Part shown: piece by piece, positions 1 to 37,359 of the stretch
Position numbering within the stretch: position 1 is the first letter of the stretch
Layout of the letters: every line of letters begins with the position of its first letter
Virus record (IMG/VR): IMGVR_UViG_3300033144_002427
Span: 1 to 37,359 of that record
Direction: 5' to 3' (one strand)
DNA: 37,359 bases
Origin: a virus
The notes under the pieces: generated by a model
The model's database searches: none
What the model was told of the DNA's origin: nothing
The model's input: only the letters and a program-made list of their open reading frames with translations
Position numbers and translations under genes: made by a program

Positions 1-209
1 GCCGGCTCTAGTATAGGGCCAACATTAGGTAATGGTATAGCCTACTTTGGGCTGTGGTATGCCTCAAAAAAATATGGAATTACTTTTGAAGATCCAGAAA
101 TGGCACTACTATTCGCGGGCGGCGTAGCGGGTTCTTTAATATTAGAACTTAGACGCATGGGCTCAGGTATAGCTTCTATCTTTAATCGTTTTTTCCCACC
201 AGCATCATG
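1..209 (+). CDS. C-terminal part of a small membrane protein, holin-like
   Basis: An open frame enters from the left edge and stops with TGA at 207-209; its start lies outside the window. The visible 68 residues contain two hydrophobic stretches separated by a short charged segment, and the protein ends in a basic tail with a Phe-Phe-Pro-Pro motif. The stop overlaps the ATG of the next gene in an ATGA junction, so the two are translationally coupled. Because the next two genes look like an inner- and outer-membrane spanin pair, a holin or other lysis membrane protein is the natural guess. No family motif proves this. Confidence 0.5.
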
Positions 210-550
210 ATAGGATTTGGTAGCATAGCTAAATGGGTAGCCATAGCAGCGATTGTATCTGCCATAGGAGTAGGTATAAATAAAGGATACAATATTCATT
301 TAGATACAGTAGATGCGGCAGTAGTTGCTGCCCAAAAGGATTTGGCTATAGCTTCTGCTACTAGACTGATTGCGAGGGAGGATGAGTTAAGAGAACAGTC
401 AATTGTGGAAAAGTCACGGATCTGCAACGGATGTTGCTAGTCGAACATGACTTAGATAGACTTTTACAACGTAAACCAGGGTTAATATTACCTCGAGTTA
501 ATAAAGGTACTGAAGACTACTTTAAAGCTTTAGAGGTTGCCACACAATGA
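207..550 (+). CDS. i-spanin-like protein, reading frame broken by a -1 shift
   Basis: The frame from ATG 207 encodes an N-terminal transmembrane segment (about residues 8-24) and then an alanine- and charge-rich helix, but it stops early at 438-440. The frame one base back is open from about 383 to TGA 548-550. It continues in the same style with a leucine- and charge-rich helix (QRMLLVEHDLDRLLQRK) and ends exactly at the ATGA junction with the next gene. Joined, the product is about 114 residues with one N-terminal membrane anchor and a coiled-coil periplasmic part, the usual i-spanin plan. The shift falls between 383 and 437; the run GGAAAAG near 408-414 is a candidate slip site. It could equally be an indel or a sequencing error. 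Confidence 0.6.
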
Positions 551-894
551 AATACTTATTAATATTATTATCATTATTTTTAGTTGCTTGTGGTCATACT
601 CCAGAGAAAGAAGTAATTCCTTTTTATCTTTTTGCCGATGTGGTGTGTGAGGATTTTGGCCATATTAATGGCATTAACCCTCTACCCGTGGTTTTCGTAC
701 AGGGTGTAGATACACAGGGAAATCAAGTATTAGGGTTGCGTGGAGACATGTATTCTAATCTCTCGATTAACAGTGCGGAGAGTCTCCGCTATATTATAGA
801 ACAGAAAAAAGCTATTGGATACTATGAAGGATGCATTAGTGACCACAACGCACAAGTTCCTGTAAGACACTCATCCTCATCTAATTCATCATAA
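547..894 (+). CDS. Outer-membrane lipoprotein, probable o-spanin
   Basis: This is a 115-residue protein with a lipoprotein signal peptide: hydrophobic residues 3-14 lead into the lipobox LVAC, giving a lipidated Cys15. It starts in an ATGA overlap with the i-spanin-like frame, the arrangement expected for an Rz/Rz1-type pair that fuses inner and outer membranes at lysis. The mature part is longer and less proline-rich than a classical Rz1, and it ends in a serine-rich tail. Its last 24 codons run antiparallel over the 3' end of the ribonucleotide reductase gene on the other strand. The lipoprotein call is firm; the spanin role is inferred from position. Confidence 0.65.
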   Translation: MKYLLILLSLFLVACGHTPEKEVIPFYLFADVVCEDFGHINGINPLPVVFVQGVDTQGNQVLGLRGDMYSNLSINSAESLRYIIEQKKAIGYYEGCISDHNAQVPVRHSSSSNSS

Positions 895-2861
895 GTATGA
901 ACTCTATCAAAGTTTACTGGAAGAAGTTGATTTACGTATTTATTATAAATATCTTTTGTCACAACTTCTTGAGGGAGGTAATCATAACCAAGATCCCGGG
1001 CGTTCTTGGTGGGATCAGTTCTAAAAAGAAAACTAACTGCAACATAAGAATCCCAGTGTTGTAACAACCAGTCTATAATAAAAGGAACCTCATCTTTATC
1101 ATAACTAATAGTATTAGAAACATTATGGTCGCAGTAATGATTTTGTATTTTAAGATAACGATTTAATTGTGAAACGGCACTTTCTAAGTTCACTTCACAT
1201 TCGACCCCCTTATTTACGGTTTCAAATTCAATATGACTCCATTCTACGGGTAAACATACGATACAGCCTGTATTGTCAGAGGGGTTATCAATCACTTTAT
1301 AATTAGAAGCTTTCACAATGTCAACCATAGGATCGCTCTTAGAGAAATTCACCCAATTAAATATATAACGTCCTAGAGGCTTGTGAATCCCTTCAGTCGT
1401 GTCCATAATTTTACTTACAGTTCCCGAAGGCTTAACAGTCGTCACATTCTTCGGATGTTGAAGGTTTAACTCTTTTGCCATCGTGCGAGCAGCCGTTACC
1501 GCAGAATACTTAAAAGACTTCCAATCAAATTCTGAAAGATCTTCACGTTGTACTATACCGGTTACACCAACCCCACACAACCGAAGGAACTCATTATTTA
1601 AATGCCAAGATTCTTGTAATACACCATCCCGGAAGTCTACCACAGTTTGTCTATAATTCATTCTAGCAGCCAAAGCTAAAGCTCTATGTAAGCCAGAAGA
1701 ATCAAGATAATACTTAGAGACGTCCACTTCAACGAGGTTACAAAAGGATTTGTTAGATAGTAATATCTCAGCACAAGGATTCAATCCTTTGAACCACGGT
1801 GCCCTCTTTAACGCGGCCTCCCCATTAACCAGTCCTGGTTCGGAGCCTCCGCTACGTACTATCATATCAAATAGATTAGTTAATTCTGCCTTAGATGGTT
1901 TTCTATAGAATACTAAACTATTGTTAGATTGTTGACGATGTTTAAAATTATCTTCACTACACCTTTCTTTCGCTGTGGCAAATTCATACCATTCAGCACT
2001 ACCGTATTCACACAACGCTATTTCAGCACTTCTTCGTGAACTCAGTACGGTTCCCAACCAATTCATAATATCTAATAAATCAATTTTTGTTAACAGAGAT
2101 CCTGAACGTTTACTAAGGATTTCTGCAATAGCGGGGAACGCCACAGATATCGAGTCATCTCCGGATGATATCCATCCGTATCCTTTAAGTCTTTGTCCAG
2201 AAGGTCGAATTTCGGAAAAGTCAAACACCAATTTTGCACACTCATACTTGCCAGCAAGTAATTTTCCAACGGACTTTGCCCAAGCCTCGGCCGAATCACC
2301 GACACTAATTGTCCATATGTTATCTTCAAAGGTCTCTTCGTTTGTTTCTCGTCCACCTTTACCACTCCTTATTGTACGTATAACTTCTACTTCTGGAGTG
2401 GGCTTTCTAAAGCCCGTTAAGGTTCCAACAACGGGCGTAAAGCCTACTCCACAACCTTGTAGTAAAAGCCAGAAAGCATCTACTACATCATATACTGTTT
2501 CTATATTAGTATGTGAACAGTTAAACATAGAAGCTTCTCTCTTCTTGGATACGTCAGTTCCCCCCAACCATAAAGTTCTTCCGGCCGGAAGTAACTTCCT
2601 ATCATAAATTAAACCGTATAATTCATGTAATTCATCAGCCTGTTCCTGATTTAGTCTTATCCACTCTTTCATATCCTCTGATAAATCGTGTAAAGGAATC
2701 TCGGGATACTCTTTAGCAGTAAGTGCTCGTTCCCATAACCAACATTGATGAGCAATAACTCTTTGACAAGTATCATCCCAAGTTTCAAATTTATTGCCGC
2801 CATCTACTATAGGACGAGAATATGTTCTTCTAGTTATAATTTCTGCTCTAGTAGAGACCAC
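822..2861 (-). CDS. nrdJ: Adenosylcobalamin-dependent (class II) ribonucleotide reductase
   Basis: This 679-residue enzyme reduces ribonucleotides to deoxyribonucleotides for phage DNA synthesis. It resembles the monomeric B12-dependent reductase of Lactobacillus leichmannii (about 740 residues) rather than the two-subunit NrdA/NrdB. Visible signatures are the N-terminal redox cysteine in FNCSHTN, the GCGVGF loop, the active-site block LNPCAEILLSNKSFCN in the middle, and a C-terminal thiol pair, CLTGTC, that would shuttle electrons to the active site. The start is GTG at 2861, with the strong AAGGAGA site about six bases upstream. The first 14 bases overlap the 3' end of the exonuclease gene, so the two are co-transcribed. 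The C-terminal codons overlap the lysis lipoprotein on the opposite strand. Confidence 0.93.
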   Translation of the reverse strand: MVSTRAEIITRRTYSRPIVDGGNKFETWDDTCQRVIAHQCWLWERALTAKEYPEIPLHDLSEDMKEWIRLNQEQADELHELYGLIYDRKLLPAGRTLWLGGTDVSKKREASMFNCSHTNIETVYDVVDAFWLLLQGCGVGFTPVVGTLTGFRKPTPEVEVIRTIRSGKGGRETNEETFEDNIWTISVGDSAEAWAKSVGKLLAGKYECAKLVFDFSEIRPSGQRLKGYGWISSGDDSISVAFPAIAEILSKRSGSLLTKIDLLDIMNWLGTVLSSRRSAEIALCEYGSAEWYEFATAKERCSEDNFKHRQQSNNSLVFYRKPSKAELTNLFDMIVRSGGSEPGLVNGEAALKRAPWFKGLNPCAEILLSNKSFCNLVEVDVSKYYLDSSGLHRALALAARMNYRQTVVDFRDGVLQESWHLNNEFLRLCGVGVTGIVQREDLSEFDWKSFKYSAVTAARTMAKELNLQHPKNVTTVKPSGTVSKIMDTTEGIHKPLGRYIFNWVNFSKSDPMVDIVKASNYKVIDNPSDNTGCIVCLPVEWSHIEFETVNKGVECEVNLESAVSQLNRYLKIQNHYCDHNVSNTISYDKDEVPFIIDWLLQHWDSYVAVSFLFRTDPTKNARDLGYDYLPQEVVTKDIYNKYVNQLLPVNFDRVHTYDELDEDECLTGTCALWSLMHPS

Positions 2862-3696
2862 TGATTTTCTCCTTGATATCTTCTACATTATCTAAACCTA
2901 TTGCTTCTTTACAATAAGTAATTTTATCTATTAATTCTATATTACGAAGTATATTTTCTTCAAACTTATTTGTATTCTGTATATATACAGCTTTACCGGG
3001 AATAGGTATATTATCATATACTTCAAAGGCATCGCCGTATTGTTTTAATAACGTATGTGCTCTCTTTGGACCTACTCCTGGAATACCTGAAACATTGTCT
3101 TTGCCGCCTACCAACACTTTAACACTTAAAGCCATTTCATGTGGATATTCATAATACTCACTCCAATTTTCCAGTGTATACTCTTTTCTAGTAACGTAAG
3201 AGAACCTATGTACATTGGGCATTAATAAAAGATCCCAGTCTTTATCTGAGGATATTAACCATATATCATCTTCAATATCTTTAAGAATATAATGGGTTAG
3301 ATAAGCTGCAATATCGTCTGCCTCTACTCCGTGATATTTAAGAATAGTGAAGCTACTCTTACAATATTCCATAGCCTCTTCATATCCTTTAAAGAAATCT
3401 AGGAAATCTTGTTTCTCTTCTTCGGTTTGTTGTGCTACTTTAGCTTCTCTATCCGCTTTATATTCAGGGTATAAATTCTTCCTATAAAAAGATTTTCCCC
3501 AATCGCAAGTAAGTATAACTCTACTAGCAGAGTAAGATTTAGCTAATGATTTAACTGTTTTATAATAATCTGCTGCGAAGTCAAATCTTCCTACGTGTTT
3601 ATATCTGAAGGCTAAATTGAGGGAATCAACTATAAGTATATTATTACCTTTAACTTCCTGAGCCTCTTCTAATTCATATATTGGTTTTCCTATCAT
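2848..3696 (-). CDS. 5'-3' exonuclease / flap endonuclease (T5 D15-type)
   Basis: A 282-residue member of the FEN-1/RNase H (T5 D15, T4 Rnh) nuclease family, which removes RNA primers and 5' flaps. Acidic metal-binding motifs are visible in order: VDSLNLAFR near residue 24, EADDIAAYLTHY near 125, and SSDKDWDLL near 150. The helix-hairpin-helix segment GIPGVGPKRAHTLLKQYG follows at about 205-222 and binds DNA. It overlaps the membrane-protein gene upstream and the reductase gene downstream by a few bases, placing it in one long operon. Its place next to the D14-like nuclease is as in T5. Confidence 0.93.
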   Translation of the reverse strand: MIGKPIYELEEAQEVKGNNILIVDSLNLAFRYKHVGRFDFAADYYKTVKSLAKSYSASRVILTCDWGKSFYRKNLYPEYKADREAKVAQQTEEEKQDFLDFFKGYEEAMEYCKSSFTILKYHGVEADDIAAYLTHYILKDIEDDIWLISSDKDWDLLLMPNVHRFSYVTRKEYTLENWSEYYEYPHEMALSVKVLVGGKDNVSGIPGVGPKRAHTLLKQYGDAFEVYDNIPIPGKAVYIQNTNKFEENILRNIELIDKITYCKEAIGLDNVEDIKEKISGLY

Positions 3697-4241
3697 GTTC
3701 CAATCTTCCTGTTTAATCTAATCTGTAAAGTAAATCCCATACCAGGTACATTACTACCAATTTTCCAACCTATCCAAATTTCTGAGTAGTGAGTTATGCC
3801 TTTTAACCATACACGTCTATACCCAGAAAACCATTTATTAGCAACCCAACGATAAGCCATTTGTTGCCCGCGCGCTAACATATTAGATGCTTCCATGGGT
3901 TTTAGTGGCCCCCAATTACTTTCTCTTTGTATAGGCATCCTATCTTCAAATATGTATCTAAAATTATTTACTGGATTACGTACTGCAAACCACCAAAATC
4001 TAGGAAATCTCTTTATGAACCAATTCATATTGGTAGCACGTACAAGCCACCACTCTGGACAGCCTTCTTCATCATTATACCATAACCAGAAGAAATCTGG
4101 CCATTCATAATCTGTCCCACTCTTTCCTATGGCCATTAAACAATAGGGTACTACTATTAAACCTAGTAGTATAGTTATTATATGAAATATAGCTACTGGG
4201 ATCCAACTTATTGCATATAGTATTTTTTTATATAGTTTCAT
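3693..4241 (-). CDS. Tryptophan-rich membrane protein, unknown function
   Basis: I do not recognise a named family. The 182-residue protein has one strong hydrophobic stretch at about residues 8-37, long enough for one or two membrane passes, followed by a tail very rich in Trp, Tyr, Phe and Arg. Lysines at the N-terminus precede the hydrophobic segment. It overlaps both neighbours by 4 bases, inside the replication operon between the flap exonuclease and the PD-(D/E)XK nuclease. A membrane-linked role in replication is possible, but nothing in the sequence proves it. Confidence 0.7.
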   Translation of the reverse strand: MKLYKKILYAISWIPVAIFHIITILLGLIVVPYCLMAIGKSGTDYEWPDFFWLWYNDEEGCPEWWLVRATNMNWFIKRFPRFWWFAVRNPVNNFRYIFEDRMPIQRESNWGPLKPMEASNMLARGQQMAYRWVANKWFSGYRRVWLKGITHYSEIWIGWKIGSNVPGMGFTLQIRLNRKIGT

Positions 4242-4693
4242 ACGAACTCCGCATACTTACAAAAATCTGTTAGTAAACAAATACAGATTTCTTGTGGAAA
4301 AAGGATTAAATGTTTACATCCTGAATCTTGAACAGATAATTGGACATCTAAATGGGTAAAAGCAGCGAACCATTTTGAACGATTGTGCTTAAATACTAGT
4401 AATGGTAGTTTATTCATTTGATTGGCTTCTCTCTCAGCTTGATTAAACCAATTTAGAAAAGTGGGGGTTTTGCTAGTTAATAATTTTGTATTAATATGAT
4501 CGTCTTTATAGAATTTTACTTCTATGCAATATCTAGTATTAACTTGTGGAACGTAAATATCCCCCTTTAATTGATGAATTGCATCAAGGGCTCCACTCAT
4601 TGGGGTTCTTTCCCACATTAAACCTGTCAATTTACGAAGTTCATCTCTTGCGCCTATTTCTCCTGTTCTACCTTTTTGTCGAGAATCAACCAT
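4238..4693 (-). CDS. PD-(D/E)XK nuclease, likely Holliday-junction resolvase (T5 D14-like)
   Basis: This 151-residue protein shows the restriction-like nuclease core. A basic N-terminal helix (RQKGRTGEIGARDELRK) comes first. Then GALDAIHQLKGDIYV carries the metal-binding Asp, and EVKFYK about 20 residues later carries the Glu-x-Lys. This layout is that of Hjc-type resolvases and related phage nucleases. Its position beside the SbcC-like gene and the flap exonuclease matches T5 D14. A role in resolving branched recombination or replication intermediates before packaging is inferred from family and context. Confidence 0.75.
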   Translation of the reverse strand: MVDSRQKGRTGEIGARDELRKLTGLMWERTPMSGALDAIHQLKGDIYVPQVNTRYCIEVKFYKDDHINTKLLTSKTPTFLNWFNQAEREANQMNKLPLLVFKHNRSKWFAAFTHLDVQLSVQDSGCKHLILFPQEICICLLTDFCKYAEFV

Positions 4694-5267
4694 TCCATCT
4701 ATTTCCTTTTTTCATATTTTGTAATGGAGTTAACCATTGTAAATTAGTTTCTATATGTAAACCAGAAATATACTTACCATTTAAAGGTATTATATGATCT
4801 ACATGGTAGCCCTTAGGACAACATTCATACCAAAAATTTATTTTTTCTTGATTAGCCCAACTTGGGGTTCTATTTAATTTTGCCGCTCTATAATTAGCTT
4901 TTATAATTTTTCTTTTCGAAGGGTTTTCTTTGCTCCAATTTTTACTATTTTTATTATTACACTTTCTACATAGAGGTTGTAGCTTATAAATTGTATTACC
5001 TTTATTAAATTCTTTTATGTTTTTTATAGATTCACATTGTGTACAATACATCTTATCTTTCATAAATATAATATATTTATATAATTTAGCCTTTTTAGGC
5101 TTATCTGGAAACCATTTATCGGAAAATCTAGTATAAGCACTCGTTCCCATATTTGCTTGTTTACTACCATAAATACTTAATATAATATTACTCTTATTTC
5201 TATTATTGTATAAAGGTATATCATTATCAATAAAGTATTGTCTCACATACTTCTCTACTTCAATCAT
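4686..5267 (-). CDS. Freestanding HNH homing-type endonuclease
   Basis: About 193 residues. A central zinc ribbon (CTQC then CRKC, roughly residues 75-103) is followed by an HNH module with GYHVDHIIPLNG, then the ETNLQWLTPLQN helix and a basic C-terminus. Such enzymes cut DNA and promote their own spread between related phages. It sits between the SbcC and D14-like genes, interrupting a block I recall as contiguous in T5, so it is probably a mobile insertion. I start at ATG 5267 because GAGG sits seven bases upstream and the codon overlaps the end of sbcC; a TTG at 5273 is an alternative. A decayed relative of its C-terminus lies at 26647-26733. Confidence 0.9.
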   Translation of the reverse strand: MIEVEKYVRQYFIDNDIPLYNNRNKSNIILSIYGSKQANMGTSAYTRFSDKWFPDKPKKAKLYKYIIFMKDKMYCTQCESIKNIKEFNKGNTIYKLQPLCRKCNNKNSKNWSKENPSKRKIIKANYRAAKLNRTPSWANQEKINFWYECCPKGYHVDHIIPLNGKYISGLHIETNLQWLTPLQNMKKGNRWNG

Positions 5268-7065
5268 TTTCAATCCTCGATATGTGATGTTCTTTTATTA
5301 TATTAATACGAGGAATCAAAGGATGACTCCAGTCATGGCTTACTATAAACGTATTCAAATCTTCCTTAAGCAAAATTTCGGAAAGTTTTTCCTTCCCTTC
5401 AGCATCTATGACACCAATGACTTCATCTAAAAATAATAAGTTAATTTTTGTGGAGGTTAAACTTGATAGGATGTTGCGTATGGCCAGAATTGTAGCAATA
5501 TTTACCCTAGCCCTTTCTCCAGAACTTAAATTTGAGATCGAAGTTATATTACCAATATCGTCGAGAACTTCGATGTTAAGTTTTTCTCCTGAGAGTTTAA
5601 AGTAAATTTGAAAATATGTTAATTCAGCTAAATATGTATTTATCTTTTTTTCTAGTTCTTTAACTGAAGATTCTATTTTATAACTAACTAAACCATTAGT
5701 ACCAAAAGTTTTCTTCAGTAATTCCATAATATCAGCTAAATTCTCGTTCTCTACTAATACTATATTTTTTTCTAGTAAATCTTTTCTCATTTTTTCTAAC
5801 TGTGCTTTTACAACATCTACCTTTGAATTGTGGGCTGATATCTTTAGATTTTTAATTTCTGTAGATTTTATGAGTGTTTCAGCTTTAGAAATTTGAGCAC
5901 GAATTTTAATTCGTTTAGCTTTTAATTCGTTTAAATCTAAAGTTTTAGTAGGTATACTATTATCTATAAGTCTATTTAGTTCTACAAAATCTGCTTTTTG
6001 TTTTTTATATTTTAGTATTTCTGCTGTAATGTTATCTGTATCCGGTATTTTATCCCAAAGACTTGCTAATTTTGCCTTTTCTTTATCTCTACAACTTATC
6101 TCTGCATTAAGCATATCTTCCCAATCTTTTCTGTTTACTACTTGTAAACATTCCGGACATTCCCCCTCTACTTTACTAAGTTTGCTTATTTTTTGTTGAT
6201 GAATATTATATTGATGTTCTATTACACGTACTTGGGCACGTAACTCATTGATACCTGGATTAGGTTCTGCTGGCGCTGTACCTAAATAATACTTAGAGTC
6301 TAATAAGTTTAACTTAGCTATATAACTCTTATTTAATATTATCTTTCTATTGATACTATTTATATCTGTAATTTGTTCGTGTAGTTTTCTTTCTTCTACA
6401 TACCACTCTTTGGGCACATCTATACAATTTAATAAATCTTGTTTAATAAAACTCATATTCTCGTTTTCATTTATCCAAGCTTCTATTGTACTAATTCCAC
6501 CTTCTAATCCTGTGATAACAGAGTTTAAATCTCTTACTTTAGTTTTAAATAATTCATGTAGTTCTAAATAACGATCTAACTGTAATAAACTGATAAGAAA
6601 CTTTTTTCGATTCGTATCTGTAGCAGTTAAGAAATCTAGGCTGTCTGTAGAATGTTGATATATTAACTGACAGAATATTTTAAAATCGGTCACGCCTATT
6701 ATATTAGCTAAAGTTTTGTAGGTATTAAGAGAAGTATGGCTAGATATATCTTCTTCATTTTTATATAGTCGAAACTTAAGATTTGTTTTTCTATCAAGTT
6801 CCACAGTATATTCATCATTATCTTTTACGAAATCTAACTTAATATAATAACCTTTTCTACTTGTTTTATTATTAGTTATATCTTGCTTTTTTATATTCTT
6901 AATATTTTTTCCGTAAAGTACTTCTTGCAGCATAAGAGATATAGAAGTTTTACCAGCACCATTTGGACCTACTAATTGAGTTAGTGGTTCTTTATTTAAA
7001 TCCATAACATTCTGCTCTCCGTAGGAGAAACAGTTTGACCAAGTTAATTTTTTAAGTGTTAGCAT
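5260..7065 (-). CDS. SbcC/Rad50-like recombination ATPase (T4 gp46, T5 D13 type)
   Basis: A 601-residue SMC-like ATPase. The Walker A motif GPNGAGKTS lies at about residues 33-41. Long coiled-coil arms flank a zinc-hook CPEC motif near residue 300. The ABC signature LSSGERARVN and the Walker B stretch LLFLDEVIGV are near the C-terminus, followed by the switch histidine in VSHDWS. It forms a complex with the Mre11-like product of the next gene upstream to process DNA ends for recombination-dependent replication. Its start overlaps that gene by 14 bases, which implies coupled translation and matched amounts. Confidence 0.95.
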   Translation of the reverse strand: MLTLKKLTWSNCFSYGEQNVMDLNKEPLTQLVGPNGAGKTSISLMLQEVLYGKNIKNIKKQDITNNKTSRKGYYIKLDFVKDNDEYTVELDRKTNLKFRLYKNEEDISSHTSLNTYKTLANIIGVTDFKIFCQLIYQHSTDSLDFLTATDTNRKKFLISLLQLDRYLELHELFKTKVRDLNSVITGLEGGISTIEAWINENENMSFIKQDLLNCIDVPKEWYVEERKLHEQITDINSINRKIILNKSYIAKLNLLDSKYYLGTAPAEPNPGINELRAQVRVIEHQYNIHQQKISKLSKVEGECPECLQVVNRKDWEDMLNAEISCRDKEKAKLASLWDKIPDTDNITAEILKYKKQKADFVELNRLIDNSIPTKTLDLNELKAKRIKIRAQISKAETLIKSTEIKNLKISAHNSKVDVVKAQLEKMRKDLLEKNIVLVENENLADIMELLKKTFGTNGLVSYKIESSVKELEKKINTYLAELTYFQIYFKLSGEKLNIEVLDDIGNITSISNLSSGERARVNIATILAIRNILSSLTSTKINLLFLDEVIGVIDAEGKEKLSEILLKEDLNTFIVSHDWSHPLIPRINIIKEHHISRIEND

Positions 7066-8002
7066 GAAATACCTCCAATACTTCTTGTACTTCTAGTTTT
7101 GATAGATTTGTAATTTGTATCAAATACTTCTCTAACTCCTCTTCCATAGTTAAATTGTGTAAATCTAAACTAGCAGGTTGTTCATTACTTATTATTTTTT
7201 TATCTAGTAATTCAGAATCCTTGTCTACTTTCGCTAAATCTAGAACATTACCTGTAAGTTCATATATAGTGTGATGAAAATCTGTCTTAATCATCTTATC
7301 TGGATTATCTACAGTTTTTCGTACCAATTGCGGGACTTCGATTTTATGCCATTTCCAATCTTTCGGACTGTTTGTATTGAAAGTAATAACGCCAAGATTG
7401 ACCACGTTACGATGAAAAGTGACAGTACGAGGTGAGCCTGGATAAACAATATTACGTTGTGAATTATTGTGTGCATGTAAATCTCCTGCGAATACTATAC
7501 CCCAATCTTTAAATAAGTCTAAATCAACTTCTGCTTTAACGTGTGGAGGAATATCCCCCCGCACATGTGTGAATAATATATCGTACCCTTTACATTTTAG
7601 ATTTTTTAAATTATGTAATTCTGTATAAGGTACTATATCTATTTTTATATTATCTATTATATCACAAGAATATTGAGTTATCAATGAAGTACTAGAAGGA
7701 ATCATAGGTTCTAAATATTTTAAAAAAGTATCACCCTTTTTAGTTGCCTCATGATTACCGTCATATATAATTCTTTCTCGATCAGCATTCTGCCATAAGT
7801 AACCCATATATACAGATAGTTCTTCCATTGTGGGTACTTTATCAAAAATGTCGCCGCCATGTACTTCTAATTTACAATCTTGTTCTTTAAATACTCTATT
7901 TATTTCATTAAACATTATTTCATATTGGTTTAATGCCCAGACTCTGGGTATATTCTTTTGACCTATTCTTATGTGTAGGTCTGCTGTAAATAATACTTTC
8001 AT
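7052..8002 (-). CDS. SbcD/Mre11-like nuclease subunit (T4 gp47, T5 D12 type)
   Basis: This 316-residue calcineurin-fold nuclease shows the metal-binding motifs in order: TADLHIR near the start, HGGDIFDK near residue 48, YDGNHEATKKGD near 85-95, FTHVRG and GDLHAHN. It is the partner of the SbcC-like ATPase encoded directly downstream with a 14-base overlap. GGAG lies six bases before the ATG. The gene begins just after the terminator at 8016-8038, and I see no separate promoter in the short gap. It may rely on readthrough from the SSB gene. Confidence 0.95.
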   Translation of the reverse strand: MKVLFTADLHIRIGQKNIPRVWALNQYEIMFNEINRVFKEQDCKLEVHGGDIFDKVPTMEELSVYMGYLWQNADRERIIYDGNHEATKKGDTFLKYLEPMIPSSTSLITQYSCDIIDNIKIDIVPYTELHNLKNLKCKGYDILFTHVRGDIPPHVKAEVDLDLFKDWGIVFAGDLHAHNNSQRNIVYPGSPRTVTFHRNVVNLGVITFNTNSPKDWKWHKIEVPQLVRKTVDNPDKMIKTDFHHTIYELTGNVLDLAKVDKDSELLDKKIISNEQPASLDLHNLTMEEELEKYLIQITNLSKLEVQEVLEVFHANT

Positions 8003-8015
8003 TTATACTCCAATT

Positions 8016-8038
8016 AAAAACCCCGCCCGAAGGCGGGG
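8016..8038 (-). terminator. Rho-independent terminator after the SSB gene
   Basis: Read on the minus strand, a perfect seven-pair stem CCCCGCC/GGCGGGG closed by a TTCG tetraloop is followed by TTTTT. It sits between the SSB gene and the SbcD/SbcC genes. It would keep most transcription on the abundantly needed SSB gene and let a fraction read through. Confidence 0.92.
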
Positions 8039-8047
8039 TATATTAAA

Positions 8048-8701
8048 TTACATTGGTATATCATCATCCAAGTTATTTAATTCGTTAGCCACATCTTCTT
8101 CAACTTCTTCTTCTTTCGGAAGAATATAATTTTTAATAAACTGCTCCTGATCTTCTGGACTAGGAAGCTTTATAAGGTCTTCTATAGAACCAGCTTCTTC
8201 GATTGCAAGTTTATCTTCGTCACTTAGAGGAGAGTTCTTAAGTTCGAATACTTCTAATTTATACTCTACGTTATAAGCCAGAGGTCCGGTTTTTTCGCGA
8301 GTAAATATTACATCCCAACCATTAACGGGGTCGGTTGGGTCACCTAATTGTTTTTGTGCTGCGTCTAAAATAGCACTGAACAACTTTTTCTTATGATCGA
8401 AAAGCTTTACTTTCCCATCTTCTCTATCAATAACAAATGATGCGTAAGCCCAAGAACAATTTTTATCTGGGAAATATTCTCTTACTACATCTCGTACTTT
8501 ATTATCGAACTGTTCAGTCTCTCTGTTAAAGCCTAAACAATCCATAGGTACTGATGTGTTATCTCTAGTTTTAAGCCAATACTTATATCCTGGAACTACT
8601 GATCCTACAATACGGAAAGCATTTTTCCCGTTTTGTGGCTTAAATCGTTCAGGTCCTGCTTTAGAGGCTTTACCTTGTAGTTCTGTAAATTTAATTGACA
8701 T
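8048..8701 (-). CDS. Single-stranded DNA-binding protein
   Basis: A 217-residue protein with a basic and aromatic core and a strongly acidic C-terminal tail (EEEVEEDVANELNNLDDDIPM region). Such tails in phage SSBs contact replication partners. The N-terminus (KFTELQGKASKAGPERFKP) and the central SWAYASFVIDREDGKV block resemble phage proteins annotated as gp32-like SSBs. It lies between the helicase block and the SbcD/SbcC genes and has its own terminator, consistent with high expression. The assignment rests on general shape and position rather than on a catalytic motif. Confidence 0.75.
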   Translation of the reverse strand: MSIKFTELQGKASKAGPERFKPQNGKNAFRIVGSVVPGYKYWLKTRDNTSVPMDCLGFNRETEQFDNKVRDVVREYFPDKNCSWAYASFVIDREDGKVKLFDHKKKLFSAILDAAQKQLGDPTDPVNGWDVIFTREKTGPLAYNVEYKLEVFELKNSPLSDEDKLAIEEAGSIEDLIKLPSPEDQEQFIKNYILPKEEEVEEDVANELNNLDDDIPM

Positions 8702-8707
8702 ACTGTT

Positions 8708-9103
8708 TTACTCCTGTTCATACTTAAAATAAACGTTTCCGTTTTCTATTTTCAACATTGGATTTATTTTTACCAATTCTAACATATATTCATCTACTAA
8801 TGCTAAGGACAAGTGTCTTGCTCTTCGTATACTATAGTCGAATATATTTCTTTTACTTGCTAATTCAAGATATATATAAAGATGATTGGGAGTATTAATA
8901 CTCTTTAATGCTTTATTTGGATGAATTAGAAAGCAAGGACCTGAATCATAGGGTAATATTGCTGCCCTTTTTACTTTTTCAGGAATTTTTCTGTTTAAAA
9001 ACGATGGAATATCTATCTCCTGTTTTAGATAAAAGTATTCTAAAACACTATATGCGTTCCAATCGAATTTATCGTTAATTTTTTTCCAGGAAAATTTTAT
9101 CAT
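8708..9103 (-). CDS. Conserved-looking protein of unknown function next to SSB
   Basis: A 131-residue protein I do not recognise. It is basic and mixed alpha/beta in composition, with no signal peptide, membrane segment or cysteine motif. It is the first gene after a near-perfect promoter whose expected transcription start lies one or two bases from this ATG, and there is no leader ribosome-binding site. It is followed by the SSB gene six bases downstream, so it may work with SSB or set its expression. Confidence 0.7.
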   Translation of the reverse strand: MIKFSWKKINDKFDWNAYSVLEYFYLKQEIDIPSFLNRKIPEKVKRAAILPYDSGPCFLIHPNKALKSINTPNHLYIYLELASKRNIFDYSIRRARHLSLALVDEYMLELVKINPMLKIENGNVYFKYEQE

Positions 9104-9111
9104 TATTTTAT

Positions 9112-9140
9112 ATTATAACAACATTTGTGCGATTTGTCAA
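9112..9140 (-). promoter_or_regulatory. Sigma70-type promoter, near-leaderless
   Basis: On the minus strand, TTGACA (9140-9135) and TATAAT (9117-9112) are separated by exactly 17 bases. The next gene's ATG is at 9103, so the expected start site near 9105 leaves a leader of only about two bases. The spacer shares CGC and AAATGTTG with the promoter at 16936-16964. Confidence 0.9.
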
Positions 9141-9149
9141 GAATTATTT

Positions 9150-10442
9150 TTAATTTAGGGTTACGTGAGTAACTTTATACCCGTGCCTAATATAATGAGC
9201 TGCTCTAGTCCTAGCTTGTTTTTTCGCCGTGGTTCCCTTGAGCACTATATCAATTACTAGAGGAGTTAATTTATTAGGATGTTCTCGTTGTATACGTCCT
9301 ATTAATTGTTCCAATAGTGGATCATTATTAATAGGTGCCGCCAGTACTATACAACTTAGATAATTTAAAGATATACCCTCTTTATATATTGATATAGAGC
9401 CATAAAGGATATCTCGTTCTTTACTTTCAAGAAGACCGTGTAACTCATCACGGTTCTTAACTGCACTAGTAACCATTACAGCCCTATCTCCGCTTCTATT
9501 AGAGCATCTGTCTAAAAATTCTATTCTATCAGATACTACTAATACTGAATGACCTATATCTGCATGTTTATTTGCTAAAGCAGTTACTAAATCTAAATAT
9601 TCTGGACGATCTACTAGTTCATTAACTTTATTAGCCCAGGGAATCATCATGTTTGAACTAAACGGTATATCTGTTTGAACCATTAAAATCTCTGGTGTCA
9701 TTTGGTTTTCTTTAGGTGGACGATATATAGTCTTACTAAAATAATCAGGTATTACTATATGTAAAAAGTCTTTTCGTCTTATAGTGGCCGATAATCCTAT
9801 TTTAAATCTAGCGCAAGAAGTGTCAACACAGTCAGCAAATATTTTTGCGGGAGCATGATGTACTTCATCTAATATTAAAGTTCCAAATTCCTTTTTTAAA
9901 CTATTAATATGTTTACGCAATGTCTGAACATTAGCTATTACTATAGGTTTATTTTTATAATCTATAATACCACTACCTATAATACCTGGTTTAATACCTA
10001 AAGTTTTTTTCACTTCACTAACCCACTGATCTCTTAAATTAACAGTATGAGTAATTACTATAGTTTTTTGTCTTAATTTATGTGCTATAGCTATACCCGT
10101 AAAAGTCTTACCCCAAGATACATTAGCATTAATTAAACAATTATCTAATACTGCTCTATGTACTAACTCCTGAGAAGGTCTAAGTGTAAATTTAAAGTTA
10201 GGAAATTTAACCGGATTATATACACGATTATCAATAACTTCATAATCTGAAGGTATTAAATCCTGTCTACCTATAGGTATAGTTATGAACTTATGTCCGA
10301 CAACATTATATAATCTTTTAATTATAGGTGGATCATTGGGTATTTTACTAGGAATTTTATAGGTTAGTTCTATTTTTACCTTTTCATATAGTTCCTCGTC
10401 GAAATTAACCCATATACGATTACTAAGTACGGCTTTCTTCAT
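9150..10442 (-). CDS. SF2 DNA helicase (T5 D10 / T4 UvsW type)
   Basis: A 430-residue ATP-dependent helicase. The N-terminal domain has a variant Walker A, NVSWGKTFTG, at about residues 105-114, DEVHHAP as motif II and GLSATIRR as motif III. The C-terminal domain has the motif VI arginine finger in LIGRIQREHP. UvsW and T5 D10 remodel branched DNA during recombination and replication, and this gene lies in the matching place. It overlaps the gene upstream by 4 bases. Its 3' end is just upstream of the promoter at 9112-9140. Confidence 0.92.
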   Translation of the reverse strand: MKKAVLSNRIWVNFDEELYEKVKIELTYKIPSKIPNDPPIIKRLYNVVGHKFITIPIGRQDLIPSDYEVIDNRVYNPVKFPNFKFTLRPSQELVHRAVLDNCLINANVSWGKTFTGIAIAHKLRQKTIVITHTVNLRDQWVSEVKKTLGIKPGIIGSGIIDYKNKPIVIANVQTLRKHINSLKKEFGTLILDEVHHAPAKIFADCVDTSCARFKIGLSATIRRKDFLHIVIPDYFSKTIYRPPKENQMTPEILMVQTDIPFSSNMMIPWANKVNELVDRPEYLDLVTALANKHADIGHSVLVVSDRIEFLDRCSNRSGDRAVMVTSAVKNRDELHGLLESKERDILYGSISIYKEGISLNYLSCIVLAAPINNDPLLEQLIGRIQREHPNKLTPLVIDIVLKGTTAKKQARTRAAHYIRHGYKVTHVTLN

Positions 10443-10948
10443 ATCTTTCTTCTATAAATTTCATGACTTTTACTAGTAATATCGTATAAAAAAGGACCCC
10501 ATTCTGTTTCCATTATGGAAGCGTGTGTGGCAGTATGTGGTAGTATTTTCCCTATTATGAAGGGTAATTCACAGTTTTGCATATTTATAACTGTCCAATT
10601 TCCGTGATTGCGTTTCTGTATTATCTTATGAGATTTAATTTTAAATAATTTGGTACTTTTAGTATATTTAAGTATATTCCCATTATAATCTATAAATGTA
10701 GTACCAGACTTATATTTAACTAATTGCCTTAAATAAAGTACTTGTTCTTTTAACTTATAAATTTTTTCATTAACATACTCTTCCTGCATACACAATCTAC
10801 GATCTTCAAATGTTCCATTATAAGAGTAATCATCTAATATATAGGTTCCTTTAATAGTAGTTATTTTTACTATGCCTAATAGATTTTTATCTATTTCTAT
10901 ATATGATCTTAATTTGTAAAGTGGAAAAGTTACTTTATTTATATCCAT
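10439..10948 (-). CDS. Unknown protein between DNA polymerase and helicase
   Basis: A 169-residue basic protein rich in Lys, Ile and Tyr, with no motif I recognise. A Cys pair is not conserved as a zinc site, and there is no signal peptide. It overlaps the polymerase stop by one base and the helicase start by four, so it is translated as part of the replication operon. A polymerase accessory role is only a guess from position. Confidence 0.65.
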   Translation of the reverse strand: MDINKVTFPLYKLRSYIEIDKNLLGIVKITTIKGTYILDDYSYNGTFEDRRLCMQEEYVNEKIYKLKEQVLYLRQLVKYKSGTTFIDYNGNILKYTKSTKLFKIKSHKIIQKRNHGNWTVINMQNCELPFIIGKILPHTATHASIMETEWGPFLYDITSKSHEIYRRKI

Positions 10949-13152
10949 TAGCTAGCTTTCGCGTAAGATTCTCCATACCCAAAATCAACCCCGATAGGTA
11001 CTCCAGGAATACTTACACCTCTATCTTTTTGTGTACATCTTTTTAGAATTGCTTGTACAGTACTTACTTCATCTTTATGACATTGTCCTACAATACTATC
11101 ATGTACTAAAGCAAATATTTCAGCTTTTATATTATATTTCTTAAATTCATCATGTGTATCCATAGCAGCCATTAAGTTAATATCACTAGCTACTGACTGT
11201 ACCGTAAAGTTCATAGCACTTCGTAAGGCGTGTCCTTGCTCATAGTCATCTAGACTGAATACATTAGGTACTCTACGTTTACGCCCAAATACAGAATAGA
11301 TGTATCCTTGAGAATTAATTTCTTCTTGGATTCTTTTAATCCATTGGTCTAATTGATAAAATTGCTTATAATATCTACGAATAATATCTTTAGCCTCAGT
11401 AAAACTAATTCCAGCAGTTTGTGACACCTTACCTGCTCCAGCACCGTATAAGATACCAAAAGAGATAGCTTTAGCTCCTTGTCTTAAATCAGAATATTTT
11501 TCCTTAATCTCGGATATATCACAGGTTAAGCTAAATGTCATTTTAGCGATAGATGAATGAAAGTCCTTCCCTTCTCTAAATACTCTAGCTAGATTTTGAT
11601 CTTTTGATAAAGCCGCTGCATAATACATTTCTGCAGTTTGTAAGTCCTGGCTAAATATAACCCAATCTGAATTTTTGGGCCTAATACAGTTTTTAACTGT
11701 CTTATCGTCGCGGGGCAACTGCTGCATATTCAATTTACCTGAGCTAGAAAGTCTGCCGCTAGTTACTGTATGTAAATGGAATCCTGCTCTAAGTCTACCG
11801 TCTGTATCTATACCTGTTAATACTTTAGTAATATATGTTGAACGTAACTTTACCTTACCCCGAATTTGAGATATAATATTAGGAATTGGATGTTCCTTAG
11901 ATAGGGCTTCCAATACTTCTTTATCAGTACTAGGTAGTCCTCCAGCAGTATTTTTTCTACTAGTTAAACCTAATTTATCAAAGAATAATTTTCTTAATTG
12001 TACTGTAGAGTTAGGATTAAATTTAGTTCCTTGTTCTTCTTCTATTTCATGTATCTCTTTATAATTATACAGTTGTTCAGTTAATTCAATTATTTCATTT
12101 GTAAAAGTTTCATTAGCATTTAACAAGTATCCCTTATCAAATGGAACTCCTGTTTCTTCAATTTCCATAAGAAATTGAGTTCCTCTTAACATAATATCAT
12201 TATATAAAGGTTTAAAATGTTCTTGTACAATTGGATTAAATTTATTAAATAATCTTAATGTACCATCTGCATCGGCACAAGCATAAGGATACATAACATC
12301 AAAGGGTATCAATTCATAGGAGAATTCTTTTAATAATATACCATGAGTTTTACAATATGCTCTCTTAAATTCATCTAACTCATAATCATAATCTCCCATA
12401 TTAGTATATTTCATAACTAGATATTTAAGATCATGCGGCTCATTTTCATTTAATAGATAATGTAAAAGCATTGAATCGTGCCATACATTAAACTTAAAGT
12501 TGAAATGATAAGATAACCATTTCATATCAAACTTAGCATTATGAAATATTATTACCTTTTCCCAGAATAACTTAGTTAATAAATGTTCTATTTCATCATT
12601 TATACAATCTGATTCAATGTATATACCATTATTAATCTCATTAGTTAAAGCAATTCCCAATATATATCCTTCTCTTGGATAAAATGAGGAAGATTCTATA
12701 TCCGCTACTACGGGGTTATCCATACGTAAGGCTTCTAATAGCCATTCTTTTGCACGTTGGGCGCGAGTAATGCCCTCGTATTCTCCCAAGGTTTCTTCAT
12801 ACGTACCCTCTATATGCTTATGTAATTTAGTTAAAGCACCATCCAGGGTATCTTTAATACCTGGATTAAATTTAACAGCTACTGGATTAATCATAGGGAT
12901 AAATTTATCGTTCACTATGTGCCCAGCATACTTAGATACATTATTACATTTGCCAATAAATCTACAAGGATCTTTTCCTATAAGTACTACTAAGTCATAC
13001 TCTTCAAAGTCCTCTTGCAGAGTAATATCTTTCTTTAATATCTTTGTCTTTTTAGAGCTAGTTAATTCAAATCTGTCATATTCAAAATTAAAATATTCTC
13101 TGTATGGATCATAGACACTTGATTTTGTTTTTTCAACTACTGCTATTTTCAT
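10948..13152 (-). CDS. Family A DNA polymerase with 3'-5' exonuclease domain
   Basis: At 734 residues it is close to T7 polymerase in size. The proofreading domain shows VVADIESSSF near residue 147, HNAKFDMKWL and YACADADGTL as Exo I-III. The polymerase domain shows motif A as FSQDLQTAEMYY (catalytic Asp with Glu five residues on), motif B as RQGAKAISFGILYGAG, and motif C as LVHDS. The serine after HD replaces the glutamate of Pol I, as in other phage enzymes. The ATG lies inside the 3' end of the primase gene (20-base overlap), so primase and polymerase are coupled. Confidence 0.95.
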   Translation of the reverse strand: MKIAVVEKTKSSVYDPYREYFNFEYDRFELTSSKKTKILKKDITLQEDFEEYDLVVLIGKDPCRFIGKCNNVSKYAGHIVNDKFIPMINPVAVKFNPGIKDTLDGALTKLHKHIEGTYEETLGEYEGITRAQRAKEWLLEALRMDNPVVADIESSSFYPREGYILGIALTNEINNGIYIESDCINDEIEHLLTKLFWEKVIIFHNAKFDMKWLSYHFNFKFNVWHDSMLLHYLLNENEPHDLKYLVMKYTNMGDYDYELDEFKRAYCKTHGILLKEFSYELIPFDVMYPYACADADGTLRLFNKFNPIVQEHFKPLYNDIMLRGTQFLMEIEETGVPFDKGYLLNANETFTNEIIELTEQLYNYKEIHEIEEEQGTKFNPNSTVQLRKLFFDKLGLTSRKNTAGGLPSTDKEVLEALSKEHPIPNIISQIRGKVKLRSTYITKVLTGIDTDGRLRAGFHLHTVTSGRLSSSGKLNMQQLPRDDKTVKNCIRPKNSDWVIFSQDLQTAEMYYAAALSKDQNLARVFREGKDFHSSIAKMTFSLTCDISEIKEKYSDLRQGAKAISFGILYGAGAGKVSQTAGISFTEAKDIIRRYYKQFYQLDQWIKRIQEEINSQGYIYSVFGRKRRVPNVFSLDDYEQGHALRSAMNFTVQSVASDINLMAAMDTHDEFKKYNIKAEIFALVHDSIVGQCHKDEVSTVQAILKRCTQKDRGVSIPGVPIGVDFGYGESYAKAS

Positions 13153-13996
13153 TACCGTATAATCCTATCATTAATGTTGTTATATCATGTTCTGTTAAAT
13201 CACCAGGATCTATATTCTCTGGTAACTCTATTGTCTCTGCATTAAATCCATTAGCGTTCAATACACTCTCTAGTTTCTTTCCGGCTAGTTGTCCAGCCTT
13301 GTCCCCATCAAACATTATATAGAATTTGTTTACACCTAAAATTTTAAAATGAGATAGCTTTTCTTCATATGTTTTTAACAATGAATGAGTACCAAAAGCA
13401 CTTATTACATTGTAACAACCTTTATCCATTAAGTTAAGTGCATCAAATATTCCCTCAACTACTATTAAACTATTTTTCCATATTTCTGGATGAGCTGGAA
13501 ATAGTGGAGGTCTGATATGTTTAGGATAAAATAGATATTTATCTTCAACATCAGTATGTAATGCTCTGCCCATGAATACTTTAATATTTCCCCTAATATC
13601 ATATATAGGAAACATAAGTCTATCCTTAAACTCATCCTCAGCATTGGAAGTAAAAGCGTTTACCTCCATATAAGTATTAGCAGATATATCTCTATAATCC
13701 CTACAGAAAGGTACTGCATCTGCTGGCATAATTAAATTTGTATTACTTAACATATCTCTTATCTTATCTTGTAGGCTGGCTACTCTTAAGTCTACAAAGT
13801 TGGGTTCTGCCCCAAAGTGCCTGAATATATTTCCTTTATGTCCACAACTAAAACAATGATATACTCCTGTAATTTTATCCACACGCATACTAGGATTGTT
13901 ATCATCGTGTTCAGAATTCAGACATAATATCTGATAATCTTTACCAGCTTCTCTGTACTTTATATGTCTATCATTTAAAAGATCAACTACATTCAT
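13133..13996 (-). CDS. DnaG-type primase (zinc finger plus TOPRIM)
   Basis: This 287-residue protein makes RNA primers. The N-terminal zinc-binding domain uses Cys and His in CLNSEHDD and two Cys in YHCFSCGHKG at about residues 25-53. A TOPRIM core follows, with VVEGIFDALN near 178 and IMFDGDKAGQLAG near 226. It lacks the helicase-binding C-terminal domain of bacterial DnaG and resembles the primase half of T7 gp4. The helicase is encoded separately and directly upstream, overlapping by 4 bases. Confidence 0.93.
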   Translation of the reverse strand: MNVVDLLNDRHIKYREAGKDYQILCLNSEHDDNNPSMRVDKITGVYHCFSCGHKGNIFRHFGAEPNFVDLRVASLQDKIRDMLSNTNLIMPADAVPFCRDYRDISANTYMEVNAFTSNAEDEFKDRLMFPIYDIRGNIKVFMGRALHTDVEDKYLFYPKHIRPPLFPAHPEIWKNSLIVVEGIFDALNLMDKGCYNVISAFGTHSLLKTYEEKLSHFKILGVNKFYIMFDGDKAGQLAGKKLESVLNANGFNAETIELPENIDPGDLTEHDITTLMIGLYGNENSSS

Positions 13997-15342
13997 ACTT
14001 TTAAGTTATCCTCTTTTTCTTCTTCTGGTTCTTTAGTTTTGCCTGTTACTTTATTCTTCATAAATTCTATATTTTTATGTGATAATACTTTTAGTGTAGG
14101 CCAGTGTATCTCTGATGCAAAATCTATAGCTTTATCGCCCCTAGTTTTCTTACACTCAAATTCAAGAGCACCCACGTCCCCGTCTTGTACTGCTGATATA
14201 TTGAAGGCCCAATTAGGCGAATCCAATATGCCTTTCGCAAATCGAACTTTACCTTCTTCGCTAGTTTGAAATGGTGTGACCATAACTACATCATATTTCT
14301 TAGCTAACGCTTTTAATTTTTTAGATAAATTTATCTGTACTTGCCAATTGTATGGGTCTGGAGAAGTGATTTGATTTATATAATCAACCACTACTACTTT
14401 TAGTTTATCATCTAATTTAGTTTTATAAGTATGAATAGTAGCATCTATATTAGCAATTGTTAAAGTAGAGTTATCAATAGTGATAATTCTATTATCTTTT
14501 TTTAGAGGTCTACTTATTAATTTACGTTCAAAGTTTTCAAAATCTTGATCTTCTAAAAACTTCTCTAATAAATCAGTAGCCCCATCCTCAGCCATGTTAG
14601 CTCTTACTTTTGCAATGTCTTGCATTTCTAACTTACTAAGGTTTCCAGATTTAATATGTTTTTCTCTTACATTACTAAGTATAGCCATATTTCTATTATA
14701 TAGCTCTCTACCACTCATTTCTATACTAAAGTATAGAGCTGAGTTACCCTGTAGATACTGATTACATACTATATTAGAACATATAACAGATTTACCGGAG
14801 CCCCTATGTCCCCCGAACATAATCATTTCACCACCTGTCATTCCTAAACTTATTCTATCGAAATCATTATTTAATCCCAATGGAACTCTAGAAAATATAG
14901 TATCTTTGTCGATAGTCATGAAATCGTTCATTTCTACTATCTGTTCAGATACTTCGGTTTTTTCTTCAACATCTATAGCAATAGAAGCTAAGTCCTCTAC
15001 TATCTCTCCCACATCTTTAAATACTAATGAGTTTAAGTATCCACTTAATTGCTGCAGTACCTCTTTCTGTGCATACTCATCTATAACTGCCTGGAGTATA
15101 ATTTCAATGTCCAGGTCTTCCGGTACATTTAATTCTTTTAAAGCAATTATATAGTTAGCATGTTTCTCGTCCCTAGTGACTACTTCTAATTCGTCAAACG
15201 TGGGTAATTTATCAAACTTCTGATAAAATCTATTTATAAGATAATATATTTCAATATATGGAGGCTCGAAGAATTCCTTTCTCAATCGTGCCCATACTTC
15301 TAAATCTTGATTAGCTAGTACCTTATTTAAAATTAAGTTCAT
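13993..15342 (-). CDS. Replicative DNA helicase, DnaB-type
   Basis: A 449-residue RecA-fold hexameric helicase. An N-terminal helical domain (about 1-130) precedes Walker A GGHRGSGKS near residue 178, the H1a block YFSIEMSGRELYNR, Walker B KVVVVDYINQI near 320 and the H3 glutamine in TPFQTSEEGKV. The C-terminus is acidic. It unwinds the fork ahead of the polymerase and works with the primase encoded next in the operon. It corresponds to T5 D6 by order. Confidence 0.94.
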   Translation of the reverse strand: MNLILNKVLANQDLEVWARLRKEFFEPPYIEIYYLINRFYQKFDKLPTFDELEVVTRDEKHANYIIALKELNVPEDLDIEIILQAVIDEYAQKEVLQQLSGYLNSLVFKDVGEIVEDLASIAIDVEEKTEVSEQIVEMNDFMTIDKDTIFSRVPLGLNNDFDRISLGMTGGEMIMFGGHRGSGKSVICSNIVCNQYLQGNSALYFSIEMSGRELYNRNMAILSNVREKHIKSGNLSKLEMQDIAKVRANMAEDGATDLLEKFLEDQDFENFERKLISRPLKKDNRIITIDNSTLTIANIDATIHTYKTKLDDKLKVVVVDYINQITSPDPYNWQVQINLSKKLKALAKKYDVVMVTPFQTSEEGKVRFAKGILDSPNWAFNISAVQDGDVGALEFECKKTRGDKAIDFASEIHWPTLKVLSHKNIEFMKNKVTGKTKEPEEEKEDNLKV

Positions 15343-15400
15343 TCAGTTCTCAATTGTACCTTTTAATACTTAAAAAGTACGGCTAAAGTAATAAGGCGAA

Positions 15401-15430
15401 AAAAAGAGGGATCAAAGGATCCCTCTTTTT
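15401..15430. terminator. Bidirectional terminator between the HTH gene and helicase
   Basis: A perfect inverted repeat, GAGGGATC/GATCCCTC with an AAAG loop on the plus strand, is flanked by A and T runs on both sides. On the minus strand it ends the transcript of the multi-HTH gene with seven T residues. In the remaining part of the 15343-15452 gap I see no clear promoter, so the helicase operon may depend on readthrough. Confidence 0.9.
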
Positions 15431-15452
15431 AACTCGGAATTCCCTAAGGAAT

Positions 15453-16166
15453 TTAGGCTGCTTTCTTTTTGCCCTTATAATCTTTAGCTTCTAGCTCGCG
15501 ACGTGTGATGATTGTACGTACGCCACGTGGTGATTTACCACTACCTTCGGCTAATTCAGCAACTGTCATCTCTTTAATCTTATCAGCACCTAGAGCTTCG
15601 AAATAATCTTGACCCTTATTAGCTGCATGAGATTCACGTTGCGTCGGAATCTTATCTAGTACTTCTGTACGAGTTAAGGATAGAGCTTTACCTCTAACTG
15701 ATGGTAAAGTCTTATTCAATGCATCAGCAATATCTTCTAGATATTTTCCTGCTTTTGCCATTGATACGAAAGTATTTTCTTCTTCGTCTGTATATACTTT
15801 CTTAGATTCTGGCTTAGGAGTAGGTTTAACTGCTCCGGTTAGCTCAAGACTTAGAACCTTACCTTGAATCTGTTTAGAACTAAATTCACCACCAGCAAAC
15901 GCTTCTGCGATTTCTGCGTAGGTGAAAGAATTAGCGTTATCAGTTAGAAACTGAATTAAAGCTGCTTCCTGTTCTTCAGAGAACTTACGAGCACGAGGCC
16001 CGGCCTTTTCTACCTCTACACCTAGTTTACGCAATTTTGCGCTAACTGAACGTGTAGATACTTCTAGTACTTCTGCTGCTGTAGCTGCTACGCTTTGACT
16101 AACTGGTACACTTTCACCAACTACGTCGAGCAATTGAGCTACTCTTTCTTCTGTCCAATTTGACAT
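15453..16166 (-). CDS. Multi-HTH DNA-binding protein (T5 D5-like position)
   Basis: A 237-residue protein built from three or four related helix-turn-helix units of about 55-60 residues. Each begins with a Trp/Tyr/Phe-Ser/Thr-Glu-Glu motif (WTEERVAQLL, FSEEQEAALI, YTDEEENTFV) and carries a recognition-helix segment such as STRSVSAKLRKLG or TLPSVRGKALSL. A basic KGKKKAA tail ends it. The gene lies between the helicase and the split ligase and has its own strong terminator, which fits an abundant DNA-binding protein like T5 D5. Binding sites are unknown; a role in transcription control is inferred. Confidence 0.75.
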   Translation of the reverse strand: MSNWTEERVAQLLDVVGESVPVSQSVAATAAEVLEVSTRSVSAKLRKLGVEVEKAGPRARKFSEEQEAALIQFLTDNANSFTYAEIAEAFAGGEFSSKQIQGKVLSLELTGAVKPTPKPESKKVYTDEEENTFVSMAKAGKYLEDIADALNKTLPSVRGKALSLTRTEVLDKIPTQRESHAANKGQDYFEALGADKIKEMTVAELAEGSGKSPRGVRTIITRRELEAKDYKGKKKAA

Positions 16167-16167
16167 A

Positions 16168-16929
16168 TTAATATTTTCCTATTAAATTTACTATCGATAC
16201 TATTGGAATCCCTAGAGATTCCGCCTTTTTACTTTTACTTGAATTACTACCGTCCTCACATACTAAATATTTAGTTACCCCAGATATGGTACCAGTAACT
16301 GTATAACCATGCTCTTCTAGAAATTCTTTTGCCTTAGTTCGGTTTGAAAAATCGTTGAGTTTACCTGTTATACATACTTTACCCATAATACCCGGTTTTA
16401 CTGCTGCTGTTACTTTAATTTTAGAAAAAGTAAAATAAGATTCTAAATCTAAAGCATCACAGTATTCATCCTCATATGCCCACTTATCTAAGTTTTCAAG
16501 AGCTTTAGCTCCCATATCTAAGTTATCTCTTGAATGAATTAATTCATCCAAACCATTAACTTGATTAGCTAGCTTTTTGCTAAGAGTATTTCCAATAAGA
16601 GGAATACTTAATGCACTTAAAAATGTAGCAAAGGTAGTAGTTCTAGAATTTTGAATTTCATCAAAAATCTTTTGTCCAATTTTCTTACCTAAAACTTCCA
16701 CATAAGTATCAAGTAAGTTTTCATATATTTCTATAGGGTGGACGAAACCTAATTTAGAAATGCTTGCAGGCCCAAGTCCCTTAATCCTCATTTTCTTAAT
16801 GAAGGCTTCTACCTTCTTAGAAGTTTGGGCAGGACATTCTTTGTTCCTACAAAAAATTTGTGAGTTAACTTTATCCAAGACCGAATTACAGCTTGGGCAG
16901 GTTGTTGGAATTTCTATTTGTATTGTCAT
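16168..16929 (-). CDS. ligB: NAD-dependent DNA ligase, C-terminal subunit (Zn, HhH, BRCT)
   Basis: A 253-residue protein carrying the C-terminal half of a bacterial LigA. A four-cysteine zinc finger (CPSC then CRNKEC) spans residues 14-34. Helix-hairpin-helix repeats follow, including IKGLGPASISKLG. A BRCT domain begins near residue 175 (GKVCITGKLNDFSNRTKA). It must pair with the adenylation subunit encoded at 16993-17934 to give a working ligase, as in T5, where I recall the ligase is also split. ATG 16929 coincides with the predicted transcription start of the promoter at 16936-16964. Confidence 0.93.
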   Translation of the reverse strand: MTIQIEIPTTCPSCNSVLDKVNSQIFCRNKECPAQTSKKVEAFIKKMRIKGLGPASISKLGFVHPIEIYENLLDTYVEVLGKKIGQKIFDEIQNSRTTTFATFLSALSIPLIGNTLSKKLANQVNGLDELIHSRDNLDMGAKALENLDKWAYEDEYCDALDLESYFTFSKIKVTAAVKPGIMGKVCITGKLNDFSNRTKAKEFLEEHGYTVTGTISGVTKYLVCEDGSNSSKSKKAESLGIPIVSIVNLIGKY

Positions 16930-16935
16930 TTTAAT

Positions 16936-16964
16936 ATTATATCAACATTTTAGCGTTATGTCAA
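16936..16964 (-). promoter_or_regulatory. Sigma70-type promoter between the two ligase genes, leaderless
   Basis: TTGACA (16964-16959) and TATAAT (16941-16936) are spaced by 17 bases on the minus strand. With a six-base discriminator, transcription would begin on the A of the ligB ATG at 16929, and no Shine-Dalgarno site precedes that ATG. It separates control of the two ligase halves. Confidence 0.9.
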
Positions 16965-16992
16965 GAACTATTTTTTATTTGCATGTTAGCTT

Positions 16993-17934
16993 TTATACTT
17001 TCCGAATTATTCGAGGAATAATACCTCCAGCACGTTCTACTAAAATACAATCCCCTATGTGTAAATCCAAAGCTTCGATAAAACCGGGGTTGTTTAATGT
17101 AGCCCTGGATACTTTAGCTCCACCAATATCTACTTCATCTAATATAGCTACCGGTGTTACTTTACCAGATTTACCAGTTTGCCAATCTACTCGTAATAAA
17201 ATTGTCTTTACGCCCTCAGAACGTTCCTTTAGTGCAAATGCACCCCTAGGGTGTTTACTTGTGAACCCAGCTTCCTTATATGCATGATGTAGATCCAATC
17301 TATGTACCATACCATCTTGTGGGTACTCATCTACGTCTTTTGAGGTATATACTGTTTTAAAACCAATATCTCTCATATAACATAGAGTAGCTAGATAAGT
17401 ACCGAACTGAGTTTCTTGCATATCGTAGGCAAAGAATTTTACTTCTCTATTACTAAACTGTTCAGAATCTTTCAAGTTCAATGCTCCAGCAGCATAGTTT
17501 CTAGCATTAGTGATGTCTTTCTTTGCTACTAATTCCCCAGTTATTTGACCCGTAATATTATGTTCAGTATTATATGGTATACCTACTCTATCACAGTTGG
17601 CAGCAGTGAATAAGTGAGTAACATCCTCACCATACTCACCATCGCCCCTAGTAACTATTGATTCTAACCAACCGTTAACGTAGCGCAAAGATAAAGACGC
17701 CCCATCTAACTTAGGGGTTATAAAGTAGATACCTCCAGGCATAGGATCTCCCTGGTATAGCTTTTGTAAACTATACATTCTATACCAATGTCTAACTCTA
17801 CCTTTATTAGTACCTACGCTTAAATCTTCCGAGCAAGCCTCTTCTAAAGCATCATATTGAGAATCTGAAATTATAGGATCTCCCCCATAATATGCAACCT
17901 TACATTGTTCTAAATATACTTTAAGATTTGACAT
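16993..17934 (-). CDS. ligA: NAD-dependent DNA ligase, adenylation subunit
   Basis: This 313-residue protein holds the NAD-binding Ia segment (YYGGDPIISDSQYDALE, residues 14-30), the nucleotidyl-transferase core with the active-site lysine in ITPKLDGASLSLRY near residue 70, the GEYGEDVT and FALKERSEG motifs, and the start of the OB fold (HIGDCILVERAGGIIPRI). It ends where a full LigA would continue into the zinc finger, which is encoded by the next gene after a promoter. It overlaps the preceding basic-protein gene by 14 bases. Confidence 0.94.
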   Translation of the reverse strand: MSNLKVYLEQCKVAYYGGDPIISDSQYDALEEACSEDLSVGTNKGRVRHWYRMYSLQKLYQGDPMPGGIYFITPKLDGASLSLRYVNGWLESIVTRGDGEYGEDVTHLFTAANCDRVGIPYNTEHNITGQITGELVAKKDITNARNYAAGALNLKDSEQFSNREVKFFAYDMQETQFGTYLATLCYMRDIGFKTVYTSKDVDEYPQDGMVHRLDLHHAYKEAGFTSKHPRGAFALKERSEGVKTILLRVDWQTGKSGKVTPVAILDEVDIGGAKVSRATLNNPGFIEALDLHIGDCILVERAGGIIPRIIRKV

Positions 17935-18310
17935 TTTTTCGCTTCTTGTAAGTTATAGGAGCTTTACCTGGTTTCCTGTATTGGGTTCTTCTTAGAGGAA
18001 TACCCAGCAATCTGCTAAGTTGTTCCCCTGGAGTTTCTTTCTCAAATAAAGTACCTGTAGTATAACTATGGGCTTCAACCTTCTGCGTATCTTTATTAAT
18101 CCCCGGATTCCTAGGTTTTGCTCTTGTATACTTAAAGCCTTTGTTTTTTAAACGCTCTAAATTTTCTGCATTAAATTCATCTTTAGGAAAACGCTTACAA
18201 TGACGTTCAAGTTTTGCAATCTTATTCTTCGATACTTTACTGCCCGCCTTATATGCAGCATATTGAGCTTTCTGCGCTTTACTAGTTGATAGTTTACCTT
18301 TTTTAGCCAT
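17921..18310 (-). CDS. Small very basic protein, unknown function
   Basis: A 129-residue protein with many Lys and Arg residues throughout and almost no hydrophobic core outside the C-terminal SRLLGIPL segment. It looks able to bind nucleic acid, but I recognise no family. It overlaps the adenylation-ligase gene and touches the HTH gene upstream (shared base at 18310), within the T5-like D2-D5 neighbourhood. Confidence 0.65.
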   Translation of the reverse strand: MAKKGKLSTSKAQKAQYAAYKAGSKVSKNKIAKLERHCKRFPKDEFNAENLERLKNKGFKYTRAKPRNPGINKDTQKVEAHSYTTGTLFEKETPGEQLSRLLGIPLRRTQYRKPGKAPITYKKRKNVKS

Positions 18311-18978
18311 TATTCTATCCTGTAATTAAATGTAGATTTCTGTGTCTTTACAAATTTTTCTGTTTCTAAACCAAGGCGTTCAACTACTTCTAATTTACCT
18401 AATTCCCACCAAGGTTGATAAGCGAATTCATTGTGTTTACCAAATACCCATAAACAATAGGCAGCACCTAAACCCCAACCATCATGTCCTAATTGAATAC
18501 CATGTACTTCAGCAACAGCATTATATCTAGCTGACCAAACTACTTCTCCTACATTGAAGAGTTCTGATACGGATGCTTCGGGAATCATATCTGGATGTTG
18601 ATAAGTAGGCTTTTTTGTTCTTTCTGGTAAGTTTAGCTCATTCAATTTTCTTTTTACTACATGAACTGAACGATATAAACTAGCTGCGATATTAGTGATA
18701 CTATCTCCATTGAGATAATCTACAACCATTTCCTTAATTTCTATATCACTGAAAGGCTGTCCTTTATTAGCTGCGAATCTCTTTTTAGTAAATTCTATTT
18801 TATCGTTATATTCTTGGATAATATTTCCAAGACGTTTAGTATTATAGGATATATTAAGTATTTCGCATGCAGCCTTTTTTGTGATTGGTTTTTCTTCCCC
18901 CAAAAGAAGGACGACACGACTTATAGTCGCGTCGTCCAGACGTTCATAATCTTTCTTTTTTACACCGCGCTTTGCCAT
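18310..18978 (-). CDS. HTH-containing DNA-binding protein with C-terminal all-beta region
   Basis: A 222-residue protein. The first half has two HTH-like units (about 30-60, with KKAACEILNISYNTKRLG, and about 75-115, with ITNIAASLYRSVHVVKRKLNEL). The second half (about 135-200) is rich in Trp, Tyr and Gly and looks like a small beta domain. It is the second of three consecutive DNA-binding genes of related style in this block, which together may regulate phage transcription. The role is not proven. Confidence 0.65.
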   Translation of the reverse strand: MAKRGVKKKDYERLDDATISRVVLLLGEEKPITKKAACEILNISYNTKRLGNIIQEYNDKIEFTKKRFAANKGQPFSDIEIKEMVVDYLNGDSITNIAASLYRSVHVVKRKLNELNLPERTKKPTYQHPDMIPEASVSELFNVGEVVWSARYNAVAEVHGIQLGHDGWGLGAAYCLWVFGKHNEFAYQPWWELGKLEVVERLGLETEKFVKTQKSTFNYRIE

Positions 18979-18979
18979 A

Positions 18980-19330
18980 TTATCCTAATAGGCCAGCAAG
19001 ATATACGGCTGCTTTACCTGTAAAACGATCAACAATATCATCGTCTACTTCTTTTCCCATATCTTCAATCGCTTTCTTGAGTGTAGCAATCGCTTCTGTT
19101 TTATTCACTCTTGCGGCTTTATCTCCGCTAGTTTTAGTTGTACTACCTACTACTTTTTTAACGTAAACATTAGCTTTTGTTAGAATCATACGTACACCAT
19201 TAGCAGTTTTACCTACTTCATCGGCAACTTCTTTAACAATATCCATTGTTGTATCAGGAGTTGGTTCGTGTGCCATGTATGCATCTACTACTTTTTGCTT
19301 TAGTTCATCTGTCCATTCATTCTCTGCCAT
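18980..19330 (-). CDS. Small HTH protein of the same style as the multi-HTH gene
   Basis: A 116-residue acidic protein beginning with WTDELKQKVVDAY and containing GKTANGVRMILTKANVYVKK, the same aromatic-Thr-Glu start and recognition-helix pattern seen in the repeats of the 15453-16166 protein. It is probably a single-unit paralogue. It is the first gene after the promoter at 19360-19388 and has a good GAAGGAAG ribosome-binding site, so it leads the operon that includes the ligase subunit. Confidence 0.7.
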   Translation of the reverse strand: MAENEWTDELKQKVVDAYMAHEPTPDTTMDIVKEVADEVGKTANGVRMILTKANVYVKKVVGSTTKTSGDKAARVNKTEAIATLKKAIEDMGKEVDDDIVDRFTGKAAVYLAGLLG

Positions 19331-19359
19331 TTAAAACTTCCTTCTTTGATTGTTATAAT

Positions 19360-19388
19360 ATTATACCAAATTTAACTTTATAAGTCAA
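19360..19388 (-). promoter_or_regulatory. Sigma70-type promoter with leader and RBS
   Basis: TTGACT (19388-19383), a 17-base spacer and TATAAT (19365-19360) on the minus strand. The expected start near 19353 gives a leader of about 23 bases containing GAAGGAAG before ATG 19330. It is the same promoter family as the others in the window but with a conventional leader. Confidence 0.88.
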
Positions 19389-19651
19389 GTTATATTTAGT
19401 TTGTAGTATTTAAAGGTAGGTTTAGTTTTAATTTGACCTATCTTTACCATGTCTTGCACAAAATTTGGAAAATCATATCCTGGAGTTCCTAATTCTGGCA
19501 ATACTAATTCTGTTATGCTACCTTCCCATAAAGCTAATAGTACTTCCCGCATATTCCATATAAACTTATAATTGCGATATTCTCTAGGGAACTTTATATT
19601 CTTTGAGTTATATAAATAAAGCGCATATATATCTGGTACTAATACTTTCAT
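19385..19651 (-). CDS. Unknown 88-residue protein before the deformylase operon end
   Basis: A small protein rich in Tyr, Phe, Leu and Pro, with no recognised domain, signal or cysteines. It overlaps the deformylase stop by 4 bases and ends next to the -35 box of the promoter at 19360-19388. Real coding is supported by the coupling and the lack of any other use of the segment. Confidence 0.6.
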   Translation of the reverse strand: MKVLVPDIYALYLYNSKNIKFPREYRNYKFIWNMREVLLALWEGSITELVLPELGTPGYDFPNFVQDMVKIGQIKTKPTFKYYKLNIT

Positions 19652-20154
19652 CTCTTTACCTTTTTATATCTATGTAGAGCTTTCAGAGCTTTACTTCTTG
19701 CAAACTCGCCTACCCTATTAATCATAAGAATGCCATTTAGATGATCTATCTCATGTTGCAAACAACAACTAAATAAATCGTACGCTACTATATTTTTAGT
19801 TTCACCCTTTACATCTTCGTATTCAACAGTGACATTTTTATGTCTGTTAACTACTACAGTAGCTCCAGGCAGTGATAGACACCCCTCATTGCTCTTAATC
19901 ATTTTATCAGACATCTTAACCACCCTAGGATTAAGCATAATTCTGGGATCTGAGGGTATTAACTCTGTTACGCATATTTTGAAGGGTAGACCTACTTGAT
20001 TAGCACTAAGCCCTATCCCACCCCTTTTCTTAAGAATCTCTAGCATACTAGCGCCTATTTGTCTATAGGTATCGCCAGTGATTTGATCTACTGGAATTTC
20101 TTTTGTTTTCTCAAATAAATCTTTATTTGGGTACAATGTTATCATTTGTCTCAT
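19648..20154 (-). CDS. def: Peptide deformylase
   Basis: A 168-residue metallohydrolase that removes the formyl group from nascent proteins. All three family motifs are present: GIGLSANQVG near residue 43, EGCLSLPG with the metal Cys near 93, and QHEIDHLNG with the two metal His and catalytic Glu near 135. It is a full-length enzyme of bacterial size, unlike the shortest phage versions. Phage deformylases are known from several marine and enteric phages. It sits at the end of a run of overlapping genes with the methyltransferases. Confidence 0.96.
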   Translation of the reverse strand: MRQMITLYPNKDLFEKTKEIPVDQITGDTYRQIGASMLEILKKRGGIGLSANQVGLPFKICVTELIPSDPRIMLNPRVVKMSDKMIKSNEGCLSLPGATVVVNRHKNVTVEYEDVKGETKNIVAYDLFSCCLQHEIDHLNGILMINRVGEFARSKALKALHRYKKVKR

Positions 20155-20753
20155 TTCTGTCCTTTATAATTATCTAGTATATCTTTCCCCAATTTCGGAT
20201 GTACACAATTTCTAAGTACTTGACCTAAACAATGGTTATTACCATAGTATAATTTTTCCTCATAATGTATGTCTAGCCAATCCATTAAACCATCTTTAAC
20301 ACTATTAATAAAATTAGTAGGTCTTGGTACATCTTCTACATCAAAATTAAAGTTAGACCAGAAGTAGTGTCTACCTACTATTTCAGTAGGGGGGATTAAC
20401 TCTTTATAATAAGGTTTTACGTTTTCTACTATCCAACCCCCTTTAAAAAAATGTTGCAAAAATATTATTTCTTCATATAAAGCTAAGTCAGGATATCTTG
20501 CTGTACGATTTCTACCTGCCTTTACCATTTTACTATGAGATTGACATGGAGGACTACTCCATATAAAATCGAACATATCATATGTATCTAATAATATTTC
20601 ACGTGCGTCTTCAACAAATACATCATCTTGTGGGTATAGTTTTTGATATACTGCTGCTATTTTTGGATCATTTTCTATAGCAACAACTTCTACATCTTTC
20701 CATAGTTTTCTGTTGCCCCCTAATCCCGCATATAAGTTAAGAACTTGTAACAT
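20151..20753 (-). CDS. Small C5-cytosine methyltransferase-like protein A
   Basis: At 200 residues it carries the SAM-binding start LNLYAGLGGNRKLW, the catalytic motif IV SSPPCQSHS with the nucleophile Cys near residue 80, and ENVKPYY as motif VI. It has little room for the target-recognition domain of normal Dcm-like enzymes (over 300 residues). It is a neighbour and probable paralogue of the next gene, overlapping by 17 bases. It could protect phage DNA from restriction by methylating a short site; specificity cannot be read from the sequence. Confidence 0.8.
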   Translation of the reverse strand: MLQVLNLYAGLGGNRKLWKDVEVVAIENDPKIAAVYQKLYPQDDVFVEDAREILLDTYDMFDFIWSSPPCQSHSKMVKAGRNRTARYPDLALYEEIIFLQHFFKGGWIVENVKPYYKELIPPTEIVGRHYFWSNFNFDVEDVPRPTNFINSVKDGLMDWLDIHYEEKLYYGNNHCLGQVLRNCVHPKLGKDILDNYKGQK

Positions 20754-21375
20754 ATTTTATAACCTGTTCTGTTAGATACTTACTATACACAGGCGGTATT
20801 GCCTGTGCTAATTCTTTTTTACTCATCCAATCAATGCCCATCGCAGCACTCCACTCAGCAGTAGTACCAGTATTATGACCCGCAACGGTAAAATAGTCGC
20901 CAGAATCAGTTCTACGTTCTTTTGCTTTGTGTCCCGCATGTGCACACTCCATGTCCACTTTTAATGGTATGTTAGATTCAAATAGCCTATGTCTAAAAAT
21001 CTTTAATCCTGGAAACATTGTTCCGCATAAACGTACAGGATTAATTAAAGGGGCACCTACTACATTTTCTATTATGTAAGGTTTACCTGATTCCTGTAAG
21101 TAATGTCGCGTTATATCTATTAAATCTGGATACTTTGCTCCACTATTTTTATGTTGTTTAGCTGCCCAACTATATGCCTGACAGGGTGGACTAGCCCAAA
21201 TGAAATCGAAATGTTCTGATTCAGTTTCCAAAAAGTCAACTGCATCCCCCTCAAAAAATTCAAAGGGATAATTAGCCTGCCATTTATTATCCACACCACA
21301 TACGGTATCAAATCCGGCGTTATAAATCCCTCTGCTGGCGCCGCCAGCACCACAGAATAAATCAAGTGCTATCAT
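20737..21375 (-). CDS. Small C5-cytosine methyltransferase-like protein B
   Basis: A 212-residue protein with LDLFCGAGGASRGIYNAGF as the SAM site, ASPPCQAYSWA with the catalytic Cys near residue 66, YIIENVVGAP as motif VI, and a C-terminal AIPPVYSKYLTEQV block that resembles motif X. A cysteine/histidine-rich stretch (CAHAGHK) lies in the short variable region. Compared with the adjacent paralogue it keeps more of the canonical motifs. The pair may act as two specificities or as partners. Confidence 0.85.
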   Translation of the reverse strand: MIALDLFCGAGGASRGIYNAGFDTVCGVDNKWQANYPFEFFEGDAVDFLETESEHFDFIWASPPCQAYSWAAKQHKNSGAKYPDLIDITRHYLQESGKPYIIENVVGAPLINPVRLCGTMFPGLKIFRHRLFESNIPLKVDMECAHAGHKAKERRTDSGDYFTVAGHNTGTTAEWSAAMGIDWMSKKELAQAIPPVYSKYLTEQVIKYVTSS

Positions 21376-21614
21376 CCAGGACCCCTTCGTCTTACCGGAT
21401 CGAGCATATCTGTGGAAGTTCTACTAATACTTTCAAACGCACGCACACACCTACTGAGTTCGATTTCTAGTTCTTCTATACGTGCTTCGGCTTTATAGAG
21501 TTCAGAATTTAAATCACGAACTCTATTATTATACATCTGAGGGAGAGTATCTACTACTCCAAACTGATCGTCACCCCATGTGGGTTCCCATTTACCATTC
21601 CTATATTCACCCAT
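21372..21614 (-). CDS. Small coiled-coil protein, unknown function
   Basis: An 80-residue protein with a predicted coiled coil across about residues 30-65 (heptad-like Leu, Ile and Glu) and a basic, proline-glycine C-terminus. It overlaps both neighbours by a few bases in the accessory operon. I recognise no family. Confidence 0.6.
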   Translation of the reverse strand: MGEYRNGKWEPTWGDDQFGVVDTLPQMYNNRVRDLNSELYKAEARIEELEIELSRCVRAFESISRTSTDMLDPVRRRGPG

Positions 21615-22020
21615 CGTAAATTACTTTCCCGTCTGGCATTATTATTGTTATAGGTATACCCTTCTTGCGCGCATACCTTACTGTCGTCCATGTTCCTGAC
21701 CGTACTATCTCAGCACTGTGCGGACACGCCCATAAGTAGTCAGATTCATCTACTATATCCTTATCTCTTTCTATATAGCCTTTTTCAGCTCTACTCTCAT
21801 CATATTCACCAAATGCTCTAGTATGAGGTTTGAAAGGTGGATGACTTACTACCCATACTTCAGGAACTATGTCCTGAAACATTTGAGTAATTTGATAATC
21901 CACTCCCATACAATCCCCTTGATGAAGAACTTCAATATCACTTTCAATAATGAAGTTCTTTACTACATCAAACTGAGCTTCAGTCAAACCCTGCCTAGTC
22001 CCTGTTATTCCTAAGTGCAT
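21607..22020 (-). CDS. SLOG-fold (DprA/LOG-like) nucleotide-binding protein
   Basis: A 137-residue Rossmann-like protein with GITGTRQGLT at the N-terminus, HQGDCMGVD near residue 35, RDKDIVDESDYLWACP, and SGTWTTVRYARKKGIPITII. This is the pattern of SLOG-superfamily proteins (YspA/DUF2493-like and LOG-like), which bind nucleotides or nucleotide sugars. In phages and defence islands SLOG domains are linked to NAD-derived or nucleotide signals. The exact ligand is not visible. It belongs to the overlapping accessory operon. Confidence 0.8.
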   Translation of the reverse strand: MHLGITGTRQGLTEAQFDVVKNFIIESDIEVLHQGDCMGVDYQITQMFQDIVPEVWVVSHPPFKPHTRAFGEYDESRAEKGYIERDKDIVDESDYLWACPHSAEIVRSGTWTTVRYARKKGIPITIIMPDGKVIYDG

Positions 22021-22021
22021 C

Positions 22022-22330
22022 TTAGTCCTTAACTATTTCAAAATCACCATTTGCTAAATTAACAACTCGCCAATTACAAGTATTAGTACTCGCTACAGTT
22101 GTAGTATTTAAAGTACCACCACCAGAAGTTCTACTGTTCCATGTTATATAGGGCTGTTGATGTTGATACCAATAAGGATAATAATTATAATACGGATAAG
22201 TTACATTAATCTCTATAGTACCAGCTTTATCCATAATTTCATCCATTACTGCTTCTAGCTTTTCTAAGCCAGCAGCTTCTAATACATCTGCAATACCTTC
22301 AATGTATTGCATAAATTCTTCTTTCTTCAA
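22022..22330 (-). CDS. Tyrosine-rich small protein, unknown function
   Basis: About 102 residues from a TTG start at 22330 that overlaps the TGA of the gene upstream and has GGAG eight bases before it; an internal ATG at 22312 is an alternative. An acidic helical N-terminus (1-45) leads into a strikingly aromatic stretch (YPYYNYYPYWYQHQQPY, about 46-62) and then a Thr/Ser/Asn-rich segment. No family is recognised. The aromatic run suggests a sticky or phase-separating segment, which is speculation. Confidence 0.6.
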   Translation of the reverse strand: MKKEEFMQYIEGIADVLEAAGLEKLEAVMDEIMDKAGTIEINVTYPYYNYYPYWYQHQQPYITWNSRTSGGGTLNTTTVASTNTCNWRVVNLANGDFEIVKD

Positions 22331-22521
22331 CCTAAATCTCCTAAATTAGTGTCATCAGTTATATACTGATAACCACCTTTATCGTAAGCAATAGCAACCC
22401 TCCCAGCTTTACGCTCAGATTCTCGCTGTGCTTCTATCTCTCCACATGTTAAACACACTTTATAACCTAGTGCTAAACGTGCGGATTCAATTTCTTCTAT
22501 TAAACATTTTGGACAATCCAT
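22327..22521 (-). CDS. Small four-cysteine zinc-finger protein
   Basis: A 64-residue protein with CPKC at residues 3-6 and CLTC at about 23-26, spaced as a single zinc ribbon reminiscent of the DksA/TraR finger, though without the DksA coiled-coil acidic tip. It may bind RNA polymerase or nucleic acid. Its start touches the gene upstream and its stop overlaps the TTG of the next gene. Confidence 0.7.
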   Translation of the reverse strand: MDCPKCLIEEIESARLALGYKVCLTCGEIEAQRESERKAGRVAIAYDKGGYQYITDDTNLGDLG

Positions 22522-22751
22522 TAATGTAATACCCTATTTTGGTGAATTTCACCGTTTTTAATTTTTTCCATATACATTGTAGTAACTATGCATACTGCAT
22601 TATACATTAGTTTATAATCTTCATCACGCACTAATTTAGTATTTAGGATTCTAAGAGCATCCATTAAATATTCTTCAGCAAAATTCTCTAATAAACTATC
22701 CGCATAGTCTAATACTTGTAACTCCTCATCTTCTAAATCCATCTTAAGCAT
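22521..22751 (-). CDS. Small acidic helical protein, unknown function
   Basis: A 76-residue acidic protein of mainly helical composition with no known motif. It is the first gene of an operon with its own promoter at 22775-22803 and a clear GAGGAAACC ribosome-binding site, so expression is well supported even though the function is unknown. Confidence 0.7.
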   Translation of the reverse strand: MLKMDLEDEELQVLDYADSLLENFAEEYLMDALRILNTKLVRDEDYKLMYNAVCIVTTMYMEKIKNGEIHQNRVLH

Positions 22752-22774
22752 GCGGTTTCCTCAATCTAATATAT

Positions 22775-22803
22775 ATTATATCAAAATTTAACTCTCTTGT
22801 CAA
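22775..22803 (-). promoter_or_regulatory. Sigma70-type promoter for the accessory operon
   Basis: TTGACA (22803-22798), a 17-base spacer and TATAAT (22780-22775) on the minus strand, with a leader of about 17 bases to ATG 22751. It drives the block that runs down to the deformylase. The -35 box overlaps the end of the first sulfotransferase gene. Confidence 0.9.
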
Positions 22804-23393
22804 GAGAATTTTCTACTTGGTTCATTTCTGTCATACCAACCTACCCTAGTAGTATCTTTAATAAATGCAGTCTTATCTGATCCTAGGAACTTAGCTATTG
22901 TTAGCATAGTTTTATCAAAGTTATTTATTAAGCTCTCATAAGATATACACATATAGTTCTGTCTAAGTAAACTTTTCCAGAACTCTTTATGTTCATTTAA
23001 ATAATCCCCCGGAGTACTATTAAATTGCCCTAAATAAGTATCTACTATATCTATTTCTTCTCTTATTCCCGGTATATTTCTTATAGCTTCAGATTTTATA
23101 TTTGTACTACGCATGTCTGATAGCTTAGTATTTTTGAATTCTTCTAAAGAATTAGCTACTAACCCTAACCTGTTTCGCATAACAAACATAGACTTTATAC
23201 TATCTTCATTGTTTCTATGCACATAAAATACTGCAGTATCTGGACGTTTCAAATGTGCTAGATGGTGTTTACCATGTCCTGCATACAGGGGTAAGTAATT
23301 TGGTAAATGAAAGAAATTTATATTTAATAACTGTGCCAGATAATGACTACCAGATCTAGGGTGAGCTATTACTTTTGCTGTCTTATACTTCAT
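22800..23393 (-). CDS. Sulfotransferase-like protein 1
   Basis: A 197-residue P-loop protein. HPRSGSHYLAQLL at residues 12-24 is the PAPS-binding 5'-phosphosulfate loop, and FYVHRNNEDSI near 57 fits the 3'-phosphate region. The C-terminal LGSDK and a GWYDRNEPSRKF tail resemble the closing loop of sulfotransferases. It would transfer sulfate to a sugar or protein hydroxyl. It is one of three sulfotransferases in the 22800-26650 cassette. Confidence 0.8.
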   Translation of the reverse strand: MKYKTAKVIAHPRSGSHYLAQLLNINFFHLPNYLPLYAGHGKHHLAHLKRPDTAVFYVHRNNEDSIKSMFVMRNRLGLVANSLEEFKNTKLSDMRSTNIKSEAIRNIPGIREEIDIVDTYLGQFNSTPGDYLNEHKEFWKSLLRQNYMCISYESLINNFDKTMLTIAKFLGSDKTAFIKDTTRVGWYDRNEPSRKFS

Positions 23394-24315
23394 ATTCGTC
23401 TATACACCTCTGTATTTTTCTTGTTATAGAATCTTCATCATAGCAATCAACAAAGTGTTCATTAAAACAATAATGTATAAAATGAATTATTTTTCCCGGA
23501 TCTACTTCTCTAAACATTTTATTTTTTATATCTTCTAAATTTTTTACTGTAAAAGTTGCTGGCGAATAATCACAAGCACCACTAGTAAATACTCTTTTTT
23601 TATGAAATAAAGATTCGAAACCTGATCCAGAATTTACAGTATATATAGCTTTAGCCCCCGCTATAAGATGATGCATTGAACCTTCAATACGTTCACCGTG
23701 AAATTTAACATTTAAACTCATTGGATGGGGTTTTGTATATACTTTTATACCAGTATTTTCATATGCTTCATTAACTAACTTAGATAACTTTACTGTATCT
23801 ATATAAGCATGCTTAGCTACTGTATCGTGCGGTCTTTGCCCCATTACTAAAACATAATCATGTTTAGGTACTTTTGCATTTTCTGGTTGCTTTATTTTAC
23901 TTTCGTTTTTATCAATATAATTTTTCATTTTTGTGGCAGTATACCACAGAGCACTACCATAATCCCTTTCAGGAGCATACCTACTTACAGCTTCCGACCA
24001 ACCACTATATCCCTTTTTATCAAAATACATATAACCAGGAACATATCCCTTTTTGATATGCCACATATTTTTTTGATTACCATAAGTATGATGCCCCAAA
24101 TATATAGTATTGCGCTCAGTAACTACTGTATGGGGGGTCAAGTGTCTCACTTCATAGTCAACTCCTAATTTCTTACATACTTCAGGTATAGCATTGTATA
24201 ATTCCTCCACATCATAGAACCAAATCTTAGCTGTTCTAGCTTTCGATCTATCAATCCAATCCTGTGGTCTAGCTATTAATATTTTCACGTTCGTATCCAT
24301 AAAGTTTAAAATCAT
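23383..24315 (-). CDS. Capsule-synthesis-type glycosyltransferase (KpsS/LipB-like)
   Basis: A 310-residue cytosolic protein. The C-terminal half shows YTKPHPMS near 200, then HLIAGAKAIYTVNSGSGFES and FHKKRVFTSGACDYS, the conserved pattern of the capsule polysaccharide biosynthesis family that transfers Kdo-type sugars. The N-terminal half has a Rossmann-like layout. The start may be ATG 24300 instead of 24315; neither has a clear ribosome-binding site, and both overlap the upstream sulfotransferase gene. The natural acceptor in a phage is unknown. Confidence 0.75.
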   Translation of the reverse strand: MILNFMDTNVKILIARPQDWIDRSKARTAKIWFYDVEELYNAIPEVCKKLGVDYEVRHLTPHTVVTERNTIYLGHHTYGNQKNMWHIKKGYVPGYMYFDKKGYSGWSEAVSRYAPERDYGSALWYTATKMKNYIDKNESKIKQPENAKVPKHDYVLVMGQRPHDTVAKHAYIDTVKLSKLVNEAYENTGIKVYTKPHPMSLNVKFHGERIEGSMHHLIAGAKAIYTVNSGSGFESLFHKKRVFTSGACDYSPATFTVKNLEDIKNKMFREVDPGKIIHFIHYCFNEHFVDCYDEDSITRKIQRCIDEYEV

Positions 24316-24832
24316 CCCCTGCCCATATATTTATATAATGTATTAAATTATCTGTTTTTACATCTTCCCAAGTAAAATGTTCCCTTCGTAACTCATGTGG
24401 CATTTGTATATTCAATTCTGGATATAATGAATCGAAGATTTCTTCTGCTTTTTCTATTTGAATATAGTTCTTTATTCTACTATTTTTATGCCAATAAGAT
24501 TGAGAAGATGTTAGATCAGATCTAACATAACAATTTTTCTTCGCCATACTAGCATACCACTTAGCATAACTTAATTTAGTCTTTCTAGCACTTTTAGGAA
24601 CCCAGGCTTTATAATGATTAGTTACACAAGCATGATATAAAGCACAGAATCTTTCATAGGGATTACGTACAAAAGTAAAACTACTATAATCTTTTAATCC
24701 AGCAGGTATCTTTGTCGAATGATTAAACCCACCAGCAGCTCCAAAATAATCTTCCATTAGTTTAAATCCAGTATGTGAACCAGACTTAGGTGTGGTAATA
24801 AATACTAATTTATATTTATGAGATATTATCAT
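24269..24832 (-). CDS. Sulfotransferase-like protein 2
   Basis: A 187-residue sulfotransferase of the Sulfotransfer_2 type. The PAPS loop is TTPKSGSHT at residues 13-21, and the 3'-phosphate motif FVRNPYERFCALY is near 54. The C-terminal WAGDDFKLYGYE is shared with sulfotransferase 3, so the two are paralogues. It overlaps the TylF-like gene by 4 bases and the capsule-type gene by about 30-47. Confidence 0.85.
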   Translation of the reverse strand: MIISHKYKLVFITTPKSGSHTGFKLMEDYFGAAGGFNHSTKIPAGLKDYSSFTFVRNPYERFCALYHACVTNHYKAWVPKSARKTKLSYAKWYASMAKKNCYVRSDLTSSQSYWHKNSRIKNYIQIEKAEEIFDSLYPELNIQMPHELRREHFTWEDVKTDNLIHYINIWAGDDFKLYGYERENINS

Positions 24833-25416
24833 TTTGTTATCTTTATAGTAGCTTGATTTTTATGAGTTTTAGCTAGTGGTATGTATTCTCTATCAAATTC
24901 AATACACCACTCTTGTAAGGCTTTCCACTCCCCCTCTTCCCAACATTCGTAACTACTTTGTCCTTTTATTAATTCGTCAAATACTATTATAGTGTCTGGT
25001 AGTATTTGATCATTTAATTCTTTTAAAATAGTCTTTGCTGAAGAATATAAATCTGAATCAATATGTAAATATTTTATACTACCTGTATGTTCTTTCTTCC
25101 AATTAGGTATAGTATCCTTAAACCAGCCTTTTATCAGCTTTACATGTCCGGGGACAATAGGTAATCTACTTACAGAAAAGAACCCTTTATTTTTTATATG
25201 GGATCTACTCCAGGCCCAAGACTCAGGTAAACCCTCGAAACTATCGAATCCATATATTTTTTGTGTAGTAAACTTAGCAATACGTTTTATAGTATTACCC
25301 ACATATACCCCAAACTCTATTACATAACCATCTAACTTAGCTTTTTCAAAAGCATTTCTTAAATGTTTTTCTTTATTATAGTATATGGGTATATCATTAA
25401 AATCTTCTATTTTCAT
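24829..25416 (-). CDS. TylF/macrocin-O-methyltransferase-family protein
   Basis: A 195-residue SAM-dependent methyltransferase. VIEFGVYVGNTIKRIA near residues 32-47 is the SAM-binding motif I, YGFDSFEGLPESW near 55 is typical for the TylF family, and LHIDSDLYSSAKTIL plus IIVFDEL give the metal-binding acidic residues. These enzymes methylate sugar hydroxyls. Lying between two sulfotransferases, it probably decorates the same glycan. Confidence 0.9.
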   Translation of the reverse strand: MKIEDFNDIPIYYNKEKHLRNAFEKAKLDGYVIEFGVYVGNTIKRIAKFTTQKIYGFDSFEGLPESWAWSRSHIKNKGFFSVSRLPIVPGHVKLIKGWFKDTIPNWKKEHTGSIKYLHIDSDLYSSAKTILKELNDQILPDTIIVFDELIKGQSSYECWEEGEWKALQEWCIEFDREYIPLAKTHKNQATIKITK

Positions 25417-26000
25417 CTTTTCTCGTATCCATATAATTCAAAATCTTTACCTGCCCATAGATTTACTTTCTCAATAATTTCAGGTGTAGCTAATTCATCA
25501 AAAGATTCATATTTAGAACTACGATTAATATGTGAAAGATAAACTCGTTTCCCCTTTAAAAAGTCTAACTTAGCTATGTCCTCTTGTAAATTTTCAAACT
25601 TTAAAATATGTTTTACATTCTTAATTGGTTCTAAATATTTCCAAGTAGGTAACCATCTAATCCAATCGTAATCTTCATTCTGATCCTTTTGCACATCTTC
25701 TAATAGATAATCTACTAATTCCTCAAAAGATTCATAAGGAATGTTTAAATTATTTCTTTGCGCCATAGCATATATAGACGCTATTCTAGTATAAGGATTT
25801 CTAATAGCTACTATTTTATCGTATGAAGCAGCATAGCTAGGTGGTACTCTATCGTGATGTCTGAAGTTTCTAACCCCTTTTCTATTTCTTACATCTGGAT
25901 TTTTACTGCCACGTATATGTAAAAAGAAGGGACGTAAACTTTCCGATGCGGTCTTTGTCATACTTAAGTATACAAATTTATACTTTCTATTAACAATCAT
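25413..26000 (-). CDS. Sulfotransferase-like protein 3
   Basis: About 195 residues. The PAPS loop is LSMTKTASES at the N-terminus, the 3'-phosphate motif is VAIRNPYTRIASIY, and the C-terminal WAGKDFELYGYEKR matches sulfotransferase 2. I start at ATG 26000, which overlaps the stop of the GT8-like gene as ATGA and aligns the N-terminus with its paralogue; an upstream start at 26021 is possible but would overlap more. Substrate unknown. Confidence 0.85.
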   Translation of the reverse strand: MIVNRKYKFVYLSMTKTASESLRPFFLHIRGSKNPDVRNRKGVRNFRHHDRVPPSYAASYDKIVAIRNPYTRIASIYAMAQRNNLNIPYESFEELVDYLLEDVQKDQNEDYDWIRWLPTWKYLEPIKNVKHILKFENLQEDIAKLDFLKGKRVYLSHINRSSKYESFDELATPEIIEKVNLWAGKDFELYGYEKR

Positions 26001-26650
26001 ACCCAGTGTTTCTCCATCCAAGGTTCCTTTACTTCATGTGGTAAAGGTTTACCATGAAAGCATACTATACTAGAAGATTTTAAATTGCCCTGATAATTAG
26101 TATAATTAATACCCCTTAATTTTCCTTTACCACTAACATGCACCTTATAACTTATTACCTTACCCGGATACATCTCCTGCCAAATATCTGCGTGTGGATA
26201 CTGTATTTCGGGCCAGCCCTGGTCTCCTCCCCTGCATTTATTACCCCGCGTATAGTTTTTCCACATATGATGAACTGCTGGTGGGCGCCACATTTGTAAA
26301 CCTGATCCGAAACCTTCTTTACGATAAAAATCTCTTAAGATAATGAAGTCTCCCTCATATTTTAAAATCTCATTCAAATCGCCGGTAATTACTGTATCTA
26401 AGTCAAAATATAGAATTCGATTGTTTTGATTATATAACGTTTTATTATATAATCCTATTTTGCTATACCAATCCCCCGTGTTAAAGGGTATAGGTTGAGT
26501 ATACACCCTATTATCAATACCCAGAGGGTTGTCTGTAAAACATGTAAATAGGAAATTTTTTGTAGTATTACGTAAAATACCTTTATATAATTTATTAACA
26601 TATTCTGAACCGTACTTAGTTCCAAATTTTAAACATATTATATGTATCAT
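25997..26650 (-). CDS. GT8-like glycosyltransferase
   Basis: A 217-residue putative sugar transferase. RILYFDLDTVITGDL near residues 80-94 contains the Asp-x-Asp metal motif of GT-A enzymes. GFGSGLQMWRPPAV and the C-terminal FHGKPLPHEV with a catalytic-type His fit GT8 and related families. Its ATG overlaps the stop of the HNH fragment upstream. As the first true gene of the glycan cassette it would add sugars that later enzymes methylate and sulfate; this order is inferred. Confidence 0.75.
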   Translation of the reverse strand: MIHIICLKFGTKYGSEYVNKLYKGILRNTTKNFLFTCFTDNPLGIDNRVYTQPIPFNTGDWYSKIGLYNKTLYNQNNRILYFDLDTVITGDLNEILKYEGDFIILRDFYRKEGFGSGLQMWRPPAVHHMWKNYTRGNKCRGGDQGWPEIQYPHADIWQEMYPGKVISYKVHVSGKGKLRGINYTNYQGNLKSSSIVCFHGKPLPHEVKEPWMEKHWV

Positions 26651-26733
26651 TGACCCAGTTCTCCTGGATATTTATTTCCCTTCTCTGAATTTTGTAGTGA
26701 GGTCATCCACTGTAAATTAGTTTCTAATATTTT
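26647..26733 (-). pseudogene. Decayed HNH endonuclease fragment (C-terminus)
   Basis: The segment upstream of the GT8-like gene translates as ETNLQWMTSLQNSEKGNKYPG followed by a stop, closely matching the C-terminus of the intact HNH enzyme at 4686-5267 (ETNLQWLTPLQNMKKGNRW). The catalytic HNH region and zinc ribbon are missing. The fragment begins inside or just after the 3' end of the RNase H-like gene and its TGA overlaps the next ATG. It marks a former homing insertion at the edge of the glycan cassette. Confidence 0.8.
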
Positions 26734-27199
26734 ATCCTGCAAGTCTTCTACCTCTATCCGCAGCGTAAGAAGCTGCGTAGGCTGAAGGTTTAAGGATAGG
26801 TACTATGTTAGTCATACCCATTACATAACCAGAAGCTGCTTTAACCGCACAGGCTGATCCATGAATATCGTCTGTATTAATGTCCAGGTGCACTTCTACG
26901 TGCAGGTCGCCCACTATGTCGGCGAACTCCAGGTATAGTCCAGCTACACGATATGCTTCATTCATCATACGTTGCATAGGACGATTAGGTTTACTATCAT
27001 AGTCACGTTCCCTATCAGTTTGGTGAAAGATACGACACCCATGATTACCGTCTTTGTGCACCACGACAACGGTCGTGAATTCACCATACCACTGACCCTT
27101 ATTTTTAAAACGCACAGAGTCACAACCAAAGTAAACCTTGGTATTCTCATCGTGTTGTGCTATTAAATCAATAACTTCTTGTTTGTTTATTTTTTTCAT
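26732..27199 (-). CDS. RNase H-like protein (YkuK/DUF458 type)
   Basis: A 155-residue protein with VYFGCDSVRFKNKG near residue 22, TTVVVVHKDGNHGCRIF, and LDINTDDIHGSACAVKAA, the acidic pattern of the DUF458 predicted RNase H-fold family found in firmicutes and many phages. Biochemical role unknown. It overlaps the gene upstream by 4 bases. Its 3' end abuts the HNH relic, so its natural C-terminus may have been altered. Confidence 0.8.
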   Translation of the reverse strand: MKKINKQEVIDLIAQHDENTKVYFGCDSVRFKNKGQWYGEFTTVVVVHKDGNHGCRIFHQTDRERDYDSKPNRPMQRMMNEAYRVAGLYLEFADIVGDLHVEVHLDINTDDIHGSACAVKAASGYVMGMTNIVPILKPSAYAASYAADRGRRLAG

Positions 27200-27417
27200 C
27201 TACACATATTCCTAAGTTCTTCTATTGTACAATCAGTAAGAGCTACTAATGTACCGTGAATAAAACCTAACCAACGATTTATTTTTCTAGTGTCTTCCAT
27301 GTCTAATAATTCGATTATCATAAAAGCTAAATGAGAACCAACTAAACTATCTAATTGATCTTTAAATTCATTAATTTTATTTAGTGTTAATTCGATAATT
27401 TCTTTATCGGTTTTCAT
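27196..27417 (-). CDS. Small helical protein, unknown function
   Basis: A 73-residue mainly helical protein with a hydrophobic middle (about 29-40) too short for certainty as a membrane pass. It is coupled by 4-base overlaps to genes on both sides. I do not recognise a family. Confidence 0.6.
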   Translation of the reverse strand: MKTDKEIIELTLNKINEFKDQLDSLVGSHLAFMIIELLDMEDTRKINRWLGFIHGTLVALTDCTIEELRNMCR

Positions 27418-27641
27418 CCGAAAGATTTCCTTGCATCTCTTTCATTATTAAAGAATCTACAGCCCCAAAAGGTTTCTCTCTCTATATCTATACAAGATTT
27501 AGATTGATGGTCTTCTAAGGTATCTCTATATTGTCTTATAGCATCTTTTAGGTCTTTTGCTTTATATGTACCACAAAAAAGCGCATCTGAACGATTTCCT
27601 GTCGCAACATAACCTTCACACCATAAAGTTATTTTTTTCAT
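27414..27641 (-). CDS. Small cysteine-containing protein, unknown function
   Basis: About 75 residues from ATG 27641, chosen because AGGAATAAC precedes it and because the longer frame would run through tRNA-Arg(TCT). Features are CEGYVATGNRSDALFCG near the start and CIDIERETFWGCRFF later. Its leader lies just after the tRNA CCA end, as for several small genes in this island. Confidence 0.65.
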   Translation of the reverse strand: MKKITLWCEGYVATGNRSDALFCGTYKAKDLKDAIRQYRDTLEDHQSKSCIDIERETFWGCRFFNNERDARKSFG

Positions 27642-27655
27642 TGTTATTCCTAAAT

Positions 27656-27731
27656 TGGCACCCCGAGCAGGACTCGAACCCGCGACCGATGGAGTAGAAA
27701 TCCATTGCTCTTCCAACTGAGCTACCGAGGC
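27656..27731 (-). tRNA. tRNA-Arg(TCT)
   Basis: Full cloverleaf with encoded CCA. The anticodon loop TTTCTAC gives TCT, reading AGA. The acceptor stem pairs along all seven positions with several wobbles, and the T arm is GCGGG/CCTGC. The 5' end begins one base after the TAA of the 107-residue gene. Confidence 0.95.
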
Positions 27732-28055
27732 TTAATAAATGTCCCACCACACGCCTTTATAGCGTGCACGGTAATGTGAATCATCATAGTCAAAGTCTAC
27801 GCCAAGTACTATATGTGGACGAAGTTGGTCGCGTGCGACCCGGCGTCCTATGCGATTGACTCGATTAAAATATTCATGCGTACCTACAGTATAGTTCCTA
27901 GATTCAGTCCCATGTAATAGATAGTCTCTTTCCAGACGTTCTATGTATCTAGGTGCCCATGTGTAATCGGGGTAGTTATCTATCCATTCACGTATTTCTT
28001 TTTTAGTGCTGCCCCAATAGTGTTTATAGGGTACACCTCTTTTTGTTCTTGCCAT
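27732..28055 (-). CDS. Basic aromatic-rich small protein, unknown function
   Basis: A 107-residue protein rich in Arg, Tyr and Trp, ending in WWDIY. It has no known motif. GGAG lies eight bases before the ATG. It is inserted exactly between tRNA-Arg(TCG) and tRNA-Arg(TCT), with its stop codon touching the tRNA 5' end. Confidence 0.7.
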   Translation of the reverse strand: MARTKRGVPYKHYWGSTKKEIREWIDNYPDYTWAPRYIERLERDYLLHGTESRNYTVGTHEYFNRVNRIGRRVARDQLRPHIVLGVDFDYDDSHYRARYKGVWWDIY

Positions 28056-28103
28056 GTTAATCTCCAGTAAGTTTATTTACCATCGCATAACATTCTCCTG
28101 TAG

Positions 28104-28180
28104 TGGCCTCGCCGAAGGGACTCGAACCCCCATATACCTGGTTCGAAGCCAGGGCCGTATCCAGTTCCGGTCACGGCGAG
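28104..28180 (-). tRNA. tRNA-Arg(TCG)
   Basis: Full cloverleaf with CCA. The acceptor stem CTCGCCG/CGGCGAG is perfect, and the anticodon arm CCTGG-CTTCGAA-CCAGG gives TCG, reading CGA and possibly CGN. Confidence 0.96.
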
Positions 28181-28185
28181 ATTGT

Positions 28186-28261
28186 TGGTGGAACCCCACG
28201 GAATTGAACCGTATCCCTTAGTGCTTCAAACTAATGTGCAGACCACTTACACCAGAGTTCC
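28186..28261 (-). tRNA. tRNA-Phe(GAA)
   Basis: Full cloverleaf with CCA. The anticodon loop is TTGAAGC. Only five bases separate its CCA end from tRNA-Arg(TCG), so they are one precursor. Confidence 0.95.
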
Positions 28262-28267
28262 ATATCG

Positions 28268-28363
28268 CTAAGATAGCGTAATTGGTATAACGAAAGCTGA
28301 TATAGCTAACATTATTAAAATTGTGTATAGTGTATATCCCACAACCTTATTTATCTTGTTCAT
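28268..28363 (-). CDS. Possible 31-residue membrane peptide
   Basis: A short frame starts inside the end of the preceding small gene and stops six bases before tRNA-Phe. It encodes MNKINK followed by about 24 hydrophobic residues (VVGYTLYTILIMLAISAFVI and on), a single transmembrane helix. A purine-rich GAGAG site lies about 12 bases upstream. It accounts for an otherwise empty gap. The pattern is convincing for a membrane microprotein, but the frame is short. Confidence 0.5.
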   Translation of the reverse strand: MNKINKVVGYTLYTILIMLAISAFVIPITLS

Positions 28364-28493
28364 CTTCTTTTATCTCTCCAAAATCGTATGCGTGATCGCC
28401 TTCCATCATAAAGTACCAGCGAGCGTCTTTTTCATTTTCTGCTTCGAACACTTTACGTTCTCCGCCTATATATTCTATCCAATATTTCTTCAT
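28347..28493 (-). CDS. Small acidic protein, unknown function
   Basis: A 48-residue protein starting at ATG 28493 after AGGGAATAGG; a longer frame through tRNA-Ile is unlikely. It has a YWIEYIGGERKVFEAENEKD start and an acidic tail. Its leader (GGGAATAGGA) is the same as that of the HD-domain gene, hinting at a shared insertion style for small genes after tRNAs. Confidence 0.65.
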   Translation of the reverse strand: MKKYWIEYIGGERKVFEAENEKDARWYFMMEGDHAYDFGEIKEDEQDK

Positions 28494-28507
28494 TCCTATT
28501 CCCTGTT

Positions 28508-28585
28508 TGGTACTGCGAGTTGGACTCGAACCAACGACCGACGGCATATAAGACCGCAGCTCTAACCTGACTGAGCTACCGCAGC
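28508..28585 (-). tRNA. tRNA-Ile(TAT)
   Basis: Cloverleaf with CCA. The anticodon loop CTTATAT gives TAT, reading the AUA codon that many bacteria serve with a lysidine-modified CAT tRNA instead. The acceptor stem has terminal wobble pairs. Confidence 0.93.
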
Positions 28586-28586
28586 A

Positions 28587-29072
28587 TTACTTATATTTCT
28601 CTATAATCTTTGCAAGTTCAATAGGTACTCCACCTAGTACGTCTACACAGACATTTATATAACGTCTGTCTTGAATACTTTTTTGGTGTACGTGTCCGTG
28701 AATATTATACCTATCTCTTAGCTCATTTGGATGAATAGGACAGTGACTTAACCAATATCCCTTATACTTACTGAACCAAGTAATCTTATAAAAGTATTTT
28801 TGATACTCCTCTAACTTAAATGTATCGTGATTACCTGGTAGTAATATTTTATTACCATTCATCTGTCCGATTAACTTAAGTTTATCTAAATCAAAACATA
28901 CATCCCCCAGTACATATACTATATCTTTTTTATTTGTAACAACAGAGTTCCATTGCTCTACTAGCCAACGGTCATGTTCATCTACAGTCTCACCATAGCG
29001 ATGACCTTGGGCGAACTTAAGAATATTCTTATGCCCTATATGTAGATCGCTTATAAAAAATATTTTACTCAT
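28587..29072 (-). CDS. Calcineurin-like metallophosphoesterase
   Basis: About 161 residues from ATG 29072, just after tRNA-Leu. Metal-binding motifs are in order: ISDLHIGHKN, LGDVCFD, LLPGNHD, LSHCPIHP and NIHGHVH. The size and motif set fit small phage phosphoesterases of the YfcE/MJ0936-like class, which act on phosphodiesters or nucleotides. The start with weak AACAGAG was chosen because the frame upstream is tRNA sequence. Confidence 0.9.
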   Translation of the reverse strand: MSKIFFISDLHIGHKNILKFAQGHRYGETVDEHDRWLVEQWNSVVTNKKDIVYVLGDVCFDLDKLKLIGQMNGNKILLPGNHDTFKLEEYQKYFYKITWFSKYKGYWLSHCPIHPNELRDRYNIHGHVHQKSIQDRRYINVCVDVLGGVPIELAKIIEKYK

Positions 29073-29088
29073 CTCTGTTTCATTTGTT

Positions 29089-29165
29089 TGGTAGGGATGA
29101 ACGGATTCGAACCGATACTGAACTGGGCTTAAACCAGATGCCTCTGCCAATTGGGCCACATCCCC
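29089..29165 (-). tRNA. tRNA-Leu(TAA) with short variable loop
   Basis: CCA is encoded, the acceptor GGGGATG/CATCCCT is paired, and the anticodon loop TTTAAGC gives TAA for UUA. The variable loop is only about five bases (TCAGT), whereas bacterial tRNA-Leu normally has a long variable arm. The D arm (GCCCAATTGGCAGAGGC) closely resembles that of tRNA-Leu(TAG) at 34585-34661. Confidence 0.88.
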
Positions 29166-29169
29166 ATAG

Positions 29170-29385
29170 TTATTTTATAATACCCAAAGCTGTTCTAATT
29201 TCATGTTGAGCAGCCTTGTGTCCTGCTCTGTAAGCATCATTGCACATTTTGGCAACCATATCTGCTTTCTTCTCACTGGAGAAAATGCGATAATGGCAGA
29301 TAGTGCCCGCATAAAACCCAAAACCTACCCCTGGCCCCTCTACTGCATATTCTAGCTTAGAATTTATAATACTTCGATATTTCAT
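29170..29385 (-). CDS. Small protein, unknown function
   Basis: A 71-residue protein with a glycine-rich GPGVGFGFYAGTICHYRIF segment and a helical C-terminus. No family recognised. It lies between the SleB-like gene and tRNA-Leu(TAA). Confidence 0.65.
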   Translation of the reverse strand: MKYRSIINSKLEYAVEGPGVGFGFYAGTICHYRIFSSEKKADMVAKMCNDAYRAGHKAAQHEIRTALGIIK

Positions 29386-29388
29386 TTT

Positions 29389-29763
29389 TTACTCTATATA
29401 AAATATATGTTCGCCAATCTTAGCGACCATTTGCATTTCTTTTGCCCAATATGGTTTTACATACAAGGCGTGGTAGTGCATTACTCCTTTAAGATCATTA
29501 TGTCCTGATCCCCCTAATACACCTTTAGCAACCATTTGTGCTCGTTGCCATGCTTCTTCATGTTGTGGTACATCCGACTTACCATCCCAGTACCATGAAA
29601 ATTGTTTGTGCTGATTGACTACGCCACATACTGTATCTGGGTAATCTGGGCTTACTACTCTATTCATTGTTACTTGAGCTACAGCAACTTGTCCAGCTAT
29701 ACTCTGATTTTGTGCCTCGAAATAAACATTCATAGCTAGACACATCATAACTAAATTAATCAT
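29389..29763 (-). CDS. SleB/Hydrolase_2-type cell-wall hydrolase
   Basis: About 124 residues from ATG 29763, which follows GAGGG and lies just past tRNA-Cys. Right after a short hydrophobic N-terminus is the family core AMNVYFEAQNQSIAGQVAVA, with the catalytic-type Glu, then TMNRV, CGVVNQHKQFSWYWDG and HYHALYVKPYWA. The family cleaves peptidoglycan. It is separate from the lysis genes at the left end, so it could aid virion entry, lysis or remodelling. It lacks a peptidoglycan-binding domain. Confidence 0.88.
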   Translation of the reverse strand: MINLVMMCLAMNVYFEAQNQSIAGQVAVAQVTMNRVVSPDYPDTVCGVVNQHKQFSWYWDGKSDVPQHEEAWQRAQMVAKGVLGGSGHNDLKGVMHYHALYVKPYWAKEMQMVAKIGEHIFYIE

Positions 29764-29777
29764 ATATACCCTCGTAT

Positions 29778-29853
29778 TGGAAGGACAGGTCGGATCCGAG
29801 CCGACATTCTCGGGATTTGCAATCCCGCGCATAACCATTTCTGCCACTGTCCC
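29778..29853 (-). tRNA. tRNA-Cys(GCA)
   Basis: Cloverleaf with CCA. The anticodon arm CGGGA-TTGCAAA-TCCCG gives GCA. The discriminator is U73, as expected for Cys tRNAs. Confidence 0.96.
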
Positions 29854-29862
29854 TAAATAAAT

Positions 29863-29938
29863 TGGCTGACCGAGTAGGATTCGAACCTACACTCGCAAGG
29901 ATCAAAACCTTGTGCATTACCAATTATGCTACCGGCCA
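29863..29938 (-). tRNA. tRNA-Gln(TTG)
   Basis: Cloverleaf with CCA. The anticodon arm CAAGG-TTTTGAT-CCTTG gives TTG. Its 5' part overlaps the last codons of the small gene at 29924-30112 by 15 bases. Confidence 0.95.
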
Positions 29939-30112
29939 ATTTTCATCGTATATGATTTTTATCACTTCATCATTAGAATCTCTCAACTCTATTCTTTGAG
30001 TAATGCCACCATGTACTATACAGCTATTAGCGTAAGTTTCTGCAGAATTAAGGTCTATACTATTTCTTAACCTTATCCACTCGTCTTGTCTTTTCAACCA
30101 TACACTAACCAC
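29924..30112 (-). CDS. Small protein ending inside tRNA-Gln
   Basis: A 62-residue protein from a GTG directly after the stop of the HD-domain gene, with GGGAT upstream. It contains a helix and a short beta hairpin (RIELRDSNDEVIKIIYDENW). Its stop lies within the tRNA-Gln 5' half, so processing of the tRNA would cut this mRNA. Function unknown. Confidence 0.6.
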   Translation of the reverse strand: MVSVWLKRQDEWIRLRNSIDLNSAETYANSCIVHGGITQRIELRDSNDEVIKIIYDENWPVA

Positions 30113-30577
30113 TTAAAATCCCATTTCTTCTAATACTTGGGCTTTTTCTACTAAATAAATCTTTGCAAATCCTGGATCATGTGCAACAATACTGGCCGTG
30201 TTATCGGCCAAGTCGCACCACTTGATCAACTTTGCGTCTACATGAACAGTACTGAGACGTTTAGCTTCTAAGGCTTTTCGCTTTGCTCTATTCATATGTG
30301 GATAATTTTCAGGAGTAAAATGATCTGTAAGATCATATACTAACCCTGCTACTCTTTCCCCGAAAATCTCACCAATTTCGTCAATCGTTACTGCAGTATC
30401 TTCTACAGTATCGTGAAGAAAAGCAGCAGCAATCATTTCGGCATCTTGCACCAATTTAGCTACCCCTCTAGCAACATTATAACAATGTGTGAAATACGGT
30501 TCCCCCGTATATCTACGTTTCTGATTGTAATGCGCTTCTTTAGCGATCCATTCTGCTTTTTGAATTATGTTTTTCAT
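30113..30577 (-). CDS. HD-domain alarmone hydrolase-like protein (SpoT-HD/MESH1 type)
   Basis: A 154-residue stand-alone HD phosphohydrolase. Visible motifs are KRRYTGEPYFTHCYNVA near residues 20-36, AFLHDTVEDT near 52 with the HD metal pair, and KWCDLADNTASIV near 120. This is the layout of the ppGpp-hydrolase half of RelA/SpoT and of small alarmone hydrolases, with no synthetase or TGS domain. It would lower ppGpp or a related nucleotide during infection. The start follows AGGGAATAGGA just after tRNA-Ser(TGA). Confidence 0.87.
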   Translation of the reverse strand: MKNIIQKAEWIAKEAHYNQKRRYTGEPYFTHCYNVARGVAKLVQDAEMIAAAFLHDTVEDTAVTIDEIGEIFGERVAGLVYDLTDHFTPENYPHMNRAKRKALEAKRLSTVHVDAKLIKWCDLADNTASIVAHDPGFAKIYLVEKAQVLEEMGF

Positions 30578-30590
30578 TCCTATTCCCTAT

Positions 30591-30677
30591 TGGCGGAGGA
30601 TGAAGGAGTCGAACCCTTACCTATTATGATACCCTGGTATTCAACACCAGTTGCCGGCCAACCCAGCGGCACCCTCC
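30591..30677 (-). tRNA. tRNA-Ser(TGA)
   Basis: Class II cloverleaf with CCA, a long variable arm containing TATCATAATAGGTA, and anticodon loop GTTGAAT giving TGA. Acceptor GGAGGGT/ATCCTCC with discriminator G. Confidence 0.95.
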
Positions 30678-30685
30678 AAAATTAA

Positions 30686-30734
30686 GTCCTGCGAGGTAAT
30701 TCCTCTTAACTACTCACCCCTAACGCGTCAGGAC
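30686..30734 (-). other. Small structured element between two Ser tRNAs
   Basis: GTCCTG and CAGGAC form a perfect six-pair closing stem. Inside it is a second perfect stem, GAGG/CCTC with a five-base loop. There is no CCA and no anticodon-like loop. It may be a tRNA remnant or an RNA-processing element. I see no gene in the 30678-30747 gap. Confidence 0.5.
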
Positions 30735-30747
30735 ACACACGATGCAT

Positions 30748-30834
30748 TGGTGGAAGACGTGAGACTCGAACTCACACACCTATTATGATGTACGGTTTAG
30801 CAAACCGCTGCGTTATCCTTTGCGCCAGTCTTCC
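30748..30834 (-). tRNA. tRNA-Ser(GCT)
   Basis: Class II cloverleaf with CCA. The acceptor GGAAGAC/GTCTTCC is perfect, and the anticodon loop TTGCTAA gives GCT. Its variable arm shares ATCATAATAGGT with tRNA-Ser(TGA), so the two arose by duplication. The discriminator reads A rather than the usual G. Confidence 0.93.
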
Positions 30835-30838
30835 ATTT

Positions 30839-30910
30839 ATTAAAAAGTATTCCTCTGGGAACTACCCTTAAGAAAGCCTCGTTACCTTTCAGCAAAGAAT
30901 ACTTTTTAAT
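30839..30910 (-). repeat. 14-base perfect inverted repeat with folded loop
   Basis: ATTAAAAAGTATTC (30839-30852) and its exact complement (30897-30910) enclose 44 bases that themselves can form two hairpins (GGG/CCC and GAAAG/CTTTC), giving a three-way junction. On the minus strand the right arm ends in TTTTT, so it may act as a second terminator after the tmRNA, or be an independent structured RNA. Confidence 0.7.
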
Positions 30911-30938
30911 AAAAGGTGGGTCTTTTTAAGTGAGACCC
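30908..30938 (-). terminator. Terminator after the tmRNA coding piece
   Basis: Minus-strand stem GGGTCT/AGACCC with a nine-base loop is followed by ACCTTTTATT. It is placed about 60 bases after the tag stop codon and probably marks the 3' end of the tmRNA precursor. It overlaps the neighbouring inverted repeat by three bases. Confidence 0.75.
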
Positions 30939-30939
30939 T

Positions 30940-31305
30940 TAACACTTGAATATTTCTGTTGACAGGCTATCCCATACCCCGCATAAGCTAAGCTGTTTAG
31001 GCCGCCATTGCAAGTTCGACATAGGCATCCTCAGATGCTCCCATTATAGGGAAGTCGATTATGTTATCATTTCCGATTACATTGTTAATACTTACGGTAT
31101 CAAACGAGTTGTCCATTTAGCTTTCGTATGTCAATCTATTCCAAGTCAGCCCCATCAGATACACTCTAATCCCCCTCCCCTGCAAGGGCGGCTTCCATGT
31201 TGCAGCACAGTGAGCGATTGCCCATGAAAGTGTACGTGGTGGAGCTGAAGGGATTCGAACCCTTGTCTTGTCCATCTATTTCTAAATTTCATACAACTAT
31301 ATGTT
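30940..31305 (-). ncRNA. ssrA: Circularly permuted two-piece tmRNA
   Basis: tmRNA rescues stalled ribosomes by acting as tRNA-Ala and then as a short mRNA. Here the order is permuted. First comes the acceptor piece (about 31305-31237): one P2 strand, T arm AAGGG-TTCGAAT-CCCTT and CAGCTCC-A-CCA. Then an 83-base intervening segment, then the coding piece starting GGGGCTG at 31153. GGGGCTG pairs with CAGCTCC along seven positions, with G3-U70, the alanine identity pair. P2 pairs 31120-31115 with 31287-31282 and 31112-31107 with 31298-31293. The tag frame ends ELAMAA-TAA at 30997; the resume codon is GCA at 31038 or GGA at 31041, giving ASEDAYVELAMAA with or without a leading G. Flanks of the intervening segment (31227-31234 with 31160-31167) also pair. 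The 3' limit and the outer 5' end are approximate. Confidence 0.9.
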
Positions 31306-31498
31306 TAGCACAATGTTTGCTTATAGCAACTGTATTGCCATAAATACGTAGTAGTACATTATTCTTTGTACTACCTATACATTTTATCTTTGCACCTTCA
31401 ATAAGACCTAATGTCATAATTCGGAGAATACAATTACAGGATGTATCTACTTTCTTTATTGTTACTGTACTTCCTACTTCTAATTCATTTAGTCTCAT
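31289..31498 (-). CDS. FeoA-like SH3-fold protein
   Basis: A 69-residue protein matching the FeoA domain along its length: MRLNELEVGSTVTIKKV, then RIMTLGLIEGAKIKCIG, then LLRIYGNTVAISKHCAKHI. FeoA is a small cytosolic partner of the ferrous-iron transporter FeoB, and the same fold forms the C-terminal domain of DtxR-type regulators; no feoB is in the window. AAAGG lies about seven bases before the ATG. The gene is wedged between rnpB and ssrA: its ribosome-binding site overlaps the 3' strand of the rnpB P1 helix, and its last codons form a P2 strand of the tmRNA. Translation and RNA maturation should therefore conflict. Confidence 0.8.
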   Translation of the reverse strand: MRLNELEVGSTVTIKKVDTSCNCILRIMTLGLIEGAKIKCIGSTKNNVLLRIYGNTVAISKHCAKHIVV

Positions 31499-31500
31499 TT

Positions 31501-31746
31501 ATTACCTTTATAGCCGAGATTCTGTATTAATACACATTCATCTATTGGCCACTACCCGTCGTCATTAGGGCTTCGGTTCCCTTCGAACTGTTTGTGTTGC
31601 AGGCTATATACGCAGTAATAGTGAGGAAGGTGGGACTTGAACCCACTTCAGCTTTCGCTTACCAAGTATGTTTCAACTCTGCATTTCCTCTTCTGCGCCT
31701 AAGCGCCTGTCCCGAGCTTCCTCTCCGTAGAGCGTGTAATTGTAAT
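31501..31746 (-). ncRNA. rnpB: RNase P RNA, compact phage-encoded form
   Basis: This is the catalytic RNA that cuts 5' leaders from pre-tRNAs. The 5' conserved block GAGGAAGCTCGGGA (31723-31710) and the 3' block AGATGAATG...ACAGAATCTCGGCT (31543-31512) match the universal RNase P core. P4 forms between 31718-31710 and 31519-31512 with the single bulged U at the expected place. P1 (31746-31742 with 31505-31501) and P2 (31738-31734 with 31535-31531) close the molecule. A GGTAAGCGAAAG block followed by the hairpin GTGGG-TTCAAGT-CCCAC fits the P10-P12 region. At about 246 bases it is much shorter than the E. coli RNA (377), so several peripheral helices are missing. I see no rnpA; the host protein would be needed. 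Confidence 0.9.
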
Positions 31747-31747
31747 T

Positions 31748-31819
31748 TGGCAAACGAGGTCGGAGTTGAACCGACTCGACAAGGTTTTGGAGACCTGCCC
31801 GCTCCCCAGCTGCCTCGAA
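31748..31819 (-). tRNA. tRNA-Trp(CCA), degenerate
   Basis: CCA is encoded, the T arm GTCGG-TTCAACT-CCGAC is perfect, and the anticodon loop CTCCAAA is typical for Trp. The acceptor stem has two T-T mismatches and the D region is about three bases short. Its CCA end lies one base from the first pairing base of rnpB. Confidence 0.75.
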
Positions 31820-31821
31820 TG

Positions 31822-31897
31822 TGGTAGATCAGATTGGATTCGAACCAACAAATACTCGCGTATCAGACGAGCCTCTTAACCGCTTGAGTACTGATCT
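31822..31897 (-). tRNA. tRNA-Ile(GAT)
   Basis: Cloverleaf with CCA. Acceptor AGATCAG/CTGATCT is perfect, and the anticodon arm CTCGT-CTGATAC-GCGAG gives GAT. Two bases separate its CCA from the 5' end of tRNA-Trp. Confidence 0.94.
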
Positions 31898-31905
31898 TTA
31901 ATTTT

Positions 31906-31975
31906 TGGAGACTCGGGGCGGAATCGAACCGCCCACCACAAGGATTGAAAGCCTCTAGTCCACCGTTGCCGAATC
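31906..31975 (-). tRNA. Glu-like tRNA(TTC), D arm reduced
   Basis: The acceptor GATTCGG/CCGAGTC and the T arm GGCGG-TTCGATT-CCGCC are good and CCA is encoded. The loop CTTTCAA would give TTC. Only about 12 bases lie between acceptor and anticodon stem, so there is no normal D arm, and the anticodon stem is weak. It may be a decayed or unconventional tRNA. A complete tRNA-Glu(TTC) lies at 33386-33460. Confidence 0.55.
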
Positions 31976-32278
31976 TATCCATTTTGTATATTCTGCCATA
32001 CTCTTATTAGAGTATAGCTTCACCATCGCAGTTACTCTCGCCCAGACACTTACTGGGATATCTTGCGGGTATCTTTCGATTTTCGCAAGCGCTGTGCCCT
32101 TCGAAAATGCATAGGCAATATGAGTAGCACGACACTCAGGACGTACACCATAAATACGATGGAGATAAAGCCACTCTCTAGTGTCTCCATTGTTTCGTTT
32201 CTCTTCTGTTCTAATAATCCTAGACTCTTGGGCTAGGTGTTTTGCTTTTACTTTTAAAGCTAATTTCCGATTTATCAT
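31955..32278 (-). CDS. Unknown basic protein ending inside the Glu-like tRNA
   Basis: A 107-residue basic helical protein with no recognised motif. Its ATG at 32278 lies only four bases past the -10 box of the promoter at 32282-32310, upstream of where transcription should begin, so either another promoter is used or translation starts further in. The stop codon lies 21 bases inside the Glu-like tRNA gene. Confidence 0.5.
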   Translation of the reverse strand: MINRKLALKVKAKHLAQESRIIRTEEKRNNGDTREWLYLHRIYGVRPECRATHIAYAFSKGTALAKIERYPQDIPVSVWARVTAMVKLYSNKSMAEYTKWIDSATVD

Positions 32279-32281
32279 TAT

Positions 32282-32310
32282 ATTATACCTTATTTTAATT
32301 TGAATTTCAA
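32282..32310 (-). promoter_or_regulatory. Promoter for the rnpB-feoA-ssrA segment
   Basis: TTGAAA (32310-32305), a 17-base spacer and TATAAT (32287-32282) on the minus strand. Downstream in order are the 107-residue gene, three tRNAs, rnpB, the FeoA-like gene and the tmRNA, then a terminator at 30908-30938. These define a candidate transcription unit. Confidence 0.85.
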
Positions 32311-32372
32311 GTTTATTTTAAATAAGGTATTTAAGGCGGTGCTCTAACTTCAGTTCATTTTCCTTCCTAGAT

Positions 32373-32447
32373 TGGTGGTGATGGTCGGAGTTGAACCGAC
32401 GACTTACAAGATATGAGCTTGCTGCTTAACCGTTCAGCTTCATCACC
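32373..32447 (-). tRNA. tRNA-Met(CAT), elongator-type
   Basis: Acceptor GGTGATG/CATCACC is perfect with CCA, and the anticodon loop CTCATAT gives CAT. The first pair is G-C, so it is not an initiator. An Ile tRNA with lysidine at CAT cannot be excluded, but tRNA-Ile(TAT) is already present. Confidence 0.93.
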
Positions 32448-32448
32448 T

Positions 32449-32811
32449 TTAACATGTTTTTGCTATTATATTAGAAAAAGTACTTTGTCTGTTTTCATCA
32501 TCTGTTACAGTCATATAAAACCAATGTCTACCTTCAGTTAGTTTTGGTATTTCCCATTGAACTAAAGCATTATTAGTTATATCAACTACTCTTTCTAATG
32601 TAGTCTCTTCTACACTAGGTTCGCTATTGATGAAGATAGTATATTTAAAAATATCTTCTATCAATAACTCTGATCCATCTGTTCTTTCTGCTGGAGTTTC
32701 CCATATTACTAACGCATCGCACCCTATAGTTGGGTCAGGGGGATTAGGAGAATTCCCACCCCCACAACCTACTAAAATAAAAAATGCTGCGCCTAAGTAC
32801 TTATTGTACAC
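32449..32811 (-). CDS. Lipoprotein with Fn3-like fold
   Basis: About 120 residues from a GTG start. A signal peptide ends in the lipobox FILVGC, giving lipidated Cys16, followed by a GGG/Pro linker and an all-beta domain with ALVIWETPAERTDGSELLIED and HWFYMTVTDDENRQSTFSN, the pattern of a fibronectin type III module. The gene overlaps its upstream partner by 11 bases. Surface lipoproteins in phages can block superinfection (T5 Llp is one), but the role here is inferred. Confidence 0.75.
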   Translation of the reverse strand: MYNKYLGAAFFILVGCGGGNSPNPPDPTIGCDALVIWETPAERTDGSELLIEDIFKYTIFINSEPSVEETTLERVVDITNNALVQWEIPKLTEGRHWFYMTVTDDENRQSTFSNIIAKTC

Positions 32812-33208
32812 TTAACAGTGTAGGCGGAAGTGGTACTCTGCCTAGATCTGCTGCGCTGTATGTTCTATTTGCTTCATTACTATATTGAGATTCTGATGCA
32901 TAATCAGTAGAAGTAGCTGTAGCTACAAAATAGTAAGTTCCAGGTACTCCCTGTACACAAGTGCCTACATCTTGTACTGCTGCTTCTACCGCAGAACCTA
33001 CATCATATAAAAAGGGATAAGGTCCACCCTGTGTATCTCCACAATATAATCTATAACTAAGAATATCTGTAGCAGGTATTACGTTACCATCTTCATACTG
33101 AGTAGGTGCTGTCCAACTAAAATCTGAAACAGGGGCAGCAGATACTCCTAAACTAATTACTATGCTTACAGCTAATCCTGCTATAAACATTCCTATAACT
33201 TTCTTCAT
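32801..33208 (-). CDS. Secreted Fn3-like protein
   Basis: A 135-residue protein with a classical signal peptide (basic MKK, hydrophobic 4-22, ASA-type cleavage near VSAAP) and one Fn3-like domain: FSWTAPTQYEDGNVIPATD, then YRLYCGDTQGGPY, then GTYYFVATATSTDYASESQ. Two cysteines could form a disulfide outside the cytoplasm. It pairs with the downstream lipoprotein, which has the same domain style. Confidence 0.75.
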   Translation of the reverse strand: MKKVIGMFIAGLAVSIVISLGVSAAPVSDFSWTAPTQYEDGNVIPATDILSYRLYCGDTQGGPYPFLYDVGSAVEAAVQDVGTCVQGVPGTYYFVATATSTDYASESQYSNEANRTYSAADLGRVPLPPTLLSVQ

Positions 33209-33222
33209 TTATCGCTCCTAAT

Positions 33223-33299
33223 TGGTCTCAACGGTTCGATTCGAACGAACGACCTCTCGCTTCCAAGGCGAGAACTCTACCAGACTGAGCTACGCTGAG
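33223..33299 (-). tRNA. tRNA-Pro(TGG)
   Basis: Cloverleaf with CCA. The anticodon arm CTCGC-CTTGGAA-GCGAG gives TGG, and the T arm GTTCG/CGAAC is perfect. Confidence 0.95.
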
Positions 33300-33303
33300 A
33301 TTC

Positions 33304-33381
33304 TGGGGTATAAGACCGGACTCGAACCGGCATTTTCCTGAATCACAATCAGGGGACTTATCCAATTAGTCTACTTATACC
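33304..33381 (-). tRNA. tRNA-His(GTG)
   Basis: The anticodon arm CCTGA-TTGTGAT-TCAGG gives GTG. An extra G at position -1 faces C73, the hallmark of His tRNAs. CCA is encoded. Confidence 0.96.
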
Positions 33382-33385
33382 ATTG

Positions 33386-33460
33386 TGGTACACTGACGGG
33401 GAATCGAACCCCGATTGCCGGGTTGAAAACCCGGTGTCCTAACCATTAGACGACCGGTGC
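33386..33460 (-). tRNA. tRNA-Glu(TTC)
   Basis: The anticodon arm CCGGG-TTTTCAA-CCCGG gives TTC. T arm perfect and CCA encoded. One C-A mismatch lies in the acceptor stem. Confidence 0.93.
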
Positions 33461-33462
33461 AT

Positions 33463-33539
33463 TGGTAGGAGATGACGGAATCGAACCGCCGACCCTTGCC
33501 TTGTAAAAGCAACGCTCTACGCAACTGAGCTAATCTCCC
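33463..33539 (-). tRNA. tRNA-Val(TAC)
   Basis: Acceptor GGGAGAT/ATCTCCT with CCA. The anticodon loop TTTACAA gives TAC. Two bases separate it from tRNA-Glu. Confidence 0.95.
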
Positions 33540-33543
33540 AATT

Positions 33544-33618
33544 TGGCGACCTCGAACGGAGTCGAACCGTCACTTTACCGCTAGACAGGCGGTTGCACTA
33601 CCGTTATGCTACGAGGCC
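33544..33618 (-). tRNA. tRNA-Asp(GTC)
   Basis: Acceptor GGCCTCG/CGAGGTC with discriminator G and CCA. The anticodon loop CTGTCTA gives GTC. The stop of the hydrolase gene overlaps its 5' end by 10 bases. Confidence 0.95.
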
Positions 33619-34157
33619 AATATTTTATCTATAATTAGATAAAGTTTATTTGCTGTTTTTAAATCTTTAGATACTCTATGTCCACTATCTCTTACTATAG
33701 TCTTTGTAATATTATCTTTAGTAGGTATCATAGTTAAATGTTTCAATTCTATCTTTTCATTTCCACTTATAAAATGATATTGTGTTGTATCATTAAACTT
33801 TAAGTGTTTTACTTTCCAATTTTTTATTTCTTTAGCATACTGTATATATCTTTTATCCCAAGGTACTAGCGGAGGATATATAGAATATTGTGTTGCAAAA
33901 GCAATAACTTTACTTACTGGATAATCCATAGCAAACATAGTAGCATTAAATGCCCCCATACTATTTCCTATAGTAACTATCTCATGTGTAGGATCTAATC
34001 GTTCTATAATCTTTTTACTATTTAAAGTATTATACCAACTTCTACGTGTATCTTTTGCAAAAATTACATTATAACCTTTAGTAAGATTATAGAATTCTTT
34101 TACCTCTACACTTCCTGATCCATGTTTTATACCAGTAAAACTTATTATTGTTTTCAT
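33609..34157 (-). CDS. Small alpha/beta-hydrolase-like esterase
   Basis: A 182-residue protein. IGNSMGAFNATMFA near residues 63-76 is the nucleophile elbow (Gly-x-Ser-x-Gly-like, with Ser in GNSMGA), and the catalytic His would be in RDSGHRVSK near 160. The N-terminal strand TIISFTGIKHG provides the oxyanion-hole region. It may cleave an ester or thioester; the substrate is unknown. The 3' end enters tRNA-Asp. Confidence 0.75.
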   Translation of the reverse strand: MKTIISFTGIKHGSGSVEVKEFYNLTKGYNVIFAKDTRRSWYNTLNSKKIIERLDPTHEIVTIGNSMGAFNATMFAMDYPVSKVIAFATQYSIYPPLVPWDKRYIQYAKEIKNWKVKHLKFNDTTQYHFISGNEKIELKHLTMIPTKDNITKTIVRDSGHRVSKDLKTANKLYLIIDKILAS

Positions 34158-34161
34158 AAAT

Positions 34162-34221
34162 TTGTGAGCGACGCTTTTTCAGGAGTGCGCCCTCAATTCA
34201 ACTCCAATTGTTCACCAACGA
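34162..34221 (-). other. Structured spacer between hydrolase gene and tRNA-Asn
   Basis: On the minus strand GGTGA and TCAC close a region containing GGAGT/ACTCC and the small palindrome AGCGTCGCT. There is no CCA, T arm or reading frame. It resembles the 30686-30734 element in being a short folded block next to a tRNA. Function unknown. Confidence 0.35.
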
Positions 34222-34224
34222 ATT

Positions 34225-34308
34225 TGGCTCCGGGAAAAGGGGTCGAACCTTTGCTCTTGCGAGACCTCGGATTAACAGTCCGGTACATTACCACTCTGCC
34301 ATCCCGGA
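34225..34308 (-). tRNA. tRNA-Asn(GTT) with long variable arm
   Basis: Acceptor TCCGGGA/TCCCGGA, discriminator G, CCA, and the Asn-like anticodon stem-loop GGACTGTTAATCC. Between anticodon and T arms lies a 14-base variable arm containing a CTC-GCAA-GAG hairpin; bacterial Asn tRNAs have a short loop there. Confidence 0.88.
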
Positions 34309-34470
34309 TTAATTATTTGAACGTTCTGCTATTTTATCATCATTTAAACGTATAATTTCAGCTTCCATAGCTTCCATTCTTTCAACTGCACGTTCTACTA
34401 GTGTAGTTGGATATCCGTCCTTCTTGAGACGAATTGCAAATTCCCTTAATTCTTTTGTAAACTGACTCAT
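34309..34470 (-). CDS. Small charged helical protein
   Basis: About 53 residues from ATG 34470, which follows AAGGAAG; the longer frame would enter tRNA-Tyr. It is almost all helix with alternating acidic and basic residues. The stop codon is directly followed by tRNA-Asn. Function unknown. Confidence 0.65.
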   Translation of the reverse strand: MSQFTKELREFAIRLKKDGYPTTLVERAVERMEAMEAEIIRLNDDKIAERSNN

Positions 34471-34485
34471 TATACTTCCTTTGTT

Positions 34486-34578
34486 TGGTGGATGCGGATG
34501 GAATCGAACCATCACCCCGTCCAGCGGATTACGGATTTACAGTCCGCAGCGACTTAAGCCAATATTCGCCTCGCATCC
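34486..34578 (-). tRNA. tRNA-Tyr(GTA)
   Basis: Class II cloverleaf with long variable arm, perfect acceptor GGATGCG/CGCATCC, anticodon loop CTGTAAA and CCA. The D arm is longer than usual. Confidence 0.95.
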
Positions 34579-34584
34579 TATATT

Positions 34585-34661
34585 TGGTAGCCCTAGTCGG
34601 ATTCGAACCGACACTTTACGGAATCTAAACCCGCTCCCTCTGCCAATTGGGGTATAGGGCC
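34585..34661 (-). tRNA. tRNA-Leu(TAG) with short variable loop
   Basis: Acceptor GGCCCTA/TAGGGCT with CCA, and the anticodon loop TTTAGAT gives TAG for CUA. The variable loop is only five bases (AAAGT), unlike normal bacterial tRNA-Leu. The D arm resembles tRNA-Leu(TAA) at 29089-29165. The 5' G is shared with the stop codon of the gene before it. Confidence 0.88.
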
Positions 34662-34849
34662 TAAAGTTTCTCTACCCCTACTATATATTCATCATTAAAA
34701 TAAAAATTATTAGTTTCTCCTGGTCTCAGTACATATCGTGGAGATTTTTCAGGAATCTCTAATACATATTTCGTTATTGCGTTTTCTTTTAATATACCAT
34801 TAATTAATAATGATTCTGTTTCAGATTTATTTTCTATATAAAATTTCAT
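34661..34849 (-). CDS. Small protein, unknown function
   Basis: About 62 residues from ATG 34849 (a TTG at 34855 is also possible), overlapping the end of the GNGNSR gene. It has a beta-rich composition with SPRYVLRPGETNNFYFNDEY. No known motif. The TAG stop overlaps the first base of tRNA-Leu(TAG). Confidence 0.6.
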   Translation of the reverse strand: MKFYIENKSETESLLINGILKENAITKYVLEIPEKSPRYVLRPGETNNFYFNDEYIVGVEKL

Positions 34850-35441
34850 TTTCAAATGTCTTGTATGTTATAAATTCTGTAGTATTTTCCGGCCAATTAT
34901 CTTTTATATTTACATTTATAAATATAGTTTCTTTAGCCGCCTCTACTGCTTGTACATTATGTTTAAACATTTTTTCTAAATTTCTTCTCTTATCTTTAGG
35001 ATAATTTTTAGTATCATTATAAATATTACCTTTATAACAATCCATCCCCAACATATAACATTTTGATGGTCTTATTAATAATGAAACTATTTTAATAGCC
35101 AAACATCCTGAACTATTTACTTCTGGTACTTTCCAAGCTATAAAGTGTTTTAGATCTCGTTCTCTATTAGCAAGAGTTATACAACAGTTTTCTTTAGCAT
35201 AATTCTGTGCTTCTTTTATCATACGATAATTTACTGCTACAAGTATATCGGGAGAAAAATCTCTATATAAAGCATTACAGCCTATTATTGTACCTTTTCC
35301 TCTTAGCTTTTTTAAATCGAAATTTTCTCTACTATTGCCGTTACCTACTATAAATACCGGATCTGTCATAAATTCTAATTTGTCAAATAGCGGATTAGGT
35401 CTTATTAATTTTCCTTTACTATCTTTTAAAAGGTTAAGCAT
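34827..35441 (-). CDS. GNGNSR-motif Rossmann-like protein B
   Basis: A 204-residue protein with FIVGNGNSRENFDLKKLRGK near residue 30, TIIGCNALYRDFSPDILVAV, SGCLAIKIVSLL, and CYMLGMDCYKGNIYND. The pattern of a glycine-rich NGxS loop, then GCN and a pD-x-x-x-x-D segment recalls GT42 sialyltransferases and DUF115-type proteins that handle nucleotide sugars. It is a tandem paralogue of the next gene upstream and overlaps it by 16 bases. The glycan link is inference. Confidence 0.65.
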   Translation of the reverse strand: MLNLLKDSKGKLIRPNPLFDKLEFMTDPVFIVGNGNSRENFDLKKLRGKGTIIGCNALYRDFSPDILVAVNYRMIKEAQNYAKENCCITLANRERDLKHFIAWKVPEVNSSGCLAIKIVSLLIRPSKCYMLGMDCYKGNIYNDTKNYPKDKRRNLEKMFKHNVQAVEAAKETIFINVNIKDNWPENTTEFITYKTFENEILYRK

Positions 35442-36070
35442 AATACTTTTGTTTTAAAATCTTGAATAGACATAAACTCATATTTACCAGTATCATGACA
35501 AGCTTTGGGCCAGGTGTCTTTTTCATTTACATTAATATAAATAGTCTCCCCCACACCCTGTAATACTTTTAAATAATAAGTATTAACTCCTTTAAAATTT
35601 TTCAATGTATTAGGGGCATAATTCGCTGTACCATCATACATATTACCCGGATAACCATCCATTCCCAGCATATAACACTTTTTTGGTTTCATAAGTTGAG
35701 AAATCATTTTCATTCCAAAACATCCTGTAGTATTAAACTTATCTGTTCTGAAACGAAAAGATCCTGGTATTGCAACACTTCTAGCACCTGGAATTATACA
35801 AGTATTTTCTCTACAATAATCCGATTTTTTTATTTCTTTTAGCATTTTAGCGTCAATAGCTAACAAAATATCAGGAGAAAAATCTCTAAAAATAGCGTTA
35901 CAACCTATAATTGTACCTAGAGGCCGTAATTGTTCTAAGTCAAAGGTTTTTCTACTATTACCGTTGCCTATAAGAAATACTACATCAGTTAAATATTTTT
36001 TATTTTCTTCTTTACTAAAGGGACTCGCCCTCTCTTTCGAGGGACGAGCCACCGGTTGCTTAGGTGTCAA
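35426..36070 (-). CDS. GNGNSR-motif Rossmann-like protein A
   Basis: About 214 residues from a TTG start at 36070 with GAAGGA seven bases upstream; GTG 36052 is an alternative. It shows FLIGNGNSRKTFDLEQLRPL, TIIGCNAIFRDFSPDILLAI, TTGCFGMKMISQL and CYMLGMDGYPGNMYDG, aligning with the downstream paralogue along its length, and has a short basic N-terminal extension. The start overlaps the stop of the phosphoesterase gene. The pair may act as a heterodimer or on two substrates. Confidence 0.65.
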   Translation of the reverse strand: MTPKQPVARPSKERASPFSKEENKKYLTDVVFLIGNGNSRKTFDLEQLRPLGTIIGCNAIFRDFSPDILLAIDAKMLKEIKKSDYCRENTCIIPGARSVAIPGSFRFRTDKFNTTGCFGMKMISQLMKPKKCYMLGMDGYPGNMYDGTANYAPNTLKNFKGVNTYYLKVLQGVGETIYINVNEKDTWPKACHDTGKYEFMSIQDFKTKVLCLTF

Positions 36071-36852
36071 ATGTTAATCCTTCATTAAAGTCTTGATTTA
36101 ACATTACTCCGTGATACCCCATAGGATTACATAGAATTCGAGTACCATGTACTTCTATATCTACATTATCATGAGTATGTCCATGACACCAGTAGTCTAT
36201 ATCATACTTCTCAATAAGATGATCTAAGTCTGTCATAAAGAAAGCATTTAGATCATTACCTTTAAATTTCTCAGCTACACAAAGTGGATGTGGTAAGTGA
36301 TGGGTCATTACTATCGTTTTACCTTTCCACGGTTGATCTAGTATATCTTTCATATACTGTAGCGTTAACTTATGTGCGTGATCAGTATCGTCAACTGTTA
36401 TCTTTCTTACAAAACCTTCTGGTTGATTAATCTTAATAACTTGATAATCATTCATGCGTCGACATTGCCACCGCATATGTGGATCAGTTACTAGTGTCCA
36501 TAGCGTTGCACCTATAATACGAATATCTTCACAGTAGTAAACATCATCATCCAAAAATGTAAAGTTAATTGGCATATCAACATTTTGCCAAAATTCTTTA
36601 ACTTCATTTACTTCTTGGTTATAAAACTCATGGTTACCAAGAATATATACCACATCTTGGAAACGCTCGCACATCTTCTCTAGCCACGGTTGAGCCTTGT
36701 GACCAACGTGGACGTCTCCTGCTAATAGCAGGACAGTGTCCTTGTCGTCCTCTTGCTCCTGCAGGCTCCCACTCTTTTACTGCTTCCTGCTTATAAAATG
36801 GCCTGGCACCATAAAACTCCAGGTGCAAATCGCTTAGTAATTTAAACTTCAT
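36060..36852 (-). CDS. Calcineurin-like phosphoesterase broken by a +1 frameshift
   Basis: The first frame (ATG 36852) starts with KFKLLSDLHLEFYG, metal motif I, and then loses sense after about residue 30. One base over, the frame continues with DDKDTVLLLAGDVHVGHK, VVYILGNHEFYNQ, VMTHHLPHP and CHGHTHDN, the remaining motifs, to the stop at 36060. Together they make a normal phosphoesterase of about 263 residues. The break lies near 36760-36777, around AAAAGAG and GGGAG runs. It could be a sequencing indel, a recent mutation or programmed shifting. Confidence 0.8.
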
Positions 36853-36853
36853 C

Positions 36854-37123
36854 TCACTCTTCCCAGTCTATACCTCCGGGCTTGAATGAGCGCCAAAGGT
36901 TATTTGAATTAATACCTGTTTCTTCTGTAAAGCTCTCCAGTTCCGTTTCTCTAATAGATTCTGAATAAGCTAACTTTTCTCTTAAATTTTCTACTTCTTC
37001 TTCTGTCAAATCACTGACGTCATATACTAAGTAATTATCTCTAGGTACCGACACAACTATTGCTGTTCGTTCACTTACATCACCATTAGCTTTTGTATAT
37101 GTAAATTTTTTAATCTTCATCAT
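36854..37123 (-). CDS. Small acidic protein, unknown function
   Basis: About 89 residues from ATG 37123 (ATG 37120 and GTG 37132 are alternatives). It begins with a beta-rich KIKKFTYTKANGDVSERTAIV, then an acidic helix (LTEEEVENLREKL), and ends GGIDWEE. It overlaps the end of the upstream gene and stops one base before the phosphoesterase. No family recognised. Confidence 0.6.
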   Translation of the reverse strand: MMKIKKFTYTKANGDVSERTAIVVSVPRDNYLVYDVSDLTEEEVENLREKLAYSESIRETELESFTEETGINSNNLWRSFKPGGIDWEE

Positions 37124-37313
37124 AATCCCCACTAAGTAATCCGAACGTACCCATAATAGTTTCTGTTAAATCGTCCAAAGATTGAATAGTTAATCTATCC
37201 AAACCTTTAACTTCGTTACCATTAAGTACTCTAAATAACTTAGCAATAATATCTTTCTTAAGTCTACGTTTAGGCTTATAGTTCTTTTGTTGAATGTAAA
37301 ATCTGTCTCCCAT
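37110..37313 (-). CDS. Small protein with basic N-terminus, unknown function
   Basis: A 67-residue protein with a basic first third (KNYKPKRRLKKD) and an acidic end (GDYDED). It is the first gene after a -10 box at 37342-37347 with GAGAAG before the ATG, so it leads the operon containing the phosphoesterase and GNGNSR genes. Confidence 0.65.
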   Translation of the reverse strand: MGDRFYIQQKNYKPKRRLKKDIIAKLFRVLNGNEVKGLDRLTIQSLDDLTETIMGTFGLLSGDYDED

Positions 37314-37341
37314 AATCTTCTCTTATTTTTTCAGTTTATTT

Positions 37342-37347
37342 ATTATA
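37342..37347 (-). promoter_or_regulatory. Promoter -10 box at the window edge
   Basis: TATAAT on the minus strand preceded by ATTTGA, the same spacer end as at 22775-22803. With a 17-base spacer the -35 box would lie about 37365-37370, beyond the window. Confidence 0.65.
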
Positions 37348-37359
37348 TCAAATCTGTAT

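Follow-up and report, generated by a model that had tools for sequence, protein, structure and literature searches.

The DNA analyzed here, referred to as the window, is a 37,359-base contig, a fragment, from a T5-like phage. Its minus strand carries a permuted tmRNA gene, in the order acceptor piece, intervening segment (IVS), coding piece. The gene matches the Rfam model RF04321 (tmRNA_permuted) at 93.4 bits (E 5e-17, 31298-30997; cut-off 47) and RF01849 (alpha_tmRNA) at 79.6 bits (E 3e-20, 31352-30945; cut-off 50), and scores below the cut-off, at 44.8 bits, with RF01850 (beta_tmRNA). Only one of 14 named control genomes, Caulobacter, rose above the RF04321 cut-off, and the standard tmRNA model RF00023 produced no match above its cut-off in 16 records. 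Based on the RF04321 controls and on the covarying pairs in relatives described below, the match in the window exceeds chance. A permuted two-piece phage tmRNA had been proposed at this locus in a sequence-only reading, and both the model matches and the anatomy of the gene bear this out. The check that it proposed with the Rfam alpha-tmRNA models gave the RF01849 match, and the ends it stated, 31153 and a CCA at 31237, agree with the coordinates from sequence, to which we add the strand. ARAGORN, also proposed there as a check, made no call on this gene at default settings; a lowered threshold gave eight calls across the window, mostly chance.

The remaining elements of that reading, namely G3-U70, CCA, P2 half-helices across the two pieces and a frame ending ELAMAA-stop, are all found in the gene (Table 1). 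The acceptor stem joins GGGGCUG (31153-31147) to CAGCUCC (31247-31241) with all seven pairs formed and the G-U at pair 3, and the CCA is encoded at 31239-31237. Within the 3' part of the coding piece, CCUGUCAACAGAA at 30966-30954 is similar to the alpha consensus. Folded alone, the coding piece is not clearly better than shuffles (z -0.95), and 13% of other genes' coding halves pair with the window's acceptor P2 half at least as well as its own partner does. A terminator scan gave no call beyond the 3' end of the coding piece; inspection by eye and folding show a hairpin at 30938-30918 that has a weak U run.

Table 1. Features of the permuted tmRNA gene and its surroundings in the window.
Feature	Position	Strand	Basis or remark
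tRNA array (19 ARAGORN-called tRNAs, one strand) enclosing the tmRNA	27656..34661	-	ARAGORN
FeoA-domain ORF, 69 aa, upstream of the tmRNA	31289..31498	-	Pfam PF04023, 47.3 bits, cut-off 23
Acceptor piece: P2 5' halves, T arm, acceptor 3' strand, CCA	31237..31298 (31298 is the RF04321 match edge)	-	RF04321 and RF01849 matches
P2a 5' half AGUUG, partner 31111-31107	31294..31298	-	Model match; identical letters in G001
P2b 5' half UUUAG, partner CUAAA 31120-31116	31282..31286	-	Model match
P2c and P2d 5' halves (AUG, CAA) plus GAC; 3' halves within 31136-31125	31265..31276	-	Model match; P2d covarying in the viral set
T arm AAGGG UUCGAAU CCCUU	31248..31264	-	Model match
Acceptor 3' strand CAGCUCC, then A and CCA	31237..31247	-	Model match
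Intervening segment (IVS), 83 nt, 7-bp closing stem 31235-31229 / 31165-31159	31154..31236	-
Coding piece; begins with acceptor 5' strand GGGGCUG, 3' end approximate and set by the alpha model	30945..31153	-	RF01849 match
Tag frame GNDNIIDFPIMGASEDAYVELAMAA-stop, 25 codons, ends ELAMAA	30997..31074	-	Resume codon GGA by model alignment
Hairpin GCAUC UGAG GAUGC within the tag frame	31025..31038	-	Fold; G001 forms a different hairpin there

Two details of the gene are unusual. Its D-arm-like motif, GGAAUAGAU, occurs in one of 122 genes compared, UUCGA or a close form being usual, and its resume codon is GGA, compared with GCA in the closest relative, G001. On these two grounds the gene could be drifting. 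Its tag is also long, since the tags that ARAGORN assigns in 113 genes among the matches listed are mostly 10-14 aa (106 of 113); of all 113, 75 end in ALAA and three in AMAA.

The contig is classed as T5-like on its T5-type replication and regulatory genes. Its polymerase is 41% identical to those of phages of Yersinia, Klebsiella and Salmonella, which we take to be T5-like themselves, and its D5-like regulator is 46.5% identical to that of Pectobacterium phage DU_PP_V; an NAD-dependent ligase, a DnaB-like helicase and a primase are also encoded. No SmpB gene was found in this contig or in G001, both of them fragments. The stop codon of the FeoA-domain ORF (31291-31289) falls within the tmRNA acceptor piece, whereas in G001 the FeoA gene stops earlier, free of the tmRNA, with another small ORF in between. 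We considered this overlap as the cause of P2a conservation and rejected it: the G001 copy of these letters falls outside FeoA, behind the stop of the next small ORF. Adjoining the tmRNA is an ORF with an HD_4 domain (30577-30113, minus strand; 63.2 bits, cut-off 27.2), a domain that we assume to be of the RelA/SpoT hydrolase kind, making the product a possible ppGpp hydrolase. Two tRNA-like stretches on the minus strand, 31622-31693 and 31751-31821, score 25.7 and 24.1 bits, below the Rfam cut-offs, and are uncalled by ARAGORN; by eye, the latter has a CCA anticodon loop (perhaps tRNA-Trp).

G001 (IMGVR_UViG_3300033142_000702; 55,984 bases) encodes a polymerase 72-73% identical to that of the window. 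Its own permuted tmRNA, at 36668-36381, scores 119.4 bits with RF04321, is called permuted by ARAGORN with the 25-aa tag ANDNIIAFPIVGNDFGIEAELAMAA, and sits in the same tRNA array with conserved neighbours. Among 21 window ORFs tested, 14 match the G001 stretch (two of these 14 hit one place), FeoA at 69.6% identity. Between the two genes, both sides of a pair have changed with pairing kept at one of seven positions in the acceptor stem, three of five in the T stem, three of three in P2c and two of three in P2d, nine pairs together, and at four of the seven pairs of the IVS closing stem. All five P2a pairs are unchanged, and three of the five P2b pairs are broken in G001. The two tags are of equal length and similar at both ends, with the ELAMAA end and an NDN motif near the start kept in both phages; the middle differs, and each forms its own hairpin there. 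G001 also departs from the window in having the usual AUUCGA elbow and a 68-nt IVS.

A pattern scan of IMG/VR retrieved at least 120 stretches, a set that may include prophage or misbinned bacterial DNA. In the acceptor stem the pattern fixed pairs 1-4 and 7 and one side of pair 6, and in the T stem it fixed pairs 4-5. ARAGORN called 113 of 120 permuted among the matches listed. Pairing was compared in 104 distinct viral genes, including those of the window and G001. Among these listed genes, acceptor pair 5, which links one piece to the other, is paired in 98 of the 104 (shuffle mean 49.6, best 63), T pairs 1-3 in all 104, and the three P2d pairs in 99/104, 96/100 and 95/100, exceeding every shuffle. 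On this alignment P2b mostly fails to pair among the listed matches, and the P2c columns, with 11 to 33 of about 104 paired, appeared to be out of register and were left out. Taken whole, the P2 halves among the matches listed prefer their own partner to a foreign one by a mean of 2.1 kcal/mol, own-partner pairing falling in the best tenth for only 27 of 104 genes. The IVS ends of the same matches pair at a mean of -12.9 kcal/mol with their own partner versus -6.6 across genes, and fall in the best 5% for 64 of 103 genes among those listed; the window itself ranks 0.29 among crosses. Covariation of the IVS closing stem in most of the 103 viral genes among the matches listed offers a testable guide to precursor cutting.

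The gene recurs among relatives selected by polymerase. One of the first 15 (G001) is above the RF04321 cut-off, as are ten of 80 further contigs, the best 80 of 549 by polymerase alignment (ten of 50 and none of 30); one contig, G004, belongs to both sets. A further contig, G018 (locus L051; polymerase 47%), also carries a permuted tmRNA. Absence from the other polymerase-selected records means little, because most are short fragments; G007 and G011, each about 108 kb long, have no RF04321 match above the cut-off. Judged by the polymerase alone, all of these carriers would be T5-like. Acceptor stems were parsed in ten of the 13 genes (L237, L238 and L239 were left out), nine of them distinct; in these nine, G3-U70 is invariably present, and acceptor pairs 4, 5 and 6 switch type with pairing kept. 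T5-like phages join the groups with two-piece tmRNA, in 13 contigs: the window, G001, G018 and ten more. One carrier gene, L239 (1501-1733), judged by eye from the sequence at its start, seemingly lacks an encoded CCA and seems to have an IVS of about 8 nt. Weak or partial tmRNA_permuted matches of 25-46 bits, possibly reduced forms, occur at L240 (G024), L243 and L244 (G089) and L241 (G050).

The permuted form had also been read as a hint of host or donor lineage, an idea that the relatives do not sustain. The window prefers the alpha model, G001 ties (alpha 79.6, beta 79.0 bits) and G018 prefers beta (107.2 bits). Among the ten further carriers, beta_tmRNA scores best in six (L230, L231, L233, L234, L235 and L236, with identical scores for L234 and L236), alpha in three (L232, L237 and L238) and neither in L239. 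Because G001 ties and the carriers split in this way, the preferred model is no guide to the host. We therefore rejected it as a host indicator and, given the tie with the beta model in G001, assign no lineage despite the RF01849 match. A search for the host by exact match to a 20-letter core of the gene returned no bacterial or archaeal species in genome_contigs. One phage group mixes alpha-like and beta-like two-piece tmRNA forms.

We consider it likely, with a probability of roughly 85%, that the locus is a working permuted tmRNA gene of a T5-like phage, placed in the phage's tRNA array, with processing and trans-translation as proposed here. The features required for trans-translation are present, and by analogy the tmRNA probably acts in this pathway together with SmpB and processing enzymes supplied by the host. 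The proposed steps of processing, charging, SmpB use and proteolysis are all modelled on the alphaproteobacterial two-piece system reportedly described by Keiler et al. in 2000, a study cited in PMC9004378. A single transcript would fold to bring the two acceptor strands together across the IVS; host RNase P would cut before G31153, and host 3' processing would expose the CCA at 31237, the two pieces staying joined by the acceptor stem and P2 pairing. Host AlaRS would then charge the tmRNA via G3-U70, and host SmpB would bring it to ribosomes that have stalled on mRNAs which are cut or lack a stop codon; there the 25-aa tag ending LAMAA would be added and the product passed to host proteases. 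The most likely use of the tmRNA is to rescue ribosomes in the infected cell. The likely benefit would come late in infection, with mRNA damaged and host tmRNA perhaps in short supply, by keeping ribosomes available for use.

The unusual details of the gene could instead mean that a tmRNA once functional, as in G001, is losing its SmpB-facing elbow and falling out of use. The unique D-arm-like motif, the GGA resume codon and the failure of ARAGORN to call the gene would all fit such decay, but pairing in the acceptor, T stem, P2c, P2d and IVS stem has been kept through two-sided changes relative to G001, and the 25-codon frame is intact with its ELAMAA end, so that we regard decay as unlikely. 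The same altered elbow and long tag have a more elaborate possible meaning, as marks of a phage-tuned system in which the tmRNA is coupled to FeoA by an ArfA-like feedback. For an acceptor piece to be freed with its P2a strand intact, the 5' cut must fall upstream of the FeoA stop, so the FeoA message would become stopless and itself a substrate of the tmRNA. We consider this coupling very unlikely.

It is also conceivable that tagging is irrelevant, and that the tRNA-like part acts as a decoy or inhibitor, titrating host SmpB or blocking host tmRNA. The phage copy has no SmpB gene of its own in the contig fragments, and PMC4131195 reports such a role for a molecule like the tag-less form of phage DS6A. 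Against this stands the full tag frame, with its ELAMAA end and NDN motif near the start conserved in both phages, and this role appears distinctly improbable. Since tmRNA genes are common integration sites, according to PMC11915505 and PMC9004378, the locus might derive from a host, as a gene fragment or as a copy of an attachment site in an integrating phage, or the contig might be misbinned bacterial DNA. Yet the gene is complete and embedded in a tRNA array, its contig has T5-like genes, its neighbours recur in G001, and its 20-letter core is without an exact match among the genome_contigs bacterial and archaeal species, which leaves a host origin of this kind extremely improbable.

The working tmRNA favoured here belongs to a kind already on record from phages, and the novelty implied by the sequence-only reading was overstated: PMC9004378 already reports permuted phage tmRNAs, and GenBank phages carry them with a tmRNA annotation. 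According to PMC9004378, 53 of 133 unique phage tmRNA structures are two-piece, 50 of these from marine or aquatic phages. PMC11915505 describes RF04321 together with 79 unique phage tmRNAs. A search of titles and abstracts found no published permuted tmRNA in T5-like phages, and BLAST of the window gene against phages returned only short T-arm-region matches, in 45 records, none covering 80%.

The phage-borne two-piece form of the window is shared with the marine phage Melnitz and Pelagibacter phages (PMC9004378). Melnitz, however, is a myophage whose ssrA locus bears a glutamine riboswitch, in contrast to the T5-like tRNA array and 25-aa tag of the window. Its authors infer that the tmRNA was gained from a lineage other than the host's, and suggest that it helps to maintain the hijacked machinery or tags host proteins selectively. 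The Stenotrophomonas phages Marzo and Bhz51 (Menderavirus) and BUCTxx99 resemble the window in having a permuted tmRNA amid tRNA genes, in these phages called by ARAGORN; for Marzo and Bhz51 the GenBank records annotate it as tmRNA. These Stenotrophomonas phages differ in having tags of 14 and 12 aa, and the unannotated BUCTxx99 gene (L145; OR529408.1, 98583-98908) has an IVS of just 4 nt (CUAC). Bordetella phage PHB04 (L148; MF663786.1) has an unannotated permuted tmRNA with the ARAGORN tag ANDDYIRAAA, and the crAss-like cr106_1 carries a tmRNA annotation. The alphaproteobacterial and betaproteobacterial permuted tmRNAs (RF01849, RF01850) share gene order, tRNA-like part and tag frame with the window, from which they differ in tag length, the window's being long, and in a match that is above the cut-off for alpha and under it for beta. 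The gene of the window is real and well conserved; since other phages have already yielded permuted copies, it makes a good further example rather than a new kind, and it leaves the picture of what a tmRNA is unchanged.

Follow-up and report, generated by a model that had tools for sequence, protein, structure and literature searches.

The DNA analysed here, referred to as the window, is the IMG/VR virus record IMGVR_UViG_3300033144_002427, which has 37,359 bases. As judged from its sequence the phage is T5-like and tRNA-rich. Its DNA polymerase A has matches in T5-type phages (41% over 99% of its length), and a neighbouring 107-aa protein has its best-covered relatives among the Delepquintavirus-group phages of Stenotrophomonas. 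An island with at least 19 tRNA genes lies on the minus strand between about 34.7 and 27.7 kb, and includes, in this order, a tRNA-Trp, an RNase P-like RNA (rnpB), a feoA-like gene, a permuted tmRNA, two tRNA-Ser and a gene encoding an HD protein (Table 1). No clear excess of promoters was found inside the region. The tRNA-Trp was missed by ARAGORN, as was a further apparent tRNA-like sequence at 31900-31982 (-), read near 31907-31983. Near the island two runs of ORFs (24269-26021 and 34827-36070, both on the minus strand) were read by eye as sulfotransferase-type, methyltransferase-type and repeated related proteins.

Table 1. Features of the feoA locus in the window and in the related contig L002
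Feature	Position	Strand	Evidence and remarks
tRNA, read as tRNA-Trp (CCA)	31755..31817	-	Weak match to the tRNA-Sec model; the same neighbour is tRNA-Trp in L002 at 1859-1935
RNase P-like RNA (rnpB)	~31746-31501	-	P1 31746-31742/31505-31501; P2 31738-31734/31535-31531; P4 31718-31710/31519-31512, with bulged U31715
feoA Shine-Dalgarno AAAGG	31505..31509	-	Sequence and structure; linker between P4 (31519-31512) and P1 (31505-31501)
feoA-like gene, 69 aa	31289..31498	-	Pfam FeoA, AlphaFold, Foldseek; purifying selection in comparison with L002
feoA 3' end and stop overlapping the tmRNA P2 region	31289..31298	-	RF04321, sequence, comparison with L002
tmRNA acceptor piece	31237..31298	-	RF04321; from P2 5' strand 31298-31294 to CCA 31239-31237
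tmRNA coding piece	30997..31153	-	RF04321 and RF01849 alignments; from acceptor 5' strand GGGGCUG 31153-31147 to the tag stop
L002 rnpB	~2046-2273	+	
L002 feoA	3001-3213		
L002 tmRNA	from 3368		
L002 ORF, 205 aa	2365-2982		Between RNA genes; absent from the window
L002 ORF, 43 aa	3233-3364		Between RNA genes; absent from the window

The feoA product matches the Pfam family FeoA (PF04023) over its full length with 47.3 bits (cut-off 23, E 2.2e-12). The AlphaFold model, made from an alignment of two sequences, has a pLDDT of 92.4, and the solved structure that Foldseek places first is FeoA of Bacteroides fragilis (7r7b; TM 0.88, 27% identity over the fold match), followed by other FeoA proteins and by SH3-like domains of metal regulators of the DtxR/IdeR/MntR type. 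These results bear out the identification of a FeoA-like gene made in an earlier note from the sequence alone, and give no support to its suggestion that the SH3 fold is used here for RNA binding. Like the Bacteroides protein and the Pfam family, the phage protein has an SH3-like fold and a full-length profile match; it differs from known FeoA in being encoded by a phage, in having no FeoB in the contigs and in a set of cysteines and histidines (C21, C23, H62, C63 and H66) kept between the two phage proteins, which may suggest a metal site. FeoA seems rare in phages, since no PHROGs family matches it, no viral predicted structure does so at E<=0.001, and the sole FeoA match in 50,697 phage records is a doubtful one, in an unannotated 8.7-kb human faecal record. 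No relative was found in plasmids, and the FeoA matches in Clostridia have mainly the start of the protein in common with the phage FeoA.

A search of the viral collection by protein and DNA found only one other contig with feoA, IMGVR_UViG_3300033142_000702 (L002; 55,984 bases), a syntenic T5-like phage contig which is collinear with the window across most of what the two have in common and whose FeoA scores 50.2 bits against the Pfam family. The two feoA genes differ by 52 nucleotides, while 48 of the 69 residues (70%) are identical. In 10,000 neutral simulations with 52 differences the maximum was 47 identical residues, none reaching 48, and dN/dS between the two genes is about 0.43. The substitutions are only weakly biased by codon position (16, 15 and 21; P 0.18). 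Taken together, the simulations and dN/dS show purifying selection on the protein frame. The earlier note held that a frame broken in a relative with both RNAs intact would mark feoA as a by-product; in L002 the frame, rnpB and the tmRNA are all intact. We conclude that this is a genuine feoA gene, selected as a protein.

Downstream of feoA, the permuted two-piece tmRNA (31298-30997, minus strand) matches RF04321 with 93.4 bits (cut-off 47), and the tmRNA of L002 with 119.4 bits. Its tag ORF (31074-30997, minus strand) reads (G)NDNIIDFPIMGASEDAYVELAMAA and ends in small hydrophobic residues, and the CCA is encoded, as read in the sequence. ARAGORN calls the tmRNA in L002, with the tag ANDNIIAFPIVGNDFGIEAELAMAA, and makes no call in the window. 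The acceptor stem is GGGGCUG/CAGCUCC in the window, with a G3-U pair, and GGGGGUG/CACCUCC in L002, a compensatory change. In P2, AGUUG (31298-31294) pairs with CAACU (31111-31107). Since feoA ends in ATA GTT GTA TGA (31300-31289), the P2 5' strand takes in the whole of codon 68 (GTT), with the last base of codon 67 (ATA) before it and the first base of codon 69 (GTA) after it; the stop TGA (31291-31289) comes next. The earlier note had described this overlap correctly. A permuted two-piece tmRNA, accompanied by a glutamine riboswitch, has been described in the OM43 phage Melnitz (PMC9004378). Both are phage-borne permuted ssrA genes of the alphaproteobacterial type; unlike that of Melnitz, the tmRNA of the window lies in a T5-like tRNA island, has its P2 5' strand within the end of a protein gene and, by Rfam, has no glutamine riboswitch in the window. 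SmpB was not found in the window or L002 contigs, which are possibly incomplete records.

The RNA upstream of feoA is labelled RNase P-like because Rfam 15 gives it no match to RF00010 even at E<=10. In bacterial RNase P RNA, P4 carries a bulged U and forms a pseudoknot across P2, and the GGU loop of L15 binds the CCA of tRNA. The conserved region V motif AGATGAATG-N-ACAGAA has a single match in the window, and 100 shuffles gave none; of the loci compared, only the window, L002, E. coli rnpB and two further contigs, L012 and L013, have it. This test is stronger than a Smith-Waterman comparison, in which the best match of E. coli region V falls exactly at the predicted site with a score of 31 (shuffle maximum 33) and region I gives nothing significant. 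A structure was built by hand with P4 pseudoknotted across P2, and all 41 of its pairs are standard in both phages, the structure having been drawn from the same two sequences that were used to score it. Three pairs are changed on both sides, one in P4 (eight pairs in both phages, with one G-C to A-U change) and two in P7. Sliding the structure along the sequence lowered the paired fraction to 35-48%; the shuffle control, weak with two sequences, was as high in 58 of 500 cases. Pairing in both phages is thus support, not proof, for an RNase P-like RNA. Like type A RNase P RNA (RF00010) it has the region V motif, a pseudoknotted P4 with its bulged U, and P1, P2, P3 and P5, but it is reduced and divergent (about 246 nt, and about 230 nt in L002) and is missed by Rfam. 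Inspection by eye gave no confident identification of the L15 GGU loop. Within the specificity domain, 31622-31693 (-) has a tRNA score of 25.7 bits, below the cut-off, with a stem GAGGAAA/CUUCCUC and a T-arm-like GUGGGUUCAAGUCCCAC; it was taken as the P10-P12 region instead of a tRNA because L002 keeps a shorter GUGGG/CCCAC there with no tRNA features.

The rnpB of L012 (IMGVR_UViG_3300044470_000379; 100,724 bases, 4462-4786) also stands among phage tRNA genes, but reaches 209 bits with RF00010. It and the partial copy in L013 (155,256 bases, 1-87), a 155-kb contig which shares the region V stretch of L012, are type A RNase P RNAs within tRNA arrays of tRNA-rich phage contigs. Neither the window nor the L002 contig, both possibly incomplete records, yielded an RNase P protein. 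Arguably, the divergent RNase P-like RNA of these phages is the finding of greater interest.

At the start of feoA the overlap with rnpB is smaller than had been thought. The ribosome-binding site had been placed in the P1 3' strand, and it is true that the strand, GTAAT (31505-31501), forms the spacer ahead of the ATG (31498); however, the core of the Shine-Dalgarno sequence belongs to the linker that joins P4 to P1, and its last G is the sole base in common with P1. To say that the feoA mRNA would be destroyed by folding was an overstatement, because the modelled RNA leaves this linker single-stranded. The matching rnpB end of L002 is AAAGTAAT, with one G fewer. Two candidate structures at feoA were set aside: a hairpin in which the P4 3' strand would pair with the start and mask it, whose z of 0.6 is not significant, and a terminator-like stem (31375-31350), which falls within the coding sequence and is unsupported as a terminator.

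The order in L002 is tRNA-Trp, rnpB, tRNA-Lys, a 205-aa ORF, feoA, a 43-aa ORF, tmRNA, two tRNA-Ser and the HD protein, and neither additional ORF has a match in Pfam or in the window. Here feoA overlaps neither RNA; its last codons and stop (HIEVG*) are its own and come 154 bases before the tmRNA match begins. The protein of the window ends in HIVV*, and the sequence switches at ATATAG from the end of feoA to the start of the tmRNA. With both RNAs and FeoA intact and no overlap in this one relative, none of the three genes depends on either overlap, and the interlocking is lineage-specific. The close arrangement announced in the earlier note is thus real in the window, but its reading as a meaningful interlock finds no support in L002; it is best read as genome packing and not as a conserved switch, as far as two sequences can indicate.

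The borders of the L002 modules carry short direct repeats: AGTAATATTA (10 bp, at 2265 and 2978) at the rnpB end, for which the chance of such a repeat is 0.7% by shuffles and 0.16% by genomic background, and ATATAG (6 bp, at 3197 and 3364) at the tmRNA start. Weighing against an origin by recombination between these repeats are their shortness, the AT-rich regions in which they lie and, on the rnpB side, a further dozen bases past the repeat that the window also lacks. We consider it probable that the packed arrangement arose by short-repeat junctions in an RNA-gene island that bears cargo, and that the product has a role in the host Feo system or iron. feoA would be the cargo, placed between the RNase P-like RNA and the permuted tmRNA, and the lineage of the window would have come to lack the tRNA-Lys and 205-aa ORF on one flank and the 43-aa ORF on the other through recombination between the repeats. 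Through the junction on the tmRNA side, the P2 strand of the tmRNA would have come to supply the final codons and the stop of feoA, and the junction on the rnpB side would have placed its Shine-Dalgarno sequence at the edge of the P1 helix. The three genes are presumably co-transcribed, and FeoA would probably be translated from a long precursor, before RNA processing or in competition with it.

Deletion seems the simplest reading, though in a comparison of two genomes only, an insertion in the L002 lineage would leave the same pattern. A less likely account, which still deserves some weight, is accordingly that the modules were inserted in L002 with target duplications, which would also leave direct repeats at their borders, and that the tight overlap is ancestral; a stop codon drawn from the tmRNA strand is, however, more easily explained as the product of a junction.

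It is unlikely that the overlaps couple the genes functionally, so that maturation of rnpB and tmRNA competes with translation of feoA and FeoA is made only while processing lags. The position of the stop and last codons at the 5' end of the tmRNA acceptor piece, and of the Shine-Dalgarno sequence at the rnpB 3' end, would suit such a coupling, in which a cut of the precursor at P2 might strip feoA of its stop and leave a nonstop mRNA to be tagged by the same tmRNA. But in L002 the stop is well separated from the tmRNA and no rnpB stands beside the start, and host factors would be needed, since neither SmpB nor RNase P protein was found in the two contigs. In its fullest form, which we regard as very improbable, feoA would be written through the processing sites of both RNAs, each transcript giving either FeoA or the two RNAs, and maturation of the tmRNA would leave the feoA mRNA without a stop and make it a substrate of that very tmRNA; if true, the level of FeoA would be a read-out of RNA-processing capacity during infection.

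As to the protein itself, binding of FeoA to FeoB depends on nucleotide and stabilises the GTP-bound form of FeoB, as described for the fused system of Bacteroides (PMC8980893). No FeoB (FeoB_N) was found in the window or L002 contigs, both possibly fragments, and therefore any Feo role would need the FeoB of the host. A feoB in the same genome or operon is the usual, not an obligatory, companion of feoA, and its absence bears on the role of the protein and not on its fold or family. With FeoB, RNase P protein and SmpB all missing from these possibly incomplete contigs, all three products would need host partners. By analogy with its family the phage FeoA is probably cargo with an effect on the Feo (FeoB) system of the host or on iron homeostasis. 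There is little to recommend the view that the fold now serves the RNA island as an RNA-binding or regulatory protein, for instance aiding rnpB or tmRNA: feoA is kept beside the RNAs in both phages, FeoB is lacking and the shared cysteines and histidines could bind metal, but their retention fits iron or zinc biology equally well, the closest structures are ordinary FeoA and metal-regulator domains, and in L002 other genes intervene between feoA and the RNAs. That two adjacent RNA genes produced the frame by chance, as a by-product, can be dismissed, even with each end in or at an RNA gene: it matches FeoA in profile and fold, is kept in L002 where it sits outside both RNAs, and is under selection against amino-acid change, and is therefore not a by-product.

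If feoA is cargo packed by short-repeat junctions, the locus would illustrate a way in which protein genes may be gained and lost between RNA genes of an essential type, leaving chimeric ends behind. As the standard RNA library misses the reduced RNase P-like RNA described here, RNase P RNA may be under-counted in phages. A selected FeoA in a T5-like phage, finally, suggests that the phage adjusts the ferrous-iron uptake of its host.

Follow-up and report, generated by a model that had tools for sequence, protein, structure and literature searches.

A phage RNase P RNA encoded within a tRNA array, with a tRNA-like element at the position of the specificity domain

The DNA analysed here, a 37,359-base virus record that we refer to as the window, encodes a ribonucleotide reductase, an SbcC-like protein, a helicase, a DNA polymerase, a primase and a DnaB-like protein, which constitute a phage replication module. 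Yersinia phage phiR2-01 is one of the phages whose DNA polymerases share about 41% identity with that of the window. A tRNA array occupies part of the minus strand, and inside it, where a preliminary description of this DNA had placed such a gene, the minus strand of this tailed phage (31746-31501) encodes an RNase P RNA of 246 nt. The RNA begins directly after the CCA end of a tRNA-Trp-like sequence; CCA is encoded in those window tRNAs whose ends were read. The closest relative, the viral stretch L065, is collinear with the window, and its RNase P RNA is flanked by a tmRNA and a tRNA-Trp. The blastn match between the two spans 31500-31746, within one base of the boundaries given in the preliminary description. 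The features of the array are as follows.

27656..34661, minus strand: tRNA array of 19 tRNAs surrounding the RNase P RNA (ARAGORN)
30997..31298, minus strand: permuted tmRNA of the same array and likely substrate (RF04321, 93.4 bits, E = 5.3e-17)
31501..31746, minus strand: RNase P RNA gene, comprising the catalytic domain and a tRNA-like insert (match to covariance model R1; same boundaries in L065)
31748..31821, minus strand: tRNA-Trp(CCA)-like sequence directly preceding the RNase P RNA (unreported by ARAGORN; L065 has a tRNA-Trp upstream)

Two other elements were observed nearby. A further tRNA-like sequence with a UUC anticodon, also unreported by ARAGORN, lies at 31906-31976 minus. A 69-aa frame with a FeoA domain (31289-31498 minus, Pfam 2.2e-12) lies between the permuted tmRNA and the RNase P RNA, which in the window ends just before it; the DNA of this frame is collinear in L065.

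On the minus strand, the elements of the RNA follow one another in the order P1, P2, P3, GAGGAAGCUCGGGAC, GCAACACAAACAG, CGGGUAGUGGC, UAGAUGAAUG, ACAGAAUCUCGGCUAUA and P1. The core strands GAGGAA (GAGGAAG...), AGAUGAAUG and ACAGAA are present together with the P1/P2/P3/P5/P15 frame and align to E. coli rnpB. The individual elements, all on the minus strand, are given below in 5' to 3' order with the evidence for each; A3 is an alignment of 28 distinct viral sequences.

31742..31746, minus strand: P1 5' strand AUUAC (sequence; family complementarity over 28 homologues)
31734..31738, minus strand: P2 5' strand UACAC (P2 98.6% paired in 28 sequences, 4 of 5 pairs covary)
31721..31732, minus strand: P3 hairpin CUCU-ACGG-AGAG (P3 97.6% paired, 2 of 3 pairs covary)
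31709..31723, minus strand: conserved region I, GAGGAAGCUCGGGAC, including the P4 5' strand and bulged U 31715 (P4 covariation)
31718-31710, minus strand: P4 5' strand AGC-U-CGGGA (eight pairs with UCUCGGCU, bulged U at 31715)
31705..31709, minus strand: P5 5' strand (P5 100% paired in 28 sequences)
31698..31702, minus strand: P6 pseudoknot 5' strand UUAGG (family-wide complementarity)
31693..31697, minus strand: P7 5' strand (two double compensatory changes relative to L065)
31623..31690, minus strand: tRNA-like element replacing the specificity domain, core 31660-31689, T-arm 31630-31646 (comparison with KVP40, L042, L043, L045, L046 and L065)
31611..31615, minus strand: P7 3' strand (comparison with L065)
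31600..31604, minus strand: P5 3' strand (P5 covariation analysis)
31588..31600, minus strand: J5/15 (CR-IV-like), GCAACACAAACAG, with the P15 base CAC at 31594-31596 (P15a covariation)
31565..31569, minus strand: P6/P17 partner CCUAA, in the P15 loop (family-wide complementarity)
31550..31552, minus strand: P15 base 3' strand GUG (P15a covariation)
31535..31544, minus strand: J18/2-type strand UAGAUGAAUG (conserved in A3; motif also in E. coli rnpB)
31531..31535, minus strand: P2 3' strand GUGUA (sequence, P2 covariation)
31509..31525, minus strand: conserved region V, ACAGAAUCUCGGCUAUA, including the P4 3' strand (sequence, A3 alignment)
31512-31519, minus strand: P4 3' strand UCUCGGCU (P4 99.6% paired, 6 of 8 pairs covary)
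31501..31505, minus strand: P1 3' strand GUAAU (sequence)

The RNA consists of two parts, a core of some 170-180 nt that represents the catalytic domain and a tRNA-like insert of 68 nt. The catalytic domain retains P1-P5, P7, P15 and conserved regions I, IV and V. The specificity domain, which in bacterial RNase P recognises the T-loop, is reduced to a stem consisting of P7 and an apical element, and P8-P14 and CR-II/CR-III are absent. The preliminary description had reported conserved 5' and 3' blocks, a P4 with its bulged U, and closure of the molecule by P1 and P2; all of these were located, with P1 reaching significance only across the family. It had also called the RNA a stripped-down form of about 246 bases. 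The length was correct, but the molecule is not uniformly shrunken, being a core with an insert. In the L15 region, the loop GAAGGGAACC (31584-31575) has a GG run but no clear GGU, the motif that in class A L15 pairs with the tRNA CCA.

Neither the gathering-threshold scan nor the scan at E<=10 reported any Rfam RNase P family for the window RNA, which fails the RF00010 gathering score of 100 bits. Since these scans were negative, a covariance model of our own, R1, was built from alignment A1, which contains 13 compact viral RNAs and excludes the window. R1 matched the window RNA with 95.2 bits (E = 8.6e-29), the second-best match in the window having an E-value of only 0.36; these E-values are rough because calibration was shortened. 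The same model found E. coli rnpB at the correct place (E = 2.6e-7) and also matched the class A RNAs of two viral contigs, L002 and L011 (Rfam score 168 bits). In the other direction, RF00010 scored compact relatives of the window RNA at 38-55 bits. Its matches to the RNA of Stenotrophomonas phage DLP6 (54.7 bits, E = 2.2e-14) and to L055 (E = 7.8e-11) and L058 (E = 7.8e-9) covered the full model length below gathering, and the archaeal model RF00373 matched L006, also below gathering, with E = 4.8e-13. Because the window RNA is linked to R1, R1 to E. coli rnpB, and the relatives to RF00010 or RF00373, the chain of homology is closed from both directions. The absence of an RNase P match in Rfam had been proposed as grounds for rejecting the assignment, and formally it counts against it. 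It is not decisive, since clear relatives match at E = 2e-14 to 8e-9 and still fall below the cut-offs. The curated models probably miss these RNAs as they expect a full specificity domain. Single-sequence folding of the window RNA was unremarkable (z = -1.7) and uninformative.

Covariation was examined in A3 over 27 base pairs from P2, P3, P4, P5, P15a and P15. Standard pairs filled 97% of the paired cells, two-sided changes were seen in 22 of the 27 pairs, and the covariation exceeded that in all 500 shuffles and in every slid control. When the partners were slid by 1-3 columns, pairing fell to 27-42%. In P15a, which is 94% paired, CAC/GUG, GCC/GGU and CGC/GCG replace one another. The complementarity of P1 against shuffled strands was significant over the 28 homologues (Fisher combined p = 3e-28), as was that of P6 family-wide (Fisher p = 8.5e-16), although the sequences are not independent. 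By itself, the 5-bp P1 of the window is not significant, nor is its 5-bp P6 (p = 0.26), which is identical in L065. The P6 pseudoknot of the window RNA, which joins J5/7 to the P15-17 loop, therefore rests on family evidence and is unproven for this single sequence.

The comparison with L065 revealed five double compensatory changes, one in P4, two in P7, one in P15a and one in P15, in addition to a change from G-U to G-C in P4. A sixth two-sided difference, in P15, breaks pairing. An apparent break in P1 was due to a one-base alignment shift, ATTAC and GTAAT being present in both sequences. In the pairwise alignment the mean column identity was 84% over the core, while several flanking stretches match at 66-73%. 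The compensatory double changes, both between these two sequences and among the 28, indicate selection on structure. The preliminary description had allowed that loss of the core without covariation in homologous phages would refute it; the outcome was the opposite, with the core retained.

The insert contains a T-arm, GUGGG-UUCAAGU-CCCAC, and the core AGGAAAUGCAGAGUUGAAACAUACUUGGUA. The tRNA cluster of KVP40 has the same core and T-arm as a separate unannotated gene, with 93% identity over 29 bases, and such a separate gene is also found in L042, L043, L045 and L046. An Rfam scan at E<=10 gave a weak tmRNA report at the tRNA-like region of the window. The RNase P RNA of L065 lacks the tRNA-like core hairpin, while L046 holds both a full-length RNase P RNA and a separate tRNA-like gene. 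Judging by this comparison of sequences, an RNase P RNA and the tRNA-like gene seem to have been joined into a chimera in the window. T4 RNA C/D was considered as a source of the insert and gave no convincing similarity when aligned with the window.

The tRNA-like gene is conserved in phage tRNA arrays and consists of the core GGAAAUGCAGAGUUGNAACAUACUYGGUA, a variable hairpin and a T-arm, mostly without CCA. In KVP40 it corresponds to 178291-178426 (L040 2983-3118), where Rfam gave no match, and across 13 Vibrio phage records it is 98.5-100% identical.

A search with a CR-V pattern yielded 14 viral stretches, most of which contain RNase P RNAs by eye, within tRNA arrays, and three further RNase P patterns added more. 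Among these 14, only L002 and L011 passed Rfam gathering, L010 shows the 3' part only, and L013 was set aside as an apparently chance match inside coding sequence. With R1, matches at E<=1e-6 were obtained in 53 records, several of them near-duplicates and including the window, DLP6 and LR756502. R1 found nothing in the whole records of KVP40, T4 and two large phage contigs; KVP40 has the tRNA-like element only and was rejected as a carrier of an RNase P RNA. When relatives were sought by DNA similarity in a public phage collection, only DLP6 and one 642-kb genome were recovered, and the other queries returned none. The complete genome of the cultured phage DLP6 carries an unannotated compact RNase P RNA at KU682439.2 105772-106028 (L077 3959-4215), and LR756502.1, a 642-kb uncultured phage genome, carries an RNase P RNA at L079 2960-3177 (E = 2e-19) with no tRNA called within the surrounding 6 kb. 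The paper describing DLP6 mentions 30 tRNAs and does not mention RNase P. Among 84,980 species of bacteria and archaea, the compact-form pattern matched six times, and the model backed none of these matches. Within the viral family the P4 sequence varies widely, P16 and P18 are mostly absent, and the compact relatives mostly carry a short hairpin at the apex.

Several members of the family showed features of their own. DLP6 also has an unannotated permuted tmRNA (L077 1025-1246). By eye, an open frame of 45 codons sits within the apical hairpin of the L026 RNase P RNA (3180-3546); it begins with GTG, includes a hydrophobic stretch and has a Shine-Dalgarno-like AGGAG. In L021 and L024 a tRNA-like sequence with a CCA end is, by eye, inserted in the P18 arm, which makes them a second, separate case of a tRNA-like sequence nested in an RNase P RNA. 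L019 has tandem RNase P RNAs, and the copy located 5' of 4900-5109 minus apparently lacks the 3' part. L058, which has a compact RNase P RNA, also contains a GOLLD RNA at 5662-6168 (RF02032, 151.6 bits).

The association with tRNA genes extends beyond the window. In a set of 44 loci, tRNA genes were present in the same stretch at 41, almost all on the same strand, and the nearest tRNA lay within 300 nt at 33 and within 50 nt at 23. These counts lack a formal control and come from loci that were not a random selection. We searched for a homologue of RnpA (PF00825) in 36 plus 12 viral records, including the complete DLP6 genome, and found none, while RnpA was detected in control genomes; many of the records from metagenomes may be incomplete. 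Since no RnpA was found in these 48 records, the protein partner is presumably host RnpA, and dependence on it is likely.

The observations, namely homology, a conserved and covarying structure, location in the array and the failure to detect RnpA in the records searched, strongly support the identification of the window RNA as a phage RNase P RNA within a tRNA array. We consider it probable, with good but not complete confidence, that it is a genuine RNase P RNA which would join host RnpA and cleave the leaders of phage pre-tRNAs and pre-tmRNA; that it is transcribed, binds RnpA, is catalytic and serves in infection is inferred. Co-transcription with the tRNA array is most likely, because the RNA starts directly after the tRNA-Trp-like CCA end. 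The transcript would assemble with the host RnpA protein, the resulting holoenzyme would remove the 5' leaders of phage pre-tRNAs and pre-tmRNA, and the phage enzyme may add to or replace host RNase P during infection. On this inferred function, it is plausible that the phage would not depend on host rnpB. Against the proposal stand the missing or replaced specificity domain, the lack of an Rfam match to the window RNA, the shortness of its P1 and P6, neither of them significant by itself, the P15 difference from L065 that breaks pairing, and the absence of expression or activity data.

The main rival to this proposal is that the RNA acts as a decoy, a homologue that has ceased to process phage tRNAs and, by binding the host's RnpA or pre-tRNA, reduces host RNase P activity in infected cells. 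Loss of the specificity domain and the failure to find RnpA in the searched phage records fit such a role, for which there is a parallel in the reduced tmRNA of phage DS6A that inhibits host tmRNA (PMC11915505). However, the catalytic core strands and the bulged U of P4 are conserved beyond what a protein decoy needs, and the phages carry many tRNAs that themselves require 5' maturation, so we regard the decoy as unlikely. About equally doubtful is an elaboration of the processing role, in which the tRNA-like element was recruited as a replacement specificity domain or a built-in pseudo-substrate; the chimeric ribozyme would be tuned to phage pre-tRNAs, and a dedicated viral RNase P would mature the phage array, possibly refractory to host control.

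We think it very unlikely that a host rnpB was captured and has since lost its function, leaving the RNA as a decaying remnant. The small size, the inserts in L026 and L021/L024 and the 3'-truncated extra copy in L019 could be taken as signs of decay, but the covariation largely refutes this reading, and the core remains better conserved against L065 than several of its flanks. That the record is bacterial DNA or chimeric, and the RNA a host gene, might be supposed from the metagenomic origin of the contig and from the ordinary class A RNAs of a few contigs (L002, L011). This is scarcely tenable given the phage replication module of the window and the lack of model-supported matches to the compact-form pattern in the bacterial and archaeal species scanned, and it is refuted by the presence of the same family in the complete genome of a cultured phage, DLP6, as well as in the 642-kb phage genome. 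Finally, positions 31623-31690 are indeed tRNA-like, are common to KVP40 and others and drew the weak tmRNA report, which could imply a tRNA-like RNA or degenerate tRNA whose resemblance to RNase P is incidental. Such a possibility can be ruled out, since the flanking 170-180 nt hold the whole catalytic core detected by R1, the pairs covary, and the RNase P RNA found in L065 lacks the tRNA-like core.

Few ribozymes are as widespread as RNase P RNA, and it has been treated as a cellular housekeeping gene. The preliminary description knew of no established phage example within a tRNA array, and we found no report of a phage-encoded RNase P RNA in 5.39 million open-access full texts, a search whose scope left out most subscription papers and all preprints. 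A 2020 paper on huge phages and a 2026 review of jumbo phages do not mention one. The RNAs described here form a recurrent viral family, present in dozens of phages including a cultured one and largely missed by standard annotation. They suggest that there are viruses equipped with a tRNA-processing ribozyme of their own, although its activity is inferred; such phages would carry a processing enzyme for their tRNA arrays beyond the tRNAs alone. For structure-function studies the family would offer minimal RNase P RNAs of bacterial type that occur naturally, and DLP6 would allow an immediate test.

The window RNA can be compared with several known systems. Like T4 RNA C/D and phage tmRNAs, it is a stable RNA other than a tRNA in a phage tRNA cluster; T4 differs in that no RNase P core was found there and its RNA C/D are not convincingly similar to the window. 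The diverged RNase P RNAs of CPR bacteria also fall below Rfam thresholds and lack several peripheral helices, sometimes P12, but they are cellular genes and not phage-encoded (PMC8172020). Type P RNase P RNA of Pyrobaculum (Lai et al. 2010, cited in PMC4919922) likewise consists of the catalytic domain only, with the specificity domain nearly absent, and PMC4919922 describes that a cell can rely on an RNA of this kind. Type P is an archaeal cellular gene with archaeal proteins, whereas the window RNA is viral, of bacterial type, and has a tRNA-like element at the position of the specificity domain. The carriers are phages, DLP6 infects a bacterium, and the best Rfam family is RF00010 for DLP6, L055 and L058 and RF00373 for L006. 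With class A RNA (rnpB/M1 RNA, RF00010), a fellow member of the RNase P RNA superfamily (Rfam clan CL00002), the window RNA shares conserved regions I, IV and V, the P1-P5 topology, a P4 with a bulged U, and P15. It differs in having no standard specificity domain (P8-P14, CR-II/III), and the phage family differs in its location in tRNA arrays, scores below Rfam gathering, the general absence of P16 and P18, and a variable P4. By homology and core structure the window RNA is an RNase P RNA; by Rfam threshold and specificity domain it is not class A, and it is viral.
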